A stretch of 64,000 nucleotides of DNA, from assembly GCA_021780755.1 (NCBI GenBank), contig JAJXYF010000029.1, positions 62,001-126,000 on the forward strand, written 5' to 3'. Below, one piece after another: positions 1-64,000 of the stretch. The notes under the pieces were generated by a model. That model searched no databases and was not told the DNA's origin. It saw nothing but the letters and a program-made list of their open reading frames with translations. This DNA comes from Deltaproteobacteria bacterium (GTDB lineage Bacteria > Desulfobacterota > Binatia > Binatales > Binataceae). The position numbers were made by a program, and so were the translations under genes. How positions within the stretch are numbered: position 1 is the first letter of the stretch; every line of letters starts with the position of its first letter.

Positions 1-159
1 TACGAGCAGCAGCACGACAAGGTGAACCTCGAGGGCGCGCCCAACGGCTCGCAAGGCCAGAGCCAGCCCGCCGCCCCCGGCGACGTGGTTAATCCCGAGG
101 CGCCGCAAGCCTCCGGCCAGCCACCGGCCCCCTCGAGCCAATCCGCGATGCGGCCGTAG
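1..159 (+). CDS. C-terminal end of an unrecognised protein (5' end outside window)
   Basis: The first reading frame is open from base 1 to a TAG at 157-159 and encodes the last 52 residues of a protein. The tail is rich in Gln, Pro, Ala and Ser and of low complexity, like a disordered C-terminus. No domain is visible, so I assign no function. Codon use matches the neighbouring genes, which supports real coding. Confidence 0.55.
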   Translation, partial: YEQQHDKVNLEGAPNGSQGQSQPAAPGDVVNPEAPQASGQPPAPSSQSAMRP

Positions 160-456
160 CGGGGTCATCGACGAGCCGTTCTTTGCGCTGCTGCACCCGC
201 TCCCCTCTCATGCCTCTACTTGTCCAGGTAGAGGTCGGCGCGAGTGCACGCAGTGAGCGTCGCGACGGGAGATGTCGCGCGAGCGTCGCAACGGTATTTT
301 CCGAGGCCCCTCGCAGGTATTTCCGCGGCCCTCTACTTCTCCAAGGAGAGGGAAAGCGCGATTGTGTGGCTGATATCTCTCAAAACATCCCGCGCCCATC
401 CCTGTCCACGAGACTGGCCACCTACCCGTGGTTTCTGCTCCAGCAACGTCTCATCC
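160..456. other. Intergenic stretch with small inverted repeats
   Basis: I see no convincing gene here. Reading frames on both strands are short and end in the adjacent repeat element. Two imperfect hairpins are visible: one near 211-233 with arms cctctac/gtagagg, and one near 331-354 with arms ccctct/agaggg. They may be remnants of another intergenic repeat. Confidence 0.4.
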
Positions 457-617
457 GCGCCCACACCAGCTCTCATCTACGCGATCCGCAAGACCTGTCG
501 TCTTATTGCTCCCCCTCCCTTTTTGGAGGGCGCAGCCCGCATCTTTACCAAAGGGAAGCCTGAAACCTCGTGAGGTTTCAGAAAACTATAAGTTTTGAGC
601 TCCTCAACCACTCTCCC
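457..617 (+). repeat. Dispersed palindromic element, copy 1 (long form)
   Basis: This is one of five related elements in the window. In element orientation it has a head shared with copy 5 (tctcatctacgcgatccg), a small hairpin gggc-gca-gccc (about 529-539), a spacer ending gggaagcc, a 22-bp palindrome ctgaaacctc-gt-gaggtttcag at 560-581, and a tail agttttgag...ctcaaccactctccc. It is the only copy in front of a gene; the apparent start codon of the next gene lies in its tail. Confidence 0.85.
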
Positions 618-1752
618 CGCTCTCGCACCCCGCCTCGCCGATTACCTCGGCACCGAGGTCGCGCGCATACGCGTGCTCGACAGCGGATGGGAAACCACCA
701 TCTATGAATTCACCGTCGGCGCCCGCTCGCCGCGACTCCCGGAACTCCCCGTCAACGCGCCAATGGTCCTGCGCCTGTTCGACGGCGTGCGCGCCATCGA
801 TAAGGCCGCCCGCGAAGCCCGCATGTTTTTCTACCTCGACGCCGCCGGCTATCCGGTGCCGCATCCGTATCTTTGCGAGCACTCCCGCGACGCCCTCGGC
901 GCCCCGTTCCTCCTGATGGATCGCGTGGCCGGCGGCCCGCTCTTTTCCGCCTCCAGCTTCCCCCTCGCCTTCAAGACCTTCTCGCTCGGCTTCATCGCCT
1001 TCGTCCGCGCGCAGGTCCGGCTCCATCGCCTCGACGCCAGCGACACCGCCGCGGCCGGCCTCCCGCGCGCTTTCGCCAACGCCTCGATGCCGCCCGCGAC
1101 ATCCCTGCTCGATCGCCTGCTCGCCATCATCGCCGATCGCGTCGCCGCCGGCCCGCTACCGGGACTTAACGACGCGCTCACCAGTCTGCGTGAACGCGCC
1201 GCCCGCTTTCGCGACGCGCCCGACACGCCGCCCGCGGACCGCACCGCGCCCGCGAATCCGCGCGCCCGCCCCGCCCGCTCCCGCGCGATACCGGACTCGA
1301 TCGTCCACATGGATTACCATCCGCAAAACGTCATCGTCCGCGGGATGCGCGTGACCGGCGTCATCGATTGGGTCAGCGCCGATCGCGGCGACCGCCATCT
1401 CGACGCCGCCACCACCTCGGCCATCCTCGCGACCTCCGCGATGGATCATCCGCGCTGGATGCGTGATAACGCCGCCGGCAACAGCCTGCGCACCCTCTTC
1501 GCCGCGCTCTACTTCCCCACCTACCACGCGCTCGCCCCGATGGATCTTGAACGCTTTCGCTACTGCCAGGCGGTCGCCGGGCTTTACCGGCTCTCGACTT
1601 TCGGCATGATGCTCACGCGCGGGCCCGAGTCCGTCGGCTATCGCCCCGCCGCCATCGCCAACGTCACACCCGACGTGGTCCGCCTGCTGTCGCGCTACAC
1701 CTCCCGCAAATCCTCCACCCCCACCTCCCTCCCCGCCCTTATGTCACCCTGA
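595..1752 (+). CDS. APH-family phosphotransferase
   Basis: A 385-residue protein of the aminoglycoside phosphotransferase / choline kinase-like fold. It carries the catalytic-loop motif HMDYHPQN (about residues 239-246) and a metal-binding region GVIDWVSADRGDRHLD, and an upstream DSGWETTIYEF segment fits the N-lobe. The family phosphorylates antibiotics, sugars or other small molecules in the cytoplasm; the substrate cannot be read from sequence. The only start giving a full N-lobe is TTG at 595, inside the tail of the repeat element and without a Shine-Dalgarno sequence; the next in-frame start, a GTG about 26 codons on, would cut the fold. The start is therefore uncertain. Confidence 0.8.
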   Translation: MSSSTTLPALAPRLADYLGTEVARIRVLDSGWETTIYEFTVGARSPRLPELPVNAPMVLRLFDGVRAIDKAAREARMFFYLDAAGYPVPHPYLCEHSRDALGAPFLLMDRVAGGPLFSASSFPLAFKTFSLGFIAFVRAQVRLHRLDASDTAAAGLPRAFANASMPPATSLLDRLLAIIADRVAAGPLPGLNDALTSLRERAARFRDAPDTPPADRTAPANPRARPARSRAIPDSIVHMDYHPQNVIVRGMRVTGVIDWVSADRGDRHLDAATTSAILATSAMDHPRWMRDNAAGNSLRTLFAALYFPTYHALAPMDLERFRYCQAVAGLYRLSTFGMMLTRGPESVGYRPAAIANVTPDVVRLLSRYTSRKSSTPTSLPALMSP

Positions 1753-1779
1753 ACCCCCTCCGTCATCCTGACTCCTCCT

Positions 1780-1820
1780 CCGTCATCCTGAGCGGCTGCC
1801 GCGAAGGATCTCGCGCGGCC
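1780..1820 (+). repeat. GTCATCC...GAAGGATCTC dispersed motif
   Basis: The string ccgtcatcctgag...gcgaaggatctcgcgcggcc recurs in diverged form at 41582-41617 (cgtcatcccgaacgaagtgaaggatctcgtgcggcc). A partial extra ccgtcatcctga precedes it at 1760-1771, and ctcgcgcggccccc is repeated just downstream. Similar short strings are scattered in many environmental bacterial genomes. Function unknown. Confidence 0.5.
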
Positions 1821-1865
1821 CCCCGCGCGTTAAATGAAAGCCCTCGCGCGGCCCCCGCGCGCCAA

Positions 1866-1970
1866 TCTGTGGTCGCGGAATCCAAAACTGTAAGTTTTTC
1901 AGGAGACTGAAACCTCAATGAGGTTTCAGACTTCCCGTCTGTAAAGATACGGGCTCCGCCCTGTGAAAAG
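1866..1970 (-). repeat. Dispersed palindromic element, copy 2
   Basis: Read on the minus strand it contains agggcggagccc (hairpin with loop gga), atctttacagacgggaagtc, the palindrome ctgaaacctc-att-gaggtttcag (1907-1929 on the plus strand) and the tail agttttggattccgcgaccac. It lies after the phosphotransferase gene with its tail toward that gene's stop codon. Confidence 0.85.
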
Positions 1971-2088
1971 TGGTCATCGAATCAACTTTCTAGAACCCTG
2001 CGGCTACGCGCCGCGTTCCTCGACCACACTCTCTTTTTCCACGACGCTTCCCCCCTCGACTGCTCATCCGTACCACTCGCGCAACCAT

Positions 2089-2147
2089 GAAATCCTTCAT
2101 CCATTTTGAGTGAACTCTTTCACCCATTTTGGGGAAATCCTTCACGG
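2089..2147 (+). repeat. Iteron-like direct repeats beside parS
   Basis: Three direct units begin at 2089, 2112 and 2134: gaaatccttcatccattttg, gaactctttcacccattttg and the partial gaaatccttcacgg. The period is 22-23 bp, about two helical turns. They end 18 bp before the parS palindrome. This spacing resembles iterons or tandem operator sites, but the binding protein is unknown. Confidence 0.6.
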
Positions 2148-2164
2148 CAAACAGACGGCGGCAA

Positions 2165-2180
2165 TGTTTCACGTGAAACA
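2165..2180. other. parS: parS centromere site (ParB-binding)
   Basis: The 16-bp sequence tgtttcacgtgaaaca is a perfect palindrome and matches exactly the chromosomal parS consensus known from Bacillus and many other bacteria. ParB binds it to segregate the origin region. It lies in a gene-poor stretch between the phosphotransferase and acnA. parA, parB, gidB and dnaA are not in the window. Chromosomal parS sites usually cluster within a few percent of the chromosome around oriC, so this window may be origin-proximal. Confidence 0.85.
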
Positions 2181-2389
2181 TCTTCGCCTCTCCTTCGCTT
2201 TTGAAATACCCTGATTTCGCCCGCAAACGCCCCTCTTTATGCTCCAGCGTTTCGCCACCCTCCGCGCCGAACGGCCCCTTCCTCCGGCAACGCGAGCGTC
2301 CACCGCCGAGAACACGCTGGATGAAGCCCTTCGCGGAATCCGCTGACCTGCGCCGGAGGCCGTTGGTCGCACCGGCGCGCGGCAGTTCT
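2181..2389. other. Intergenic, no gene seen
   Basis: The stretch between parS and element copy 3 holds only short overlapping frames on both strands with arginine/serine-rich translations typical of non-coding high-GC DNA. I see no further parS, DnaA box, terminator or RNA. Confidence 0.4.
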
Positions 2390-2485
2390 CGCAGGGCGAA
2401 GCCCGCATCTGTACAGATGGGAAGTCTGAAACCTTTATAAGGTTTCAGCAGACTTTAAGTTTTGAGTTCCTCGACCACTCTCCCG
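2390..2485 (+). repeat. Dispersed palindromic element, copy 3
   Basis: It contains agggcgaagccc (hairpin with loop gaa), atctgtacagatgggaagtc, the palindrome ctgaaacctt-tat-aaggtttcag at 2426-2448 and the tail agttttgagttcctcgaccactctccc. The inner C-G pair of the other copies is replaced by T-A on both arms, so pairing is kept. The tail faces the stop codon of acnA 18 bp away. Confidence 0.85.
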
Positions 2486-2502
2486 TTCTCTCTCGCGTCC
2501 GG

Positions 2503-5268
2503 CTACGCGCGCAGGAGTTCGCGCAGCACGTAGGGCAGCACGCCGCCGTGGCGGATGTACTCGACGTCCTCGGGCGTATCGATGCGCGCGAGCACCTCGA
2601 ACTCCTTGACCTGGCCGCCGTGCTCCGCGCGCACTGTGAGTATCTGGCGGGGCTTGAGTCCGGCTTCGAGCCCAACGATTGAATAGATCTCGCGGCCGGT
2701 CAGCCCGAGGCTCTCACGGCTTTGCCCTTTGACGAATTCCAGCGCGAGCACGCCCATCCCGACCAGGTTGCTCCGATGAATCCGCTCGAAGCTCTCGGCG
2801 ATCACCGCGCGCACGCCGAGCAGTTGGGTGCCCTTGGCGGCCCAGTCGCGCGAGGAGCCTGAGCCGTATTCCTTGCCCGCGATCACGATCAGCGGCACAC
2901 CGTCTTTGCGGTATTGCTCGGAGGCCTCGAAGATCGAGCTGGTGGCGCCGTCCGGCAGATGAGCGGTGACGCCGCCCTCGACGCCGGGCACGAGGAGGTT
3001 CTTGAGCCGGATGTTGGCGAAGGTCCCACGCACCATCACTTCGTGGTTTCCGCGCCGCGCGCCATAGGAATTGAAGTCCTTGGGCGACACGCCGTTGGCG
3101 ACCAGGTAGCGGCCCGCGGGACCATCGGCGGCGATCGAGCCGGCCGGCGAGATATGATCGGTGGTTACGCTGTCGCCGAGCATCGCGAGCACCCGCGCGC
3201 CGTTGATATCGGTGACCGGCGCGGGCGTCGGGCCGACGCCGTCGAAGAACGGCGGCGCCTTGACGTAGGACGACTGCTCCTCCCAGCGAAAGAGCTCGCC
3301 GTCGGGGATCTTGAGTCCGCGCCAACGATCGTCGCCCTCGAAGACGCTGGCGTACTCGGCCTTGAACATCGTTGCATCGACCGCCCCGGCCATCGCGGCG
3401 GTAATCTCCTGCGCACTCGGCCAGATGTCGCGCAGGAAGACGGCCTTGCCCTCGGCGTCGCGCGCGAGCGGTTCGACGTTGGGGTCGAAGTCCATCGTGC
3501 CGGCGATCGCGTAGGCCACCACCAGCGGCGGGGAAGCGAGGTAGTTGAAGCGCACGACCGGGTTGATGCGGCCCTCGAAATTGCGGTTGCCGCTCAGGAT
3601 GGCGCTGGCGACAAGGTTGCCGGTCTTCACCGCACCCGCGATCGGCTCGGCGACCGGGCCGCTGTTACCGATACAGGTGGTGCATCCGTAGCCCACGAGG
3701 TTGAAGTGGAGCTGATCGAGATAAGTCGTCAGGCCGGCGCGCTTGAGATACGCCGTCACCACTTTCGAGCCGGGGGCGAGGCTGGTCTTGACCCACGGCT
3801 TGACGGAGAGGCCGCGCTCGACCGCCTTTTTGGCGAGCAGGCCGGCGGCGATCAGGACGGAGGGATTGGAGGTGTTGGTGCAACTCGTGATCGCGGCGAT
3901 CACCAGCGAGCCGTGCCCGAGCGTAAACTTCGCGCCGTCCATCTCGACCGCGACCGTATGGCCGAGGGGGCCGAGGTCGGCCGCTGGGATCCGCTCATGC
4001 GGCGCCACCTTCGGATTGCCGCCTTCCGCGGTCCAGCTCTCGACTAATTTCCCGGCAACGCTATGGTGACTGCCGACTTCCTTGGCGAGCTCGCGCCGGA
4101 ACTCGCGCTTGGAGTCGGCGAGCGTGACGCGATCCTGCGGGCGCCGCGGACCGGCGAGGCTCGGCACGACGTCCTTCAGATCGAGTTCGAGCGTATCGGT
4201 GAAGATCGGGTCGGGCGCGCCGGGCAGGCGAAACAGCCCCTGCGCCTTGCAGTAGGCTTCGACCAGCTTGACCTGTTGCTCGGTGCGTCCGGTGAGGCGC
4301 AGATAGGCGAGGGTCTGATCGTCAACCGGGAAGAAACCAATCGTCGCGCCGTACTCGGGTGACATATTTCCGATGGTCGCGCGATCGGCCACGCTCAGGC
4401 TCGCGATGCCGTCGCCGAAAAATTCCACGAACTTGTTGACCACGCCCTTCTTGCGCAGCATCTGGGTGACGGTGAGGACGAGGTCGGTGGCGGTCGCGCC
4501 GGGATGGAGGCTGCCCTTGAAGCGAAAGCCGATCACCTGCGGAATCAACATCGGGCTGGAGCGCCCGAGCATCGCGACCTCCGCCTCGATACCGCCGACG
4601 CCCCATCCGACCACGCCCAGGCCGTTGATCATGGTGGTATGCGAATCGGTGCCGAAGACGCTGTCGGGATAGGCTTCGCCGTCGCGCGAAGTGAAAACCA
4701 CCGGCGCGAGGTATTCGAGATTGACCTGATGCACGATGCCGGTGTCGGGCGGCACGACGCGGAAATTATCGAAGGCGCGCTGGCCCCAGCGCAGGAACTG
4801 GTAGCGCTCCTGGTTGCGCTCGAACTCAAGGCCGGCGTTGTGCGCGAACGACGACGCCTGTCCGTAGGAATCGACCTGGACGGAATGGTCGATGACGAGG
4901 TCGGCGGGCTGGAGCGGATTGATGCGGGCGGGGTCGCCGCCGAGCTTGCGAATCGCATCACGCATCACGGCCAGATCGGCGACCACCGGCACGCCGGTGA
5001 AATCCTGGAGGAGTACGCGGGCCGGCATGAAGGAAAATTCCTGCTCGCCGTCCTTGGCGCCGTTCCAGCGCGCGAGCGCCTCGACGTGTGCGGCAGTGAC
5101 GTTCTCCCCGTCCTCGCGGCGGAGCACGTTTTCGAGCAGCACCTTGATCGAAAAGGGCAAACGGTCGAGGGTGAAGCCGCGTTTGGCGAGGGCCTCGAGT
5201 GCGTAAATCGTGTAGGTGGTGCCGGCGGCGTCGAGCGCGGTGCGCGCTCCAAAACTGTTCTTGGTCAT
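2503..5268 (-). CDS. acnA: Aconitate hydratase AcnA
   Basis: A 921-residue aconitase of the AcnA/IRP type, close to the family's usual ~900. It isomerises citrate and isocitrate in the TCA cycle and needs a 4Fe-4S cluster. The cluster cysteines are visible in [15 protein letters not shown] and [11 protein letters not shown]; the N-terminus has the family's [12 protein letters not shown], and the C-terminal swivel domain carries [15 protein letters not shown] with the active-site Ser/Arg. The ATG at 5268 is the natural start. It stands alone, followed by element copy 3. AcnA-type enzymes are often stress-stable, and some also bind RNA when they lose the cluster; nothing here shows that directly. 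Confidence 0.97.
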
Positions 5269-5490
5269 GTCTTTAAATCGCTTTCCCGGAAGAAATATCC
5301 TTGCGTTTCAGATCTCGAATCATGCGCTAGCGCGACGACGGGTCGCGGCCAGCCGCACCCGCACAGCGTTGACGGGCGCCTTTCCCATTCAGTTGTTTCC
5401 AACATACCGCGCGCCGGAGCGGCGGCAAACCGCGCGCCGGCGCAATTGTGCGGAAGCCGTGCGGCCGGCCGCCGCGCGGAGCACTTATGG

Positions 5491-6039
5491 CTAGGGCAAT
5501 TCGCGCAGCAGCTTGCCGTCGCTCTCGTAAAAATCGATCGCCGAATTGCCCTGGTTGTCCACTCCAAGCAGCAGCCGCGGCCTGGCGGTATCGTCATATA
5601 ATCGCAGCGCCGGAACGCCGTCGTCGCTGACGCTCAGAAAGACCCGCTGGGTGCCTTTTTGATCGGCGATATCGAGGCCCGCCGTACCGTCCTTGGCGAA
5701 GCCGATGCCGAGGCGGTTCTTGCCCGCGAGATCATACATCTGGAACACCGGCATCCCGTCGTCGTTGAGATGAAGCGAGGCGTGTGGCTTACCGCGGGCA
5801 TCGACCAGCAGAATTTGCTGGGCGGCGATGGACTTGGCGGGAGCGTCGGCGGCGCCGGCGGGAACCGCGGCGGCGAGCCGATTTGCGAGGGCGCCTCCGA
5901 GAAGCCCACCGATCAGTGCGAGGACAAGGTTGAGCCACGGCTTGCGCGCGAAGGTAATCGCGACGTGGCCCCCGGTCGTGGCCGCGGAGTTGAGCGTGTT
6001 GATGCCGTTGCGGTTGGAATTGGTGACTTCGCCCATCAT
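5491..6039 (-). CDS. Membrane-anchored hypothetical protein with DGxP/LYD beta repeats
   Basis: Starting at the paired ATGs at 6039/6036, the protein is about 180 residues: a short polar N-terminus, one hydrophobic helix (LVLALIGGLLGGALANRLAA), then about 100 residues of short beta repeats of the type DxxGKxRxxLxxxxDGxPxLxLYD. Such repeats occur in uncharacterised extracytoplasmic bacterial proteins. A longer start at 6153 would overlap the upstream gene by 29 bp and put polar residues before the helix; the shorter one has GGAGGA upstream, though with long spacing. Function unknown; likely inner-membrane anchored with an outward-facing beta domain. Confidence 0.65.
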   Translation of the reverse strand: MMGEVTNSNRNGINTLNSAATTGGHVAITFARKPWLNLVLALIGGLLGGALANRLAAAVPAGAADAPAKSIAAQQILLVDARGKPHASLHLNDDGMPVFQMYDLAGKNRLGIGFAKDGTAGLDIADQKGTQRVFLSVSDDGVPALRLYDDTARPRLLLGVDNQGNSAIDFYESDGKLLRELP

Positions 6040-6124
6040 CTTGGTACCCGCTTTTCCTCCGGTGCCCGCGGTATCGCCGCGCGGGTTATTTCGCACGATC
6101 AACGCCAATTGAATAATCTTTGGT

Positions 6125-6619
6125 TCAGGGGGCGGACGGAGGGCGCATCGCATAGACGCGCGTCAGTTTGACCTCGATTTCGACGACCTGGCGTGGCTTG
6201 CCGCTGCGTCCCGGCCGGGCCGGCCGGAGGCTGCCCTCGATTTCGCGCGCGCGACCGTAAACGATCGCGGCGGCGCCGTCGGCGCGCCAGGTGCTGAAGG
6301 CGACGCGCGGATTGCGCGCGAGATCGACGCGCCTGACGGTGTTGTCGTAGATCACGAGGCGCAGCGTGGTGCCGCTCAGGGCGGCATGGACGGGCGCGAT
6401 ATGGGGACGGCCGCCCTTGCCCACCGTCGCCATCGCAACCAGTCGAACGCTCTGCCAGAACTCGACGAATTGAGACGCCGACATCTGGCGCTCGGGATAG
6501 GCGACAGAATCGGCGATGGCGGGGGTGGCGGAAGTGACGCTGCGATCGAGCAGGGCCTGCAGCGCCGCAAATTCATCTTCAACTTTTACTTCAGATTTCA
6601 CTTTTGGTTGGTTTTGCAC
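6125..6619 (-). CDS. Pyridoxamine 5'-phosphate oxidase-fold protein
   Basis: A 164-residue protein with the split-barrel flavin-binding fold: VRLVAMATVGKGGRPHIAPVHAALSG is followed by LARNPRVAFSTW and a C-terminal KLTRVYAMRPP. Proteins of this size in the family use FMN or F420 or bind heme; the true PNPOx residues are not recognisable, so substrate and cofactor remain open. It is co-oriented with the membrane-anchored protein downstream and with cydAB upstream. Confidence 0.8.
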   Translation of the reverse strand: MQNQPKVKSEVKVEDEFAALQALLDRSVTSATPAIADSVAYPERQMSASQFVEFWQSVRLVAMATVGKGGRPHIAPVHAALSGTTLRLVIYDNTVRRVDLARNPRVAFSTWRADGAAAIVYGRAREIEGSLRPARPGRSGKPRQVVEIEVKLTRVYAMRPPSAP

Positions 6620-6707
6620 TGCGATATTCGAGTTGGACTTTAGCCTTCAGTTCGATGCGGCTCCAGCGGTTGGACGCGTCGAAGCCGGATTCCAGCAGCG
6701 CAGCCCG

Positions 6708-7757
6708 TCATTGGGAGTGGCGCTCGACCGGGGAATCGGCGCTGAGAGGGCGATGCTTCGGACGGCTCTTGAAGACCTTCAACAGGTAGCGATAGGACGG
6801 CAGCAGGATTAGCGCGCCGGCGGCGAGCGCGCCGGCCAGGATTTTCAGAGTAATCGGCGGCGCGGCAGCGTTATAGATATCGAGGTCAGGCTCGATCAGG
6901 AAAGGAAACTGGGCGAAGGCCCAACCCCAAAGAACCAGCGCGACGTGGCCGGCCGCGCAGACGCGCGCGACCGCGAAGCGTCGCGCCCAAAGTGCGTACA
7001 GGGCGGCGAGCGCGAGAATGCCGTTGAGCCAGATCAACGGCCAGGTCCATACGCGCTGAGTGAGTCCGGCCCAGATGCCCGGCGCTTCGCGATGGGCAAG
7101 CAGAAGGACGAGGCCGGCGATCGCGCCGACGGCGATTCCGGCGGCGATGGCGCGCAGGCGAAAGTCGTCGCGCAGGGCGGCGTCGTCGGTTTCAAGCGTC
7201 AAGTAAACCGCGGCCAGGTAGGCGAAGAGAGCGAGCGCGAAGAGGCCGACGGCGAAGCAAACCGGCGTCATCCAGGGCAGCAGAAAATCGGTGATGTGAC
7301 GGGGGTCTTTGGGGATCGAGCCGGAGGCGATAGCGCCGATGATCACGCCGAGCAGCACGGGCGTAACCAGGCTCGCGATCGAAAAGAGCCGGCCCCATTC
7401 ACGTTGCGCGCGATCGCGTCCGCCGCCGTAGCTGCGGAAGCTGAAGGCAGAACCGCGCAGGACGATCCCGACGAGCATCAGGGTGATGGGGACATGCATC
7501 GCGATCATGATCGCGGCGAAGGCGGGCGGGAACGCGTCGAAGAGGATGACGACGACGAGAATCAGCCAGACGTGGTCGGCCTCCCAGACCGGTCCGAGGG
7601 CGCGCTCGATGAGATCGCGCTGGGCGGCGGCGCGGGGACCGGCGGCGAGCAGATCCCATACGCCGCCGCCATAATCGGCGCCGCCGGTCAGCACATAAAT
7701 AGTCAGTGCGACGAGCAGCGCCCCGCAGACGAAGAACAGCGCAAACGGGATAGTCAT
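6708..7757 (-). CDS. cydB: Cytochrome bd-type ubiquinol oxidase subunit II
   Basis: The protein starts MTIPFALFFVCGALLV at 7757; its ATG shares one base with the cydA stop (TAATG), showing translational coupling. It has about 349 residues and eight or nine hydrophobic helices, with the family's TGGADYGGGVWDLLAAGPR near the N-terminus and VWEADHVWLILVVVILFDAFP, the conserved segment of the second helix. CydB pairs with CydA in a quinol oxidase that reduces O2 to water in the inner membrane. No CydX/CydY-like small subunit was seen directly downstream. Confidence 0.95.
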   Translation of the reverse strand: MTIPFALFFVCGALLVALTIYVLTGGADYGGGVWDLLAAGPRAAAQRDLIERALGPVWEADHVWLILVVVILFDAFPPAFAAIMIAMHVPITLMLVGIVLRGSAFSFRSYGGGRDRAQREWGRLFSIASLVTPVLLGVIIGAIASGSIPKDPRHITDFLLPWMTPVCFAVGLFALALFAYLAAVYLTLETDDAALRDDFRLRAIAAGIAVGAIAGLVLLLAHREAPGIWAGLTQRVWTWPLIWLNGILALAALYALWARRFAVARVCAAGHVALVLWGWAFAQFPFLIEPDLDIYNAAAPPITLKILAGALAAGALILLPSYRYLLKVFKSRPKHRPLSADSPVERHSQ

Positions 7758-9091
7758 TATAGTGCGGCCGCCTGCACGGGGACCTCCGCGCGCGTCGGAC
7801 TGAGTATCACCTGGCGCCAGAGCAGGTACACAACCGTGACGCCGAGAAAGAGGTAGAGGGCGGAAAAGAGGACGAAGGTCACGGTCAACCCCGGCATCGG
7901 GGTGAGCGCGTCGGCGGTCCGCATCACGCCGTAGATGATCCACGGTTGGCGTCCGACCTCGGTGACCACCCAGCCGGCCTCGACCGCGATGAGACCGAGC
8001 GGCGCGGCGGCGACCATCGTGCGCAACAACCAGATCGAGTCGAAGATGGTGCGCCGGCGCACGATGAGCAGTGCGCCCCACATTGCGAGACCGGCCATCG
8101 CGAAACCGGCGCCGACCATAATCTGAAAGGCGAGATGGACGGCGATCATGGGAGCGGGCCAGTTCCTTTCGGGGAACGAATCGAGCCCGCGGATCACGGC
8201 GTCGGGGTTATGGCCGGTCATGATGCTGAGCATCGAGGGCAACTCGATCGCGTAGTCAAGCTTGCGATCCTTGACATCTGGAATACCGCCGATCGCGAGC
8301 GGGGCGTGGGGACCGCCCTTGAAGAGACCCTCGAAGGCGGCCATCTTGAGCGGTTGCAGACGCGCGACCGCGCGGGCGGAGGCGTCGCCGCTGAGGGGCT
8401 GAAGCACGGCGGCGATCGCACCGATCGCAAAAGCGATCGCGATCGCGCGCTGATGAAAGAGGTTGCCGCGATCGCGCAACCACATCGCGGCGTGAATCCC
8501 GGCCACGACGAAGCCGGTTGCCGCGTAAGCCGCAATAGTCATATGGACGGTTTCGTGGAGGGCCGCCGGATTAGTCAATGAGGCAATCGGGTCGATATCG
8601 ACGGGTAGTCCATTAACCAGTCGAAAGCCGACGGGGGTATTCATCCAGGAGTTCGCGATGACGACAAAGACACCAGAGATCATGCCGGAGAAGGCAACTA
8701 TGAAACCGGCGACGAGGTGCGCGCGCGGCGCCACGCGATCCCATCCATAGAGGTAGATACCGAGGAAAATTGCTTCGGTGAAAAAAGCGAAGCCTTCGAG
8801 CGAAAACGGCATGCCGATGATGGCGCCGGACCATTTCATGAAATGGGGCCACAAGAGCCCGAGTTCGAAGGAGAGCACGGTGCCCGAGACGGCGCCGACG
8901 GCGAACATGATGGCGGTGCCGGTCGCCCAGCGGCGCGCGAGGAGCAGATAAACCTGGTCACCGGTGCGGCGATGGAGCCACTCGGCCACGACCATCAATA
9001 ACGGCATCGCGATACCGATGCACGAAAAGATGATGTGGAAGGCGAGCGACATTGCCATCTGGGAGCGCGCCGCGAGGATATTCGGCATCAA
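7757..9091 (-). CDS. cydA: Cytochrome bd-type ubiquinol oxidase subunit I (short Q-loop)
   Basis: A 444-residue CydA homologue. The heme-ligand His lies in the first helix (MSLAFHIIFSCIGIAMPLLM), and the conserved quinol-side motif GWVVTEVGRQPWIIYGVMRT is present. The loop between helices 6 and 7 is short, as in the cyanide-insensitive (CioA) subgroup, unlike the longer E. coli type. The enzyme gives high-affinity, NO/sulfide-tolerant respiration without proton pumping. It forms a two-gene operon with cydB. Confidence 0.95.
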   Translation of the reverse strand: MMPNILAARSQMAMSLAFHIIFSCIGIAMPLLMVVAEWLHRRTGDQVYLLLARRWATGTAIMFAVGAVSGTVLSFELGLLWPHFMKWSGAIIGMPFSLEGFAFFTEAIFLGIYLYGWDRVAPRAHLVAGFIVAFSGMISGVFVVIANSWMNTPVGFRLVNGLPVDIDPIASLTNPAALHETVHMTIAAYAATGFVVAGIHAAMWLRDRGNLFHQRAIAIAFAIGAIAAVLQPLSGDASARAVARLQPLKMAAFEGLFKGGPHAPLAIGGIPDVKDRKLDYAIELPSMLSIMTGHNPDAVIRGLDSFPERNWPAPMIAVHLAFQIMVGAGFAMAGLAMWGALLIVRRRTIFDSIWLLRTMVAAAPLGLIAVEAGWVVTEVGRQPWIIYGVMRTADALTPMPGLTVTFVLFSALYLFLGVTVVYLLWRQVILSPTRAEVPVQAAAL

Positions 9092-9177
9092 TGGATCACA
9101 CGATCCTTTACCATCAAGAGTTTCGGCGGTCCGCTATTTCGAATTGCGTTTGGGCGACGGCGACAATTCGGGAATAG

Positions 9178-10026
9178 TCAGTCCTTGATCAGAACGGCTG
9201 ACATTGAAAAGCAAATTTTTGCGCGAAGCCAAAACGGAAGGCGGCGCGATTGACCCTCGAACCAGTAGCATAGACGAGCCAGCCGGCTGGAGCGAAGGAG
9301 CGAAAAGCCGCAATGGCCGGTGATGAACGGAGAAGCCAGGAGGTCGATTTCGAGCGGGTGCAGACCGGCGCCGTGCGCAATCGCGACCAGCTCGCTGGCG
9401 GTGATTTGAAACAAGTGACCATCGGAGTCGGGCTTGAACTGTTCGGATTCAAGCGCGGCAAAATCGGCAATCATCGAATGAGTCGGGAGCCGGTTGCGAA
9501 AATAGGAACCATTGGGAGTAGTGAGAAAGATGCGTCCGTCCGGAGTGAGAAATCGGGCCAGCTGGTGCAGGAAGGCGCCGGTATGCGCGACGTGTTCGAT
9601 GACTTCGGTGGCGATAACGAGATCGAAGCGGCCGGTCGCGTCGGGATCGAGATCGAACAAGTTACCGGGCAGCACGGCGAGGCGGTCGCCGGACTGGAAA
9701 TTGGCGATCGCGGACTGGAGCATTTCGGCGCGCAGATCGTTGACGACGACCTCGATTCCTCGGGCCGCGAGGCATGCGCTCAAGGCGCCGTCGCCGGCCG
9801 CCACTTCAAATACGCGGCGTGGCTTGAGCGCGATTACGCGTTCGAGCGTAGTGAGTACCCGCAAGCGACCGAACGCACCGTAGGATGGGGGCCAGGCGGA
9901 ACCGAAGTTCCAGCCATCGGGGTCGTGCCGCGCGGCGGCGGGGGTCATCGGGCGCACCGCGGACAACCCAACGTCGCAGGTGGTCCTGAAGAGTGAATAT
10001 GCCGGCAATGCTTCGGCCATAGTCAT
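9178..10026 (-). CDS. Class I SAM-dependent methyltransferase
   Basis: A protein of about 282 residues with a Rossmann-type methyltransferase core: motif I VFEVAAGDGALSACLAARG (about 72-90), an acidic residue in VVVNDLR, and motif IV FDLVIATEVIEHV. The TPNGSYFRNR region matches the post-V segment of UbiE/Methyltransf_11/23-like enzymes. The short C-terminal hydrophobic stretch could contact membranes. Substrate unknown. It stands between quinone-oxidoreductase and cydAB genes on the same strand but with its own spacing. Confidence 0.8.
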   Translation of the reverse strand: MTMAEALPAYSLFRTTCDVGLSAVRPMTPAAARHDPDGWNFGSAWPPSYGAFGRLRVLTTLERVIALKPRRVFEVAAGDGALSACLAARGIEVVVNDLRAEMLQSAIANFQSGDRLAVLPGNLFDLDPDATGRFDLVIATEVIEHVAHTGAFLHQLARFLTPDGRIFLTTPNGSYFRNRLPTHSMIADFAALESEQFKPDSDGHLFQITASELVAIAHGAGLHPLEIDLLASPFITGHCGFSLLRSSRLARLCYWFEGQSRRLPFWLRAKICFSMSAVLIKD

Positions 10027-10071
10027 TCAATTAGTCACTGAAAGGATCACGGGTCGGCACTGATGCATTGC

Positions 10072-11052
10072 TCAGGGAATCAGGACACTCGAGCCGGTGG
10101 TGTTGCGTTCACCGAGCGCGCGATGGGCCGCGGCGGCGTCGCGCAGTGCGAAGCGCTGCCGCACCTCGCATTTGACGGCACCGCTGGCGAGCACGGCGAA
10201 CAAGGCGGCCGCGCGCGCGACCAAATCCTCGCGCCTGGCGGTGTAGGTCTGGAGCGTCGGACGGGTGAGGTAGAGCGAACCTTTGGCGCTCAGGATATTG
10301 ATGCTGAAGGGGGGGACCATGCCGGAAGCCTGACCGAAACTGACCATCAGGCCGCGCGGGCGCAGACAATCGAGCGACTTCATGAAGGTGGCCTGCCCGA
10401 CCGAGTCGTACACCACCGGCACCATCGCGCCGCCGGTCAGTTCCTTGACCCGCGCGGGGAAATCCTCGCGGGTGTAGACAATCGTATGATCGCATCCGTG
10501 GGCCGCGGCGAAGCGCGCCTTCTCGTCACTGCCGACGGTACCGATCACGGTCGCGCCGAGATGTTTGGCCCATTGGCACATGATGAGGCCGACGCCGCCC
10601 GCGGCGGCCTGAACCAGGATGGTATCGCCCGGCTTGATCGCGTATGTCGAAAAGATGAGGGCATGCGCGGTCATCCCCTTGAGCATCGCGGCGGCGGCGG
10701 TGACCTCGTCAATCGAATCGGGGAGTTTGACCAGGAAGCGTACGGGCATGACGCGCGCGTCGCAGTACGATCCCATCGGACCACCGGCATAGGCAACGCG
10801 ATCGCCGGGTTGGACCTCGGTCACGTCGGGGCCGATCGCCTCGACGACGCCGGCGGCCTCACTGCCCGGCGTGAACGGCATCGAAGGGGCGGGATAGACG
10901 CCGGTGCGGAAGTAGATTTCGACGAAGTTGAGGCCGACGGCGCGGTGACGCACCAGGGCTTGACCGGGCCCCGGAGACGGCACGTCCACTTCGGTATATT
11001 CGAGCACCTCGGGCGCACCGGTTTGCTTAACGACGATCGCTTTCGATTTCAT
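10072..11052 (-). CDS. NADPH:quinone oxidoreductase, zinc-independent MDR family
   Basis: The ATG at 11052 follows AAAAGGAGTCGCG, a good ribosome site; an upstream in-frame start at 11082 is less likely. The 326-residue protein has the MDR N-terminal domain (GPGQALVRHRAVGLNFVEIYFRTGVYP) and a Rossmann domain with QAAAGGVGLIMCQWAKHLGA. Catalytic zinc ligands are absent, as in Qor enzymes that reduce quinones or alpha,beta-unsaturated carbonyls with NADPH. Cytosolic. Confidence 0.9.
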   Translation of the reverse strand: MKSKAIVVKQTGAPEVLEYTEVDVPSPGPGQALVRHRAVGLNFVEIYFRTGVYPAPSMPFTPGSEAAGVVEAIGPDVTEVQPGDRVAYAGGPMGSYCDARVMPVRFLVKLPDSIDEVTAAAAMLKGMTAHALIFSTYAIKPGDTILVQAAAGGVGLIMCQWAKHLGATVIGTVGSDEKARFAAAHGCDHTIVYTREDFPARVKELTGGAMVPVVYDSVGQATFMKSLDCLRPRGLMVSFGQASGMVPPFSINILSAKGSLYLTRPTLQTYTARREDLVARAAALFAVLASGAVKCEVRQRFALRDAAAAHRALGERNTTGSSVLIP

Positions 11053-11150
11053 CGCGACTCCTTTTGATTGGCCATCCCGCACGGTAGGTCAACTTTAGAC
11101 ACACACCTTGGCGGGCGACAAACTTCGCGGAGGCCATCCACGACAAGAAC

Positions 11151-12047
11151 TTAGCGCAGGCCGACCCAGTCGGATTTGGCGGTAATGAGCCAGCGCGCCC
11201 GAATCGCGTCGAATTGGGCACGCGGCAAACCGCCGTCGGCCGCGAAAGCGGCATTTTCAGTCCAGCGCGACGGTCGCGAGGTACCGATGATCGCGACATC
11301 GACGCCGGGTACGGCGAGAGTGAAACGGAGCGCGGTTCTGACGGCGGCCTTCGGATCGGCGCGGATGAAATCGTAGTTGAGGCGCTTCAGCCGGCGCCAG
11401 TAGGGCTTTTCATAGTCGCCGACACTCCAGCGGCTGAAGAGCCATGCGGCGTTGGCGATCGGGCGCTTGGCGATAATCCCCATGTCGCGGGCGGCAGCGG
11501 CGGGAATCGCGAGGTCGATCGCCTCCTGATCGGCGATATTGACGGAGATCTGAAGCGTGTCGAACACACCGGTTTCGACCGCGTAAAGGGCGTCGGCGCC
11601 GTCGCCGCTGTAACCGATCGCACGGGTGAGTCCTTTTTCCCTGGCGCGGACGAGGGCGGCGACGAGGTTGTCATCGCGCAAGGTGGCGGCCGGGCATGAA
11701 TGGAACTGGAGCAAATCCACGTGATCGGTGCGCAGTCGCTGGAGGCTGCGCGCGAGGCTGAGTTCGATTAGCGCGGGCGTCCAGTCCGCGACCGGCAGGC
11801 CGGAGGCGTGACCGCATTTCGTAAAGAGAAAATAGTCGGAGCGGCGATGGCTGACGGCCGCGCCAATCAACTCTTCGCTGGTGTCATAGCAGGCCGCGGT
11901 GTCGATGACATTGAGGCCGGCGTCGAGCGCGCTATTGAGCAAGTTCTCGACCGTGCCCGCGGTGACATTTTGATAACCGATTTCCGAAGCACCGAAGCCA
12001 AGCAGGTTGACCGCGAATCCGGTTCTGCCAAGCCGCCGCGTTTCCAT
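11151..12047 (-). CDS. Aldo/keto reductase family protein
   Basis: A 298-residue TIM-barrel oxidoreductase. METRRLGRTGFAVNLLGFGA is the typical N-terminus; NVIDTAACYDTSEELIG carries the Asp/Tyr pair of the active site (D-x4-Y), and DHVDLLQFHSC gives the catalytic His region. NADPH contacts are suggested by VAIIGTSRPSRWTENAAF. It reduces an unknown carbonyl substrate. It starts one base after the stop of the upstream DUF952 gene, so the two form an operon. Confidence 0.9.
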   Translation of the reverse strand: METRRLGRTGFAVNLLGFGASEIGYQNVTAGTVENLLNSALDAGLNVIDTAACYDTSEELIGAAVSHRRSDYFLFTKCGHASGLPVADWTPALIELSLARSLQRLRTDHVDLLQFHSCPAATLRDDNLVAALVRAREKGLTRAIGYSGDGADALYAVETGVFDTLQISVNIADQEAIDLAIPAAAARDMGIIAKRPIANAAWLFSRWSVGDYEKPYWRRLKRLNYDFIRADPKAAVRTALRFTLAVPGVDVAIIGTSRPSRWTENAAFAADGGLPRAQFDAIRARWLITAKSDWVGLR

Positions 12048-12048
12048 T

Positions 12049-12423
12049 TCAGGCGTGCGCGCCGCCGATTGCGGCGGGCAGGCGAAACGAACCGTCGGCG
12101 TCGCAGGGCAATTCGATCGCGCCGATCACCGCGTCGAGATTGAGCGGCCCATAGATGTGCGGGAAGAGCGCTCGTGAACGGGCGTCGGCGGAATCGGCGG
12201 GCGCCTCAAAGGCAAGGCGGGCGGTGAGCTTGCGCTCGTCGATACGGAGCACGAGGAGGTCGCCCTGCCCTCGGTAAAAGAGATTGGCGGTATCGATTAC
12301 CTGGGCAATCGTCGAGCAGTGGATGAAGCCTTCGGCGGTGAGCGAGGGCGGGCGATAGTCGGTGCCGCGCCGCGCGAATTCCCACTGTGAACGACTGAGA
12401 ATGTGAAGAATCATCGCGTCCAT
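12049..12423 (-). CDS. DUF952 family protein
   Basis: With the ATG at 12423, preceded by GGAG five bases upstream, the protein has 124 residues: MILHILSRSQWEFA, then GFIHCST, DLLVLRID and FPHIYGPL, the conserved segments of the DUF952 family. These small proteins resemble glutathione S-transferase N-terminal fragments or ADP-ribosyl-binding folds in some annotations, but no reaction is established. It lies upstream of and adjacent to the aldo/keto reductase and diverges from the kdp cluster. Confidence 0.8.
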   Translation of the reverse strand: MDAMILHILSRSQWEFARRGTDYRPPSLTAEGFIHCSTIAQVIDTANLFYRGQGDLLVLRIDERKLTARLAFEAPADSADARSRALFPHIYGPLNLDAVIGAIELPCDADGSFRLPAAIGGAHA

Positions 12424-12547
12424 TTTGCTCCAGCGTGAAGCGTTAAGAAACCACGGCGCGGATTCCATTTTGCATTGGGACATTGCGGCAATTTGCAAAT
12501 GCACAGGACTTTACTGGGAAAAGCGCAGCGGAAATGCCGAACGGCGC

Positions 12548-12565
12548 ACGGCACGCTTGATGCTC
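12548..12565 (+). promoter_or_regulatory. Sigma-54-type (-24/-12) promoter of the kdp cluster
   Basis: acggcacgcttgatgctc fits the RpoN consensus yTGGCACG-N4-TTGCw with GG at 12550-12551 and GC at 12562-12563, exactly 12 bp apart. The same 18 bases recur at 42139-42156. The expected start point is near 12575, three bases before the ATG of the first small ORF. An NtrC-type activator is encoded at the end of this cluster. Confidence 0.65.
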
Positions 12566-12577
12566 CGGTAGTCACCC

Positions 12578-12661
12578 ATGATGGATCTGATTTATGTCGG
12601 CGCAACCGGCGCGTTCTTCGTCATCGCGCTCACCTATGTGTGGGGATGCATCCGCCTATGA
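12578..12661 (+). CDS. Small membrane peptide upstream of kdpF
   Basis: The frame ATG ATG GAT CTG... encodes 27 residues, MMDLIYVGATGAFFVIALTY followed by VWGCIRL, and ends TGA at 12659-12661, overlapping the kdpF ATG (ATGA). It is one hydrophobic helix with a basic C-terminal end, much like KdpF. Short membrane peptides at this position occur in other kdp operons. There is no clear ribosome site, and if transcription starts near 12575 the message would be almost leaderless. Likely a KdpF-like stabilising or regulatory peptide (inference). Confidence 0.6.
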   Translation: MMDLIYVGATGAFFVIALTYVWGCIRL

Positions 12662-12750
12662 GTACCTGGGAGCTGGTAATGGGCTCGATAATGGCAGTGG
12701 GTCTGACCGCCTACCTGGTGTACGCGATGCTGCGTCCCGAGAAGTTCTAG
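12658..12750 (+). CDS. kdpF: K+-transporting ATPase small subunit KdpF
   Basis: A 30-residue single-helix peptide, MSTWELVMGSIMAVGLTAYL then VYAMLRPEKF. The YLVYAMLRPEKF end is the hallmark of KdpF. It associates with and stabilises KdpFABC in the inner membrane. It overlaps the upstream small ORF by four bases and is followed 12 bases later by kdpA. Confidence 0.9.
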   Translation: MSTWELVMGSIMAVGLTAYLVYAMLRPEKF

Positions 12751-12762
12751 GAGGGCGCGAGC

Positions 12763-14487
12763 ATGGGCAACGCAATAATCCAGGTGGGGATTTTCAGCGC
12801 GCTGGTGACGGCGATCAGCGTGCCGCTTGGGCTGTACATGGCGCGAGTGTTCGCGGGCGAGCACACCATGCTCGATCCGGTGCTGCGGCCAATCGAGCGG
12901 CTGGTGTATCGGCTTTGCGGGGTTCATCCGGAGGCTGAGGAGACCTGGGTCGAATACGCGGTCTCGATGCTGCTGTTCAGCATGGTCGGGATGTTCGTGC
13001 TGTATGCGATGGAGCGCCTGCAGTACTACCTGCCGCTGAATCCGCAGCAATTCGGGGCGGTGGCGCCGGACCTCGCGTTCAATACCGCCGCGAGCTTCAC
13101 CACCAATACGAACTGGCAGGCGTATGGCGGCGAATCGACGATGAGCTACTTCACGCAGATGGCGGGGCTGGCCTTCCATAATTTCGTTTCGGCGGCGGCC
13201 GGAATCGCGGTGGCGATCGCGGTGATTCGCGGCTTCGTGCGGCGCAGCGCCAAGACGATCGGGAATTTCTGGGTCGATCTGACGCGGGCGATCCTGTGGG
13301 TGCTGTTGCCGATCAGCGTGGTGGGCGCGCTGGTGCTGGTGTGGCAGGGAGTTCCCCAGAACTTCAGCCCGTATGCGCAGGTGAAGACCGTGGAAGGGGC
13401 GGAGCAGGTGATCGCGCAAGGGCCGGTCGCCTCGCAGGAGGTGATCAAGGAGCTGGGCACCAACGGTGGCGGCTTCTTCAACGCCAACTCGGCGCATCCG
13501 TATGAGAATCCGACGCCGTTGTCGAATCTGCTGGAGATGCTGGCGATTTTCGCGATCGCGGCGGGACTGACGCACACGTTTGGACAGATGGCGGGCGATC
13601 GGCGCCAGGGCTGGGCGCTGTTCGCGACCATGGGGTTGCTGTTTCTGGTCGGGGCGGCGTGCGCGATCAAGGCCGAGCATCGCGGCAATCCGCAGTTCGC
13701 GGCGATGGGGATCAAGCAGGCCGCGAGCGCGACGCAAAGCGGCGGCAACATGGAAGGCAAGGAGGTGCGCTTCGGCATCGTCAACTCGGCGCTGTGGGCA
13801 ACGATTACGACTGACACCTCGTGCGGCGCGGTCAACTCGATGCACGACAGCTATACGCCGCTGGGCGGACTGATTCCGCTGCTCAACATCCAAATCGGCG
13901 AAATTATTTTCGGCGGCGTCGGCTCAGGGCTTTACGGCATGCTGGTGATGGCGGTGCTGGCGGTGTTTATCGCGGGGCTGATGGTCGGACGGACGCCGGA
14001 ATATCTCGGCAAGAAGATCGAAGGGCGCGAGATGAAGCTGGCGATGCTGTACATCCTGATTTTTCCGACGGTGATTCTGTTGCCGGCGGGGGTCGCGGTG
14101 GTGGCGAAGGCGGGACTGGCCGGGATCAGCAATCCGGGGCCGCACGGATTTTCGCAGATTCTGCATGCGTACAGCGAGGCGTCCGCGAATAACGGATCGG
14201 CCTTTGGCGGGCTCAACGCGAACACGCCCTTCTACAACGTGACGCTCGCGATCGTGATGCTGTTCGGGCGTTTCATGATGAAGGTGCCGGTGCTGGCGCT
14301 GGCGGGATCGCTCGCGGCCAAGCGCGCCGTGCCGCCGAGCGCGGGGACCTTTCCGACCGGCGGCGCGGTGTTCGTGCTGCTGCTGGTGGGGGTGATTCTG
14401 ATCGTCGCGGCGCTGACCTTCTTCCCGGCCGACGCGCTGGGCCCAATCGTCGAGCACCTGGCGATGATGCAGGGCAAATTGTTTTGA
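12763..14487 (+). CDS. kdpA: K+-transporting ATPase subunit A (K+-selective channel-like subunit)
   Basis: A 574-residue membrane protein of the SKT superfamily. The four selectivity-filter regions are visible: TNTNWQAYGGES, GTNGGGFFNANSAHP, DTSCGAVNSMHDSYTPLGG and ANNGSAFGGLNANTP. KdpA binds K+ and passes it through a tunnel to KdpB. The ATG at 12763 follows AGGAGGGCGAGC. The length matches the usual 550-600 residues. Confidence 0.97.
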   Translation: MGNAIIQVGIFSALVTAISVPLGLYMARVFAGEHTMLDPVLRPIERLVYRLCGVHPEAEETWVEYAVSMLLFSMVGMFVLYAMERLQYYLPLNPQQFGAVAPDLAFNTAASFTTNTNWQAYGGESTMSYFTQMAGLAFHNFVSAAAGIAVAIAVIRGFVRRSAKTIGNFWVDLTRAILWVLLPISVVGALVLVWQGVPQNFSPYAQVKTVEGAEQVIAQGPVASQEVIKELGTNGGGFFNANSAHPYENPTPLSNLLEMLAIFAIAAGLTHTFGQMAGDRRQGWALFATMGLLFLVGAACAIKAEHRGNPQFAAMGIKQAASATQSGGNMEGKEVRFGIVNSALWATITTDTSCGAVNSMHDSYTPLGGLIPLLNIQIGEIIFGGVGSGLYGMLVMAVLAVFIAGLMVGRTPEYLGKKIEGREMKLAMLYILIFPTVILLPAGVAVVAKAGLAGISNPGPHGFSQILHAYSEASANNGSAFGGLNANTPFYNVTLAIVMLFGRFMMKVPVLALAGSLAAKRAVPPSAGTFPTGGAVFVLLLVGVILIVAALTFFPADALGPIVEHLAMMQGKLF

Positions 14488-14505
14488 GGACAGGAGAAAA
14501 CTCCG

Positions 14506-16545
<2,040 letters not shown>

Positions 16546-16557
16546 GAGGACGAACCG

Positions 16558-17160
16558 GTGAGACTGTGGACCGCAATCAAAATGACCTTCGTGCTGACGG
16601 TATTAACCGGCATAATCTATCCGGTGCTGATGACCGCGATGAGCGAGACGATGTTTCCCTTCCAGGCGAAGGGCAGCCTGATCAGCCGCGACGGCCAGGT
16701 GGTCAGATCGGAACTGATTGGGCAGAACTTCAACGCGCTGAATTATTTTCATCCACGGCCGTCGGCGGCCGGCGGCAAGGGCTACGACGCCAGCAACTCG
16801 AGCGGATCGAACCTGGGGCCGACCAACAAGTCGCTGATCGACACCGCGCGGCAGCGGCTGAAGGAAGTGCTTGATCAAAATCCCGGGGCCAGCGCGGCGG
16901 ACGTGCCGATCAGTCAGATCACGGCGTCGGGCAGCGGACTGGATCCTGAAATCAGCCCGGCCGGAGCGATGATGCAGGCGGCGCGGGTGGCGAAGGCGCG
17001 CGGCCTGAGCGATCGGGCGGTGATGGATTTGATCCGCGCGCACACGCGCACGCGCTGGGCAGGGGTGCTGGGCGAGCCGGGTGTGAATGTACTCAAACTC
17101 AACCTGGCGCTCGACGATCTCAATGGCATCGCGCCACGGGCGAGCGCGAAATCCGAATGA
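16558..17160 (+). CDS. kdpC: K+-transporting ATPase subunit C
   Basis: A 200-residue protein starting at GTG 16558 after TAGGAGGACGAACCG. One N-terminal helix (FVLTVLTGIIYPVLMTAMS) is followed by the periplasmic domain with FHPRPSAAGGKGYDASNSSGSNLGPTN in sequence and the conserved ASGSGLDPEISPAGA motif. KdpC is a small accessory subunit that stabilises the complex and is thought to help K+ loading. Confidence 0.96.
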   Translation: MRLWTAIKMTFVLTVLTGIIYPVLMTAMSETMFPFQAKGSLISRDGQVVRSELIGQNFNALNYFHPRPSAAGGKGYDASNSSGSNLGPTNKSLIDTARQRLKEVLDQNPGASAADVPISQITASGSGLDPEISPAGAMMQAARVAKARGLSDRAVMDLIRAHTRTRWAGVLGEPGVNVLKLNLALDDLNGIAPRASAKSE

Positions 17161-17181
17161 ACGAGGCAAGGAGCATAGCGA

Positions 17182-17487
17182 TTGATAAGAACATTGGTGG
17201 TGCTGATTGGCGCCGCCGTTTTGGAAGTGGCGGGAGACGCGTTGATGCGGCGGGGTATGGAAACCCGCTCCTGGATGGTCGCGGCCGGCGCGCTGAGCCT
17301 GGTGGTTTACGGGGTGATAGTGAACAAGGGCGGCCTGGATTTCGGGCGGCTGATGGGCGCCTACATCGCGGTGTTTTTCGTGGTTTCGCAGATCATCGCT
17401 ATGATCTTTTATCGGCAATTGCCGGCCGTGCGGACGATCGCGGGCGGCGCGCTGATAATCGTCGGAGGTCTCACGATCATCAGTTAA
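17182..17487 (+). CDS. SMR/DMT-like four-helix membrane protein in the kdp operon
   Basis: The protein has 101 residues and starts at TTG 17182, nine bases after AAGGAG. Four hydrophobic helices are seen. Helix 1 has an acidic residue in AAVLEVAGDALM, at the place of the SMR-family Glu, and the last helix GGALIIVGGLTIIS matches the SMR/EamA end. It lies between kdpC and kdpD with tight spacing and the same strand, so it is part of the operon. SMR proteins export small cations in exchange for protons; here the substrate is unknown. A YnfA- or EamA-half-like protein is the alternative. Confidence 0.7.
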   Translation: MIRTLVVLIGAAVLEVAGDALMRRGMETRSWMVAAGALSLVVYGVIVNKGGLDFGRLMGAYIAVFFVVSQIIAMIFYRQLPAVRTIAGGALIIVGGLTIIS

Positions 17488-17529
17488 ATCCTTAGTGATG
17501 GGCGATCTCGCGGACCTCCCTCGCGGTCG

Positions 17530-18735
17530 GTGGACGTGGCTGATTCGACGACACAATGGGCGTTGCGTATCAAGATGAACGATGAGGGTCGCAAGGATCC
17601 CGAGGCCTTTCTCGATCTCGTACCGCAAGCCCGCAAGGGCCGCCTGAAGGTTTATCTGGGCGGCGCCGCCGGGGTCGGCAAGACCTACCGGATGCTGGAG
17701 GAAGCGCATCAGCTGCGTCGGGGGGGTCACGACGTGGTGGTGGGCTTCGTCGAGACTCATGGCCGGGCGGAAACGGCGGCGCGCATTGGCGATCTCGAAC
17801 TGGTGGCGCCGCGCAAGCTTCCATATCGGGGCGTGACGCTCGAGGAGATGGACGTCGAGGCGATCCTGGCGCGCAAGCCGGAGTTCGCAATCGTTGACGA
17901 ATTGCCGCATACCAACGCGTCGGGCTCGCGCCACAGCAAGCGCTACCAGGACGTCGAGGAACTGATTGCCAACGGCATCACGGTGATTACCGCCTTCAAC
18001 GTGCAGCATCTGGAGAGCCTCAACGAGGTGGTGCGGCGCATCACGGGGGTGGAAATCCGGGAAACCATCCCGGATACGTTTCTGGCCCACGCCGATCAGG
18101 TGGTGACGGTTGACCTTCCGGTGGAGGAATTGCGTCAGCGCCTGCGGGAGGGAAAGATTTACCCGCCCGATCGGGTCGAACAGGCACTCAAGAATTTCTT
18201 CAAGCCGAGCAATCTCGCGTCGCTGCGCGAACTTGCGCTGCGCGAAGTCGCGCGCGATCAGAGCCGCCAACGCGAGGAACTGGAACTGCTCAAGCGCGAG
18301 GGCGGACGGCGCACGGCGATCAGCGATCGGCTGATGGTGTGCCTGTCCTCGAACCCGGACGGCAGCGAAAACCTGCTGCGCAAGGCGGCGCGGAGCGCGG
18401 CACAAATGAATGCGGAATGGTACGCGGTGCACATCGAGACGCCGGACGAATCGGTGCAGAAGATCAGCACCTCAAATTTTCGCGCGCTGCTGGATAATAT
18501 CAACCTGGCGGCGGCGCTGGGCGGCGAAGTGGTCTGGCTTAAGGCGACCGACGTGATCAAAGCGTTGACGGAGTTCGCGCGAGAGAAAAATATTACGCGA
18601 ATCGTCGTCGGGCGCACCCATCCGACCTTCTGGAATCGCGTGTTGCGGCGGTCGCTGACCAGCCGGCTGCTGGCGGCGGCGCCCGAATTCAATATCGAAG
18701 TCGTCGGCCTGGAGCCGCGGGAACCACGGTCATGA
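17530..18735 (+). CDS. KdpD N-terminal half (KdpD + USP domains), no kinase domain
   Basis: About 386-401 residues (GTG at 17530; ATG at 17575 is an alternative, neither with a clear ribosome site). Residues ~35-240 form the KdpD domain with Walker A GGAAGVGKT and HTNASGSRHSKRYQDVEELI; the rest is a universal-stress-protein domain ending IVVGRTHPTFWNRVLRRSLTSRLL. The transmembrane segments, GAF and histidine-kinase modules of full KdpD are absent and are instead supplied by the next gene, which overlaps by four bases. In other bacteria this part senses K+/ATP or cyclic di-AMP. Confidence 0.9.
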   Translation: MDVADSTTQWALRIKMNDEGRKDPEAFLDLVPQARKGRLKVYLGGAAGVGKTYRMLEEAHQLRRGGHDVVVGFVETHGRAETAARIGDLELVAPRKLPYRGVTLEEMDVEAILARKPEFAIVDELPHTNASGSRHSKRYQDVEELIANGITVITAFNVQHLESLNEVVRRITGVEIRETIPDTFLAHADQVVTVDLPVEELRQRLREGKIYPPDRVEQALKNFFKPSNLASLRELALREVARDQSRQREELELLKREGGRRTAISDRLMVCLSSNPDGSENLLRKAARSAAQMNAEWYAVHIETPDESVQKISTSNFRALLDNINLAAALGGEVVWLKATDVIKALTEFAREKNITRIVVGRTHPTFWNRVLRRSLTSRLLAAAPEFNIEVVGLEPREPRS

Positions 18736-20537
18736 GTCCACCTTCGCTGCGCAACCGAATCCGCAATGGCACGCTGGCGATGGTGGCGATCGCGGTGACG
18801 CTGGTCGCATTGGCGCTGCCGGAAGTGCATAGCCTGGGCGGGTCAATTCGGCGCACGCTATATCGCAACTATTTAAGTATCGAGGCGGCGCAGCACATGA
18901 ACGCGGCGCTGTGGAACTTACAACTGGCGGCACACGACGGACGCACCGCGACGGTGCTGCCGGCGAGCCGCGACGAATTCACCCATTGGATTCGGCGCGA
19001 ACGCGACAATGTCACAGAGATCGGCGAGGGGACGCTGGCCAAGGAGATCGACGATCGGGGGGCCGCGCTCTTCGCGCAGTTCGGCAACGGCCAGGCAGGG
19101 GCGAAGCACGATCAGGATTTCGCGATATTGCATCAGCGGCTGGACCGTTTGATCGAGATTAACCGCGACGCGATGTTCCGGGCCGACAGCCGAGCGAGCC
19201 AGATGAGCGATCGGCTGACCTACGAATTTGCCGCGGGGCTGGTAATCCTGCTGCTGCTGGGCGCGGCGCTGTCGTGGACGATCGCCTGGAATCTGTCGAA
19301 ACCGCTTGACGAATTGACCCAGCGGCTGCGCGGGTTCAACCTGCGCGGCCCGTCGCTGCGGTTGGGGCCGCAACCGCTCGCCGAACTGCAAGGGGTCGCC
19401 TCCGAATTCAATCGGATGGCGGAGCGCCTGGAGCAATTCGAGAAACTCAACGTCGATCGCATCATCTATGAGAAGAGCAAGACCGAGGCGATCATCGAGA
19501 GTTTAGAGGACGGCATCGTGCTGATCGATCCGGCGGGCGTGGTGACGCACATCAACGAAGTGGCGGCGATCATCCTCGGCATCGAGCGGGCGGAGGCGCT
19601 GGGATCGCCGTTCAACGACCTCAACAGCAACCATCCGCATTACATGCGTGTGCGGGCGGCGTTGAACAACGGCCGCAAGATGCTCAACGACAGCGCGCGG
19701 GTCGAAGTCGATCTGCATGTGCGCGGGCGCGACCATACCTACGTGCTGAAACCGGTACCGCTGCGCCACGGCGACAATGAATCATTGGGGACGCTGCTGA
19801 TTCTCCAGGACATCACGTACTTGCGCGACAAGGACCGGGCGCGGGTGAACCTGGTCGCGACGCTTTCGCACGAACTGAAGACCCCGCTGACATCGCTCGC
19901 GCTGTCGGCGGAATTGCTCGATCGTGACAAGGGCAATCTCGAACCCAAACAGCGCGAGTTGCTGGCGACCGCGAGCGAGGACATTGGCCGCATCCGCCAT
20001 CTCGCCGACGATTTGCTGAACCTGGCGCGGGGCGAAACGGGCACCATCTCGATTCGCGGCATCACCGTCGATCTGGCCGGCGTGATCAGCGCGGTAATCG
20101 GCACCTTCGCACTGCAAGCGGAACAAAAAGGCATCACGCTTAGGGGCGCGATCGCGGAATCGACCCCGGCGGTGCTCGCCGACCCGGTCAAACTCTCATG
20201 GGTGGTGTCGAACCTGATTGGCAATGCCATGCGCTATACTCCGAGCGGTGGAACGATCACGATTTCGTCTTGCGGCGAGAAGGGCGTGGCGCGCGTCGAA
20301 GTGAGCGATACGGGGCCCGGGGTAGCGCCGGAAATCCGCGACCACCTGTTTGAACGCTATGCGCAATGGCACGGCAATGGCGTCGAAGCCGGCTCGGCGG
20401 GACTCGGCCTGGCGATCGCCAAGGAAATCGTCGAGGCACACGGCGGACGCATCTTCGTGGACAGCACGGTCGGCGAAGGGACCCGCTTTACCGTCGAGTT
20501 GCCGGTGCGCAGGGCTGAAACATGGCCAAACTCCTGA
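18732..20537 (+). CDS. Membrane sensor histidine kinase (HAMP-PAS-HisKA-HATPase)
   Basis: A 601-residue kinase starting with ATG at 18732, overlapping the KdpD-like stop. Two membrane helices (about residues 15-35 and 165-190) flank a ~130-residue periplasmic sensor; a HAMP linker and PAS domain (SLEDGIVLIDPAGVVTHINE) follow. The phospho-accepting histidine is H380 in LSHELKTPLTSL; the N box NLIGNAMRYTPSGG and G boxes DTGPGVAPEIR and GLGLAIAKEIVEAHGG are intact. It presumably phosphorylates the NtrC-type regulator whose gene overlaps its 3' end. Confidence 0.95.
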   Translation: MSPPSLRNRIRNGTLAMVAIAVTLVALALPEVHSLGGSIRRTLYRNYLSIEAAQHMNAALWNLQLAAHDGRTATVLPASRDEFTHWIRRERDNVTEIGEGTLAKEIDDRGAALFAQFGNGQAGAKHDQDFAILHQRLDRLIEINRDAMFRADSRASQMSDRLTYEFAAGLVILLLLGAALSWTIAWNLSKPLDELTQRLRGFNLRGPSLRLGPQPLAELQGVASEFNRMAERLEQFEKLNVDRIIYEKSKTEAIIESLEDGIVLIDPAGVVTHINEVAAIILGIERAEALGSPFNDLNSNHPHYMRVRAALNNGRKMLNDSARVEVDLHVRGRDHTYVLKPVPLRHGDNESLGTLLILQDITYLRDKDRARVNLVATLSHELKTPLTSLALSAELLDRDKGNLEPKQRELLATASEDIGRIRHLADDLLNLARGETGTISIRGITVDLAGVISAVIGTFALQAEQKGITLRGAIAESTPAVLADPVKLSWVVSNLIGNAMRYTPSGGTITISSCGEKGVARVEVSDTGPGVAPEIRDHLFERYAQWHGNGVEAGSAGLGLAIAKEIVEAHGGRIFVDSTVGEGTRFTVELPVRRAETWPNS

Positions 20538-21856
20538 TCGTCGATGACGAGAAAAATATCCGCAGCCATCTCGCCACTTTCTTCGAGGGCTGCGGCCATC
20601 AGGTGCGGACCGCGGAGAGCGGACCGCAGGCGCGCGCCCTGCTTTCCAGCGACCGCGGCTTCGATCTGATGCTCACTGATTATCGCATGGCGGAGATGAA
20701 CGGGCTGGAACTTCTGCGGCAGGTGCGGCGCGAGACGCCCGACCTCGCCGTGATCCTGATGACGGCGTACGCCACGGTGGAAAATGCGGTCGCCGCCATG
20801 AAGGCCGGCGCTTATGACTACCTGACCAAGCCGTTTACGCTCGACCAGGTCGAGCACGTGGTTGATCGCGCGCTCGAGGCGCAGCGCCTGCGGGCGGAAA
20901 ACCGCGCCCTGCGCGACACCCTCGAGGAGCGTCCGCTGCTCGAATCGCAAAGCCCCGTGATGCAGCAACTGCTGGAAACCACGCGGCGCGTCGCGGCGAG
21001 CGAAGCGACGATCCTGCTGATGGGCGAAAGCGGCACGGGCAAGAATGTTATCGCGCACCAGATTCATCGCTGGAGTCCGCGGTTGGAAAAGCCCTTCGTG
21101 GTCGTCAATTGCACGACTTTATCCGAGCCGTTGCTCGAAAGTGAGCTGTTCGGCCACATGCGCGGATCGTTCACCGGGGCGGTCAAAGACAAGCCGGGCC
21201 GGCTCGAAGCCGCACATCGGGGAACCGTCTTTCTTGACGAGATTGCCGATCTGAGTCCGCCGCTGCAGACCAAGTTCCTGCGCTTTGTGCAGGAACAGAG
21301 CTTCGAGCGGGTGGGCGGCGATGACACGATCGAAGTCGATACGCGGATCGTGGCGGCGTCGAACCGTGATTTGATGAGCGAAGTCGCCGCGCATCGGTTT
21401 CGCGAGGATCTCTTTTACCGGCTGAACGTGATTGCGCTGCGCGTGCCGCCATTGCGCGAGCGTCCCCAGGACATCTTGCGGCTCGCCGAGCGCCTGTTGA
21501 TCGTGGCGGCGGCGCGCAACCACCGGCAGACCCTGCGCCTGTCGCCCGAGGTAGAAGCCGCGCTGATCGCCTATCGATGGCCGGGTAACGTACGCGAACT
21601 GCGCAACGCGATTGAACGCGCGGCCGTGCTGGTTCAGGGCGACCTCATCGCGCCGCAATATCTGCCCGACGCGATTTTCCAGGATGCGCCGGCCGCGCCC
21701 GCTACCAGCACTCACCCGGCCAGCCTCGAAGAGGTCGAGCGCGAACAGATTATCCGGGTACTGGCGGAATCGCCGACGCTGGAGGACGCCGCGGAGACGC
21801 TTGGAATCAACGTCTCGACGTTGTGGCGCAAGCGCCGGCGCTACAAGATCGAGTGA
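20522..21856 (+). CDS. NtrC-family sigma-54-dependent response regulator
   Basis: A 444-residue protein with a receiver domain (phosphate-accepting D53 in LTDYRM, Lys in LTKPF), a AAA+ domain (~140-370) and a Fis-type helix-turn-helix at the end (LEDAAETLGINVSTLWRKRRRY). Walker A reads GESGTGKN where most family members have GESGTGKE, and the sigma-54-contact loop is GSFTGA instead of GAFTGA. Start ATG at 20522 overlaps the kinase gene by 16 bp. It is the natural activator for the sigma-54-type promoter at 12548, in place of the usual OmpR-type KdpE. Confidence 0.95.
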   Translation: MAKLLIVDDEKNIRSHLATFFEGCGHQVRTAESGPQARALLSSDRGFDLMLTDYRMAEMNGLELLRQVRRETPDLAVILMTAYATVENAVAAMKAGAYDYLTKPFTLDQVEHVVDRALEAQRLRAENRALRDTLEERPLLESQSPVMQQLLETTRRVAASEATILLMGESGTGKNVIAHQIHRWSPRLEKPFVVVNCTTLSEPLLESELFGHMRGSFTGAVKDKPGRLEAAHRGTVFLDEIADLSPPLQTKFLRFVQEQSFERVGGDDTIEVDTRIVAASNRDLMSEVAAHRFREDLFYRLNVIALRVPPLRERPQDILRLAERLLIVAAARNHRQTLRLSPEVEAALIAYRWPGNVRELRNAIERAAVLVQGDLIAPQYLPDAIFQDAPAAPATSTHPASLEEVEREQIIRVLAESPTLEDAAETLGINVSTLWRKRRRYKIE

Positions 21857-21874
21857 CGCCGCAAGGCCGGCGGC

Positions 21875-22648
21875 TCATAGAGAATCGACGAAGTTACCGA
21901 CTTCCTCTTCCTGTTCCAGTTCGCGCTGCCAGACGGCGCTGAAATTCAAGTTGATCGCGCGCGCGTATCGGTTGGCCGCGAAAATCGGATAGGCTTCCCA
22001 TTCGAAATCCTGCTTGAACGCCCGTAGATCATCAGTCTTGACCGCCAGCGAGACGATCGGCACTTCGAAGCCGGCGACCTGATTACCGTGCTCATCGCGG
22101 CGGTCATCGCCCGGTGCCAGCAGGTCGGCGCGGATCAGCTTGACCATCGGAAAGCATTGCGCCACTTGATGCAGTCCGCGCATCAGCCGGCCCATCTGCA
22201 GGCGCAAATCGACCTGCCCGCCGTAGTTCTCATCATCCGCATAGATCGTGACGGCGATCGCGAATTGATTGGTCAGGTCGAGCTTCTCCACCGTCCCGCT
22301 ATCGGAGAGCATCGCGGGAACCGATTCGGTGGTGGGAGCAACCTCGTCGGGGCATGCGCTCACCTGGTCGTCGTTTGAGGCGCCGAGCACAAAGGGCAGC
22401 GTCGCCAGCATCACCGGGGCGATCCCATAGAACAGCACCCGTCGCATCCGCTGGTAACCGGTGAGGTGGAACCAACGCGAGCGTTGCCTGCGCAACGCTC
22501 GCCCGAACGACCCCGACGCCAGGCCAGCCTGGCGCCGGTCGGTATCGGCCGCAACGCCTTGCTCGCCGGTCGAGACAGATTCAGTGACGCTCAGATGATG
22601 ATCGGATCGCTTGCCGGACGAGCAACCACAAGCCGCACAATTCGCCAT
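21875..22648 (-). CDS. Hypothetical membrane-anchored protein with Cys-rich N-terminus
   Basis: A 257-residue protein I do not recognise. It starts at ATG 22648 after GAGGAGTATTTTGAA. The N-terminus has CAACGCSSGK, a possible metal-binding cluster; residues ~70-90 form one hydrophobic helix (VLFYGIAPVMLATLPFVLG); the C-terminal ~165 residues are soluble and end in an acidic LEQEEEVGNFVDSL. A possible -35 box TTGACA lies at 22693-22698 (minus strand). It is transcribed convergently with the kdp regulator genes. Confidence 0.65.
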   Translation of the reverse strand: MANCAACGCSSGKRSDHHLSVTESVSTGEQGVAADTDRRQAGLASGSFGRALRRQRSRWFHLTGYQRMRRVLFYGIAPVMLATLPFVLGASNDDQVSACPDEVAPTTESVPAMLSDSGTVEKLDLTNQFAIAVTIYADDENYGGQVDLRLQMGRLMRGLHQVAQCFPMVKLIRADLLAPGDDRRDEHGNQVAGFEVPIVSLAVKTDDLRAFKQDFEWEAYPIFAANRYARAINLNFSAVWQRELEQEEEVGNFVDSL

Positions 22649-23168
22649 TTCAAAATACTCCTCACAGGCGCATTTCCAAACTTAACAGCTATTGTCAACG
22701 GCGGATATCGGGATAATTTGGCTTGTTGAATCAACTTGTAGATAAAGTTGCCACTTCGATATGGACAAAGAAGCGGCGAACGGGCAGGTTAAATAAGGAG
22801 ATTCAGACAAACCGCGCCCGCTTCAGGCAGGCCAAGTCGTAGCTTCTCACTGATAATAATAACGTCCAAACCGTTCTTTAGAGAACCATACAAACGGTGC
22901 CGATCGACATTTCATCGCGAGCGATCTTCACTGACTGGACGCCGATTGGCACCTCGATAGGTCATTACGACGAACTCGCCCGATCCGGTCGCAGAAGCTG
23001 GAAGATTGCTGGAACTCGTACGACATTTCGCCGGGAGGCCCCACCGAAATGCTGCAAATGCCGCAATGGTACCGCCTCGCCGAGAATCCAAACGTCGCCG
23101 AACCTGCGATCACCGCGATGGTTATCAGCAAGCAACCTGGCCTTTTGAAAGGGGTTTGGAGATTTAAC
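22649..23168. other. Long intergenic stretch, possible gene remnant
   Basis: AT-richer than its surroundings. A plus-strand frame 22935-23180 reads protein-like (CWNSYDISPGGPTEMLQMPQ and YRLAENPNVAEPAITAMVIS) but has no good start and runs into the tRNA. Another frame from 22897 has a GTG start but a less natural translation. I treat the region as non-coding or a decayed gene. Confidence 0.4.
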
Positions 23169-23244
23169 TGGAGCGGGTGATCGGTTTCGAACCGACGACC
23201 TTGTGCTTGGCAAGCACACGCTCTACCAACTGAGCTACACCCGC
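23169..23244 (-). tRNA. tRNA-Gly (GCC)
   Basis: The minus strand folds as a full 76-nt tRNA: acceptor GCGGGTG/CACCCGC, D-arm AGCTCAGTTGGTAGAGC, anticodon loop TTGCCAA (anticodon GCC), T-arm GTCGGTTCGAAACCGAT. Position 73 is T, as usual for tRNA-Gly, and CCA is encoded. Confidence 0.95.
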
Positions 23245-23298
23245 TCGCCAGTCGTGGCTGGTCAGAACCAGATCATTTATTGGTCGGCGCGCGACTTG

Positions 23299-23886
23299 TC
23301 AAATCGCCGCCCGGCGCGCGACCGACGAGCGCGGTCGCGGCATGATCACGCTCCAGGCCCGATAGAAGTAATCAAGGCCCGACCACACCGTCAGCACGGT
23401 CGCCATCCAGAGCAGAAACATGCCGGCGGCGAAGAAGTCCACGTGGAAGTAAGTGTAGTGGATGAGCAGTCCGTGGAGCGCGATCGACTGCAACGCCATC
23501 TTGTACTTGCCGAGTTCCTCGGCGGCGATGATGCGTCCGCGGCTGGCCGCGACGGCGCGCAACCCGGTGACCAGAATCTCCCGCGAGACCAACACCACCA
23601 CCATCCAGGCGGGCACGCGGGGCATCCGCGACATCGCGGCGAGCATGATCAGAGCGGCGGTGACGACCAGCTTGTCGGCCAACGGATCGAGGAATTTGCC
23701 GAGATTGGTGCCGGAACCATAGGAACGCGCGATATAACCGTCGAGGAAGTCGGTGATCGTGGCGAGAAAGAAGACGCCGGCGGCGATGGCCGAGGGCAGC
23801 GGCCCCGGGAAGGTCAGCAGATAGACCAACAGCGGCACGCAAGCGATGCGCAGGAAAGTCAGGACGTTGGGGGCCGTGAACGTCAC
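23299..23886 (-). CDS. pgsA: CDP-diacylglycerol--glycerol-3-phosphate 3-phosphatidyltransferase
   Basis: It makes phosphatidylglycerophosphate for phosphatidylglycerol and cardiolipin synthesis in the inner membrane. The CDP-alcohol phosphatidyltransferase signature D-x2-DG-x2-AR-x8-G-x3-D-x3-D is seen in DFLDGYIARSYGSGTNLGKF followed by LDPLADK. GTG at 23886 (GAAGG eight bases upstream) begins MTFTAPNVLTFLRI, the usual N-terminus, and gives 195 residues; a TTG at 23949 would add 21 unlikely residues. It lies just upstream of the tRNA-Gly gene on the same strand. Confidence 0.93.
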   Translation of the reverse strand: MTFTAPNVLTFLRIACVPLLVYLLTFPGPLPSAIAAGVFFLATITDFLDGYIARSYGSGTNLGKFLDPLADKLVVTAALIMLAAMSRMPRVPAWMVVVLVSREILVTGLRAVAASRGRIIAAEELGKYKMALQSIALHGLLIHYTYFHVDFFAAGMFLLWMATVLTVWSGLDYFYRAWSVIMPRPRSSVARRAAI

Positions 23887-24162
23887 ACCGAAGACCTTCG
23901 CCGATTGAATTTGAACGCCCTTTGCGGAGCCGCTTCCCGGATGATCCAACTTTAGGGCATGCGCGCGGGCCGCGCAAATCGATAGCGGTCGCGCGGCCGA
24001 CCGAGCGTTGCGAGCCGCAATTCACGGGCGGAGGCGATCGCATGGATGGTCGGGCCTGGAGAGGGCGCCGAAATCGATTGACTATTGCGATTGCGCTCAA
24101 TTAGCGTCGAAATGGAATTGAGGCGCGGCCACGGCCGGCCTCGCCCGATCGGCGCTGACAAG

Positions 24163-25806
24163 ATGAAACTGCGAAACTCAACCGACAGCGACTTCCTGGT
24201 AATCGGCGGCGGTATCGCCGGCATGATCTTCGCGATCAAGGCCGCGGCCATCGGCAGCGTGACGGTCTTGACCAAGGCGGCCAGCGACGAGGCCAACACC
24301 GCTTACGCGCAGGGCGGAATCGCGAGCGTGTGGAGCGTGGACGATTCCTTCGAATCGCACGTCGAGGACACGCTCAAGGCCGGCGCCGGCCTGTGCGATC
24401 GTACGGCGGTCGAAAGTATCGTGCGCGACGGCCCGGAGGCGGTGCGCGAGTTGATCACGCTGGGCACACAATTCACGCGGGTCGAGGAAGGCGGCGAGGA
24501 CGAATACGACCTGGGGCGCGAGGGCGGCCATAGCCATCGGCGGGTGCTCCATGCGCAGGATCTGACGGGACGCGAAATCATGCGGGCGCTGGGTGCGGCG
24601 GCCGAAGCGCGGCCGAATATCCGCGTGCTCGAGAATCACGTCGCGGTCAATCTGCTGATCGAACGGGGCACCGACGGTCGGCCACGCGCCTGCTGGGGTG
24701 TCTATGCGTTGGACAAGGCGACCATGTCGGTCCGCAAGATCGTCGCGCGAACAACCCTGCTGGCGACCGGCGGCGCGGGCAAGGTCTATCTCTATACGAC
24801 CAATCCCGACATCGCCTCGGGCGACGGCGTAGCGATGGCTTATCGGGCAGGCGTGCCGATCGCGAACATGGAGTTCTACCAGTTCCATCCGACCTGCCTA
24901 TACCATCCGATGGCGAAGTCGTTCCTGATTTCCGAAGCGCTGCGCGGTGAAGGGGCGATTCTGCGGCTACCGGACGGCACGCCGTTCATGAAGCGGTATC
25001 ATCCGGACGCGGAACTGGCGCCGCGCGACGTCGTGGCCCGCGCGATTGATTCCGAGATGAAGCGGCTAGGGCTCGATTGTGTCTTTCTCGACATCAGCCA
25101 TCTCGACGCGGCCTACATCCGCGAGCGGTTTCCGAATATCTACAAGCGCTGCCTGGTCTATGGCTTCGACCTGACGGCGGGTCCGATACCGGTGGTGCCG
25201 GCGGCGCACTATATGTGCGGGGGCGTGGTGACGGACCTGATGGCGCGAACCGCGATCCCGCGGCTTTACGCAGCCGGCGAAGTCGCGATGACGGGATTGC
25301 ACGGCGCGAACCGGCTGGCCTCGAACTCACTGCTGGAAGCGGCGGTGATGGGGCGGCGGGCGTTTGCCGCCGCGCGCGAGCAGTTGAGTCACGACGAGGG
25401 CATTGCGCCGGCGTTCCCGGAATGGGATCCGGGCAACGCGATTCAGAGCGAACAGCGCGTGCTGATCACGCATAGCTGGGAAGAGATTCGCCGGCTGATG
25501 TGGAACTACGTCGGCATCGTGCGCAGCGATCGGCGACTCGAGCGCGCGCTGCGGCGAATCCTGATGCTCAAGGAAGAAATCCACAGCTACTACTGGGATC
25601 ACCTGATCGATTCCGACCTGATCGAGCTGCGCAACCTGGTGACGGTGGCGGAGCTGGTGGTGCGCTGCGCGATGATGCGCAAGGAATCGCGCGGCCTCAA
25701 CTACAATATCGACCATCCTGAACATGACGACACGCGTGCGCCGCACGATACGATCGTCAGCCGCGACGACGCGATGCCCGCGGAGGCGTCCGCCCGCCCC
25801 GCGTAG
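24163..25806 (+). CDS. nadB: L-aspartate oxidase
   Basis: A flavoprotein of about 547 residues that oxidises aspartate to iminoaspartate, the first step of NAD synthesis. Visible signs: FAD-binding DFLVIGGGIAGM at the N-terminus, HRRVLHAQDLTGREIMRAL, NMEFYQFHPTCLYHP with catalytic residues, and GLHGANRLASNSLLEAAVMG near the C-terminal FAD contact. ATG at 24163 puts the dinucleotide motif at the usual distance; ATG 24112 and TTG 24085 are longer in-frame options. nadA and nadC are not in the window. It diverges from pgsA. Confidence 0.95.
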   Translation: MKLRNSTDSDFLVIGGGIAGMIFAIKAAAIGSVTVLTKAASDEANTAYAQGGIASVWSVDDSFESHVEDTLKAGAGLCDRTAVESIVRDGPEAVRELITLGTQFTRVEEGGEDEYDLGREGGHSHRRVLHAQDLTGREIMRALGAAAEARPNIRVLENHVAVNLLIERGTDGRPRACWGVYALDKATMSVRKIVARTTLLATGGAGKVYLYTTNPDIASGDGVAMAYRAGVPIANMEFYQFHPTCLYHPMAKSFLISEALRGEGAILRLPDGTPFMKRYHPDAELAPRDVVARAIDSEMKRLGLDCVFLDISHLDAAYIRERFPNIYKRCLVYGFDLTAGPIPVVPAAHYMCGGVVTDLMARTAIPRLYAAGEVAMTGLHGANRLASNSLLEAAVMGRRAFAAAREQLSHDEGIAPAFPEWDPGNAIQSEQRVLITHSWEEIRRLMWNYVGIVRSDRRLERALRRILMLKEEIHSYYWDHLIDSDLIELRNLVTVAELVVRCAMMRKESRGLNYNIDHPEHDDTRAPHDTIVSRDDAMPAEASARPA

Positions 25807-25990
25807 TACAGTCGCAGAGCGAAATTTTCGACCGCGAATGTTAGTGGGCATTGTCCTCACCCGCGCCCGCTGTTCAGGATTGCAAAGCGGCGAAGGATTT
25901 TCGCGCAGTGCCGGGTCGCTGTGTGCATCTTGATGATAGTCCTATGCGGCGAGTTGCTGGCTCGCGACAATCTTCGGTAGGCTCTTGCGG

Positions 25991-26524
25991 ATGCCAGAGA
26001 CCATTCAGCTCTTCCGAGTCCTGTTGGCTGCCCCTGCAGACGTAACAGCAGAACACGAGTTGGTCGCTGGTGCGATCAACGATTGGAATGTTCAGCACGG
26101 TGATAGCTCCAAAGCCAGGGTAGAACTGATGAGCTGGCGGACACACGCACACCCTGAAGCAGGCAGACGGCCGCAGGACCTCATTAATCGGCAGTTTGCC
26201 GATCGCGCGGATCTTGTGCTTGCGATCTTTTGGCGGCGGCTGGGCAGCCCGACGGGAAAGGCCGCCTCGGGAACCGTGGAGGAAATCGAGCGCGCGCAAA
26301 GACGAGGCAAGCAGGTGATGGTATACTTTTCTCAGCGTCCAGGCACCGAAAAAGATCCTCCTGATTCGCGCGAGCAAGCGAGAATTGAGCGGTTCAGACG
26401 GAAATTGAGACAGATCGCTCTATATAGCACCTATAACGATATGCGGGAGTTCGAGATATCTGTAAGAAAAGACCTGGCGCTCGTGATGCGCGAAGTGGTC
26501 GCGAACGCGAGGAAGAAGCGATGA
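25991..26524 (+). CDS. DUF4062/TIR-like (nucleoside deoxyribosyltransferase-fold-like) protein
   Basis: The protein has about 177 residues (ATG 25991; a TTG two codons earlier is possible). It opens LFRVLLAAPADVTAEHELV, like the SPxDV-type start of DUF4062 domains that precede NTPase modules, and later has ADLVLAIFWRRLGSPTG then SGTVEEIERA. The Asp and the Glu of the SGTVEE segment sit where TIR and nucleoside-deoxyribosyltransferase folds keep catalytic residues. No second domain follows. Its stop overlaps the next ATG (ATGA). Base composition is visibly less GC-rich than flanking nadB and clpA, suggesting transfer. A signalling or NAD/nucleotide-acting role is inference. Confidence 0.6.
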   Translation: MPETIQLFRVLLAAPADVTAEHELVAGAINDWNVQHGDSSKARVELMSWRTHAHPEAGRRPQDLINRQFADRADLVLAIFWRRLGSPTGKAASGTVEEIERAQRRGKQVMVYFSQRPGTEKDPPDSREQARIERFRRKLRQIALYSTYNDMREFEISVRKDLALVMREVVANARKKR

Positions 26525-27000
26525 AACGCACCGGCTCACGACGCGTGGAGAAAGGTACGATCACGAAGGGGACGAATGTTACCTCGATTACGAGTAGTAC
26601 CATTCATGGCGGTGTGCACACTGGACCGACTACCGTCAATCAAATTCATCGCGGTCGGCGGTCCAGCCGACCGACTGAATATCCCGTCGGTTCGATTGGA
26701 AGAGACCTCACGCTGCGAAACTACATTCGATATTTGGTCGAACGCTATCACCGGTTTCGCGAGGCCGACTCGTCATTTGGCCGTGGCCCGGCTCGATTCA
26801 GTTACGCTGTTATCTTCAAAAACATCGAACGCGAATTTAAGGCTCCCACATATTTTGTACCCGAGGCGCGATTCGACGAGCTTGTGGAATACTTGCAGCA
26901 GCGCATTGACCGAACGATTCTGGGTAAGGGCAATCGCGCGAGAGGTATCCGCAACTACGCGAGCCCTAAAGAATTTGCAGCCGAGCAAGCCGGCAGATGA
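26521..27000 (+). CDS. Unrecognised partner protein of the two-gene cassette
   Basis: 159 residues, starting with the ATG that overlaps the upstream stop. The first ~45 residues are Thr/Gly-rich (KGTITKGTNVTSITSSTIHG then GVHTGPTTVNQI), a composition like short beta-solenoid or linker segments found in bacterial conflict proteins. The rest (RDLTLRNYIRYLVERYHRFR to TILGKGNRARGIRNYASP) looks like a compact, basic, mostly helical domain. I do not know its family by name. It is translationally coupled to the DUF4062/TIR-like gene and shares its lower GC, so the two likely act together. Confidence 0.6.
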   Translation: MKRTGSRRVEKGTITKGTNVTSITSSTIHGGVHTGPTTVNQIHRGRRSSRPTEYPVGSIGRDLTLRNYIRYLVERYHRFREADSSFGRGPARFSYAVIFKNIEREFKAPTYFVPEARFDELVEYLQQRIDRTILGKGNRARGIRNYASPKEFAAEQAGR

Positions 27001-27062
27001 CCTCTCCCCGCGCGATGCTCTACAGCCGCGAGAGATCCTCAGGTCGGGCCTAGGCGGGTGCG

Positions 27063-29405
<2,343 letters not shown>

Positions 29406-29472
29406 GGCGGTCTAGCGCCCCTCCCGGCCCGCACGAGCCGGAATTTCGATACGAATCGCGACCAATGCCGGG

Positions 29473-29862
29473 TTACTCCTTCTCCATCACGCACTTGAGC
29501 GGATACTGGCTTTCGTGCGCGAGTTCCTCGACGGTTTTGATCTTGGTTTCGGCGATCTCGAACGGATATACGCCGGCGACGCCCATGCCGTTCTGATGAA
29601 CGTGGAGCATGATCCGCGTGGCCTCGGCGTGCTGCCTGTGGAAGATCGTCTTGAGAATTTCAACGACGAACTCCATCGGGGTGTAGTCGTCGTTAAGCAG
29701 GATACATTTGTAGAGCGGCGGGCGCTTGGTCTTGGTCTGCTCCTTGGTGCGGCGCTCGATGACGGTATCGCCGCCGTTGCGATTGCCCACACCATCGCCA
29801 TTGCCGCTGTGCCCGTCATCACCGGCGCCTTGCAGCAGAATCTTTTCCAGTTCCTGTTTCAT
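29473..29862 (-). CDS. clpS: ATP-dependent Clp protease adaptor ClpS
   Basis: From ATG 29862 the protein has 129 residues: a Gly/Asn/Asp-rich flexible N-terminus (~45 residues) then the ClpS core PPLYKCILLNDDYTPMEFVV, HxxG-like VHQNGMGVAGVYPFEIAETK and CVMEKE. ClpS delivers N-degron substrates to ClpA. The start is uncertain (ATG 29886 also possible); an upstream extension to 29955 looks unlikely. It precedes clpA by 67 bp. Confidence 0.95.
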   Translation of the reverse strand: MKQELEKILLQGAGDDGHSGNGDGVGNRNGGDTVIERRTKEQTKTKRPPLYKCILLNDDYTPMEFVVEILKTIFHRQHAEATRIMLHVHQNGMGVAGVYPFEIAETKIKTVEELAHESQYPLKCVMEKE

Positions 29863-30130
29863 CGCGAGTTGGGTTGCTCCCCGCATCGACTTGGCTTCCA
29901 GTTTACCAGAAAACGCCACCGTCTCGCATCGCTCCGCAATCCGGCGATCTTTCACCCGAGTCGCGCATCGCCGCTCGAGGTCGAGTTGATCTTACTGGAG
30001 CGCATTGCGAAGAAACTGGCAAGCGTTCGGGGCGGTCAGCGGCGTCGCGATAAACTCGACGCGCCGGATACTATGCACCGAGCGCACGCGCGATTAAGCT
30101 CGGACACTGCGCGCGGACTCGCGCTTCCCG

Positions 30131-31345
30131 ATGGTGTCAAAAGGCGAAAATCCCAAAGCGCTCGCGGCCGGCGAGGCCGAAGTCATTGTCCACGAACGGA
30201 TTCGCGACGTGCCGCGCGACGAGTGGAACGCATTGCTCGCGCCCGACGATTCGCCCTTTCTCGACTGGGACTGGCTGTGGGCGATGGAGGAATCGAAGAG
30301 CGCGACGCGCACCACCGGCTGGTCGCCATGTCATCTGGTGGTGCGAATCGGGCCCGCGCGAAAAATCGCGGCGGCCTGCCCGCTATATCTGAAGAGTCAC
30401 AGCCAGGGCGAATTCGTTTTCGATCATGGCTGGGCGGACGCGGCCGAGCGCGCGGGGATCAGCTATTTTCCGAAGCTGATGGTCGGGGTGCCGTTCACGC
30501 CACATACCGGCCGGCGGTTTCTGGTCGCGGCGGACTACGATCGCGAGCGCATGGTGCAGGTGCTCGGACGCGCGTTGCTGCAGCTATGCGCGGACAACAA
30601 ACTCTCCTCGGTGCACGTGAATTTTTGCGCGTCGGACGAAGCGGCGGCGCTGGGCGAGATCGGTTTCGCGGAGCGGCTCGGCTACCAGTATCATTGGCAG
30701 AACGCCAATTTCGCGACCTTCGACGATTACCTGGCGCAGCTCAAAAGCAAGCGGCGCTATGCGGTGCGCCATGAGCGGGCGGCGCTGGCGGCGCAGGGCG
30801 TCGAGATTCGGGCGCTGGCGGGCGACGAGATCCCCGATGCGCTGTTCGGCCCGATGTTCAAAATCTATCTGTCAACGATTGAAAAGCTGTACTGGGGACG
30901 GCAGTACCTGACGCGCGAGTTTTTCCATCTGATGCGCGATCACTTCAAGCGCAACTTGTGCTTCGTATGCGCGTATCGCGGCCCCGAGTTGATCGCCGGG
31001 ACTTTCAACCTGGAAAAATCGGGCGTCCTTTACGGACGCTACTGGGGCGCGTTCGAGGACCTCAAGTTCCTGCATTTCAACGTGTGCTACTACGCGGCGA
31101 TCGAGCATTCGATCGAGCGCGGGGTGCAGCGCTTCGAGCCCGGCGCGGGCGGCGAGTACAAGTGGCTGCGCGGCTTCAATCCGGCACTGACGCGCAGCAT
31201 GCATTACCTGGCGCATCCGGGTCTGCGTAAGGCGGTAGGGAATTTCCTGACGCGCGAGCGGCGCGACGTCGAGGCATGGATCGCGGAGGGTCAGGAGCGC
31301 GGACAGCTCAAGGCGCCGACGCCGTCGAACGTCGAAAGCGAGTAA
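30131..31345 (+). CDS. FemAB-like / GNAT-fold transferase (DUF482 family)
   Basis: A 404-residue protein. DEWNALLAPDDSPFLDWDWL near the N-terminus, FTPHTGRRFLV, SVHVNFC, and the C-terminal GVLYGRYWGAFEDLKFLHFN with FEPGAGGEYKWLRGF are the conserved blocks of PF04339-type proteins, which resemble the FemX peptidoglycan aminoacyltransferases. The reaction is not established. It stands alone, between clpS and the convergent rmuC. Confidence 0.85.
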   Translation: MVSKGENPKALAAGEAEVIVHERIRDVPRDEWNALLAPDDSPFLDWDWLWAMEESKSATRTTGWSPCHLVVRIGPARKIAAACPLYLKSHSQGEFVFDHGWADAAERAGISYFPKLMVGVPFTPHTGRRFLVAADYDRERMVQVLGRALLQLCADNKLSSVHVNFCASDEAAALGEIGFAERLGYQYHWQNANFATFDDYLAQLKSKRRYAVRHERAALAAQGVEIRALAGDEIPDALFGPMFKIYLSTIEKLYWGRQYLTREFFHLMRDHFKRNLCFVCAYRGPELIAGTFNLEKSGVLYGRYWGAFEDLKFLHFNVCYYAAIEHSIERGVQRFEPGAGGEYKWLRGFNPALTRSMHYLAHPGLRKAVGNFLTRERRDVEAWIAEGQERGQLKAPTPSNVESE

Positions 31346-31363
31346 CGCGGGCATTGCGCCTGA

Positions 31364-32734
31364 TCATTTCGATCCGCTCTCGGTCGCACCGTTGGGGGGT
31401 GGGACGGCAGCGATCTCACGGGGCGCGATCTCGACCAAATCCAGAAAGCCGATTTCCTTTTTGCTGGCGACGCCGAGTTCCCTGAACTTGCGCGCGCTGA
31501 CGGAGACGCGACTTTCCATCGAGCTGACGGTCCGGTTATATTCGCGCACCGCGCGTTCGAGGGCGCCGCCGAGGTCGGTCAAATATCCCGCCATCGTGGC
31601 GATCCGCTCGTGCAACTCCTGGCCAAGTTCGCTGATCCGCTGAGCGTTCTCGGCGAGTTGTTCCTGGCGCCAGGTGTAGGCGACGGAGCGCAGCACCGCC
31701 ATCAAGGTGGTCGGTGTGGCGAGAATAACTTTCCGCGCCCACGCATCCTCCATCAGAGGTGCATCCTGCTGGAGCGCGGCGCTGAAAAACATCTCGCCGG
31801 GCAGAAATAACACGACGAATTCAGGTGTGGGCTTGCAGGCGTCCCAATAGGCCTTGGAACTGAGTTGATCGACGTGCTTGCGGACTTGCGCAGCGTGCTC
31901 CCTTAGCTTCAGTACCCGAGCGGTGTCGTCGGCCGCATCGAGCGCTTCGAGGTAGGCCTTGAGGGGAGCCTTGGAATCGACGACGACATTTTTTCCGCCC
32001 GGCAGACGGACGACCATGTCGGGACGCAGCCGGCCTTCATCGGTGGTGAGGTTCTCCTGCTCGAAGAAATCGCAGCGGTCGGTCATCCCGGCGATTTCAA
32101 CCACGTTGCGAAGCTGAACTTCGCCCCATCGGCCGCGCACGATGGGGGTCTTGAGAGCATCGGCGAGCTTGCCGGTTTGCGCGCCGAGCGACTCCAACTG
32201 CATCTTGAGCGTGCCCTGCGATTCGCGCCGGTCATTTTCGATTCGGCGTAGCTCTTCGTCCAGCTTGACCAGCGAATCGCGGGCCGGTTTGACCAGGTCT
32301 TCGACCGCCTTCTGGCGCGCGATGAAGTCCTTGCCGGCAACTTCGCGCTCGGCTTTGAATTTCTCGTCGGCGCGGCGGACCAAATCGTCGGACGTTGCGC
32401 GAAGTGCATCGGCGGCGAGCGACTTGAAGGTATCGGAAAGTTTGCGTTCGGCATCGGCGAGGATGCGTTGCTGCTCGTCGAAGCGTTTCTGCGTCTCGAC
32501 CACCCGCGTCTCCATGGTGACGCTCGCGGTCTGCGCGGCAGCCAGATCCTTGCGCAACTGATCGGTCTCGAGCTTGCGCGATTCGAGTTCAGAGCGCACC
32601 TCGATCGAGGCGGCGAGCGCGGCGGTCGCCTGCGTTTCAGCATCGCGCAGCGCGGTACGGGAGCGAGCGCCGGCCAGCAGCCATCCGATTACACAGCCGA
32701 GCAAGACTCCCACGCTCACCGCCGCCAGTTGCAT
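31364..32734 (-). CDS. rmuC: DNA recombination protein RmuC
   Basis: The start ATG at 32734 follows GTGGAGGACGCGATA. The 456-residue protein has one N-terminal membrane helix (LAAVSVGVLLGCVIGWLLAG), a ~150-residue coiled coil, and the RmuC nuclease-like domain with VVRLPGGKNVVVDSKAPLKAY and FVVLFLPGEMFFSAAL. In E. coli RmuC limits inversions at repeats. The C-terminus is Pro/Glu rich. It converges with the FemAB-like gene. Confidence 0.94.
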   Translation of the reverse strand: MQLAAVSVGVLLGCVIGWLLAGARSRTALRDAETQATAALAASIEVRSELESRKLETDQLRKDLAAAQTASVTMETRVVETQKRFDEQQRILADAERKLSDTFKSLAADALRATSDDLVRRADEKFKAEREVAGKDFIARQKAVEDLVKPARDSLVKLDEELRRIENDRRESQGTLKMQLESLGAQTGKLADALKTPIVRGRWGEVQLRNVVEIAGMTDRCDFFEQENLTTDEGRLRPDMVVRLPGGKNVVVDSKAPLKAYLEALDAADDTARVLKLREHAAQVRKHVDQLSSKAYWDACKPTPEFVVLFLPGEMFFSAALQQDAPLMEDAWARKVILATPTTLMAVLRSVAYTWRQEQLAENAQRISELGQELHERIATMAGYLTDLGGALERAVREYNRTVSSMESRVSVSARKFRELGVASKKEIGFLDLVEIAPREIAAVPPPNGATESGSK

Positions 32735-32882
32735 TATCGCGTCCTCCACGTATCGTCCGCCGCCCGTGCTTTGAATTTATGTCGATGGAACGATCGCGTC
32801 CATTGGGTTCTCCACGCGTATCCCCAGCGACCCGATGGCTGCGTAAGATTGAAATGCTATCTTGACGCGTGCGCCCGGCAGG

Positions 32883-34199
32883 ATGTTAAAGAAGCCCGCG
32901 CAGGCGAACCGTCAAACCCCATCTGTGAAGGAACTGCTAAAGCAAGGCGCGACCATCATCCTGCTCGGGCCGGGTGGGGTCGGTAAAACGACGGTGGCGG
33001 CGGCGCTCGGGATCGCGGCGGCGCGCGGGGGTAACGAGACCGGCATGATCACGGTCGATCCGGCGCGGCGCTTGCGCGACGCACTCGGGCTGGAGCGGTT
33101 GACCGCGCAACCGACGCGGCTGGATGGGCGCCGTCTGGCCGCCGCGGGCCTCGACCGGCGGCTGAAGCTCTCGGCGATGGCGCTCGACGTCAAGGGCGCG
33201 TGGAACAGTCTGATCGAACGCTTCGTCAAAAGCCCGGCCGCGCGCGAACGGATTCTGAACAACGCCTTCTATCGCAGCCTCACCGAACAATTCGCCGGCG
33301 CCGAATCCTACGCCGCACTCGAACAGCTCTACGATATGCATTGTGCGGAGCGCTTCGCGGTCGAGGTCGTCGATACGCCGCCGGCCGCCCATGCGTTCGA
33401 GTTTTTGGAGGCGCCGGCCCATCTGATTCGCCTGCTCGACTCGCGCGCGGCACGCTGGCTCTTTATCCCGTACGCCACCGCGAGCAAGGCGGCGTTCGGA
33501 ATTGCCAGCCGCGCGGCGCGCTTCGTGGTCGGTCAACTCGAACAATTCGCGGGACTGCGGACGCTCACGTCGATTTCGGAGTTCTTCGGCGCGGCGGCCG
33601 AGGCGGCGGACGCGATCGCCGATCGGTTCCGCAAAGTTGACGCGATGCTCCATTCGGCCAGCGTACATTTCGTCCTCGTGACCACTTCCGAGGAAGACCG
33701 CTTGCGCGAGGCCACATCGCTGGTGCTCCAGATGGAGGCGGCTGGGCTTCGGCTCGGCGCGATCGTGCTCAACCGGATGCTCGACGAGCGGACTTTCGAC
33801 GCGCTGGTCGCGGCGCCGCGAAGTTTTCCCGGCCATATCGCCGAAATTCCGGCCTTGCGCCGGGAACTGAAACGTGAGGCAACCGAACGCCTCGATGCCG
33901 GAGCCGGCGGACTCGCTTCGATGGTGGAATATTTCGAAGAATACGCCGCGAATCATCGCGCCGAGATCGAACGCGCGGCGCGCTTCGCGCGCGAACTGCC
34001 GGCGCGCGTCGAGTTGGCGATCGCACCCGAAATCAACGCCGGCGTGCGCGATTTGCGCACGCTCGCGAAAGTCGCGTCGATACTGTCCGAGACCGGAAGC
34101 GGGCGAAGATTCCTGGAAAATGCCGAAGCGGCCTTCGGTATCAGCGCCTCGCCGACGGCGCGAAAGACCAAGACCGCCGGGCACCGGGCCGCCCGCTAA
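32883..34199 (+). CDS. ArsA/Get3-like ATPase
   Basis: A P-loop ATPase of about 438 residues of the ArsA family. The deviant Walker A LLGPGGVGKTTVAAALG lies near the N-terminus, switch I TVDPARRLRDALGL follows, and VEVVDTPPAAHAFEFLEAP is the switch II region. There is a single ATPase domain. ArsA itself drives arsenite export, but no ars genes are near and many bacterial members serve unknown membrane-associated roles. Start ATG 32883 is preferred; TTG 32862 is longer. Confidence 0.85.
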   Translation: MLKKPAQANRQTPSVKELLKQGATIILLGPGGVGKTTVAAALGIAAARGGNETGMITVDPARRLRDALGLERLTAQPTRLDGRRLAAAGLDRRLKLSAMALDVKGAWNSLIERFVKSPAARERILNNAFYRSLTEQFAGAESYAALEQLYDMHCAERFAVEVVDTPPAAHAFEFLEAPAHLIRLLDSRAARWLFIPYATASKAAFGIASRAARFVVGQLEQFAGLRTLTSISEFFGAAAEAADAIADRFRKVDAMLHSASVHFVLVTTSEEDRLREATSLVLQMEAAGLRLGAIVLNRMLDERTFDALVAAPRSFPGHIAEIPALRRELKREATERLDAGAGGLASMVEYFEEYAANHRAEIERAARFARELPARVELAIAPEINAGVRDLRTLAKVASILSETGSGRRFLENAEAAFGISASPTARKTKTAGHRAAR

Positions 34200-34240
34200 A
34201 CCGGATACATGGGGAGGTCAGAACATCGAGTGAAAAGATG

Positions 34241-34577
<337 letters not shown>

Positions 34578-34685
34578 CAGCGCCGATTGTAGCTTTTTTC
34601 AATGACTGACGCTCGCGTTGCTCGATCGCACGATCAGCGCCCCTTTATCGCGCTCCCGGCGTTGGGCGGTCTCGTTAGTTGTACG

Positions 34686-34792
34686 GCCCTTTTAGCAGGG
34701 CGAAGCCCGCATCTTTGTATATGAAGTTTGAAACCTCTATGAGGTTTCAGTTTCTTGAAGGTTAATGCTCCGCGCTCCGCGACCACTCCCCT
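34686..34792 (+). repeat. Dispersed palindromic element, copy 4
   Basis: It contains agggcgaagccc (loop gaa), atctttgtatatgaagt, the near palindrome ttgaaacctc-tat-gaggtttcag at 34728-34750 (outermost pair T-G, a wobble) and the tail gctccgcgaccactcccc. It lies between rnpB and the Zn-ribbon gene with its tail toward the latter's stop codon. Confidence 0.85.
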
Positions 34793-34825
34793 GCTCGACC
34801 GGGAACGCGCACTTTCGCGTGCGCC

Positions 34826-35542
34826 CTATTCTTTCGCGGTCGTCTCAAAGTAGAGGATGCGCTGGCAGTTGGGGCAGAAATGCACCTGCAAATGTTTCTG
34901 AATCTCGTTGTAGAGCTGGGGCGGCAGGCGCATCCGGCAGCCTTGGCAGGTGCCGCCCTTGGCCTCGGTGACGGCGACGCCGGCGCGGCGGCTGAAGATT
35001 ATTTCGTAGCGCTGGAGCAATGCGGCGTCGATATTTTTCTTCATCAGGTCGCGATCGACGTGCTGCTTGCTGATGGAGATTTTAAGGTCCTCGACCTGCG
35101 CCGCGGTTTCCTTTTCGGCCTCGATCAGCTCGGTGTGCCGCTGCTCGCTGAGTTCGCGCAGTTCCTTGATGCGCGCGGTGCGTTGTTCCGCGGTCTCCAT
35201 CATCGCGAGCAGTTCGCTCTCGAGGCGCTGCTTGGTCTCCTTGAGCGAATCGATCTCGTGATCGACGGCCAGCGACTCGCGGTCGTTGCGGACCTGGTTG
35301 CCGCGCATCCGCTTGTTGCGCTGGCGGGCCTCGTTTTCCGCGAGTTCCTTTTCGAGATTGCGGCGGGTCACCGCGCTCTGCTGATCTTCGAGCTGCAGGC
35401 CCTCCAGTTCGGCGGCGTAGTCCAGCGCTTCCTGGCGCAACTGGACCGACCGTCCAGAGACCGAGGCCAGCGCCTCCTCAAGTTCGCGCAGCTCCCGGTC
35501 GATCGCCTGGAGACTCATCAGCCGGGTTATCTCTTCAAGCAA
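34826..35542 (-). CDS. Coiled-coil zinc-ribbon protein (CT398/DUF164 type)
   Basis: 238 residues: a long antiparallel coiled coil (about 1-180) and a C-terminal zinc ribbon, GTCQGCRMRLPPQLYNEI...HFCPNCQRILYF, with CxxC pairs about 30 residues apart. The architecture matches the CT398 family, for which contacts with sigma-54 and type III secretion proteins have been reported in Chlamydia; the role here is unknown. It starts at ATG 35542, just downstream of the tRNA(CAU) gene on the same strand. Confidence 0.85.
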   Translation of the reverse strand: MLEEITRLMSLQAIDRELRELEEALASVSGRSVQLRQEALDYAAELEGLQLEDQQSAVTRRNLEKELAENEARQRNKRMRGNQVRNDRESLAVDHEIDSLKETKQRLESELLAMMETAEQRTARIKELRELSEQRHTELIEAEKETAAQVEDLKISISKQHVDRDLMKKNIDAALLQRYEIIFSRRAGVAVTEAKGGTCQGCRMRLPPQLYNEIQKHLQVHFCPNCQRILYFETTAKE

Positions 35543-35654
35543 AGCAATCCTCCACTAAAGGCAGTTCGCGGCGCCGCACCCGGCACAGTCGCGACGCCGG
35601 ATTTGGCGGCGTGCGAGAGGGGTGAGCGATGCGAATCTTTTGACAATAAATGAA

Positions 35655-35730
35655 TGGGCCCACCAGGATTTGAACCTGGGACCAGCCGGTTATGAGCCGG
35701 CAGCTCTAAACCGTGCTGAGCTATGGGCCC
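35655..35730 (-). tRNA. tRNA with CAU anticodon (Ile2 or elongator Met)
   Basis: Minus-strand cloverleaf: acceptor GGGCCCA/TGGGCCC, D-arm AGCTCAGCACGGTTTAGAGCT, anticodon stem GCCGG/CCGGC with loop CTCATAA, T-arm CCAGGTTCAAATCCTGG, A73. CCA is not encoded. The acceptor and anticodon stem resemble tRNA-Ile2 (lysidine-modified CAU), but elongator Met cannot be excluded by eye. It is not an initiator: the acceptor begins with a G-C pair. Confidence 0.9.
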
Positions 35731-35842
35731 TCTCGGTCTCATCAGGCTGACAAGCAATTGTACCAAGTTTGCGGGCGAGATTTAAGTGCCGCTAATAGAT
35801 CGGCGGCGCGAGCGGATTCCGGGCCTGATTTTCGGCGGGCGC

Positions 35843-37699
35843 TCAATTGCTGTCGTGGGTCTGGCGGCGCAATGCGATCACGGCCTGGGCGGCGGCCGCG
35901 GCGTCATCGCCGTTGGTGTCCGCGGCAACCCGGCGCAGGCTTTCGACCTCGCGGCGGCGCCGGCCGCGGGCCAGCGCGGAGATAAAATCGGCGGCCATTT
36001 TGCGCGCGGAGTCAGCGTCGATCATCAGCGGACCGACCACCAGGGCGCTCAGACGCTCGTGCTGATCGTCGCTCAGGCCGGCGAGGATACGGACTTCGAG
36101 AGCGGCGCGCGGCTCCGTGGAGAGGCAGATATCCTCGAGCATCGCCGCGAGCATCGGATCGTAAAATTCGATCGAGCGGGTCGGTGCGGCGATCTCGGCG
36201 CGTAACTCGGACGTTCCTTGCGCGGCGCTATCGGCGCGCGATTCGGGCATTATTTGCGCGGCAATTTCGCCGCGCAATTCAGGAAAGTTGAGCGCGATCG
36301 CGACCAGCCCGATTTCCGCCTGCGCGACCGCGTCGCCGCGCGCCGCGGTCCGTGCCGGTCGCGCGGGCGCCGTGCCGGTGCCCGTCCCGCCGGGGCGCCG
36401 CGTCGAGGGATTCACCGCCCCACCCTTGCGCGCTTCCTTGCGCAATAACTCTTCGTCCACACCGAGGCTGTCGGCGGCCTTGCGCGCGAGCAAGTCGAAC
36501 TCGAACGGATTGGCGACCATCCGTAGAATTTCGGCGACACGCTCGGCCGCGCGCGCCTTTCCACTCAAGGTGGCGCCGGCGGAGGAGGCCTGCTCGCGCA
36601 GGAAGTAATCGACGAGCAATTCGGAGGATTCGATCAATTCGTTGAGGGCCTGGGCGCCGCGATCGCGCACGAGGGTGTCGGGATCGAAGCCGGACGGAAT
36701 GAAGACACCGCGACCGAGCAAGCCAGCGCCGAGAAAAACTTCGAGCGCGCGCAAGGAGGCCTTGCGGCCGGCCGTGTCGCCGTCGAAACACGCGATGATG
36801 TTGCGCGTGTAGCGGGCCAGCAGGCGCAACTGATCGACGGTCAGCGCGGTGCCAAGGCTCGCCACGGTTTCCTTGAAGCCCGCCTGCCACAGCGCGATCA
36901 CGTCGATATTGCCCTCGACGACGATCGCGCGATCGGCGGGCGCGATCGCCTGGCGCGCCTCGAAGAGACCGTAGAGCGCGCGAGCCTTGGAGTAAATCGG
37001 CGACTCGGGCGAATTGATATATTTGGGCAGGCGTTGATCGAGCACGCGCCCGCCGAAGCCGATCACGCGGCCCTGGGCGTCGCGAATCGGGAACATCAGG
37101 CGCGCGCGAAACATGTCGTAGGAGTCGCGGCCCGGCGCGCGCTTGACGAGGCCGGTTTTGACGGCGGCTTCGAGCATCCCGCGCTTGACCATCACGGCGG
37201 CGAGGTTGGCGGGACGCGCGGGCGCATACCCGAGCATGAAGGCCTGCGCGGTTGCGGGCGTGATACCGCGCGCTTTCAGATAGTCGCGAGCGGGTGCGCC
37301 GTCGGCGGTTTTCCAGAGCACGTGGGCGAAGAACTCGGCGGCGGTCAGATTCGCCAGCGCCATCGCGTCGCGCTCGCCGGGCGGCGGTCCGCCGGGGCCG
37401 GTATGCTCGGGCAGCACGATCCCATAGCGGCGCGCGAGCGATTGCAGCGCTTCGAGGAAGGTGAGACCTTCCACGCGCATCACGAAGTCGAAGACGGTAC
37501 CGCCGGCGCCACAGCCGAAGCAATGAAAAAAGCCGCGCTCGGCGTTGACCGAAAACGATGGGGTCTTTTCATTGTGGAACGGACACAGGCCGACGAAATT
37601 GCGTCCCGCGCGACGCAGGCGCACCTGCGCGCCGACCATCTCGACGATATCGGCACGCGCGCGCACCTCTTCGATTTTGTCGGTGCCGAAGCGCGCCAT
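35843..37699 (-). CDS. dnaG: DNA primase
   Basis: A 618-residue primase that makes RNA primers for replication. The N-terminal zinc finger is CPFHNEKTPSFSVN...FFHCFGCGAGG; the catalytic core follows, with GFGGRVLD and the Toprim acidic residues in VVEGNIDVIAL and IIACFDGDTAG. The C-terminal third is a helicase-binding-type domain with an acidic, Ala-rich end. ATG 37699 begins MARFGTDKIEEV. It lies two bases after the stop of the GDPD gene. rpoD, often next to dnaG, is not adjacent. Confidence 0.97.
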   Translation of the reverse strand: MARFGTDKIEEVRARADIVEMVGAQVRLRRAGRNFVGLCPFHNEKTPSFSVNAERGFFHCFGCGAGGTVFDFVMRVEGLTFLEALQSLARRYGIVLPEHTGPGGPPPGERDAMALANLTAAEFFAHVLWKTADGAPARDYLKARGITPATAQAFMLGYAPARPANLAAVMVKRGMLEAAVKTGLVKRAPGRDSYDMFRARLMFPIRDAQGRVIGFGGRVLDQRLPKYINSPESPIYSKARALYGLFEARQAIAPADRAIVVEGNIDVIALWQAGFKETVASLGTALTVDQLRLLARYTRNIIACFDGDTAGRKASLRALEVFLGAGLLGRGVFIPSGFDPDTLVRDRGAQALNELIESSELLVDYFLREQASSAGATLSGKARAAERVAEILRMVANPFEFDLLARKAADSLGVDEELLRKEARKGGAVNPSTRRPGGTGTGTAPARPARTAARGDAVAQAEIGLVAIALNFPELRGEIAAQIMPESRADSAAQGTSELRAEIAAPTRSIEFYDPMLAAMLEDICLSTEPRAALEVRILAGLSDDQHERLSALVVGPLMIDADSARKMAADFISALARGRRRREVESLRRVAADTNGDDAAAAAQAVIALRRQTHDSN

Positions 37700-37701
37700 C
37701 G

Positions 37702-38403
37702 TCAGTAGTCCGTCACTTCGCGCAAGCGCTCGGGGTAGTTGGTCATGATACCGTCAACGCCAAACGCAATCAGCCGGCGCATCTCGTCGGGTTCATCGAC
37801 AGTCCACGTATAGACGCTCAAGCTGCGCTCGTGCGCCGCGATACACAGGTCCTCGGTCACGATGTCGGAGCGCGGGTTGATCGATTCGGCCCTGAGTTCG
37901 AAAGCGGCGCCGACCAGCCGCGCGGGCCATTGGCTGGCGAGCAATCCGACGCGGACGCGCGGCTCGAAATGGCGCACGACGGCGAGCGCATCCCAGTCGA
38001 AACTCGAAATCATCGCGGTGGCGAGCGTGCGGCGCTCGACGATCAGTTCGCAGACCTTGCGCTCGACGCCGACGCTTTTGATCTCGATATTCAGTCCGCA
38101 GCGCCCTTCGGCCAGCGTCATGACCTCTTGCAGTGTGGGGATTCGTTCACCCGCGAACTCGCGGCCAAAGCGGACGCCGGCGTCGAGGCATTTGAGTTCC
38201 GCAAGCGTCATCGAGCGCACCGTGCCGCGTCCGTCGGTGGTGCGTTCGACGGTTTCGTCATGAATCACGACGACGCCGCCGTCAAGTGTGAGTTGCACGT
38301 CCAGCTCGCACATCTGCGCGCCGGCTTCGATCGCGGCGGCGAAGGCCCTCAAGGTGTTCTCCGGGAAGCGGCCGCTCGCCCCGCGATGGGCAATGTTCAG
38401 CAC
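37702..38403 (-). CDS. Glycerophosphodiester phosphodiesterase family protein
   Basis: About 233 residues. NIAHRGASGRFPENTLRAF at the N-terminus carries the catalytic His-Arg and the EN motif; CELDVQLTLDGGVVVIHD supplies the metal ligands (ExD) and second His; GLNIEIKS and YTWTVDEPDEMRRL complete the GDPD TIM barrel. No signal peptide, so cytosolic, releasing glycerol 3-phosphate from phosphodiesters. GTG 38403 with GAGG upstream is preferred over TTG 38430. It ends two bases before dnaG. Confidence 0.9.
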   Translation of the reverse strand: MLNIAHRGASGRFPENTLRAFAAAIEAGAQMCELDVQLTLDGGVVVIHDETVERTTDGRGTVRSMTLAELKCLDAGVRFGREFAGERIPTLQEVMTLAEGRCGLNIEIKSVGVERKVCELIVERRTLATAMISSFDWDALAVVRHFEPRVRVGLLASQWPARLVGAAFELRAESINPRSDIVTEDLCIAAHERSLSVYTWTVDEPDEMRRLIAFGVDGIMTNYPERLREVTDY

Positions 38404-38758
38404 GTGCGCCTCAGCCCCTCGCCGGGGCAACGGCGTGGACGGTAGGCGGGGCCTGGACGGTTGCCGGCGAACCGCGCCGCTGTGCGAATCGGATCATCAG
38501 TATTCCGATGTAACCACGGGGTGGAGCGTTCCGCAATTCGCTTGTGCGAGAGCCTTCAACAGGAATCGCGGCATTCCCGATGCAGGAGCAAAATTGGCGC
38601 ACGCGAGGGGGCTTGCGATTGGTGTCGCGGCGGCTGATAGTCGCCACCCTTTTCCCTGAATGGCGCATCGCTTATCCTCCCTGTGATGCGCGGGCGACGC
38701 TGAGCGGCGATGCTCCAGCGATGCCGCCGGCATCGGCGCACGGTTGAAGCACCCTGCA

Positions 38759-39652
38759 ATGATAAAGTCGAACCCGCAACCCACCTACGTGCGCCTTCAA
38801 TTCGACTTGCCGGCGGCTGACGCCGACCAGGCCGCGACGATCCTGGTTGCCAATCACGCGCTCGGATGCGAGGTCAGCAAAATCCGCCAGTCGCACCCGG
38901 CCCCCGCGCGAACGCCGCGCCAAGTGCGGCTGAAGGCTTATTTCAATCGGCTTACCGACGCCGACCTGAAACGCGTGCGCCGCGCGTTGGAAGCCGCCGG
39001 GATGATCACCGCCGCCGCCTGGCTGCAGAGCGAAACGCTGGTCGATCCGGGCTGGGCGACGATGTGGATGACGCGCTTCGAGCCTTTCACGGTGGGGCGT
39101 TTTCTGATCGTGCCGCCGTGGAACCATGAGCATCGCGCGGATCGAATTCGACTGGTGATTCAACCCGGGCAGGGCTTCGGCACCGGCCATCATGGCAGCA
39201 CCTATGGCGTGCTGCGGCTGATCGATGACTTGTGCCCGAAGCGGCCGTTCGCGCGCGCGCTCGACGTGGGCACCGGCTCCGGGATTCTCGCGATCGCCAT
39301 GCACATGCTGGGCGTTGGCGAAGTCACCGCGATCGATATCGATCCGGTCGCGCTGGAAAACGCCCGGGAAAACGCGGGGTTGAATCACGTCACTGGGCAC
39401 GTGCGCTTTTCGCTGGTGCCAATCGCCTCGCTGCGCCGCCATTTCGACCTGATCACGGCCAACATCCTGTCCTCGACGCTGATTGAAATGGCGCCGCGCC
39501 TGATCCATCGCGTGGCGCCTGAGGGGCGGCTGATTCTCGCGGGAATCCTCGCGCGCGAGGCCGACCGCGTGATTAGCGCGTATCGGCCGGCGATGCGTTG
39601 TATCGATCGGCGAACCGATCGCGGATGGACCGCGCTGGTGCTGGCGCGATGA
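38759..39652 (+). CDS. prmA: Ribosomal protein L11 methyltransferase-like protein
   Basis: About 297 residues. The N-terminal ~120 residues resemble the PrmA substrate-binding domain; the Rossmann methyltransferase core has QPGQGFGTGHHGSTYGVLRL, motif I LDVGTGSGILAIAMHMLG, VTAIDIDPVALENARENAG and DLITANILSSTLIEMA (NILA-like). PrmA trimethylates L11. ATG 38759 is used; TTG 38744 is possible. It begins a three-gene run with rsmE (ATGA overlap) and gshB. Confidence 0.9.
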   Translation: MIKSNPQPTYVRLQFDLPAADADQAATILVANHALGCEVSKIRQSHPAPARTPRQVRLKAYFNRLTDADLKRVRRALEAAGMITAAAWLQSETLVDPGWATMWMTRFEPFTVGRFLIVPPWNHEHRADRIRLVIQPGQGFGTGHHGSTYGVLRLIDDLCPKRPFARALDVGTGSGILAIAMHMLGVGEVTAIDIDPVALENARENAGLNHVTGHVRFSLVPIASLRRHFDLITANILSSTLIEMAPRLIHRVAPEGRLILAGILAREADRVISAYRPAMRCIDRRTDRGWTALVLAR

Positions 39653-40398
39653 ACGCGAGGGGTGCCCGTTCACCACGCTTTGCACTCGAGCCGGGAGCAA
39701 TCAACGGGCGCAGCGCGCAAATCGGCGGCGCCGAGCTGCATCATATGCGCGACGTGATGCGTCTCGGGCCGGGCAGCGCAGTGCGCCTGATCGCGGGCGA
39801 CGGGACGGAATTCGCGGGCCGTATCATGCGCTTTGAGAAGGATCATGCGGTGATCGAGATTACCGGACAACTCGAACCTGGACGTGCGCACGCGACGATT
39901 ATCCTGGCGGCCGCGATCATCAAGGGGCCGCGGATGGATTTTCTGGTCGAGAAGGCGGCCGAGCTCGGCGCCGCCTCGTTCTGGCCGCTCGAATGCGCGC
40001 GCACGGTGGTGCGCGATCCGGGGCCCGAGCGGCTGGCGCGATGGCGGCGGCTCGCGTTGGCCGCGACCAAGCAGAGCCTGGCGCGCAATGCGATGGAGAT
40101 TCGACCCCCAACGACAGTTGCCGAGGCCGCCCGCGAAGTGCCAAAAGAGACGCTCGCGGTGTTTTGCGCCGAGGACGCTGAACCGCTCTCGGCGGTGGTG
40201 CGCCGGACGCGCCCGAATGCAATGCTGATCGCATGCGGGCCCGAGGGCGACTTCGACGCAGCCGAGTTTGCCGCGATGGGCGCGGCGGGCTTCGTCGCCG
40301 TCGGACTCGGACCCAACCGGTTGCGCAGCGAGACCGCGGCGCTGGCGGCGCTCAGCCTGACGGCCGGCGCCTTGGACGAAATCGACAAAGGAACCTGA
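39649..40398 (+). CDS. rsmE: 16S rRNA (uracil-1498-N3)-methyltransferase RsmE
   Basis: About 249 residues of the SPOUT family. ELHHMRDVMRLGPGSAVRLI is the N-terminal PUA-like part; KGPRMDFLVEKAAELGA, ARWRRLALAATKQSLARN, IACGPEGDFDAAE and LGPNRLRSETAALAAL are the conserved knot motifs. It methylates U1498 in the decoding centre. ATG 39649 overlaps the prmA stop, the standard prmA-rsmE arrangement. Confidence 0.95.
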   Translation: MNARGARSPRFALEPGAINGRSAQIGGAELHHMRDVMRLGPGSAVRLIAGDGTEFAGRIMRFEKDHAVIEITGQLEPGRAHATIILAAAIIKGPRMDFLVEKAAELGAASFWPLECARTVVRDPGPERLARWRRLALAATKQSLARNAMEIRPPTTVAEAAREVPKETLAVFCAEDAEPLSAVVRRTRPNAMLIACGPEGDFDAAEFAAMGAAGFVAVGLGPNRLRSETAALAALSLTAGALDEIDKGT

Positions 40399-40402
40399 CG
40401 CG

Positions 40403-41362
40403 GTGGCTTACAAGTTCGCATTCGTGATGGACCCGCTCGAAGCGGTGCTCCCCGACAAGGACACGACCTTCGTCTTTATGCTCGAGGCGCTGCGGCGCGG
40501 CCATGAGCTTTACCACCTGGGGCTGAGGGAACTGCATGCCCACGGCAATCAGGCGTACGCCGACGCCCGCCGCTGCGAAGTGGCGCGCACGCAACCGCAT
40601 TACCGGTTTCTCGATCACGGCGCGCAATATCCGCTGGAGGCCTTCGACGCGATCTTCATGCGCAAGGATCCGCCAGCCGACGCGCCCTACCTGTACGCCA
40701 CGATGATCCTAAGCCTCGCCGATCGCGGCAGGACGTTCGTGCTCAACGAGCCCGCCGGCCTGCGCGAGGCCAACGAAAAGCTCTACGCGCTGAACTTCCC
40801 CGGCGCGATTCCGCCGACCGTCGTGACCTACGAGATCCCGCGCCTCAAGCGCTTCATGGAGGAACAGGGCGGCGAGATGATCGTCAAGCCGCTCGACGGC
40901 CATGGCGGCGAGGGTATTTTTCTCGCGCACACCCGCGACCGTAATCTCAACGCGATCCTGGAGGCGGTGACGCGCTTCGAGAGCCGCCCGATCATGGCCC
41001 AGCGCTATCTGCCCGAAATTCGCAACGGCGACAAACGGCTGATCGTGCTCAATGGCGAGCCGCTCGGATGTACCCTGCGGGTGCCGCGCGACGACGAAAA
41101 CCGCGGCAATATCCACGTCGGCGGCAATTGCGTGAAGGCCGACATCACCGCGCGCGATCGCGAAATCTGCCGCATGCTGCGACCGCGGCTGGAACGCGAC
41201 GGTCTGTACTTCGTCGGCCTCGATATCATCGGCGAATACCTGACGGAAGTTAACGTGACGAGTCCTACCGGTATCCAGGAGATCGATCGGCTCGACGGCG
41301 CCAACCTCGAAGCACGGGTGATCGATTTCGTCGAGGCACGCGTCGCCGCGTTGCATCGGTAG
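40403..41362 (+). CDS. gshB: Glutathione synthetase
   Basis: 319 residues, GTG start at 40403 after AAAGGAACC. An N-terminal domain (YKFAFVMDPLEAVLPDKDTT) is followed by an ATP-grasp fold with MIVKPLDGHGGEGIF, FMRKDPP and the C-terminal VNVTSPTGIQEIDRL, all typical of prokaryotic GshB. It joins gamma-glutamylcysteine and glycine. gshA is not in the window. Its stop codon abuts the tail of repeat copy 5. Confidence 0.96.
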   Translation: MAYKFAFVMDPLEAVLPDKDTTFVFMLEALRRGHELYHLGLRELHAHGNQAYADARRCEVARTQPHYRFLDHGAQYPLEAFDAIFMRKDPPADAPYLYATMILSLADRGRTFVLNEPAGLREANEKLYALNFPGAIPPTVVTYEIPRLKRFMEEQGGEMIVKPLDGHGGEGIFLAHTRDRNLNAILEAVTRFESRPIMAQRYLPEIRNGDKRLIVLNGEPLGCTLRVPRDDENRGNIHVGGNCVKADITARDREICRMLRPRLERDGLYFVGLDIIGEYLTEVNVTSPTGIQEIDRLDGANLEARVIDFVEARVAALHR

Positions 41363-41523
41363 AGAAGTTGTTGAGGAGCGCAAAACTTTTGGTTTTCTCT
41401 GAAACCTCATAAGGTTTCAGGCTTCCCTTTGGCTAAGGATGCGGGCTTCGCCCTGTAAAAAGGCAGGGATCAATGAAGACGATAGGTCATACGGATCGCG
41501 TAGATGAGACCTGCCGTGGGCGC
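41363..41523 (-). repeat. Dispersed palindromic element, copy 5 (long form)
   Basis: On the minus strand it has the same head as copy 1 (tctcatctacgcgatccg), agggcgaagccc (loop gaa), atccttagccaaagggaagcc, the palindrome ctgaaaccttatgaggtttcag (41399-41420 on the plus strand; inner pair T-G, a wobble) and the tail agttttgcgctcctcaacaac. It starts at the gshB stop codon, tail first. Confidence 0.85.
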
Positions 41524-41581
41524 GTACGCGACGTTCTGAAGGACGGGAAGGACGGGCGGTCATGGTCGTCTGCCCTCTTTT

Positions 41582-41617
41582 CGTCATCCCGAACGAAGTG
41601 AAGGATCTCGTGCGGCC
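41582..41617 (+). repeat. GTCATCC...GAAGGATCTC dispersed motif, second copy
   Basis: The sequence cgtcatcccgaacgaagtgaaggatctcgtgcggcc is a diverged copy of the motif at 1780-1820. Both lie within about 60 bp of a copy of the palindromic element. A further fragment cgtcatcccgaactg is at 41918-41932. The rest of 41524-41756 holds no gene I can support. Confidence 0.5.
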
Positions 41618-41756
41618 ATGCGCGCGCCAAAAGCGGCGAACCAAGCGCCGCGTCGGGATGGCGCCGGTGCGTGCCTTGCAACGGACGGTCTGGATCGGTA
41701 CCAATTAAAGACCGCGCGAATTCCCTACCCTCGCGGCAAGGGAAGTCCGTCGGGGT

Positions 41757-41832
41757 GGGCAGGTAGCTCAGTCGGTAGAGCAGAAGACTGAAAATCTTCG
41801 TGTCGGCAGTTCAATTCTGCCCCTGCCCACCA
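41757..41832 (+). tRNA. tRNA-Phe (GAA)
   Basis: A 76-nt cloverleaf: acceptor GGGCAGG/CCTGCCC, D-arm AGCTCAGTCGGTAGAGC, anticodon stem GAAGA/TCTTC with loop CTGAAAA (anticodon GAA), T-arm GGCAGTTCAATTCTGCC, A73 and an encoded CCA. Confidence 0.96.
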
Positions 41833-42138
41833 CACCTTTCGCGATTCTCAGAGGATTTGACGGCCGATCTGACGACTGCCGGCCGTTGGCTTTGATGGCC
41901 ATCCGCGCCGCGGGCGTCATCCCGAACTGCAATGCATAGCTCAAGTGCCGCTCGGCGAACGTGTAGCGAAAGGCGTCAGCGGGGCTATACTGGGTGTCTC
42001 CTTTGGCTGCGAACGGTTGTCAGGCATAAGGCAACGTACGGGCGCCTTCGCAATTAAGCCTCTCTTAGTCGCGACGGTGGCCGCTGATATTTCTTCGGGT
42101 GATGCGCTCGTCGTCGCTATTGGGAGGGTTGAGACCCG
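41833..42138. other. Intergenic region before the sigma-54-type promoter
   Basis: No convincing gene. Short frames on both strands (41945-42151 plus, 41941-42198 minus) overlap each other and give no recognisable protein. A fragment of the GTCATCC motif is at 41918-41932. Confidence 0.4.
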
Positions 42139-42156
42139 ACGGCACGCTTGATGCTC
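42139..42156 (+). promoter_or_regulatory. Sigma-54-type (-24/-12) promoter, identical to the kdp one
   Basis: acggcacgcttgatgctc matches 12548-12565 base for base, with GG and GC 12 bp apart as in RpoN promoters. Expected start near 42166, giving a ~69-nt leader to the ATG at 42235. Flanking bases differ from the kdp copy, so this is not part of a longer duplication. Confidence 0.6.
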
Positions 42157-42234
42157 TATCTCGGATACACGGCGGAGGCGAAATGATATCAAACCCATGC
42201 TTTGCGCCCGAGATTGCTTGAGGAGATATAGGTG

Positions 42235-42666
42235 ATGAATAAGCGGACAAGTATTCTATCGGGAGTTTGCGCGTTGATCATTGGATTAAGCCTGGCGCTT
42301 CCAATGCGAGCCGCCGCGGATGATAAGGGTCACGGGGATCATGGCCGCGCCAATCAACAGCAAGAGAGGCGTTCGGATCGTGACCGCGGCCACCAACAGC
42401 AGGGGTGGCGTGCGGATCATGACCGCGACCAACGACAACGCCAGGCGTGGCGTTGGGAGCGGGACAAGGACTACTACCGTGCTTATCCGTACACACCCCC
42501 GCCGGAATACGGCTATAACTACTGGCAACAACGCCAATATCTGCCGGAGAACGGTCAGGGGATGATTAATCCGCGCAACCCAAACCTTTACTGGGCGTGC
42601 GATTCCGATGGCCATCACTGCCATTGGGCACCGCGGGCAAAGCGCTACCGGGCGCCGCGTTATTAG
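42235..42666 (+). CDS. Secreted basic protein with 13-residue tandem repeats
   Basis: 143 residues. TTGAGGAGATATAGGTG precedes the ATG at 42235 (the one at 42232 is close by). A signal peptide (VCALIIGLSLALPMRAAA) is followed by a His/Gln/Arg/Asp-rich region with about three 13-residue units (NQQQERRSDRDRG, HQQQGWRADHDRD, QRQRQAWRWERDKD), then a Tyr/Pro-rich segment and a C-terminus with CDSDGHHCHW, a possible metal site. I know no family for it. Likely periplasmic; the sigma-54-type promoter upstream suggests control with the kdp cluster. Confidence 0.75.
   Translation: MNKRTSILSGVCALIIGLSLALPMRAAADDKGHGDHGRANQQQERRSDRDRGHQQQGWRADHDRDQRQRQAWRWERDKDYYRAYPYTPPPEYGYNYWQQRQYLPENGQGMINPRNPNLYWACDSDGHHCHWAPRAKRYRAPRY
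42348..42470 (+). repeat. Internal ~39-bp tandem repeat in the secreted-protein gene
   Basis: Three diverged units of about 39 bp: the first two share caacagca..., gcggatc/tcggatc and tgaccgcg; the third is more diverged. In-frame repeats of this kind arise by slippage or unequal exchange and keep a multiple of three bases. Confidence 0.6.
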
Positions 42667-43000
42667 TTTGCCTGAAGTAGAGATCGCACTGCGCGCGTCT
42701 TGATCAATAATAAGTGAAAGGCGCGCCGAGCGGCTACGATCGAAAACGGGTCCGCGGCCATCGCCGCGAATTCGGGCGCGCCGGTCTTTCAAGTCGAGGT
42801 GCAGATCGGCTTCAGACTCGAGGGCGGCCGAATCGCGTAACGCTCGCGGCGGGGTGGCGGCCTACGGCACCATTCGCAAACCCAGCCGGCAATCGCGCGG
42901 ATTATGCGCCGTGTGGCATCGACGAATGTTCGGCGCTATGCTCGGCGTGCGGTGGCGGGATGTGAGCGGGCGATCAAGCCTTAAAGCGTGAGGTCCCGAT
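42667..43000. other. Intergenic stretch, weak frames only
   Basis: No gene I can support. A short plus-strand frame around 42737-42840 reads IENGSAAIAANSGAPVFQVE then VQIGFRLEGGRIA and ends at TAA; it is protein-like but lacks a start and may be a remnant. A different frame 42714-42965 has no family-like features. Confidence 0.35.
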
Positions 43001-43528
43001 ATGTCGCTGGACAACGACGAAACCGATCGGGTGCTCGAAGAGGAGCATCCCGGACCTAACGATATCGAATCCGCACTGGTCACGATTACGCTGAGCGACG
43101 TGGTTGAACATACCCCGTTGCTGGTCGAGGTTGACACCAGTCTGGCGGCGGTGATCGAGGCGATGCAGCGCGAGAATCGCGGCACGGTGCTGGTGGTTGA
43201 AGCGGGGAAGCTGGTCGGGATTTTCACCGAGCGCGATGTGCTGATGAAGGTCGCGGGACGGCCAATCGATTTGAAGCAAAGCAAGGTCAGCCTGTTCATG
43301 ACGCACAATCCGGTCTGTCTGCCAGCCGATTCGCCGGTGGCGTTCGCACTGAACCGGATGGTGCTGGAAGGCTTCCGGCACATCCCGGTGGTGGACGATG
43401 ATCATCGTCCGATGGCCGAGGTGTCGATGCGCAACCTGATTGAGTATCTGAGCGACTTCTTCAATCGCGACGTGCTCAACCTGCCGCCCGATCCGCAGAT
43501 CAAATCGGTCAAGCGCGAGGGCGCATAG
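43001..43528 (+). CDS. Two-CBS-domain protein
   Basis: 175 residues with a CBS pair: PLLVEVDTSLAAVIEAMQREN...VGIFTERDVLMKV and PVCLPADSPVAFALNRMVLEGFRHIPVVDDDH...SMRNLIEYLSDF. CBS pairs bind adenosine nucleotides and sense energy state. No catalytic domain is attached; the N-terminus is acidic. GAGG seven bases before ATG 43001 sets the start. Confidence 0.92.
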   Translation: MSLDNDETDRVLEEEHPGPNDIESALVTITLSDVVEHTPLLVEVDTSLAAVIEAMQRENRGTVLVVEAGKLVGIFTERDVLMKVAGRPIDLKQSKVSLFMTHNPVCLPADSPVAFALNRMVLEGFRHIPVVDDDHRPMAEVSMRNLIEYLSDFFNRDVLNLPPDPQIKSVKREGA

Positions 43529-43740
43529 CCGGCGCGACCGCGCCGTAGCCTCAGAAATCGCGCGCCGCCCGAGATCTCGATCGCATCTCGTCGTTGGCTT
43601 ATCGGCGACGTTCTTGTCGCGGCGCGCTAAATTAGCCGACGCGGCGACTCGCCCTTTTCAACAGATAAGTGGTTGCGTAGCACTGGTCGGGTGGAATTAA
43701 ATGCGCCCATCGCGGTTCGCGGCATTTCGCCTCCGCAGGG

Positions 43741-44775
43741 ATGTACACTTCAAGCATGAGCAAACGAGCTTGCGCCGGCGATGCCGGCCCCCGGTTTTAC
43801 CGTCATCGGCGCCAACGCTCAAAGATGATTGCGGTCGTTGCAATGCTGGCGTTGTATCCGGCGCTGACCGCTTTCGATCTTTCTCGCCACAGCGTGCCGC
43901 CGGGCAGGATTATCTCCACCAACGGTTCGATGGCCGGGATCGACGCGATCACTCATCCGGCGTTTGTCGCCCCCTCGAAAGCCACCTTCCTGACGCTCGA
44001 CGATCGGGTAGTCGGGGTAATAATCGACCAGAGTGCGCGCGCCTATCCGCTGAAGATACTCACCTGGCATCAGGTGGTCGATGACTCAATCGCGGGCAAT
44101 GCGATTGCGATTACCTATTGTCCGCTCACCGGCAGTGCGATCGTTTACGATCGAACGCTCGGCAAAAAGACGCTTATGCTGGGTACTTCCGACCGGCTAT
44201 TCGATAGCAACCTGCTATTTTTCGATCAGACCTCGAAGAGTCTATGGTCGCAGATCAAGGGCGAAGCGATCGCGGGGCCTTTGACCGGCCAGCGACTCAA
44301 CGCGCTGCCCAGCGTGGTGACACCGTGGGGAGTCTGGAAAGTTTATCATCCGGACACGCGGGTATTGAATGCGAGCGCAACGGACGTCAAGAATTTTGCC
44401 AACGATGACACCGCTCGCTACGACCAGTCGCAAAGCGTTCCCTGGCCGGTCAGCACGCTCGACAATCGAATGGCGCCGAAGGAGCGCGTGCTGGGGTTGT
44501 CGATTAATGGCGCCAACGAGGCGTTTCCGTTCACGAACCTTGCGAACGCGAAGCCGCCGGTTTCCGCGAATGTTGGTGGCAAGCCGGTCACGATCGTGTT
44601 TGATGCGGCGTCGAAGACGGCGGGCGCGGTGATCGCGGGCAAACACGTTGCCGCCTACACCGGATACTGGTTTGCGTGGGCGACCTTTCACCCGAACACC
44701 ACGATCTGGAATAGCGAGGCGGGAACCGCCTCGACAAATGCGAATTCGGCTGCCGTAACCAGCCCGGCAAAATAG
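43741..44775 (+). CDS. DUF3179 domain protein
   Basis: 344 residues (ATG 43741, or 43756). A membrane-directed N-terminus (MIAVVAMLALYPALTAF) precedes the DUF3179 core: FLTLDDRVVGVIIDQSARAYPL, LTWHQVVDDSIAGNAIAITYCPLTGSA in sequence, then LMLGTSDRLFDSNLLFFDQTSKSLWSQ. The conserved Cys-Pro-Leu-Thr-Gly segment is shared with DUF3179 proteins of many soil bacteria. Extracytoplasmic; reaction unknown. Confidence 0.9.
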   Translation: MYTSSMSKRACAGDAGPRFYRHRRQRSKMIAVVAMLALYPALTAFDLSRHSVPPGRIISTNGSMAGIDAITHPAFVAPSKATFLTLDDRVVGVIIDQSARAYPLKILTWHQVVDDSIAGNAIAITYCPLTGSAIVYDRTLGKKTLMLGTSDRLFDSNLLFFDQTSKSLWSQIKGEAIAGPLTGQRLNALPSVVTPWGVWKVYHPDTRVLNASATDVKNFANDDTARYDQSQSVPWPVSTLDNRMAPKERVLGLSINGANEAFPFTNLANAKPPVSANVGGKPVTIVFDAASKTAGAVIAGKHVAAYTGYWFAWATFHPNTTIWNSEAGTASTNANSAAVTSPAK

Positions 44776-44779
44776 CTAC

Positions 44780-45451
44780 TCAAATCGAAGCGAGGGTGGT
44801 CAAATCATAGTCCATTAGATCGCCGACGCGCCCGATCGTAACGTCAGGAACGGGGTACTTCGCGACTTCGTTTTTGTCGAGTGCGTAATGGCCCTGTCGC
44901 GGGAAAACCGTAGTAACGCGCTTACCCCAGACTTGCTTGACGGCGCTTAGAATACGCACTTTATCGTCCACGAAAACGTAGTGCGTGGCGGGAAACCGGG
45001 CAGCGATATCGTCGAGTTCGAGTTCCTTGTGAATGTAGATCAGCACGTTGCCTTCAAAGGCCTGGTGCAATCCGGAGCGGTGAACTTTCAGCGGCTGAAA
45101 GACCACATCGCCATCGGAGACGATTACCGTACCGCCGAATTGCCGGCAGCGCTCGACGACGTCGAGTGAATTGGGATACAGGCGGTTCGCGAATGGGTAG
45201 TTAATCAGGTAGTCGGACACTTCCAGGATATGGAAGTCGCGCGGAAACTCGACGCGGTAGCGCTGCAGCGCGCCGAGGTAGTCGGCGTAACCGAGCTGTG
45301 CGCGGAGTTCCTCGAAGAGCTCCCAATAATGGCGATTGCGTTCGGGACCGATCGCACGCTCGAGGTGGGCCGCCATGTCGGCCTGGACGCGATCGTTATC
45401 AACCAGGGTATTATCGACATCGAAGAGGTACACGGTCTGATCCGAAGCCAT
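44780..45451 (-). CDS. HAD-superfamily hydrolase
   Basis: 223 residues. Motif I YLFDVDNTLVDND (nucleophile Asp and acid/base Asp), motif II TVIVSDGD, and motif IV HYVFVDDKVRIL are present, with a helical cap between I and II. Probably a small-molecule phosphatase; substrate unknown. It is convergent with the DUF3179 gene, five bases apart. Confidence 0.9.
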   Translation of the reverse strand: MASDQTVYLFDVDNTLVDNDRVQADMAAHLERAIGPERNRHYWELFEELRAQLGYADYLGALQRYRVEFPRDFHILEVSDYLINYPFANRLYPNSLDVVERCRQFGGTVIVSDGDVVFQPLKVHRSGLHQAFEGNVLIYIHKELELDDIAARFPATHYVFVDDKVRILSAVKQVWGKRVTTVFPRQGHYALDKNEVAKYPVPDVTIGRVGDLMDYDLTTLASI

Positions 45452-45599
45452 CTGAAATCCTCCTGCTCACGCGCCCCGGGCGCACCTCGGCGTCGGCTAC
45501 TAACGAAAGAGCATTCGCCGCTCGATTATCAGCTTGCGGCGCCCGCCAGTAAACGCGAATTGTCAAATCGATTCCTGGTTGGTAGCGTTCGGCGGGAAA

Positions 45600-45720
45600 G
45601 TCCGACCGCGGGCGCGCGACGAACTCATCGCGAGGATAATCGAGGCCGGGCTGTGCGCGCCGTCGGGCGGCGACGTGCAGCAATGGCGATTTATCGTGGT
45701 GAAGGAGCCTGCTGGGGGAG
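45600..45720 (+). pseudogene. Nitroreductase N-terminal fragment (remnant)
   Basis: The frame reads RPRARDELIARIIEAGLCAP then SGGDVQQWRFIVVKEPA, the conserved FMN-binding start of nitroreductases (APSxxNxQPWRF). There is no proper start upstream and the similarity stops after about 40 residues, where the frame runs into the end of the convergent amidohydrolase gene. I read it as a decayed gene end left by deletion. Confidence 0.65.
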
Positions 45721-45784
45721 CCCTCACAAATAGGCCCCCTCAGCAATCGGGAGACGCCCCGCCATTCGGCGTCGAGCCGAATGG

Positions 45785-46897
45785 CTATTGCAATCCGTAC
45801 ACCTGCGCCGCGGTATCGTGGACGATCTTGCGCAACTGATTTTCGGGCAGCGCGCCGAAACGCTTGGCCACGATCTCCTGCGAACGCGGAAACGTCGCCG
45901 CGGTGTGCGGATAGTCCGATGACCACATGATGTTGTCGGGGCCGTAGCGATGGAGTGAATCGACGAAGACCGGGTCGGCGATGAAGGTCGCGAAAACCTG
46001 GCGTTTGATATAGTCACTCGCGCGCATCGGCAGCTTCATCCCGCCGACCGCGCCGAGACGGTTCTGCACGGTGTCGAGCCGGTACATGAAGTACGCCATC
46101 CAGCCGACGTCGTTCTCGGCAGAGACAATGCGCAGGCGCGGGAACTTCTCGAAGACTCCGCCATAGACCATCACGGAAAGCGACCGCTCGATCTGATGGT
46201 GCAGGTTGGCGAGCGAGAGCAGGAAGTCGCGCCCGGCCCGTTGATCCGCGCCGGTGCCTTTACGCGCGGTGAGGATATGCAGCGAGAGCGGCATGTCGAG
46301 GTCCTGCGCGGCGGCCCAGAACGGCTCGTAATCGGGATGGCTGTAGGGACGTTCGTCGGGCGCTTCGGCCCAGATCATCGCGCCCTTCATGCCCTTTTTG
46401 GCGATGCGCTGAAGCTCGGCGACCGCGCCCCGGATGTCTTCGAGCGTGATCATGCCGAGGGGCACCAGGCGCTTGAAATCGTGACTGCAATATTCGGCGG
46501 CCCAATCGTTAAAGGCGCGGAAGCAGGCCGAGCGGAGGTCGGCGTCGTCGAGTCCGAACAGCGGCATACCCATCGAGGTGTAGATGACCTCGGCCTGCAC
46601 GCCGTCGCGGTCCTGGTCTTTCAAGCGATAGGCGGGATCCCAGACGCTCTTGGGCGCGGCGTCGAAGCCGCGCTTGTTGTGCTCGGGTAATTCCGCCGAG
46701 GGGACGCCGGCGCCGAAGAAGCCCGCCACCGCCATCGGCGTGATGTTCTCGCAGACGAAAAATTCGCCCTCGCGGCCACGCAGTCCTTTTACGGTATGCG
46801 GCGCGCGGTCGCGGAAGCGCTGGTCCATCCGCTCAGCCCACATGGTGGGCGGTTCGACGAAATGGGAGTCGGCGGAAATGAGACGATAGTCCGACAT
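45785..46897 (-). CDS. Amidohydrolase-family metal-dependent hydrolase
   Basis: 370 residues from ATG 46897 (AAGGAGG seven bases upstream). ISADSHFVEPP is the metal-binding DxH start of the PF04909 type; GVQAEVIYTSMGMPLFGL, MPLSLHILTARKG, YGGVFEKFPRLRIVSAEND and WSSDYPHTAATFP complete the TIM-barrel pattern. Related enzymes include decarboxylases and lactonases of aromatic or xenobiotic breakdown. No pathway genes adjoin it. Confidence 0.92.
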   Translation of the reverse strand: MSDYRLISADSHFVEPPTMWAERMDQRFRDRAPHTVKGLRGREGEFFVCENITPMAVAGFFGAGVPSAELPEHNKRGFDAAPKSVWDPAYRLKDQDRDGVQAEVIYTSMGMPLFGLDDADLRSACFRAFNDWAAEYCSHDFKRLVPLGMITLEDIRGAVAELQRIAKKGMKGAMIWAEAPDERPYSHPDYEPFWAAAQDLDMPLSLHILTARKGTGADQRAGRDFLLSLANLHHQIERSLSVMVYGGVFEKFPRLRIVSAENDVGWMAYFMYRLDTVQNRLGAVGGMKLPMRASDYIKRQVFATFIADPVFVDSLHRYGPDNIMWSSDYPHTAATFPRSQEIVAKRFGALPENQLRKIVHDTAAQVYGLQ

Positions 46898-47130
46898 GGC
46901 GTGGCCTCCTTGCGTGTTCATGCCGCCGACGGCCGCGGCGGTCGTGACCGGAATCGGGTGGTTGGTCCGGGCGCGCGATCAGCGCCACCCTCGTCAGCGA
47001 TTTAATTAGCGCGAGCCTCGCGTCATCGCAAACAAATCTTAAGCGAAGACGCGAAGGATGCAGCCCTAGCGCATCGGCGGTTGGGCGCGGCGGCGAAGCG
47101 GAGCGGAGAATCGCGCCGGCAGTGAGACAA

Positions 47131-48060
47131 TCAGTTGATGCAGTTTTGCGGATCGACGGCGCCGAATTGCGCCTCGGCGAACCAATAGTTAGCGGCGCAA
47201 TCCGAATTCACATCGAAGAGATCCAGCTTATCGTTCTCCGCGGCCGCAATGTTGACGACGCGATTGAAGTTATCGCCGAGGTCGATCGCGACGCCGTATT
47301 GCTGGACGCCGCTGCTGAAAATTCCAGCGACGCCCGAGAACAGATAATTATAATTGCTCGCCAGAGAACCGCGCGGGCACGAACCCCGCGGGCCCGCGGC
47401 CGAGCAGCCGAGATAGATTCCGGCCAGCGCGTTGCTCTGAACCGTGAAGTTGCCGACGCTGTTGTGGCTCGAACTCTGCATCCAGACGCCGAATCTGCCG
47501 TTATCGAAAATCGTCGGCATTTGCAGAACGTTATAGCCGCCGCCCGCGATCCGGACGCCGTCGTTTAGATTGTTGGCCGCGGAAAAATTCGACAGGTCCG
47601 CCTGCTGCACGTGATTGAGCAGGACGCCGGCGTCGGTATTTGACAGCGCGATGAAATTATCGGCCAATGCGCCGAGCGCGTCGATCTGGATGCCCACGCC
47701 GAAGGTCTGGATGGTCGCGCCGTTGCCCTCAATGAAGGCCTTGACGGCGGTCTTCATGACGTGAACTCCGACCGCGTCGGTCGCGCCGATGAGGTGAAAG
47801 CGGTTGAGATTGAGCGACACATTGGGGGCGGTGATAACGAGGCAATCGCCGGCCGACGGCGATGACGCGATAAGATCGCTATCGACCTCGTAGAGGCCGG
47901 CCTTGGTAATTTTCTGGCATGCGGTGATCGAAATCGGCGGCTGCGCGAATGCGGGCGCGGGCAATATGGCAGCGACGGCCGCGAGCAGGATCGCAAGAAC
48001 CGCGGGCCGGGAGCCGATGGCGCTGCCGGGCCAGATCGAGACTCGCCCGATCACTGGCAT
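47131..48060 (-). CDS. Secreted right-handed beta-helix repeat protein
   Basis: About 309 residues from ATG 48060, with a signal peptide ending APAFA before QPPISITACQ. Repeating short strands such as DNFIALSNTDAGVLLNHV, ADLSNFSAANNLNDGVRIA and SVGNFTVQSNALAGIYLG, with Asn at turns, indicate a parallel beta-helix of the pectate-lyase-like type. Several Cys suggest disulfides (CSAAGPRGSC, CAANYW). No catalytic site is evident. Likely periplasmic or surface-exposed. Confidence 0.8.
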   Translation of the reverse strand: MPVIGRVSIWPGSAIGSRPAVLAILLAAVAAILPAPAFAQPPISITACQKITKAGLYEVDSDLIASSPSAGDCLVITAPNVSLNLNRFHLIGATDAVGVHVMKTAVKAFIEGNGATIQTFGVGIQIDALGALADNFIALSNTDAGVLLNHVQQADLSNFSAANNLNDGVRIAGGGYNVLQMPTIFDNGRFGVWMQSSSHNSVGNFTVQSNALAGIYLGCSAAGPRGSCPRGSLASNYNYLFSGVAGIFSSGVQQYGVAIDLGDNFNRVVNIAAAENDKLDLFDVNSDCAANYWFAEAQFGAVDPQNCIN

Positions 48061-48114
48061 GATAGTTTGTTTTGCAATTTTTTTTGAAAATCGCGCCGGA
48101 CACGGGATGCGCAA

Positions 48115-48570
48115 ACTCTAATTTAGAAGCCCTATGCTTTGTCATAGCACGACTCGGATGTCGGTGGGCAGTAGCAAAGCTAAGCTAGTGGAAGAATTTA
48201 ACGCCAGGTTGGTGTGGCTGGGCCTGAACGGCGAAGGTCGCGTTTTCGAAGGTGAAATCAAGGTCGATGGGGCGGGTCGCGTCATCCACTGTAGTTGTAG
48301 TTGTGGGCACTGTAGTTGTGGGGCCGACGGCACGGCAGGTGGTGAGCAAGCATGGCTACGTCCACCGACAGACGGTCCTGGCATGTCCCGCGTGGAATCG
48401 GAGGCTGAGACTTGACTTGAGGCATTCCTGGATTGTGGATTGTGTAAAAAAAATGTTCGCAGATAAATTGCGCGGTTCGATGATGCTTCCTGCGGTAGCA
48501 TCGCAAAACTAATAGTAGCATAGCGGCCGCACGCCGGCAAACAGGCCTTAAGTCGCCTGGTTTCAGATCG
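48115..48570. other. Intergenic stretch upstream of the beta-helix gene and after ruvB
   Basis: No gene I can support; a 93-codon plus frame at 48134-48415 has Cys/Gly-rich low-complexity content from a local gtagttgtag repeat (48291-48320). An A-tract (aaaaaaaa at about 48446) and AT-rich bases occur. Promoter sequences for the beta-helix gene should lie near 48060-48130. Confidence 0.4.
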
Positions 48571-49722
48571 TCAGAGCAAGGGGCCGCGGCGGGTGCGGCC
48601 GAGGTGGGTGTAGGCGCGCGGGGTGGCGACGCGGCCGCGGGCGGTGCGCGCGACGAAACCTTCCTGCAACAGGTAGGGTTCGTAAACTTCGCCGATGGTG
48701 TCGGCCTCTTCGCCGACGGCCGCGGCGAGACTCTCGACGCCGACCGGACCGCCGTCGAATTTGTCGATGATCGCGGCGAGGATCGCGCGGTCCATGCGAT
48801 CGAAGCCGCAGGCGTCGATTTCGAGTAGTTCGAGGGCGGCGAGCGCGACCTCGCGAGTGACGATCGCGGCGTCGTTGACCTGGGCGAAGTCGCGCACCCG
48901 GCGGAGCAGGCGATTGGCGATGCGGGGTGTACCGCGCGAGCGGCCGGCAAGCTCATCGGCGCCGTGGTCGTCGAGACGCACGTTGAGCAGGCGGGCGGAC
49001 CGGCGAACGATCTCGCTCAAATCCGCGCGGTCATAAAAAGCGAGATGAAAATGCTGGCCGAAGCGATCGCGCAGCGGCGAACTCAGAAGTCCCGAGCGCG
49101 TGGTGGCGCCGATCAGCGTAAACGGTTTTACCGCCAAGCGCATCGAGCGCGCCCCCGGTCCTTTGCCGACGACGATGTTGAGTTCGAAATCCTCCATCGC
49201 GGGATAGAGGATTTCCTCGATCTGGCGGGCGAGGCGGTGAATCTCGTCGATGAAGAGCACGTCGCCCTCGTCGAGATCGTTGACGATGGCGGCGAGGTCG
49301 CCGGCGCGCTCGATGGCGGGACCGGAGGTAGCGCGCAGATTGACGCCGAGTTCGCGCGCGATGATGTGCGCGAGCGAGGTTTTGCCGAGTCCCGGGGGTC
49401 CGGCGAAGAGCACGTGATCGAGCACTTCACCGCGCTGGCGCGCCGCGTCGATCGACATCCCGAGGATTTTCTTGAGGCGCTCCTGACCGATGAAATCGTC
49501 GAGCGAGCGCGGGCGCAGTGAAAGGTCGAAGACGACCTCTTCCTCGACGGCGGCCGGCGATTCCAGAGGTGCGCGATCGCGATCGCGCACCGCGTGAGGC
49601 TTGCGTGCGGCTTTCGGTGGCGATGCATTCGCGGCCTGGCCGGGAGCCGCGCCGGCGGCAAACGCGGAATCGATCTCCACGTCCGCGGGTTCCGCGATTT
49701 CGATTTCGTCCTTACTTTTCAC
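48571..49722 (-). CDS. ruvB: Holliday junction branch migration ATPase RuvB
   Basis: 383 residues: a ~60-residue disordered extension, then [18 protein letters not shown], Walker [14 protein letters not shown], Walker [12 protein letters not shown], sensor [17 protein letters not shown] and the winged-helix C-terminus. Forms hexameric motors on RuvA-bound junctions. Its start overlaps the ruvA stop by 11 bp. Confidence 0.97.
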
Positions 49723-50329
49723 CGAGCAGCACCGCGAGCGACTTTCGGATCAGCGCTTCGAGTCCTTCTTGCGCGTCCGGGGCGCCGATCGAATCGACCG
49801 CGCGCTTGGCTTCGACCGGCTTATAGCCGAGGTTGACCAGCGCCGACAGCGCGTCGTCGAGCATCGCGTTGGCGCCAGCGTGGCCGTTGACGGCGATGTT
49901 CGGACGTTCGGTCACGGCGAGATTGAGCGCGGAGATCTTGTCGCGCAATTCACGCACGCAGCGCTCGGCAACCTTGGGGCCGACGCCGGGGACCGCGTCG
50001 ATACGATCGACATCCTCCTGGGTAATCGCGTCAACCAAATCCTCGGGCGAGAGCACCGACAGAATCGCCAGCGCGAGCTTGGGACCGACGTGCTGGACGC
50101 CGAGCAGCAGATCGAAGGCTTGCTTTTCGGGTGCGGTCGCAAAGCCGTAGAGCGTGATCGAATCTTCGCGGACGACCTGGCGAATTTCGAGATCCACCGC
50201 AGTGCCAATGGCGGGGATGCGGTAGTAGGTCGCGAGCGGGATGAAGACCTCGTAGCCGACGCCGCCGGTATCGACGACGAGGCGGCCGGCCTCGCGAACT
50301 TTGACCCGCCCAGAAAGCGACGCGATCAC
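49712..50329 (-). CDS. ruvA: Holliday junction DNA-binding subunit RuvA
   Basis: 205 residues. The N-terminal OB fold ([30 protein letters not shown] in sequence) is followed by helix-hairpin-helix motifs ([36 protein letters not shown]) and the C-terminal RuvB-binding domain ([16 protein letters not shown]). Overlaps ruvC by four bases. Confidence 0.97.
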
Positions 50330-50880
50330 GGCTTGGCTCCCGCAAGTGAGACTGAGCGGACGGGGCGCCGCGGCAACGCCTTGCGCGGCGGCGGCAATGG
50401 CCGTGGCATTTTAGCGCGGAAGAGATGGCAGAGTGAGATCGCGAGGGCGTCGGTGGCGTCTTCGGCGAGATCGTCGGGAACGCTCGCACCGATCGTGCGC
50501 TGGACCATCTCTTTGACTTGCCGTTTGTCGGCGTGGCCGTAGCCGGCGATCGAGAGCTTCACGTCGTTGGGGGTGTACTCGAACAGTTCGAGTCCGCGAT
50601 GCGCCGCCGCCAGCATCACCATCGCGCGCGCCTCGCCAAGCTTGAACGCACTCTGGATGTTGACCGCGACGAAGCTGCGCTCGAGGCTGATGGCGTCGGG
50701 CGTGTGGGCGTCGATCACGGTAATCAATTTTTCGTAGATGGCGGCGAGCCGGGCCGGGCCGCGCAGCGTGCCCGCGCGGATCGTTCCGGCAGTGACGTAG
50801 GCCAGCACACTGCCGCGATCGACTATGCCGAACCCGGTGACCGCGTTGCCCGGGTCCACTCCAAGTACGCGCATTCCCAC
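50326..50880 (-). CDS. ruvC: Holliday junction resolvase RuvC
   Basis: 184 residues. Catalytic acids are in VLGVDPGNAVTGFGIVD (first Asp), SLERSFVAVN (Glu) and DATDALAISLCH (last Asp pair); YGHADKRQVKEMVQ matches the DNA-binding loop. It cuts junctions processed by RuvAB. Preceded by yebC on the same strand, the common order. Confidence 0.96.
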   Translation of the reverse strand: MGMRVLGVDPGNAVTGFGIVDRGSVLAYVTAGTIRAGTLRGPARLAAIYEKLITVIDAHTPDAISLERSFVAVNIQSAFKLGEARAMVMLAAAHRGLELFEYTPNDVKLSIAGYGHADKRQVKEMVQRTIGASVPDDLAEDATDALAISLCHLFRAKMPRPLPPPRKALPRRPVRSVSLAGAKP

Positions 50881-50971
50881 ACCTCGACCACCACCGCTAC
50901 TGACTATTCGTCTTTCCGCGATTCCCGCTGGATCCCGCGGTCGATTACCCGCGGCGCCGCCGTCGATCGGC

Positions 50972-51724
50972 CTACGCGGCCGAGAATTGCGCCATCACTT
51001 CGTCATCGATATCGAAATTGGACGATACGCTCTGGACGTCGTCGTGATCTTCAAGCTCTTCCATCATCTTGAGGACCTGCTCGGCGGCGCGGCCCGAAAC
51101 CTTGACGGTGTTCTCGGGCATCATGGTGATTTCAGCACCCACCATCGCAATGCCGGCCTTTTCAATCGCGTCGCGCACGGTTTGAAACTTCTCCGGCGCG
51201 GTCATCACCTGGTAGCCGTCTTCTTCGCTGAGGACATCGTCGGCACCCGCGTCGAGCGCCAATTCGATCAGCTTGTCCTCGTCAGCGGCGCCCTTTTCGA
51301 CCGAGATCACGCCGCGCTTTTTGAACATCCACGCGACACATCCGGACTCGCCGAGGTTGCCACCGTGGCGGGAGAGGATGAAGCGGAGTTCGGCGACGAC
51401 GCGATTGCGATTGTCGGTGAAGACGTCGATTATGACGGCGACGCCGCCGGCACCATAACCCTCGTAAACGATCTGTTCGAGCTGGCCGCCACCCAGCTCG
51501 CCGGTGCCCTTTTTGATCGCGCGATCGATGTTGTCGTTGGGCATCGATTGCTGGCGGGCAGTGAGCACCGCGGTGCGCAGGCGCGGATTGGCGTTGATGT
51601 CGCCGCCGCCGAGGCGCGCCGCGATGGTGATTTCCTTGATCAGCTTGGTGAAGAGTTTGCCGCGCTTGGCGTCGCGCGCACCCTTCTTATGCTTGATCGA
51701 GCTCCACTTGGAATGACCTGACAT
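50972..51724 (-). CDS. yebC: YebC/PmpR-family protein
   Basis: 250 residues from ATG 51724, with GGAGG eight bases upstream. [20 protein letters not shown], the family's fixed N-terminus, is followed by [16 protein letters not shown] and [21 protein letters not shown]. Family members act as transcription regulators or, more recently shown, as translation factors easing proline-rich stalls. Upstream of ruvCAB. Confidence 0.97.
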
Positions 51725-51851
51725 GACTTGAGCCTCCGGGGCCGCCCTGATTTGGCGATTCCCGTCCGCACGCAGAGTAGCATAGACGGCGGGCGCGGGG
51801 GGAGTGCGGGATGCGCGGCACGCCGCGATCGCATCGCGGCCTGGCATCCTG

Positions 51852-51875
51852 ATGTACCTGCTTATGTACCTGGTT
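51852..51875 (+). repeat. Paired 12-bp direct repeats between divergent genes
   Basis: atgtacctgctt and atgtacctggtt stand head to tail with no gap, about 20 bp before the lipoprotein start and 130 bp before yebC. A 12-bp period is close to one helical turn. They might be operator sites; no known consensus is matched. Confidence 0.45.
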
Positions 51876-51895
51876 ATGATATTTGATGGTCGGCG

Positions 51896-52411
51896 ATGAA
51901 GCGTTTGTACCTTTGCCTCCTGCTGACGCTGGCCGCGGCCGGCTGTTTTTATCCACCAACGGAAAAGCCGGTGGCGGACGCGACGAACCAGATCACGCTC
52001 GCCCTGCCCTTCGACCTCGCGTGGGAGGCGGTGCACACGGTGATTGCGGACAACGGTTTTCGGATTATCGCGGAGGACCCGAATAACGGGATTATCGAGA
52101 CGCAGGCGGCCACCGGCTTTAGCCTGAAGGATGCGGATTGCGGCGAGTTGCGAGGAATCGCGGCCAAGTATCGCGCCCAGCCCGACGCGGGGTCGTCGGC
52201 GGTCTATAATTTCGCGGTCAAGCCGCAAGGCAACGAGGCGAGCGTGGTCGTGGTGCAGGCGGTCTTCACGTCGTCGCTGCACGTCCCGATGCATCCGATG
52301 CGTGACGAGAATTGCCTTTCACGCGGGACGCAGGAGGCGCGGCTGTTCAAGGAGATCGAGGCGCAAGCGCATAAAGAGCACCGGCCGGAGTTCAAACCAC
52401 CGACCGGATAG
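51896..52411 (+). CDS. Hypothetical lipoprotein
   Basis: 171 residues. [17 protein letters not shown] is a lipoprotein signal with lipobox LAAAGC. The mature part begins with [33 protein letters not shown], a pattern like NlpC-type or DUF3568-like small lipoproteins that share a BamC-like beta fold; that likeness is inference. Located on the periplasmic side of a membrane. Divergent from yebC. Confidence 0.75.
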
Positions 52412-52524
52412 GAGCATCGATTAACGCTCTGGAAATTTCGTCCCCGGCTAACACTTGCGCTGATCGGATCGGTCGAGCGACACGAGCGTCAAAAATCGAA
52501 AAAACAGCCGGAAGCATCAGGGGG

Positions 52525-53235
52525 TCACGCGATGCTGGTGCTGAAGAGCCACCAGCCGGCGGCGGCAAGAATAATGAACATGACGAAGACGGCGACGAGG
52601 CTCCAGGCATGGCCGATGGGGCCGGTGACCTCGCCCTTGCGGATTTGCTCGAGATCGAAGACGTGCTGCGCGCCCGGGGGCGGGCCGCTGATCCTGATCA
52701 CGCTGGCACGGCGAAAGAAGGCCTTGCCGCGGTTCAGGTTCATGAAGCCGCCGAGCCGCAGGGCCACGTCAACGTCGCCGCCTTTTGGGCCGACGCGCAG
52801 ATAGAAGCCGAGCCTGGTCCAATCGTTGGTGCGCCTGAGATCGGCCGACATGATGCTGTCCTCGAGCACGCTGATGCTGGCTCCATTGAAAAAGGGCAGG
52901 ATTTTATCGGTGCGCGCTTCGACGCTGAAGTAATACCATCCGGGACCGAGCGGCAGGGTCTGCACCCAGCGCGCGTCGTTGTCGTGATGAGTATCGATTT
53001 CGACTTCCGCGGGTTGGCCGGCGGTGGGTCGAATCCAGTTGAATTCCGTGGCGGTCGGCGAGAGCACCCACGCGTCAACGCGCCAACCATCGCACGAAGT
53101 ACCCGAGCCGCGCGCGAAGTCGCCGTTGTTGAGGAGGTTGGCGGGAGCCGCGAGCACCTGGCGAGGCACGAGCGTCACGAGCAGCATCGCGGTCGCGACG
53201 GCAATCGTGCAGGCGGCTGCGCGTATGATTATCAT
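52525..53235 (-). CDS. Secreted/anchored carbohydrate-binding-like protein
   Basis: About 236 residues from ATG 53235: signal peptide (CTIAVATAMLLVTLVPRQVLA), then LLNNGDFARGSG...GWRVDAW, a start typical of galactose-binding-like beta-sandwich (CBM) domains, and a C-terminal membrane helix (WSLVAVFVMFIILAAAGWWL). It probably sits outside the inner membrane. It directly follows the fused glycosyltransferase gene on the same strand (74 bp gap), so a joint role in glycan or glycoprotein handling is possible. Confidence 0.65.
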   Translation of the reverse strand: MIIIRAAACTIAVATAMLLVTLVPRQVLAAPANLLNNGDFARGSGTSCDGWRVDAWVLSPTATEFNWIRPTAGQPAEVEIDTHHDNDARWVQTLPLGPGWYYFSVEARTDKILPFFNGASISVLEDSIMSADLRRTNDWTRLGFYLRVGPKGGDVDVALRLGGFMNLNRGKAFFRRASVIRISGPPPGAQHVFDLEQIRKGEVTGPIGHAWSLVAVFVMFIILAAAGWWLFSTSIA

Positions 53236-53309
53236 GCGGCTGATTATGCGCGCGAACCGCTGGCCCAGAATTGGTCCGACAGTGCGTGCGATGTTGCGCG
53301 CGATCACGA

Positions 53310-56300
53310 TCAGATCCAATTCCGCAGCCCCGGCCCTTCGAACCACATGCGCGCGTAGTAGCCGGCGCGCGTGATCGGCATCGCGATCCATATCGGCAGG
53401 TAGTAGATGAAAATGGCCAGCGCACATCCGAGAAATGCGACGCAGACATAACGGCCGCTGAGCTTGGGCCGCCGCCGGAGCGGAATCCACGCGATGGTCA
53501 GCAACAGCACGAGGGGCAGGCCGACGACGGGTTGGGCGCTTGCGGAGAGGAAAGCCGGCTTGAGCGAGACCGCGATATGGCCGAGGCCGATGGCAAGCGC
53601 CGGTATCAAGGTGAGCAAGAGGGCGAAGGTTTCCCAGAACTCGCAGTCGCCTTGCCAGAAATCGGAGAGCACCGCGGCCAGCGCGAGATAGCCAATATAG
53701 ACCGACGGCATATAGTGATAGAGAAATAGTATTCGGCCGATTGGAATCCAGATTACATAGTTCGCCAAATAGCCAATTACGATGAAGGCACGGGTCAGGT
53801 TGGGCCGTTCGATGGCGCGAATGGCGGTGATCGTCATCGCGGGAATTACGCCCCACCAAAGGATTGGATTGCCGGCGCCCCAGATGGTCGCAACGTCGCC
53901 CTGGTCGGGAAAATTCTGCCAATAGGCGACCGGCCGCAGCATCATCGGCCAACTCCACCAGGGCGAGGCATAGGGATGGGTGGCGGTGGAGACACTCTTT
54001 TCGTACCAGATCACGTCCTTGTAGTAGTGAAAGAGATCAGAGATACCGCCCCACCATCCGAGGTAGTAGTGCGGCAGAAAGCAGGCGAGGTAGAAGACGG
54101 ACGCAATTCCACCGAGCATCAGGACCGCGCCCGCGATGCGGCGGTCGCGCACGTCCTGGTTAACCGCGATGGGCCCCGCCGGCGGGCGACGCGCCAGGGT
54201 GTACACGACAAATCCGGTGACCAGCAAAAAGGTTACCGCCGGCACGTAAAGTTTTGAGCCCAGGCACAGGCCGAGCGAGACGCCCAGAAAGACCAGGGTG
54301 CGGCGCCGGTCGCGCCAATCGGGATTCTGGATAAAGCGGAACATCAGGAGGTAGGAGATGGCGGCGAAGGTGAGGTACACGATATCGATAACGGCAATAC
54401 GTGAATCGACGAGGAAAAAGCCGTCGGAGAGCACGAAGCCGGCGGCCAGCGCGGCAGCGAGGCGCGCACGGAACATGCGGCGTCCGAGCAGATAGGTGAC
54501 GCCGGAGAGGATCGTGCCCATGGTCGCGACGCCGAGGCGCCACGCCCACGGAACATCGCCAAAGAGTTTGATGCCGAGCGCGATGAGTAACTTGGCGAGC
54601 GGCGGATGCGGATCGAGGAAGGTCTCGCCGCGCAGGTAATGGCGCGCCTGACCGACGAAATGAACTTCGTCGAAGACCAGTTCATTGGGATGGTTGAGGT
54701 TCCAGAAGCGCAGCACCGCGGCGACCGCGAGCACCAGGACCATCAGGATGGTATCGATGCGCATCCACGGAAAGGGCTCGAAGGTGGCGGGTGGCGGCGG
54801 CCCCAGCCATCCGCCGCGCGCGGCGATCGGCGGGCCCGCGGCTGCGCGCTTCGCGGCAGCCGCCGCTTTTCCGGACGCCTTGGTCCCCTTCCCCGCAGCC
54901 GTCTTCATTTCAGTCAGATTGGCTCCTGCCAGCTTGTCCTCCGCCAGATCCGCGCTGGCTTGCGCCCAGGCGTAGGCGATGACGGTCGCGAACGCGATCA
55001 GGTTAAGCAGTGACGCGGCCATCGCCAGCCGATCGCGCGAATCGAGGAAAATCGCCAACTGCAACGCGTGCAGCACGTACGCGAGGTTGAACAGGCAGGT
55101 CATCGTCAGCAGAACGAAGACCGCCATCATCGCGGGCGCGGTCAGCGCGAGCGGCACCGCCAGCACTAGCGCGGCATAAAAGTACCGCTCGTGCATGCGG
55201 GGCGCCAGCATGCAGAATCCGAACATCGCGAGAAACGAGACGAGCAGGAGATTGCGGCGATCGGGCGCGCGCCAGAGCAGCCACGCGACGAACGCGTAGA
55301 GGAGCACCAGCGCCGTCATCCCGAGCGCGAAATACGAGATGCCGAAGATGGTTTGCGCATCGGGTATGCGCAAGCCGCCGATCAGCGCCATCAGGTTGAA
55401 CGCGTTGACGGAGGTCTCGTGGTAGTAGGCGGCGCCGCTGAGATAGAGATTCGGCAGCCAGCTCCACGGATGGCCGATTTGAAACGGCGCGGCGCCGACG
55501 ACGACGACGGCCACAAACGCCATCGCGGAGCGCCACCATTTGCGCGGCTCAAGATGCAGCAGCGTCCACAGGCCGAGCACCGGCATCAACGAGAGCGCCT
55601 GCGGCTTGATCAGGACGGCAAGGGCAGCGAGCGCCCAGCCGACTTCGAATTCGTCCTCAAGGATCATCGCGAGGCTGAGAAAGAGCGCGAGCGCAAGCGG
55701 GGAATCGGTCTGCCCCCACACCACGGAATCGAACAGTAAGGCCGGATTGAGCGCGATCAGGGCGAGCGCGATCCAGGCTGAACGCGCACCCCGCAGACGG
55801 CGGACGAACAGGTACATCGCGAGCGCGAGCGCAAAGTCGCCGAGCAGCGGCGGGAACTGGACGATGACTTTGAGGGCGAGGCCACCGTCGATGCCGAGCC
55901 CGTTGGCCAACGCTCCGGCGGCCCACAGCGCGTAGAGATAGGCCGGCGGATAATCGAGGAAGTAGCCTTCCTGGTAGGTCCGCGCGGGACCGACGAAGGC
56001 GACCTTCATCGCCCACGCTTCGTAGGTGCCGAGGTCCACGCCGAAGCCGGTAAACAGCGACAGCGCAAACGCCTTGATCACGAGCAGCGAGGTGAGCAGA
56101 AAGAGGACGCGCTTGAGATCGCGGTCGCGTTCGCGGACCAGTGGGCGGGCGAGGAGCCAGAATGCGCAGCACGGCAACGCCGCCAGGATTGCTCCGGCGA
56201 CCACGCCCGCGAGTTTACCGGTGACCGGAGACCCGGGCGGGCCGGCGCCATAGGCGTACGCAAAGGCGAGCCGCGGCATCGCAAGCGCGGCGATCGCGAT

Positions 56301-56363
56301 TGCGAGCGGAAGCTTGATCGGGCCGAGCGCGATCGGCGACGGCGCGTTAGTCGAACGCGTCAT
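53310..56363 (-). CDS. Fused two-module GT-C glycosyltransferase (N-terminal GT-C plus PMT-like)
   Basis: About 1017 residues from ATG 56363. The first ~480 residues are a polytopic GT-C module (FGVDLGTYEAWAMKVAF, YFLDYPPAYLYALWAAGAL). A charged Ala/Lys-rich linker (~490-545) leads to a second polytopic module with the protein O-mannosyltransferase signature PNELVFDEVHFVGQARHYL then GETFLDPHPPLAKLLIALG and the PMT C-terminal segment WWGGISDLFHYYKDVIWYEK. PMTs use polyprenyl-phosphate sugar donors at the outer side of the membrane. Most bacterial PMTs are ~500 residues, so this is a fusion; no frameshift or stop separates the halves. Confidence 0.9.
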   Translation of the reverse strand: MTRSTNAPSPIALGPIKLPLAIAIAALAMPRLAFAYAYGAGPPGSPVTGKLAGVVAGAILAALPCCAFWLLARPLVRERDRDLKRVLFLLTSLLVIKAFALSLFTGFGVDLGTYEAWAMKVAFVGPARTYQEGYFLDYPPAYLYALWAAGALANGLGIDGGLALKVIVQFPPLLGDFALALAMYLFVRRLRGARSAWIALALIALNPALLFDSVVWGQTDSPLALALFLSLAMILEDEFEVGWALAALAVLIKPQALSLMPVLGLWTLLHLEPRKWWRSAMAFVAVVVVGAAPFQIGHPWSWLPNLYLSGAAYYHETSVNAFNLMALIGGLRIPDAQTIFGISYFALGMTALVLLYAFVAWLLWRAPDRRNLLLVSFLAMFGFCMLAPRMHERYFYAALVLAVPLALTAPAMMAVFVLLTMTCLFNLAYVLHALQLAIFLDSRDRLAMAASLLNLIAFATVIAYAWAQASADLAEDKLAGANLTEMKTAAGKGTKASGKAAAAAKRAAAGPPIAARGGWLGPPPPATFEPFPWMRIDTILMVLVLAVAAVLRFWNLNHPNELVFDEVHFVGQARHYLRGETFLDPHPPLAKLLIALGIKLFGDVPWAWRLGVATMGTILSGVTYLLGRRMFRARLAAALAAGFVLSDGFFLVDSRIAVIDIVYLTFAAISYLLMFRFIQNPDWRDRRRTLVFLGVSLGLCLGSKLYVPAVTFLLVTGFVVYTLARRPPAGPIAVNQDVRDRRIAGAVLMLGGIASVFYLACFLPHYYLGWWGGISDLFHYYKDVIWYEKSVSTATHPYASPWWSWPMMLRPVAYWQNFPDQGDVATIWGAGNPILWWGVIPAMTITAIRAIERPNLTRAFIVIGYLANYVIWIPIGRILFLYHYMPSVYIGYLALAAVLSDFWQGDCEFWETFALLLTLIPALAIGLGHIAVSLKPAFLSASAQPVVGLPLVLLLTIAWIPLRRRPKLSGRYVCVAFLGCALAIFIYYLPIWIAMPITRAGYYARMWFEGPGLRNWI

Positions 56364-56609
56364 CTGATGAATGTGGCGAATGCATAAATCTATCGGCGTC
56401 AGACTAGCGCGCACCGCCTCCTCCGGCCCATCGCACAGCGATGCCCGTCGCACGCCAGCGTCCCAGCAGTAAAGCGACGACCGCATCCGGCGCGCTGATA
56501 ACATAGCGCACGGTGAATCGTAGATCAGCGACCGAAACGCGCGGCGGTTGCAACTGGCGGGTGCGGCGGTCGGCGATCTATGATTGCGCGAGGCAAGGGA
56601 GGCCATCGC

Positions 56610-57272
56610 ATGAAACTCGTTCACGCCACTTGGGAACCGGCCGGCGCCGGTCCGTATCCGACCATTTTCGCTATGCACGGATGGGGATCCAACGCGATGG
56701 ACCTGCAAGGGCTGGCGCCCTTCGTCGCCGACGGCCGCTTCCTGGTGATCTGTCCGCAAGGATCGTTCGAGGTCGAAATCGGCGCGATCAACGGTTACGG
56801 CTGGTACCAGATGCGGCCGGGCACGCAGCCCGATCCGGAAAAGGTCGATGCGGCGGTCGATGAGTTGCGCGAGTTCCTCGACCAGGCTTGCGCGCGCTAT
56901 CCGGTCGATCCCAGCAAGATCGTGGTGGCGGGATTCAGCCAGGGCGGCATGATGGCGTATAGCCTCGCGATGCGCTGGCCGGAGCGGTTCGCCGCGCTGG
57001 TGGGAATCGCGACGGCTTTTCCCGAGCGCCTCACGAGCCTGGTCACGAATCACGAGGCGGTTCAGCGACTGCCCACGATGGTCCAGCACGGACGCGCCGA
57101 CCAGGCGATCGATATGGCACGCGCGCGCAAATCGGTCGAGGCGCTGCGCGAGTTGAAGGTGCCGGTGACATTTCGCGAATACGATTGCGGCCACGAGGTC
57201 GCGGCCGACGGCGTGCGCGATCTTTCCGCCTTCCTGATCGACAAGGTGGCGGGGCCGGTCAAGCGGCCGTAG
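56610..57272 (+). CDS. Phospholipase/carboxylesterase-type serine hydrolase
   Basis: 220 residues from ATG 56610 (GGGAGG seven bases upstream). Alpha/beta-hydrolase fold: oxyanion HGWGSNAMDL, nucleophile elbow GFSQGGMMAYSLAM, Asp in HGRADQAIDM, and His in DCGHEVAADG. Cytosolic short-chain or acyl-protein esterase type. The next gene, mazG, follows 23 bp later. Confidence 0.92.
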   Translation: MKLVHATWEPAGAGPYPTIFAMHGWGSNAMDLQGLAPFVADGRFLVICPQGSFEVEIGAINGYGWYQMRPGTQPDPEKVDAAVDELREFLDQACARYPVDPSKIVVAGFSQGGMMAYSLAMRWPERFAALVGIATAFPERLTSLVTNHEAVQRLPTMVQHGRADQAIDMARARKSVEALRELKVPVTFREYDCGHEVAADGVRDLSAFLIDKVAGPVKRP

Positions 57273-57295
57273 CTTGCGATGGTGGATTTTCGCGC

Positions 57296-58099
57296 ATGAG
57301 CGACGACACTTCGCGCGCCGGTGGCGAGGAATTCGCGCGGCTGTTGACGGTACTGCGGGAACTGCGGCAACGCTGCCCGTGGGATCGCGAACAGACGATC
57401 GCGAGGCTCGGCAAACATCTGGTGGAAGAAGCCTACGAGGCGCTCGACGCGATCGAGCGTGACGACGGGCAGGCGATCATTGATGAGCTGGGCGATCTGA
57501 TCGCGCAGGTGCTCGCGGTCGCCGTGATCGCGGAGGAGCGGCAGCGCTTCCGCGTCGCGGAGCTGTTCCAATGGGCGGCCGACAAGCTCGTTCGGCGTCA
57601 TCCGCATGTTTACGGCGACACCGCAGCGGCGACGTCAGCGGAGGTCGTCGAGAACTGGAACCGCATCAAGCAGGCCGAGCGCGCAAAGGCCGGGGCGACC
57701 TCCGCGCTCGACGGCGTCGCGCGGGCGATGCCCTCGCTCGTGCGGGCGGAGAAGCTCGGTTCGCGGGCGCGGCAGGCCGGGATGGACTGGCACGATATCC
57801 ACGACGTGCTGGCCAAGGTGCGCGAGGAGATGGACGAGGTCGAAGGCGCGCTCGCCAACAACGATATCGACGCGGCGGCGGGCGAACTCGGCGACATGCT
57901 GCTCGCACTCGCGAACGCGCCGCGGTTCATCGAGCACAACGCGGAGGAGACGCTGCGGCGCGCGTGCGACAAGTTCACCGAGCGCTTTGCGGCGGTCGAG
58001 CGCCTCGCGGCGGGGCGCGGTCGCGAGTTGAAGCAGATGCGTCCCGACGAGATCGACGCGCTGTGGAACGAGGCGAAGCGCGATTTGCGTGGAAACTGA
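57296..58099 (+). CDS. mazG: Nucleoside triphosphate pyrophosphohydrolase MazG
   Basis: 267 residues from ATG 57296. RELRQRCPWDREQTIARLGKHLVEEAYE is the first EExxE-type metal site region (given here in parts: CPWDREQT, LVEEAYEALDAI, DELGDLIAQV); a second MazG-like repeat has REEMDEVEGAL and ELGDMLLALAN. It hydrolyses NTPs, including aberrant ones or ppGpp-related pools, to NMP and PPi. Confidence 0.95.
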   Translation: MSDDTSRAGGEEFARLLTVLRELRQRCPWDREQTIARLGKHLVEEAYEALDAIERDDGQAIIDELGDLIAQVLAVAVIAEERQRFRVAELFQWAADKLVRRHPHVYGDTAAATSAEVVENWNRIKQAERAKAGATSALDGVARAMPSLVRAEKLGSRARQAGMDWHDIHDVLAKVREEMDEVEGALANNDIDAAAGELGDMLLALANAPRFIEHNAEETLRRACDKFTERFAAVERLAAGRGRELKQMRPDEIDALWNEAKRDLRGN

Positions 58100-58100
58100 A

Positions 58101-58316
58101 ATGAAGATCCGTCACGCCGCTGCGCTCGCGCTTGTGATCGTCTTGATTCCGCCGTTCCTTAATGGGTGCGGGGCCGACAATGAAAATCGCCCGCTTCCTG
58201 GCGGCGGTAGATTTGGAGCGTGCTTCCCGCCTAACTGTCCGCCCTCTGTGGTCCGCGAATTTACACCCGCAGGACAGGTCGTCCCTACGCGGACCCATGA
58301 GCTGCACCGAAATTAG
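58101..58316 (+). CDS. Small putative lipoprotein
   Basis: About 71 residues. MKIRHAAALALVIVLIPPFL runs into a lipobox-like LNGC; the mature part has FGACFPPNCPPSVV with two Cys and ends basic. Its ATG overlaps the end of mazG closely (58099/58101). Small size and no known family; moderate support from the signal sequence only. Confidence 0.45.
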   Translation: MKIRHAAALALVIVLIPPFLNGCGADNENRPLPGGGRFGACFPPNCPPSVVREFTPAGQVVPTRTHELHRN

Positions 58317-58421
58317 GGCACCCTGCATTTCAAATTCAGACACTCAAGGCCGATTTAAGACAGTACCCGATTGCCGGTGGATATTGATCGGAGGGGCGCG
58401 GACTGTTAGGTATGACTGGTT

Positions 58422-58736
58422 ATGCCGCATATTCCGATTCATCCGTCAGCCGAGAAGCGTCACCGCCAAAGCCTCAAGCGCCAGCAGCGCAATCGGGCGA
58501 TCAAGACCCGCGTCCGCACCGCCTCGAAGGGCGCGCTTGAAGCGATCGAGGGCAGCGACAAGCAGGCCGCCGCGACCGCGCTACAGCAGGCAATGAAGGT
58601 GCTGTACAAGGCCGCGAGCAAGGGCACGTTGCGCAAGAATACGGTCGCGCGCAAGGTCGCGAGACTTTCGCGCCGATACCATCGCACGCATGAAGCGGCG
58701 AAGGCCGAGTCCGCGCCGACCGCATCGAAGAGCTAG
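58422..58736 (+). CDS. rpsT: 30S ribosomal protein S20
   Basis: 104 residues. MPHIPIHPSAEKRHRQSLKR, NRAIKTRVRTASK and LYKAASKGTLRKNTVARKVARLSRR match S20, which binds 16S rRNA early in 30S assembly. The end is Ala/Ser rich. S20 is most often next to holA, as here (convergent). No clear ribosome site is seen, which fits translational autoregulation known for S20. Confidence 0.95.
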   Translation: MPHIPIHPSAEKRHRQSLKRQQRNRAIKTRVRTASKGALEAIEGSDKQAAATALQQAMKVLYKAASKGTLRKNTVARKVARLSRRYHRTHEAAKAESAPTASKS

Positions 58737-58780
58737 TCGTCCGTAGCGCCAGGCGGCGTGGCGGGATGACGCCGGCGCGA

Positions 58781-59869
58781 TCAGGGCGCCATAAGATCCA
58801 GCAACATCGCCGAGATGGCCGATTCGCGCTCGTGAATCAGGCCGTTTTTGAATTTCGCGTCAAGCTCGCAGGCGCGCCGATGGGCCCGCATCAGGCGCGG
58901 CGCCCCGAAGCGCCGCGCGCCGTCAACCGCGCGCATCACAAGCGGGCTGGTCGGCTGCATCCCCAACATGCGGGCAACGTCGGCAGGAGTCTTGCGTTGC
59001 TCGAGCATCGACGCCGCCACCAGCATCCGGCGCACCAGGGGAATTAACTCGACGGCGAGCATTTCGATCGGATCGCGGCCGGTCTGAATCGCGCGATCGA
59101 AGAGCGCCAGCGCCTCACCGGCACGGCCGCGAGCGACGCTCTCCGCCAACTCAAACAGATCGGGAATCCGCGAGGGGCCAGCCGCCCCGAGGTCGGCGCC
59201 TTCGATCTTCGCATTATCGGCGCAGGAGATTGCGGCCTTGGCGAGCGCGTTGGAAATCGCCGCGAGGTCACTGCCATGACGTCCGATCAGCAGATCCACC
59301 GCGCTCGACGAGAGTTTGAGCCCGAGGTTTTGCGCGAAGGCTTCGACGTATTGTCCGAGCTGGTTGTCGTATGGGCGCGGGCAGTTAATCACGATGCCGA
59401 TTTTCTCGACCACGCGCCGGATTTTCGCCGGCGCATTGTCGCGCTCATAAACCAGCACGCAGTGCATCGGGCCGGACATGCGCTCCAGCGCGGCACCAAG
59501 CGCCGACTCATCGGCGGCTCCGCTGGCCCGGCCTTCGCCGCCGTCAGCGTCATCGTCGCCGGCGGCGCTTGCCCGCTCGCGATGGGTCTTAAGAACGCGA
59601 CATGCGATCAGCCGCTTGGGCGCAAAGAGGTCGGCGCCTTCGAGTTCGCTGATGGTGCTGCCGTAGCCGTCGGCGCCGCCGACCTGAAACGGGCGGTACT
59701 GGAATCCCGCCGACGCCATCCGAACACGCAGCGTATCGAGCACGTACTCACGCAGGAACGGCTGCGCGCCCGCGATCAGATAAACCGGCGTGGCAGCGCG
59801 CGCGCCGCGCAGAAAGCCGAGCGCGTTCTCAATCGCCATCACGTGATCCCCGAAGGGCCGCTTCGTCAA
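58781..59869 (-). CDS. holA: DNA polymerase III subunit delta
   Basis: About 350-362 residues. ATPVYLIAGAQPFLREYVLDTLR is the typical delta start; an Ala/Asp/Gly-rich insert (~95-120) is lineage-specific; LGLKLSSSAVDLLIGRHGSDLAAISNALAKA and the C-terminal clamp-loader collar complete it. Delta opens the beta clamp. ATG 59839 (MAIENALGF) may be the true start. It is downstream of lptE on the same strand. Confidence 0.93.
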   Translation of the reverse strand: MTKRPFGDHVMAIENALGFLRGARAATPVYLIAGAQPFLREYVLDTLRVRMASAGFQYRPFQVGGADGYGSTISELEGADLFAPKRLIACRVLKTHRERASAAGDDDADGGEGRASGAADESALGAALERMSGPMHCVLVYERDNAPAKIRRVVEKIGIVINCPRPYDNQLGQYVEAFAQNLGLKLSSSAVDLLIGRHGSDLAAISNALAKAAISCADNAKIEGADLGAAGPSRIPDLFELAESVARGRAGEALALFDRAIQTGRDPIEMLAVELIPLVRRMLVAASMLEQRKTPADVARMLGMQPTSPLVMRAVDGARRFGAPRLMRAHRRACELDAKFKNGLIHERESAISAMLLDLMAP

Positions 59870-59892
59870 CGCGCCGCGGGGTCATCGGCAGG

Positions 59893-60582
59893 CTAAAAGC
59901 CCTCGGTCATCGAGGCGTAGAGATTTTGTGCGAGCGTCTCCATCGCCTGCTGTATGGAGGATGCGCCCTGGGTCTGCGCGACCTGGATATCCTGCATGCT
60001 CGCGATGTCGCGCGAGCGCAGGTTTTGCTGGACGAAATACGGCGAGGTGGTGACGACCGCCTCACCCACCACCGGCGCTTCCTGGGGACTGCTGCTGACG
60101 CCGCGGGTGGACCAGATCACCTTGTGGTCGTGGGCGTCGAGCAGGCTCGCGTCGGCGGTGATGGTCTGGGTATAGATGGTCGGTTCGGCGGCGGTGTTAA
60201 AGGCCGTCGGGATGGTATCGGAGTAAACGATATCGCCGCTCAGGACAAGGTCGGCTTGCGATGCGTCGTCCACGATTTCGAGGCGCTTGTGGTTAGCAAT
60301 CTCGTCTGCGAGATAGCGCATGAATTGGTCGTTGACGCCGGTCTGACGGGTGCGATTGCCGAACCTCGCGATGTAGAGGGTTTTGGCCTGCGGCGGGAGC
60401 CCGCTGCCCTCGGCCGCGAAATGATAGCCGCATCCCGAGGCAGCGAGCGCAAGCGCCAGCACCGCGAAGCGCGAAACCGTTGCCGGTCGCCTCGTGGAAG
60501 AAATGATTCGCGCGATTAGTTGGCGAATCAGCGCTATGCCTCGATCAAACCTGGTGGGGTTTGGCCGGATTACTTTCCTCAC
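59893..60582 (-). CDS. lptE: LPS-assembly lipoprotein LptE
   Basis: A protein of 180-229 residues; the signal region RFAVLALALAASGCGYHFAA has the lipobox LAASGC followed by GYHF, which marks LptE. FGNRTRQTGVNDQFMRYLADEI and IWSTRGVSSSPQEAPVVGEA follow the family. LptE plugs LptD in the outer membrane to insert LPS. GTG 60582 gives a 45-residue pre-signal part and overlaps nusB; a later start nearer the signal is likely. Located between holA and nusB. Confidence 0.85.
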   Translation of the reverse strand: MRKVIRPNPTRFDRGIALIRQLIARIISSTRRPATVSRFAVLALALAASGCGYHFAAEGSGLPPQAKTLYIARFGNRTRQTGVNDQFMRYLADEIANHKRLEIVDDASQADLVLSGDIVYSDTIPTAFNTAAEPTIYTQTITADASLLDAHDHKVIWSTRGVSSSPQEAPVVGEAVVTTSPYFVQQNLRSRDIASMQDIQVAQTQGASSIQQAMETLAQNLYASMTEGF

Positions 60583-60997
60583 CTTTGTCCTTCAGACTGA
60601 GCCGCGCCGCGACCTGATCGAGGACGCCGTTGACGAAGCGGCCCGATTCCTGGTCGCCGTACGTTTTGGCCAGCTCGATCGCCTCATCGATAGTAACGCG
60701 CGCGGGAATGTCTTCCATTCGCCGCAATTCAAAAATCGCCAGCCGCAAAATATTATGATCGACGCGCGAGAGCCGGCCAATCGACCAATGCTCGAGGACG
60801 TCGGCGATTTGCTTATCGAGGGCGACTTGATCTCCGTGCACCCCGGTCACCAGACTCACCGCGAACTTGCGCGCCACATCGTCGGCCGGAAACGCCTCGA
60901 AGAAAAGGGCGAGGTCCTCGGTCGAGGAACCGCCGCGGAGGTCGATTTGATAGAGGGCCTTGAGTGCGAGTTCGCGGCCGAGGTGCCTGGTTCCCAT
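60545..60997 (-). CDS. nusB: Transcription antitermination factor NusB
   Basis: 150 residues. LGRELALKALYQIDL at the N-terminus, DQVALDKQIADVLEHWSIGRL and RVDHNILRLAIFELRRMEDIPARVTIDEAIELAKTYG in sequence, closing SGRFVNGVLDQV, are the NusB helical core. It acts with NusE in antitermination on rRNA operons. It overlaps the lptE 5' end and follows ribBA by 78 bp. Confidence 0.95.
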   Translation of the reverse strand: MGTRHLGRELALKALYQIDLRGGSSTEDLALFFEAFPADDVARKFAVSLVTGVHGDQVALDKQIADVLEHWSIGRLSRVDHNILRLAIFELRRMEDIPARVTIDEAIELAKTYGDQESGRFVNGVLDQVAARLSLKDKGEESNPAKPHQV

Positions 60998-61075
60998 CGT
61001 GGTGATTGTGCGGTTGCGCCGTCAAAAGCCTGTGATGCGGGGATTGCGGGTACGCGCTGATTCGCTCCGCGGCCG

Positions 61076-62347
61076 TCAGGTGGCGACCTTGAGTTGCGTA
61101 AACATGTGGCCGAGCTTTTCCTTCTTGGTGCGCAGGTAGTCGATGTTGCCGACGTGCGGCGCGACCTCGAGCGGCACTCGTGTGACCGTGACCCCGTAGC
61201 GCTGCAGGCTTTCTATTTTGTGCGGGTTGTTGGTCAGCAGGCGGACTTCGCCGATGCCGAAGTCGCGCAGAATCTGCGCGCCGATGCCATAGTCGCGCAA
61301 GTCGTCCTTGAAGCCCAATTCGAGGTTCGCCTCGACCGTATCGAGTCCTTGATCCTGCAGCGCGTAGGCCTTGATTTTGTTTCCGAGGCCGATGCCGCGG
61401 CCCTCCTGATGGAGGTAGATGATCACGCCGGCATCCGCGGCCATTATTTGTTGGATGGAGATCGCGAGCTGCTCGCCGCAGTCGCAGCGGTTGGAGCTGA
61501 AAACGTCGCCGGTCAGGCACTCGGAATGCAATCGCACCAGCGCCGGGCGGCCGCTGCCGACGTTGCCCTTGACCAGCGCGAGATGCTCGCGCCCATCGAC
61601 AATATTGCGAAAGACGATGGCTTGCAGCTCACCGTCGGGCAGCGTGAAGCGGCTCTCGCCGACCCGCTGAACGAGAATTTCGTTGGTCAGGCGATGGGAG
61701 ACGAGGTCGCTGATAAAGACCAGGGGCAGTTCGTAAGTGGCGGCAAACTCGCGCAGTTCGGGCAGACCCGCGGCTTCGCCGTCTTCGCGAAGAATCGCAC
61801 AGAGCGCCGCCGCCGGACGCATCCCGGCGCTGCGCACAAGATCGACCGCACCTTCGGCGCGTCCCATCCGCATCATGACACCGCCGCTCAGCGCCATCAG
61901 AGGCAGCACATGGCCCGGCATCACGAGGTCTTCGGGGCCGGATTTGTCGGCGGCAAGGACTCCGATTGTCATCGAACGATCGGCGGCGGAGATGCCGGTA
62001 GTCACGCCCTCGCGCGCCTCGACCAGCGCCCCGGCCTGCTCGACCATATCGCCGCCGAGGCTCGACGGTACCAACGGGATACCAAGTTCGCGCAGGCGCT
62101 TTTCGGGCAGCGCGACCGAGACCACGCCGCGCCCCTGACTCACCATGAAATTCACGTGTTGCGGAGTAACTTTCTCCGCCGCCATCACGAGGTCGCCCTC
62201 GGCGTGATCGCTGTCGTCGGAAACCAGCACGACCATCTGCGCGGCGCGAATCTGACTGAAGGCGTCTTCCAAAACCGTTGCGGGCACTTGTTTCACTCTC
62301 CGAAGGTTAATCTTATCACCGCGATCGGGAAGCGCAAATTCCTTCAC
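61076..62347 (-). CDS. ribBA: 3,4-dihydroxy-2-butanone-4-phosphate synthase / GTP cyclohydrolase II fusion
   Basis: About 400-423 residues. N-terminal Rib[26 protein letters not shown]-like [11 protein letters not shown], then [11 protein letters not shown]-terminal Rib[21 protein letters not shown] (zinc cysteines), [18 protein letters not shown] and [16 protein letters not shown]. It supplies both starting branches of riboflavin synthesis. GTG 62347 is the longest start; GTG 62287, eight bases after GGAGAG, has the better ribosome site. It lies 14 bp after ribD. Confidence 0.95.
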
Positions 62348-62361
62348 AAGGGCAACGGCCG

Positions 62362-63552
62362 CTAGCGCGCGGTGGTGCGACCGCGCACGACTTCGGCCTC
62401 AACCAGGAGATCAGCGCCGATCGCATTGGCGCGGAGGTTAGCGAGGTGAACCGCCCCGCGGACCTTGCGCGATAGCAGACCTTCGACCGCCGGCAAACCG
62501 CATCCGAGGACGAGCGGCGCGACAAAAAATGCCACGCGATCGACGATGCCGGCGGCGAGCGCGGCACCCGCCAGATGAGCGCCGCCTTCGAGTAGAATCT
62601 TCGACCAGCCGCGCCCGCCGAAATCGCGCATGAGCGCAGTCAAATCGATTTTGCCGCCGGTGGACTTCGCCGGGATGATTTCGACCGCGGCGTGCGAGCC
62701 GCCGCGCTTCACGTAACGTCGTTCGGCGCGCGCTCGATTCGCCGTCGTGGTCACGAGTAGCGTCGGCGCCTGCGAGCGTTGACGAAAGAGGGTTGCGGTA
62801 GCCGGCGTTCTCAGCCGCCCATCGATAATCACCCGCAGGGGATCGCGACCGCCCGCGATGCGGCAGGTGAGGCGCGGGTTGTCGGCGATAACGGTCGCCG
62901 CACCAACCATCACGGCGTCGGCCTCGCGGCGCCATCGATGGACCAGGGCGCGCGATTCGGGCGAGCTGATCCAGCGCGAGTCGCCGCCAGCCGCCGCGAT
63001 GCGGCCGTCGAGCGAGGTTGCGAGCTTGAGCGTGACGAACGGTCGGCCACGCGTCACGCGCGCGAAGAAGCCCTCGTTCAGGCGGCGGCATTGATCCTCG
63101 AGCACACCTTCGGTGACCGCGATTCCCGCCGCTCGCAGCATCGCGATACCCCGGCCGCGCACTGGCGGATACGGATCGCGACATCCGAGGACCACGCGCG
63201 CGACGCCCGCATCGACGAGCGCTCGCGCACACGGCGGGGTCTGCCCCTGATGCGCGCACGGTTCAAGCGCGACGTAGGCGGTCGTTCCGCGCGCGCCAGC
63301 GCCCGCCGCGGCCAGCGCGACGGTCTCGGCATGCGGACGGCCGCCGGCGGCGGTCGCGCCACTCGCTACGATCTCGCCATCGCGCACGATCACGCAGCCG
63401 ACGGCCGGATTCGGCGTCGTCAGGCCGAGCATCGGGCGGGCGAGATCGAGTGCGGCCAGCATGAAGCGCTCGTCGCGCTCGCGCTCGACCGGTGTTTGCG
63501 ACAACCGGCCGGCGGTTGGAGTCAGAATGATTGAGGATCGATTGGATGACAC
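62362..63552 (-). CDS. ribD: Bifunctional riboflavin biosynthesis deaminase/reductase RibD
   Basis: 396 residues. The deaminase half has [20 protein letters not shown] then [15 protein letters not shown] (zinc His/Cys and Glu); the reductase half has [39 protein letters not shown] and [14 protein letters not shown]. It converts the pyrimidine product of RibA in two steps. Between nrdR and ribBA on the same strand. Confidence 0.95.
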
Positions 63553-63590
63553 CGGAGCAAATTCACCAGCGGGCGCGTGTTGACGGGAAA

Positions 63591-64000
63591 TTACGAAATT
63601 GGGTCGCCTTTTTTTTCGCGCGGACGGGGCGTTTCAGGCGGTTTGTCCTGGCGCAGGCGGATGAGGTCTTCGAGCTCGTGCATGAACTCGTCGATGTCCT
63701 TGAACGATCGATAGACCGAGGCGAAGCGCACGTAGGCAACCTGATCGATACCATGTAGCTCGTTCATCACGGCGGTCCCGACGAAAGAACTAGGCACTTC
63801 CTTGCCGCCGAGTTCCGCCGCGGCCGCCTCGATGCGGTCGGCGATTTGCTCGATGGTCTCCATCGAGACGGGCCGCTTTTCGCATGCGCGCTTGATCCCC
63901 GCGATGACTTTGAGGCGATCGTAAGGCTCACGGCGGTTGTCCTTCTTGACCACCATCGGGGCGGCCTCTTCGACACGCTCGTAGGTGGTGAAGCGGCGTT
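63591..64000 (-). CDS. nrdR: Transcriptional repressor NrdR (5' end cut by window edge)
   Basis: The frame stays open to base 64000 and reads [20 protein letters not shown] at the edge, then [22 protein letters not shown] and [20 protein letters not shown]: the ATP-cone part of NrdR. The N-terminal zinc ribbon lies beyond the window. NrdR represses ribonucleotide reductase genes when dATP is high. The C-terminus is Pro/Lys rich. Followed by ribD. Confidence 0.93.

What the first reader, a model, noticed from the sequence alone, without database searches (positions are those of the whole stretch)
457..617. Family of five dispersed elements with two conserved hairpins
Copies at 457-617, 1866-1970, 2390-2485, 34686-34792 and 41363-41523 share a gggc-GNA-gccc hairpin, a spacer ending gggaag, a ctgaaacct..aggtttcag palindrome and an agttttgag..cgaccactctccc tail. 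Copies 1 and 5 have a longer shared head. I know no named family with this structure. The density (five in 64 kb) suggests hundreds per genome.
Basis: seen in the sequence. Interest (0 to 1): 0.8.

Follow-up and report, generated by a model that had tools for sequence, protein, structure and literature searches.

The report
Mosaic palindromic repeats after genes
The five copies belong to a family of about 150 short, non-coding, hairpin-forming DNA repeats that have spread through this one bacterium's gaps between genes, usually landing within about 15 bases of a gene's end; they look like a new family of the known 'REP/BIME-like' mosaic repeats, without the transposase that usually goes with them.

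Summary
All five copies exist at the stated places; a DNA search finds 42 in the genome and a covariance model 148 (150 candidates scored, so close to the cap). The core palindrome occurs 68 times against 0 for the reversed control pattern. The family is nearly private to this species: 7 in one congener, 3 weak in another genus, none in the other 5 congeners, and none elsewhere in a 395-genome phylum sample. It is not in Rfam, phages, plasmids or viral contigs. Each copy is a mosaic: a palindrome, on one side a constant 'tail' arm facing a gene, on the other an interchangeable arm (GGGCGAAGCCC hairpin, several other repeats, or the tail inverted). Tails sit a median 15 nt from gene 3' ends. 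At 20 orthologous gene ends in congeners the element is absent; at 13 with a conserved downstream flank the gap is 47-269 nt shorter. So these are insertions. No Y1 transposase (RAYT) is found in this genome or its congeners. Best reading: an untagged, RAYT-less REP/BIME/BOX-like non-autonomous element, perhaps tolerated as 3'-end hairpins. How it moves is unknown. New family, known kind.

The parts
445..617 (+). Copy 1, long form: head module H1 (445-513), GGGCGCAGCCC hairpin (528-538), GGGAAG (553-558), palindrome CTGAAACCTCGTGAGGTTTCAG (560-581), tail (582-617)
1866..1970 (-). Copy 2: tail (1866 side), palindrome 1907-1929, GGGCTCCGCCC hairpin 1951-1961
   Evidence: (C10:63863-63967)
2390..2485 (+). 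Copy 3: GGGCGAAGCCC hairpin 2394-2404, palindrome 2426-2448, tail 2449-2485, 17 nt before the aconitase stop codon
   Evidence: (C10:64388-64484)
34686..34792 (+). Copy 4 (diverged): hairpin 34698-34708, palindrome 34728-34750, tail to 34792; next to the 3' end of a zinc-ribbon protein gene (34826-35542)
   Evidence: (C10:96692-96792)
41363..41549 (-). Copy 5, long form: tail starts directly after the TAG stop of the glutathione synthetase gene (ends 41362), palindrome 41399-41420, GGGCTTCGCCC hairpin 41443-41453, inverted head module H1 to about 41549
   Evidence: (C10:103361-103459)
1781..1828 (+). Neighbouring CGTC-type repeat (REP2: CGTCATCCTGAG...GAAGGATCTCGCGCGG) between the APH gene stop and copy 2
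41582..41629 (+). Second CGTC-type repeat (REP2) just beyond the head of copy 5
34592..34640 (-). B module (GACGCTCGCGTTGCTCG type), one of the interchangeable modules, 67 nt from copy 4

Best explanation
A lineage-specific family of short (about 95-190 bp), non-coding, non-autonomous, palindrome-centred repeats of the REP/BIME/BOX kind. Shown: each copy is a mosaic around a nearly invariant palindrome (CTGAAACC..GGTTTCAG) with a constant tail arm on one side and an interchangeable arm on the other (GGGCGAAGCCC hairpin, modules here called B, H1, M7 and M8, or the tail itself inverted). Shown: copies were gained between genes relative to congeners and lie close to gene 3' ends. Inferred: they were copied in trans by an enzyme that is not a RAYT and was not identified, entered short gaps between genes where damage is smallest, and arms were exchanged at the palindrome or by nested insertion. 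Inferred, weak: once in place the palindrome acts as a 3'-end RNA hairpin (mRNA end protection or weak termination) and is kept for that.
For: Copy number and dispersion: 42 DNA matches and 148 model matches on many contigs. Narrow distribution. Mosaic order: eight modules mapped on 339 kb, the tail outermost and facing a gene; tail-palindrome-tail copies, one folding at -51.1 kcal/mol, z = -9.8. Insertion: element absent at 20 of 20 orthologous gene ends, and at 13 of 13 with a conserved downstream flank the gap is 47-269 nt longer here, median 130; about 22 bp in a congener where this genome has 750 bp holding copies 2 and 3. Placement: tail to 3' ends median 15 nt, 56 of 68 within 40 nt; 30 convergent, 44 same-direction, 7 divergent gaps; 7 of 120 overlap an ORF call. 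REP placement in the literature is the same: convergent REPs mostly <20 bp from both 3' ends (PMC3733652). Palindrome constraint: second pair outside the core 130/189 Watson-Crick against 103 (sd 4) in shuffles. Commonest neighbour genes are ordinary metabolism. No RAYT.
Against: No mobilising enzyme, no target-site duplication and no exact ends were found. Most of the stem is invariant rather than covarying, so RNA structure as such is only weakly supported. At one locus a composite is shared with congener G004, so not all copies are recent. The termination role is weak: the hairpin is followed by CTTCCCTTT, not a clean U run. Module boundaries and the 3'-end statistics rest on my own ORF calls and profiles.
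Confidence: 0.7

Rival explanations
1. Classical MITEs: internally deleted relatives of a DDE or other cut-and-paste transposon, mobilised through the tail as a terminal inverted repeat.
For: Tail-palindrome-tail copies have inverted repeats over nearly their whole length; copies are net insertions.
Against: Most copies have a tail on one side only; no target-site duplication seen in 11 symmetric or near-symmetric copies; no transposase among the 25 commonest Pfam families of 120 flanking proteins (rarer families were not listed). Other transposase families were not searched in the genome.
Confidence: 0.15
2. Functional, non-mobile 3'-end RNA elements (bidirectional terminators or mRNA stabilisers) spread by selection.
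For: Tail median 15 nt from stop codons, convergent gaps enriched (30 of 81 against 7 of 41, p = 0.036); compensatory changes; at the one shared locus the outer stems agree at 31 of 32 positions between species whose flanking genes are about 80% identical (p = 0.007); terminator-like call in the tail-to-head direction.
Against: Absent at the same gene ends in congeners; no U run; the same placement is published for REPs in general.
Confidence: 0.1
3. REPs spread by a RAYT that has since been lost or lies in the unassembled 5% of the genome.
For: REP-like placement and size; completeness is 94.8%.
Against: No GTAG tag; no Y1_Tnp in any of seven genomes of the genus, including the congener with 7 copies.
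Confidence: 0.1

Closest known systems
BIME/REP (GTAG-tagged repetitive extragenic palindromes with RAYT)
   Same: Short palindromes, >100 copies, mosaic with other motifs, between genes near 3' ends, rare in divergent gaps
   Different: No GTAG tag, no RAYT in the genus, longer elements with a constant non-palindromic tail arm and exchangeable second arm
CGTC-tagged REPs (PMC3733652)
   Same: No dedicated transposase known; same genomic placement; a CGTC-type repeat (REP2) stands next to several copies here
   Different: The palindrome here carries no CGTC tag and a longer stem; REP2 is a separate module
Halothiobacillus neapolitanus 41-bp palindromes hosting CGTC-1 dimers (PMC3733652, section 7)
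   Same: Consensus GGGaaGCTT-GAAAaACC..GGTaTTTCgAAGC-gCCC resembles GGGAAG(C/T)(T/C)TGAAACC..GGTTTCA..CTTCCC here
   Different: There it was found only around CGTC dimers; here it stands alone with a 3-7 nt loop and in other combinations. Relationship not tested (comparison by eye)
BOX elements and Neisserial intergenic mosaic elements (PMC3049150)
   Same: Composite repeats built from a small set of modules in permutations, with hairpin potential, clustered with other repeats
   Different: Sequence unrelated as far as tested (no Rfam match); BOX causes target-site duplications, none seen here

Membership tests
RAYT-associated GTAG REP / REPIN | Short palindrome in >100 copies in extragenic DNA | tested here: met
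   148 model matches; 7 of 120 overlap an ORF call
RAYT-associated GTAG REP / REPIN | GTAG tetranucleotide at the foot of the palindrome | tested here: not met
   The foot is GGGAAG(T/C) in nearly all copies
RAYT-associated GTAG REP / REPIN | RAYT (Y1 transposase) gene in the genome | tested here: not met
   PF01797: 0 in the genome and 0 in 6 congeners; found in 5 of 14 control genomes
CGTC-tagged REP | CGTC tag, 8-9 bp stem, loop 4-5, CCA tail | tested here: not met
   No CGTC at the palindrome foot; REP2 nearby looks CGTC-like but was not formally classified
BIME / BOX / NIME-like mosaic repeat (descriptive kind) | Small set of modules combined in permutations between genes | tested here: met
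   Eight modules, 154 module clusters mapped
BOX element | boxA/boxB/boxC sequences; target-site duplication | tested here: inconclusive
   No target-site duplication seen by eye in 11 copies; box sequences were not compared directly
MITE | Terminal inverted repeats shared with an autonomous transposon plus target-site duplication | tested here: inconclusive
   Inverted tails only in a minority of copies; no autonomous partner found, but transposase families other than Y1 were not searched in the whole genome
Known Rfam RNA family | Covariance-model match | tested here: not met
   None at the element copies at gathering threshold in the window; none at E<=1 in 10 element loci

The most novel reading that the evidence does not exclude
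A distinct class of palindrome-centred element whose two arms are exchanged at the palindrome (by hairpin-primed synthesis, template switching or a recombinase acting on the palindrome), so that one constant arm is combined with many partners, including its own inverse, and which spreads without a Y1 transposase.
Probability: 0.13. Interest if true: 0.7.

Novelty: new member of a known kind. Interest (0 to 1): 0.38.

Why it matters
It adds a well-sampled, undescribed family of REP-like mosaic repeats in an uncultured lineage. Because copy number differs sharply between congeners (148 here, 7 in one, none detected in the others) and empty sites can be read directly, it is a good natural case for asking how REP-like repeats that lack RAYT genes spread, which the literature leaves open for CGTC REPs. 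It also shows elements reshaping gene ends, in one case apparently supplying the start of a gene.

Tried and rejected
RAYT partner: searched, absent in the genus. Rfam family: none. Phage or plasmid origin: no match; no exact match to GGGAAGYCTGAAACCTNNNNAGGTTTCAG in viral or reference genome contigs. Covariation on the 40 closest copies alone was uninformative; wider sampling gave moderate support. Target-site duplications and exact ends: not resolvable, because gaps between genes have diverged too far between congeners. Flanking genes as transposase carriers: nothing recurrent. Assembly artefact or contamination: rejected, since copies sit beside ordinary genes with orthologues in congeners on many contigs.

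Full report
Observation. Copies 2 and 5 are in inverse orientation. The shared text is [TTTACAGGGCGAAGCCCGCATCTTTACAAAT][GGGAAG][palindrome CTGAAACCTNNNNAGGTTTCAG][tail AAAACTATAAGTTTTGAGTTCCTCAACAACTCTCCC]. Copy 1 as a query finds 42 places in the genome. I fetched these and more, aligned 40 and built a covariance model. It finds 148 places at E<=1e-3 in 3.9 Mb; 150 candidates were scored, so the number is near the cap. A model-free count agrees: the palindrome core occurs 68 times against 0 for the reversed pattern, or 80 against 8 with two mismatches.

Distribution. Among 57 relatives only congener G004 (7 copies) and G031 of another genus in the family (3 weak ones) match. In a 395-genome sample of the phylum only this genome and G031 match at E<=1e-6. 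The searches cap the candidates scored per genome (72 and 10), so weak copies may be missed, but the pattern counts in the other congeners are at the control level. Nothing was found in plasmids, phages, viral contigs or Rfam.

Anatomy. Profiles of eight modules mapped on 339 kb show a mosaic. The palindrome is the centre. One side is the tail, outermost and facing a gene. The other side is the GGGCGAAGCCC hairpin, a 'B' module (CCGAGCATCGCGAGCGTCAATC), 'H1' (CGCGCCCACGAAAGGTCTCATCGACGCGATCCGCATGACCT), 'M7' (CAGTCCTGAAAATCAGGTCAAGACTGTTGGGCTGCT), 'M8' (GAGCAACGCGAGCGTAGC..GGCATGGAATGCC), or the tail inverted. Copies with a tail on both sides exist; C26:164221-164313 folds into one long hairpin (-51.1 kcal/mol, z -9.8). 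A CGTC-type repeat (REP2) stands beside several copies. Much of the palindrome is invariant, so the 40-copy alignment shows almost no covariation. Over 189 palindromes the second pair outside the core is mostly C-G, with G-C and T-A alternatives: 130 Watson-Crick pairs against 103 (sd 4) in shuffles.

Placement. Of 120 strong copies 7 overlap an ORF call. Gaps are convergent 30, same-direction 44, divergent 7, against 7, 28 and 6 for gene pairs in the window (Fisher p = 0.036 for convergent). The tail lies a median 15 nt from gene 3' ends, 56 of 68 within 40 nt. In copy 5 it begins immediately after the stop codon of the glutathione synthetase gene. Gene calls are mine (open frames with GC3 contrast), so these figures are approximate.

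Insertion. In congener G004 the stops of the APH and aconitase genes are about 22 bp apart; here 750 bp separate them, filled by REP2, copy 2 and copy 3. After the glutathione synthetase gene five congeners lack copy 5. I took 24 gene ends beside tails, found orthologues in three congeners, and fetched 20 downstream stretches. None contains the palindrome (the one loose pattern hit, in L295, is not a palindrome). At the 13 loci where the far flank is also conserved the gap is longer here by 47-269 nt, median 130. So copies are gains in this lineage, or less likely losses in the relatives. One composite is shared with G004 at an orthologous site (C15:250020-250393 and G004 C26). There the outer stems of two palindromes agree at 31 of 32 positions although neighbouring genes are about 80% identical, which hints at constraint, though conversion between copies could do the same.

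Partner. PF01797 (Y1, RAYT) is absent in this genome and all six congeners while the control genomes ring. The 25 commonest Pfam families among 120 flanking proteins are ordinary metabolic enzymes. Other transposase families were not searched genome-wide.

Mechanism. Most likely these are non-autonomous, REP-like mosaic repeats copied by an unidentified enzyme into short gaps, where 3'-side positions are least harmful. That they are insertions is shown; the enzyme, the ends and the way arms are exchanged are inferred. A 3'-end RNA role is possible: read from the gene, the palindrome is followed by CTTCCCTTT, which a simple scan calls terminator-like, but there is no clean U run.

Comparison with the literature. 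REPs of the GTAG and CGTC super-families lie mostly <20 bp from the 3' ends of convergent genes, and CGTC REPs lack a dedicated transposase (PMC3733652). That paper also reports, in Halothiobacillus neapolitanus, 41-bp palindromes GGGaaGCTT-GAAAaACC..GGTaTTTCgAAGC-gCCC around CGTC-1 dimers, which resemble the palindrome here; I could not test common origin. BOX elements and Neisserial mosaic elements show the same modular style (PMC3049150). I therefore file the finding as a new family of a known descriptive kind (REP/BIME/BOX-like mosaic repeats), not as a member of the GTAG or CGTC super-families, whose tags it lacks.

Noticed in passing
window 595-1752: The APH-family gene lacks the congeners' N-terminus; its reading frame now opens inside the tail of copy 1 (TTG at 595), so the insertion appears to have supplied or changed the gene's start.
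   Followed up: partly
L081:1657-1770, L296:138-250, L289 near 887 (congener G004): Another palindromic repeat, GGGAACCTCTGCAC...GTGCAGAGGTTCCC, with a GTC-type REP dimer inside it in two copies; similar in layout to the H. neapolitanus palindromes that host CGTC REPs.
   Followed up: partly
window 1781-1860 and 41582-41629: CGTCATCCTGAG..GAAGGATCTCGCGCGG repeats (CGTC-type REPs), a second dispersed family often placed directly beside the tail.
   Followed up: partly
window about 2090-2150: Short tandem-like stretch CATTTTGAGTGAACTCTTTCACCCATTTTGGGGAAATCCTTCA between copies 2 and 3, possibly the remnant of another insertion.
   Followed up: no
C15:250020-250393 (L036) and G004 C26 (L077): A composite of two elements conserved at an orthologous site in two species, with stems better conserved than the surroundings.
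   Followed up: partly
window 34239-34575: RNase P RNA gene (class A, - strand) lies next to copy 4.
   Followed up: no

Follow-up and report, generated by a model that had tools for sequence, protein, structure and literature searches.

The perfect 16-bp parS palindrome in the window (the whole 64,000-nucleotide stretch analysed here, positions 62001–126000 of contig C10 in the 3.91-Mb, 42-contig genome G000) is a true parS that has been misread as a marker of the replication origin; it is a member of a set of parS sites that are carried on a repeat and scattered through the genome. The reading that we prefer, with a probability of about 0.58, is that ParB truly nucleates at this site, which would belong, with 14 others, to a group of outlying parS spread by the repeat and kept perfect in their cores by selection. 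Several observations speak for this: there are 19 exact copies of the 16-mer and one ParB with RXXG residues, all 15 outlying sites are intergenic, their cores are perfect where their flanks have diverged, and scattered sites occur, in other repeats, in two further Binataceae genera. Against it, most of the sites lie at different places in relatives, the relative G004 has no parS between the two genes that flank the window's site, and many relatives do without scattered parS (19 of 41 Binataceae genomes have no exact copy at all).

The parS site and its surroundings

The features around the site are collected in Table 1. The first-pass annotation of this DNA had recognized an exact 16-bp parS palindrome and had called a chance match very unlikely, and both statements stand. 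With up to three mismatches allowed the core is the only parS match in the window, and shuffled windows give 0.09 matches at that threshold (≤3 mismatches); the base composition of the 3.9-Mb genome predicts about 0.00016 exact copies of the 16-mer, and 19 were found, so chance is rejected as an explanation. The annotation's "gene-poor stretch" applies to the intergenic gap in which the site lies, between an APH-family kinase gene (595–1752) and an aconitase gene (2503–5268), and not to the neighborhood, which is otherwise coding. Its remark that the window lacks parAB holds for ParB, since the only ParB match of the genome is on contig C16. A phage or plasmid centromere was also considered and rejected: the extended palindrome around the core has no match in viral contigs, and window positions 1900–2490 match none of 72,556 plasmid records.

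Table 1. Features in and around the parS-containing gap (window coordinates)
Feature	Position	Strand	Details
Perfect 16-bp parS core TGTTTCACGTGAAACA	2165..2180	none	exact sequence match
Repeat-rich intergenic gap with the parS site	1753..2502	none	750 bp
Copy of the dispersed parS-bearing repeat	2135..2206	-	core-masked profile R1, E = 1.5e-15, G000:C10:64135-64206
Imperfect extended palindrome around the core	2157..2188	none	inverted repeat; outer arms GGCGGCAA / TCTTCGCC
Degenerate second parS TGTTTGCCGTGAAGGA	2138..2153	-	4 mismatches, 27 bp from the core
Companion palindrome GAGTGAACTCTTTCACCC (GGRTGAA-N4-TTCAYCC, 1 mismatch)	2108..2125	none	within a run of TTCAC/GTGAA half sites
Separate dispersed repeat (GAAACCT...AGGTTTC hairpin family)	1904..1972	-	left of the parS repeat
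Inverted copy of the GAAACCT...AGGTTTC repeat	2393..2484	+	right of the parS repeat

ParB and the origin-side cluster

Judged from its sequence, the family assignment of the G000 ParB is plain: it is the genome's one TIGR00180 match (178.8 bits), encoded on C16, and it has the Pfam domains ParB_N and HTH_ParB. Its nearest named relatives are encoded in MAGs assigned to Candidatus Binataceae (67 and 59% identity) and, in one case, to Deltaproteobacteria (65%); the family of G000 is accordingly taken to be the Binataceae. A phmmer alignment to 6t1f, with the positions counted by hand, places R, T, E, and G at Caulobacter positions 173, 179, 184, and 201, respectively. According to the available part of Jalal et al. 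(2020; PMC7383237), R173 and G201 are conserved in ParB and altered in Noc; by sequence, the G000 ParB carries the parS-type RXXG reading residues. A second TIGR00180 protein, which would be a Noc-type paralog, was not found in G000.

On C16, four exact parS and both of the genome's one-mismatch parS lie in the gaps between parA, rsmG, mnmG, and mnmE, adjoining parB. They form three pairs (L016:9012-12406) whose members are 107–111 bp apart, one pair in each parA-rsmG-mnmG-mnmE gap, and CGGCATTCCATGCCGCCGGTAC is common to all the pairs, following the first site of each. The parB gene that the first-pass annotation had asked for is thus present, and its proposal that the window carries an outlying chromosomal site is supported by this single ParB with parS-type residues and by the parAB/rsmG/mnmG/mnmE cluster that bears the same 16-mer elsewhere in the genome.

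Distribution of parS in the genome

G000 contains 19 exact parS, two copies that deviate at a single position, and one that deviates at two. The exact copies outside C16 number 15 and are distributed over 12 other contigs; the window's site (C10) and parAB are on different contigs. The first-pass annotation had placed the window near the replication origin and had proposed a genome-wide search for the 16-mer in the expectation of a cluster, and the result does not support that placement: 15 of the 19 matches lie away from the parAB contig, and even the tightest packing of C16 and the 12 contigs spreads the sites over 1.51 of 3.91 Mb (39% of the assembly), a minimal span for which the contigs were arranged as compactly as possible and were taken to be correct and to belong to one chromosome. 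The parS in the window is itself no evidence for proximity to the origin, because it belongs to a scattered set and is carried on a dispersed repeat. A dif consensus gave no terminus-like mark in any of seven genomes, and the contigs are thus unordered.

It is possible, if doubtful, that there is a very wide origin domain, with all of the sites in the origin-proximal half of the chromosome and a scatter that is only apparent because the contigs are unordered. The minimal span in G000, like that of 43–50% in the relative G012, would leave room for such a domain, since sites might then be missing from at least half of the genome, and the scattered parS of Bacilli are described in this way in the accessible text of PMC8357415. 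Nevertheless, the G000 span, although computed for the most compact order, still exceeds the B. subtilis case (∼0.75 Mb), and outlying sites that share a contig are 31–200 kb apart. Furthermore, C16 has no additional parS in its remaining ∼106 kb, and therefore the density of sites does not rise toward the cluster there.

All 15 scattered sites are intergenic, although 68% of the DNA there is coding according to a simple codon-score gene caller. The genes that flank them could be classified at 14 sites; eight are convergent pairs, six tandem, and none divergent.

The parS-bearing repeat

The window has its parS because the site rides on a dispersed repeat of ∼75 bp, copies of which contain 14 of the 15 scattered sites; the window's copy matches the 67-nt consensus over 57 bp at 93%. 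The repeat combines an extended palindrome around parS with a second, degenerate parS at a distance of 27 bp, and the element common to the 15 aligned outlying sites is approximately CTACACGAAGGAGAGGCGAAGA - parS - TCTTCGCGGTCTGTTTGCCGTGAAAT. Five to eight of the eight outer-arm pairs are complementary across the 15 copies (five in the window's copy), the full 32-bp palindrome is present in some of the others, and the C33 copy keeps seven of eight outer pairs in spite of altered arms. For the second parS, +27 is the best-fitting of the spacings 24–31 in 14 of 15 copies, with two to seven mismatches to the consensus; in the C14 copy it is only two mismatches away from parS. Certain pairs of copies share up to ∼250 bp. 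Site L018 (C26:203858) has only the core and short arms. The extended palindrome had no match in other species in a collection of genome contigs from which the genome's own record was possibly left out.

The core is identical at 16 of 16 positions in every scattered site, whereas pairwise identity in the 30 bp on either side averages 61% (left) and 68% (right). The whole genome was searched with a profile of 14 of the 15 copies (L018 was left out) in which N stood in for the core. It found its 14 source copies, some of them on both strands, and the origin-cluster parS, but not L018; every match with E < 0.01 contains parS, so that this search of G000 gave no repeat copy with a decayed core, although the source copies had been chosen for having a core. 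Two weak matches without parS (C6 and C38:40144; E 0.28 and 0.58) were judged by eye to be chance.

Two conserved places in relatives accord with selection on the core. Where G000 contig C26 and G004 contig C22 have a site in common, the core is identical and the intergenic flanks can hardly be aligned. A second conserved place, which corresponds to none of the G000 parS loci, has parS in all six of the other genus members that were examined: the site is exact in G004, and in G001, G002, G003, G005, and G006 it is TGTTTCACGTGAAACG, one mismatch from parS. A companion-like GATGAAAT..TTCACCC adjoins parS in most of them, and the surrounding DNA is partly replaced. Contig G006:C88 was excluded as independent evidence, being 99.8% identical over its full length to G001:C43; G006 also has its own diverged copy of this region, so that the near-identity of loci L187 (G006:C88) and L189 (G001:C43) is probably due to cross-binning.

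Companion motifs and neighboring repeats

The palindrome GGRTGAA-N4-TTCAYCC has nine matches in G000 at ≤1 mismatch, and its reversed control has one. Eight of the nine have a scattered parS no more than 4.4 kb away (five within ∼112 bp and three farther off), and the ninth is near none. The exact palindromes at G000:C5:39868, C14:65037, and C30:24169 are 2.2–4.4 kb from scattered parS and outside the parS repeat. GTGAAA half sites are likewise enriched near the scattered sites (3.19 vs 0.34 per kb).

The GAAACCT/AGGTTTC hairpin repeat, which has a GC-rich tail, is present in five copies in the window (519–617, 34689–34750, and 41366–41462 in addition to the two in Table 1). Three of the five are away from parS, and kin of this repeat adjoin parS in the relative G070 as well.

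Scattered parS in other Binataceae

An exact parS is present in 57 of 148 genomes of the class. Counts above three are confined to the Binataceae (41 of the 148 genomes); elsewhere in the class no genome exceeds three. Six of the 41 have eight or more exact copies: G070 (27), G000 (19), G012 (11), G026 (9), G004 (8), and G020 (8). The outlying loci were read in G012 (12 loci), G026 (8), G070 (15), G004 (5), and G000 (15); G020 and the others were only counted.

Turnover of the sites is considerable. In G004, which belongs to the same genus as G000, the matching parts of the kinase and aconitase genes are ∼50 bp apart with no parS between them, where G000 has 750 bp of repeats; judging from these two sequences, the window's parS was therefore gained in G000 or lost in its sister. 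(In the five other members of the genus, the kinase and aconitase matches lie on separate contigs.) Of the five scattered sites in G004, one has a counterpart in G000, and G012 and G026, which share a genus with each other, have at most one site in common. With most sites differing in position between relatives, none of them is indispensable by itself.

The repeats that carry the outlying parS of G012, G026, and G070 differ for the most part from those of G000. In G012 (L131–L142) 9 of the 12 loci have a DnaA-box-like TATCCACAGG (≤1 mismatch) no more than 150 bp away vs none in 104.6 kb of background, often with two motifs per site, and 6 of the 12 sites lie between divergent genes. The minimal span in this ∼3.4-Mb genome is 43% for exact sites and 50% with one mismatch allowed, the latter set including a one-mismatch site just inside a called gene. 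The G026 sites are accompanied by TGTTTCACGCGAAACA arrays with GGTGAAA half sites. Those of G070 occur as doublets 29–33 bp apart with a TTCAGTTCAGGAGAACGAAAC flank; tight doublets of perfect parS at this distance were seen at L170, L171, L173, L175, L179, and L183. By sequence, the scattered pattern seems to have arisen several times in the Binataceae.

These comparisons bear on two further explanations. The first, which we consider unlikely, is hitch-hiking, in which a short mobile or self-amplifying intergenic repeat captured parS by chance, so that ParB may bind the copies and the scatter has no role in the cell. The 75–250 bp of flanking repeat common to the copies, the turnover of site positions between species, and the abundance of other repeats in the intergenic gaps would all fit such a history. 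It accords poorly with 15 of 15 perfect cores in diverged flanks and with the lack of any core-less copy in the core-masked search, and chance capture would have had to recur, as the repeats that hold scattered parS differ largely among the three genera that have them. In addition, no REP-type Y1 transposase gene (PF01797) was found in any of the 13 Binataceae genomes searched; one genome of another family searched alongside gave 18 matches.

The second, which is quite improbable, is that the sites act mainly in local regulation or titration, with ParB, DnaA, or another dimeric protein working on nearby genes, and that they do not serve segregation. The TATCCACAGG motifs and divergent genes of G012 point in this direction, as does the presence of GGRTGAA-N4-TTCAYCC near the G000 sites. 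In G000 itself, however, none of the 14 classifiable sites is between divergent genes, and no DnaA box, not even one with a single mismatch, lies within 150 bp of any of the 15 loci.

Proposed mechanism and significance

If the scattered sites are indeed ParB nucleation sites, a short intergenic repeat would have multiplied and so spread parS over the chromosome, with selection keeping the 16-bp cores perfect. The single ParB would bind each core as a dimer and, by analogy with the ParABS literature, would load as a CTP clamp and spread over the nearby DNA. There would then be many loading points for ParB, and probably for SMC, along the chromosome besides the origin cluster, and the scattered sites may have a role in compaction or segregation. 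More speculatively, and with considerable doubt on our part, the Binataceae may repeatedly have made a single-centromere chromosome many-centered, with parS-seeded repeats and lineage-specific partner motifs (DnaA-box-like in one genus, GGRTGAA-N4-TTCAYCC in another, and tight parS doublets in a third) providing ParB/SMC loading stations along both arms.

In model bacteria parS lies near the origin, and strong sites that are moved or added are disfavored or disturb the folding of the chromosome. The Binataceae, with perfect parS over at least 39–50% of the chromosome, are thus a natural experiment on ParB loading far from the origin. The accessible parts of two papers give particulars: extra parS clusters are disfavored at mid-arm in Caulobacter (PMC5815017), and far-apart strong parS in B. 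subtilis disturb chromosome folding with little effect on growth (PMC8357415). The latter text also describes widely scattered parS in some genomes, restricted to few lineages and seemingly counterproductive for avoiding SMC collisions. Scattered parS are therefore already known from a few lineages, and what seems new here is a scattered set that is repeat-borne; no report of such spread was found in the text available to a literature search for which subscription papers were mostly out of reach. Repeat amplification is a concrete route by which centromere sites can spread, with different repeats in different genera.

Comparison with known systems

Noc is a ParB-fold protein whose NBS sites are distributed over much of the chromosome. 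G000 differs in that its sites are parS rather than NBS and its ParB has R and G at the two diagnostic positions; membership in the Noc/NBS system is rejected on the nature of the site and on the single TIGR00180 match with RXXG residues. REP/BIME-type elements resemble the G000 repeat in being short, palindromic, intergenic, and present in many copies, but here the palindrome is parS. A REP mobilized by a RAYT/Y1 protein was rejected as well: the repeat is dispersed, intergenic, and palindromic, but the same 13 Binataceae genomes lack a Y1/RAYT transposase.

The half-parS of Pseudomonas aeruginosa, as described in the available part of PMC10419367, are also ParB-related sequences distributed over the chromosome, and the enrichment of GTGAAA half sites in G000 recalls them; they are 7-bp half sites, however, whereas G000 has full 16-bp palindromes. 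B. subtilis (eight parS over ∼0.75 Mb) and other Bacilli share with G000 the presence of several parS far from the cluster (PMC8357415, in part), but in G000 the parS are carried by copies of a repeat and extend over no less than 39% of the assembly, and the accessible portion of that paper mentions no repeat. Finally, G000 resembles Caulobacter and most bacteria in having the identical 16-mer, one ParB/ParA pair, and an origin-proximal type of parS cluster at parAB-rsmG-mnmG-mnmE (C16); it differs from them in having 15 further perfect sites elsewhere, 14 of which are on copies of the repeat.

What the first reader, a model, noticed from the sequence alone, without database searches (positions are those of the whole stretch)
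53310..56363. Single-chain fusion of two GT-C glycosyltransferase modules
An N-terminal GT-C module and a C-terminal PMT-like module with FDEVHF and DPHPPLAKLL are joined by an Ala/Lys linker. It may add two sugars in sequence or pair donor synthesis with protein O-glycosylation. A secreted CBM-like protein follows directly.
Basis: partly seen in the sequence, partly recalled or inferred. Interest (0 to 1): 0.6.

Follow-up and report, generated by a model that had tools for sequence, protein, structure and literature searches.

The report
Two sugar-adding enzymes fused together
A little-known group of soil bacteria (Binatota) carries a conserved membrane protein that joins two different sugar-transferring enzymes in one chain, usually with a sugar-gripping domain, and it probably starts and then extends sugar chains on exported proteins or other surface molecules.

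Summary
The finding is real, but the gene is on the minus strand (56363 to 53310, 1017 aa). It joins two complete GT-C enzymes from different families. Residues 79-475 fold like ALG6, ALG3, GPI mannosyltransferase I and PimE; residues 532-1017 fold like Pmt4 and Pmt2. It is not one long PMT. In a Bathyarchaeota genome (L102) the two modules are adjacent overlapping genes followed by a GT2 gene, and single-module paralogues exist in Binatia. The fusion is conserved: 57 of 145 Binatia-class genomes match, and in 56 of those one open frame spans both modules.

A jelly-roll, carbohydrate-binding-type domain accompanies it: in Binataceae as the signal-peptide and TM-anchored neighbour (52525-53235), in other families fused to the N-terminus (fold Z 19.1).

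Best explanation, inferred and not shown: a periplasmic one-chain enzyme whose GT39 half starts O-mannosylation and whose ALG/PimE-like half extends it, with the lectin domain holding the acceptor. Actinobacteria do this with separate Pmt and PimE. The acceptor could instead be a glycolipid or polysaccharide. New variant of a known kind; no description found in the open-access papers searched.

The parts
53310..56363 (-). Fused GT-C/GT-C glycosyltransferase gene, 1017 aa
   Evidence: one open frame in 56 of 57 matching genomes of 145 examined
54939..56129 (-). N-module, residues 79-475: GT-C fold of the ALG6 / ALG3 / GPI-MT-I / PimE type
   Evidence: Z 27.9 (3.4 A, 385 aligned) ALG6, 27.7 (3.7 A, 351) ALG3, 25.0 (4.1 A, 354) GPI-MT-I, 21.1 (4.3 A, 345) PimE; Pfam GT87 at its cut-off
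56034..56036 (-). Asp110, proposed catalytic base of the N-module (D-x3-Y/F; the position of PimE D58/Y62 by motif)
   Evidence: D in 40 of 40, Y or F at 114 in 40 of 40; PimE residues from PMC12041525 passages
54771..54938 (-). Variable inter-module linker, residues 476-531
   Evidence: low pLDDT; length and charge vary
53313..54770 (-). C-module, residues 532-1017: GT39 / PMT catalytic core plus PMT_4TMC, no MIR domain
   Evidence: Z 31.7 (3.2 A, 414 aligned) Pmt4, 31.6 (3.2 A, 420) Pmt2
54666..54671 (-). Asp565-Glu566, DE motif of the C-module (MtPMT D74-E75)
   Evidence: 40 of 40; alignment to Pmt1 and Pmt4; MtPMT mutagenesis PMC12331936 passages
53733..53735 (-). Arg877, R-x2-F motif of the C-module (MtPMT R441-Y444; Pmt1 R649-F652)
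   Evidence: R and F in 40 of 40
52525..53235 (-). Neighbour 'n2', 236 aa: signal-like helix, CBM-like beta domain, C-terminal TM anchor
   Evidence: homologue fused to the N-terminus of the enzyme in 14 of 48 Binatia-like loci
52675..53139 (-). CBM-like jelly-roll domain of n2 (residues 33-187)
   Evidence: fold of the homologous fused domain of L090: Z 19.1, 2.4 A, 145 aligned, to 4d0q

Best explanation
A single-chain, two-site glycosyltransferase of the cytoplasmic membrane whose two active sites face the periplasm and use polyprenyl-phosphate-linked sugar, most likely mannose. The C-terminal GT39 module puts the first sugar on Ser/Thr of an exported protein. The N-terminal ALG/PimE-like GT-C module adds the next sugar or sugars to it. 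A jelly-roll carbohydrate-binding domain, in trans (n2, in Binataceae) or in cis (N-terminal fusion, in other families), holds the glycosylated acceptor near the membrane so that the chain is extended before release, as MIR domains do for eukaryotic PMTs. Shown: the fusion, its conservation, two distinct GT-C folds, intact catalytic motifs in both, the lectin-type fold, cis/trans exchange of that domain, and GT2 neighbours in L080, L088 and L102. Inferred: the sugar, the protein acceptor, the order of steps, processivity, and that both sites act.
For: Two GT-C folds of different families in one chain. Catalytic residues invariant in 40 of 40 sequences in both halves: D110, K253, H391; D565, E566, D660, R877, F880, H883. 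The C-module aligns with Pmt1, Pmt2 and Pmt4 through the DE and HPP motifs, and with Pmt1 and Pmt4 through the R-x2-F-x2-HY motif. Mycobacteria use a GT39 enzyme to start and the GT87 enzyme PimE to extend protein-bound mannose (PMC12757957 passages). Split overlapping genes followed by a GT2 in Bathyarchaeota (L102). GT2 directly after the fusion in L080 and L088. CBM-like domain fused in 14 loci, fold Z 19.1. The MIR domain of PMTs is a mannose-binding module that affects processivity (PMC7759382 abstract).
Against: No activity, sugar or substrate was tested. The C-module scores 67.7 bits against the 800-bit cut-off of NCBI's Pmt equivalog model. The N-module has no sequence match to any solved chain, PimE included, and only 12 of 40 members match GT87 at E 1e-3. 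CBMs on GT-C enzymes such as EmbC bind polysaccharide acceptors (PMC3044687 abstract), which favours a glycan acceptor. The relative placement of the two modules is uncertain (pTM 0.64). In Binataceae no GT2 was seen beside the gene (context).
Confidence: 0.45

Rival explanations
1. Same chemistry, different acceptor: the two modules act in turn on a glycolipid or cell-surface polysaccharide, and the CBM-like domain binds that growing glycan, as in EmbC and relatives.
For: A lectin-type module accompanies each module even where they are apart: the single N-module paralogues L128, L133 and L134 carry it in cis, the single C-module paralogues L129 and L130 are followed by it. EmbC carries an acceptor-binding CBM (PMC3044687). 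The N-module fold is closest to lipid-linked-glycan transferases ALG6, ALG3 and GPI-MT-I.
Against: The C-module aligns best with protein O-mannosyltransferases, with all their catalytic motifs. No polysaccharide cluster lies around the gene in Binataceae, where the flanks are housekeeping genes.
Confidence: 0.3
2. The N-module is a catalytically idle partner, like PIG-U in the GPI transamidase, that binds lipid or acceptor for the PMT half.
For: PIG-U chains match the N-module about as well as PimE does (Z 20.7 for 8imx_U against 21.1 for 9dm5).
Against: Asp110, Lys253, the MHERY motif and the DYPP motif are invariant or nearly so in 40 of 40, not expected for an idle module.
Confidence: 0.12
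3. The two modules are active but do unrelated jobs; fusion only fixes their expression ratio.
For: Single-module paralogues of both kinds exist in the same family; the linker is variable and disordered.
Against: The order and the pairing are kept across three families and, as split neighbours, in an archaeon.
Confidence: 0.13

Closest known systems
Actinobacterial protein O-mannosylation: Pmt (GT39, e.g. Rv1002c) plus PimE (GT87)
   Same: Same two fold types; GT39 starts and GT87 extends with polyprenyl-phosphate mannose in the periplasm (PMC12757957, PMC12041525, PMC12331936 passages).
   Different: There two separate proteins; here one chain, in Gram-negative-type Binatota, with a lectin domain, and an N-module closer in fold to ALG6 and ALG3 than to PimE.
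Eukaryotic PMT1/PMT2/PMT4 with MIR domains
   Same: C-module fold (Z 31-32) and catalytic motifs; a carbohydrate-binding accessory domain (MIR, PMC7759382 abstract).
   Different: The accessory domain here is a jelly roll at the N-terminus or in trans, not a beta-trefoil inside a loop; there is a second GT-C module; the dimer state is unknown.
Mycobacterial EmbA/B/C and AftD arabinosyltransferases
   Same: GT-C enzymes with carbohydrate-binding modules for the acceptor (PMC3044687 abstract; fold hits).
   Different: One GT-C module each as far as I recall; different sugar and order of domains.
Bathyarchaeota gene trio in L102
   Same: Homologous N-module (35% identity) and C-module (28%) as overlapping neighbours, then a GT2.
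   Different: Separate genes; its extra beta-type segment lies in the C-module gene and does not match the Binatota CBM-like profile.

Membership tests
GT39 / PMT (C-module) | Pfam PMT and PMT_4TMC above curated cut-offs | tested here: met
   100.1 vs 22.7 and 73.8 vs 32.4 bits; 40 of 40 members match both
GT39 / PMT (C-module) | Catalytic residues: DE motif, second Asp, R-x2-[FY] | tested here: met
   D565, E566, D660, R877, F880 in 40 of 40, aligned with Pmt1/Pmt4. That D660 is the MtPMT D176 position is read from the alignment and not confirmed in structure
GT39 / PMT (C-module) | PMT fold | tested here: met
   Z 31.7, 3.2 A, 414 aligned, to 9i5l
NCBI equivalog 'protein O-mannosyltransferase' NF058602 | Score above the equivalog cut-off (800 bits) | tested here: not met
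   67.7 bits; so it is not filed as an orthologue of actinobacterial Pmt
GT39 / PMT (C-module) | Transfers mannose from polyprenyl-P-mannose to Ser/Thr | not testable with these tools
   needs an assay
GT87 / PimE (N-module) | Pfam GT87 above its cut-off | tested here: inconclusive
   25.9 vs 25.0 bits in the window; 12 of 40 members match at E 1e-3; L102 N-module 22.8, below
GT87 / PimE (N-module) | GT-C_A fold with a catalytic Asp after TM1, Tyr at +4, donor-phosphate Lys and His | tested here: met
   fold Z 21.1 to PimE; D110, Y/F114, K253, H391 conserved. One-to-one equivalence with D58/Y62/K195/H322 is by motif order, not by a superposition
GT87 / PimE (N-module) | Sequence similarity to PimE | tested here: not met
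   profile A7 finds no solved chain at E 10
Jelly-roll carbohydrate-binding modules (n2 domain) | Beta-sandwich CBM fold | tested here: met
   Z 19.1, 2.4 A, 145 aligned to 4d0q for the fused homologue L090; CBM4, CBM16 and CBM61 further down. The window's own n2 was not folded
Jelly-roll carbohydrate-binding modules (n2 domain) | Match to a curated CBM family | tested here: not met
   1 of 38 members matches CBM_4_9_1 at E 0.00047, none for the window protein
Jelly-roll carbohydrate-binding modules (n2 domain) | Binds sugar | not testable with these tools
   needs binding measurements
   no GT2 model among matches at E up to 1

The most novel reading that the evidence does not exclude
A processive, single-chain O-glycan synthase: one polypeptide starts a protein-linked mannan-type chain at one GT-C site and extends it at a second GT-C site, with a lectin clamp supplied in cis or in trans. 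A GT39 initiation-plus-elongation machine built from two modules that elsewhere are separate genes.
Probability: 0.35. Interest if true: 0.7.

Novelty: new variant of a known kind. Interest (0 to 1): 0.5.

Why it matters
I found no report of two GT-C catalytic modules in one chain in the library searched. If both sites work, this is a natural fusion that ties initiation of periplasmic O-glycosylation to its extension, and a ready subject for a structure with two donor sites. It also points to protein or surface glycosylation in Binatota; the searches pairing Binatota with glycosylation terms returned nothing on it. The cis/trans lectin domain gives a genetic handle on the role of carbohydrate-binding domains (MIR, Emb CBMs) in processivity.

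Tried and rejected
Single long PMT family: rejected. Internal duplication of one module: rejected by hhalign, probability 0.5%, E 0.11. The N-module as donor synthase: rejected. n2 as mere substrate: weakened, because relatives fuse its homologue to the enzyme. Positive-inside charge of the linker as proof of topology: failed, median net charge 0, positive in 18 of 40; the periplasmic placement of the catalytic loops rests on fold homology. CBM tree (61 rows): cis and trans copies cluster by bacterial family, three label changes, root unsure; I could not decide whether cis or trans came first. Sequence search of solved structures with n2 gave only weak hits, hyaluronate lyase at E 0.11. The first genome-contig scan with the single protein found nothing; the allowed second scan with alignment A1 gave 52 loci. 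A phylum search with the N-module profile found 3 of 198 genomes, so the module is rare outside Binatia in that sample; Bathyarchaeota was seen only once, and I could not sample archaea further. The viral structure library showed CBM-like tail proteins only. VIA-align lists are filled by GT-C rows, so a family missing there is not excluded. L136 is not counted as a single-module paralogue, because it and the G029 fragment on contig C178 look like two ends of one gene broken by a contig end.

Full report
What is there. The + strand of 53310-56363 holds stops; the minus strand holds an open frame whose ATG at 56363 gives a 1017 aa protein. It has one copy in its own genome. Related records are named Candidatus Binataceae, Candidatus Binatus soli and Candidatus Binatia, so the window is from Binatota (by relationship; the window itself is unnamed).

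Two modules. Pfam puts PMT and PMT_4TMC in the C-terminal half and a borderline GT87 in the N-terminal half. NCBIfam's Pmt equivalog is far below cut-off. An AlphaFold model made from 40 sequences (mean pLDDT 85.3, pTM 0.64) shows two helical modules and a disordered linker at about 495-524. VIA-align places residues 532-1017 on Pmt4 and Pmt2 (Z 31.7 and 31.6) and residues 79-475 on ALG6 (27.9), ALG3 (27.7), GPI mannosyltransferase I (25.0), PimE (21.1) and PIG-U (20.7). Profiles of the two halves do not align with each other. So these are two complete GT-C enzymes of different families, in one chain.

Active sites. In 40 of 40 aligned sequences the C-module keeps D565-E566, D660, R877, F880 and H883, and the N-module keeps D110, K253, H391, E392 and R393, with Y (33) or F (7) at 114. 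The Pmt alignments place the DE and HPP motifs of the C-module on Pmt1, Pmt2 and Pmt4, and the HPY and R-x2-F-x2-HY motifs on Pmt1 and Pmt4 (the second-half match to Pmt2 is weak). MtPMT needs D74, D176, R441 and Y444 (PMC12331936, passages). PimE needs D58, Y62 and K195, and H322 contributes (PMC12041525, passages). The N-module has the same kind of residues in the same order; that they occupy the same positions is inferred.

Conservation. In one search, 23 of 24 genomes of the genus and family (own included) match, and 4 of 14 others of the class: 27 of 38. In one search, 57 of 145 class genomes match: 37 of family f1, 14 of f6, 6 of f7. In 56 of the 57 one open frame spans parts of both modules. 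The 57th (G102, 63% complete) has the pieces on two contigs. G009 of family f1 has none. I counted the families and the frames by hand from the printed table. The genome-contig scan gave 52 loci: 48 Binatia-like, of which 47 hold both modules in one frame, and 4 others, L100 to L103. In the wider phylum the N-module profile found 3 of 198 genomes, all of family f1.

Split relatives. In the Bathyarchaeota record L102 the N-module (4893-6158) and the C-module (6112-7821) are overlapping neighbours, followed at 7809 by a GT2 gene (Pfam). In the cyanobacterial loci L100 and L101 and in L103 only the C-module type was found. Within Binatia, stretches fetched (10 stretches) held single N-modules (L128, L131, L132, L133, L134, L135) and single C-modules (L129, L130); L136 is a contig end, and L137 is a weak N-type match.

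The lectin-like domain. n2 (52525-53235, minus) has a signal-like helix, a beta domain and a C-terminal TM. It follows the enzyme gene directly; in L076 the start and stop overlap. Of the 48 Binatia-like loci, 32 lack a cis domain, and 29 of these have n2 next door; the 3 without it (L070, L071, L078) run off the contig. In 14 loci the domain is fused to the enzyme's N-terminus; 10 of those also have a separate copy, and 4 do not (L080, L081, L090, and L082, which is cut). The last two loci, L088 and L096, are cut within the enzyme gene (my count). The model of the triple fusion L090 (68 rows, pLDDT 83.8) shows a jelly roll at 30-187 matching 4d0q, the hyaluronan-binding module of S. pneumoniae hyaluronate lyase (Z 19.1, 2.4 A, 145 aligned, 25% identity), then CBM4, CBM16 and CBM61 entries in Foldseek. 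Among single-module paralogues, the N-module genes L128, L133 and L134 carry the domain in cis, and the C-module genes L129 and L130 are followed by it on the same strand; L131, L132 and L135 carry none. So in several cases each kind of GT-C module has its own lectin partner. That argues for an accessory role in acceptor binding, and against n2 being simply a substrate.

Context. In 14 of 17 Binataceae loci the pair sits beside yebC and ruvC, as in the window, so it is an old vertical resident and not a cluster of mobile glycan genes. In L080 and L088 a GT2 gene starts right after the fusion (Pfam GT2 for L080, NCBIfam for L088). The own genome has several GT2 relatives, the closest NCBIfam matches all below cut-off, so the donor synthase is not identified.

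Mechanism. Established: actinobacterial GT39 Pmt starts and GT87 PimE extends protein-bound mannose with polyprenyl-phosphate mannose (PMC12757957, passages); PMT MIR domains bind mannose and influence processivity (PMC7759382, abstract); EmbC has an acceptor-binding CBM (PMC3044687, abstract). Inference: the fused enzyme does initiation and extension in one chain, with the jelly-roll domain as clamp. The main doubt is the acceptor, protein or glycan.

Novelty. Literature searches for GT39 with GT87, COG names (the COG numbers were recalled), Binatota with glycosyltransferase, GT-C fusion phrases and Binatota or Binatia with mannosyltransferase or glycosylation (only the 10 top rows of 1,492 seen, none with a Binatota term) gave no description. 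The library holds open-access papers only, and database annotations of this architecture could not be checked. I file it as a new variant of a known kind.

Noticed in passing
L099 (CAMBZJ010000029.1): A contig labelled Klebsiella pneumoniae carries a Binatia-type triple fusion that groups with L091 and L098; the label looks wrong. L081 (Polyangiaceae) and L091 (Alphaproteobacteria) may be mislabelled too.
   Followed up: partly
L050:5378-7042 (-): Downstream of the triple fusion and its separate CBM-like gene lies a further membrane protein with PMT_2/PMT matches.
   Followed up: no
L133:2433-5150: An N-module paralogue with CBM-like domains on both sides: CBM, GT-C, CBM.
   Followed up: partly
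L080:8751-10151 and L046:6350-7750: A GT2 domain fused to a methyltransferase domain two genes after the fusion in family f7.
   Followed up: no
L051:7415-10594, L076, L077, L093, L097: In Binatus-type members the C-module carries an insert of roughly 60 to 100 residues in mid-module, with hydrophobic stretches.
   Followed up: no
L102:6112-7821: The archaeal GT39 gene has about 100 extra residues between its first TM and the DE motif that look like a beta domain and do not match the Binatota CBM-like profile.
   Followed up: partly
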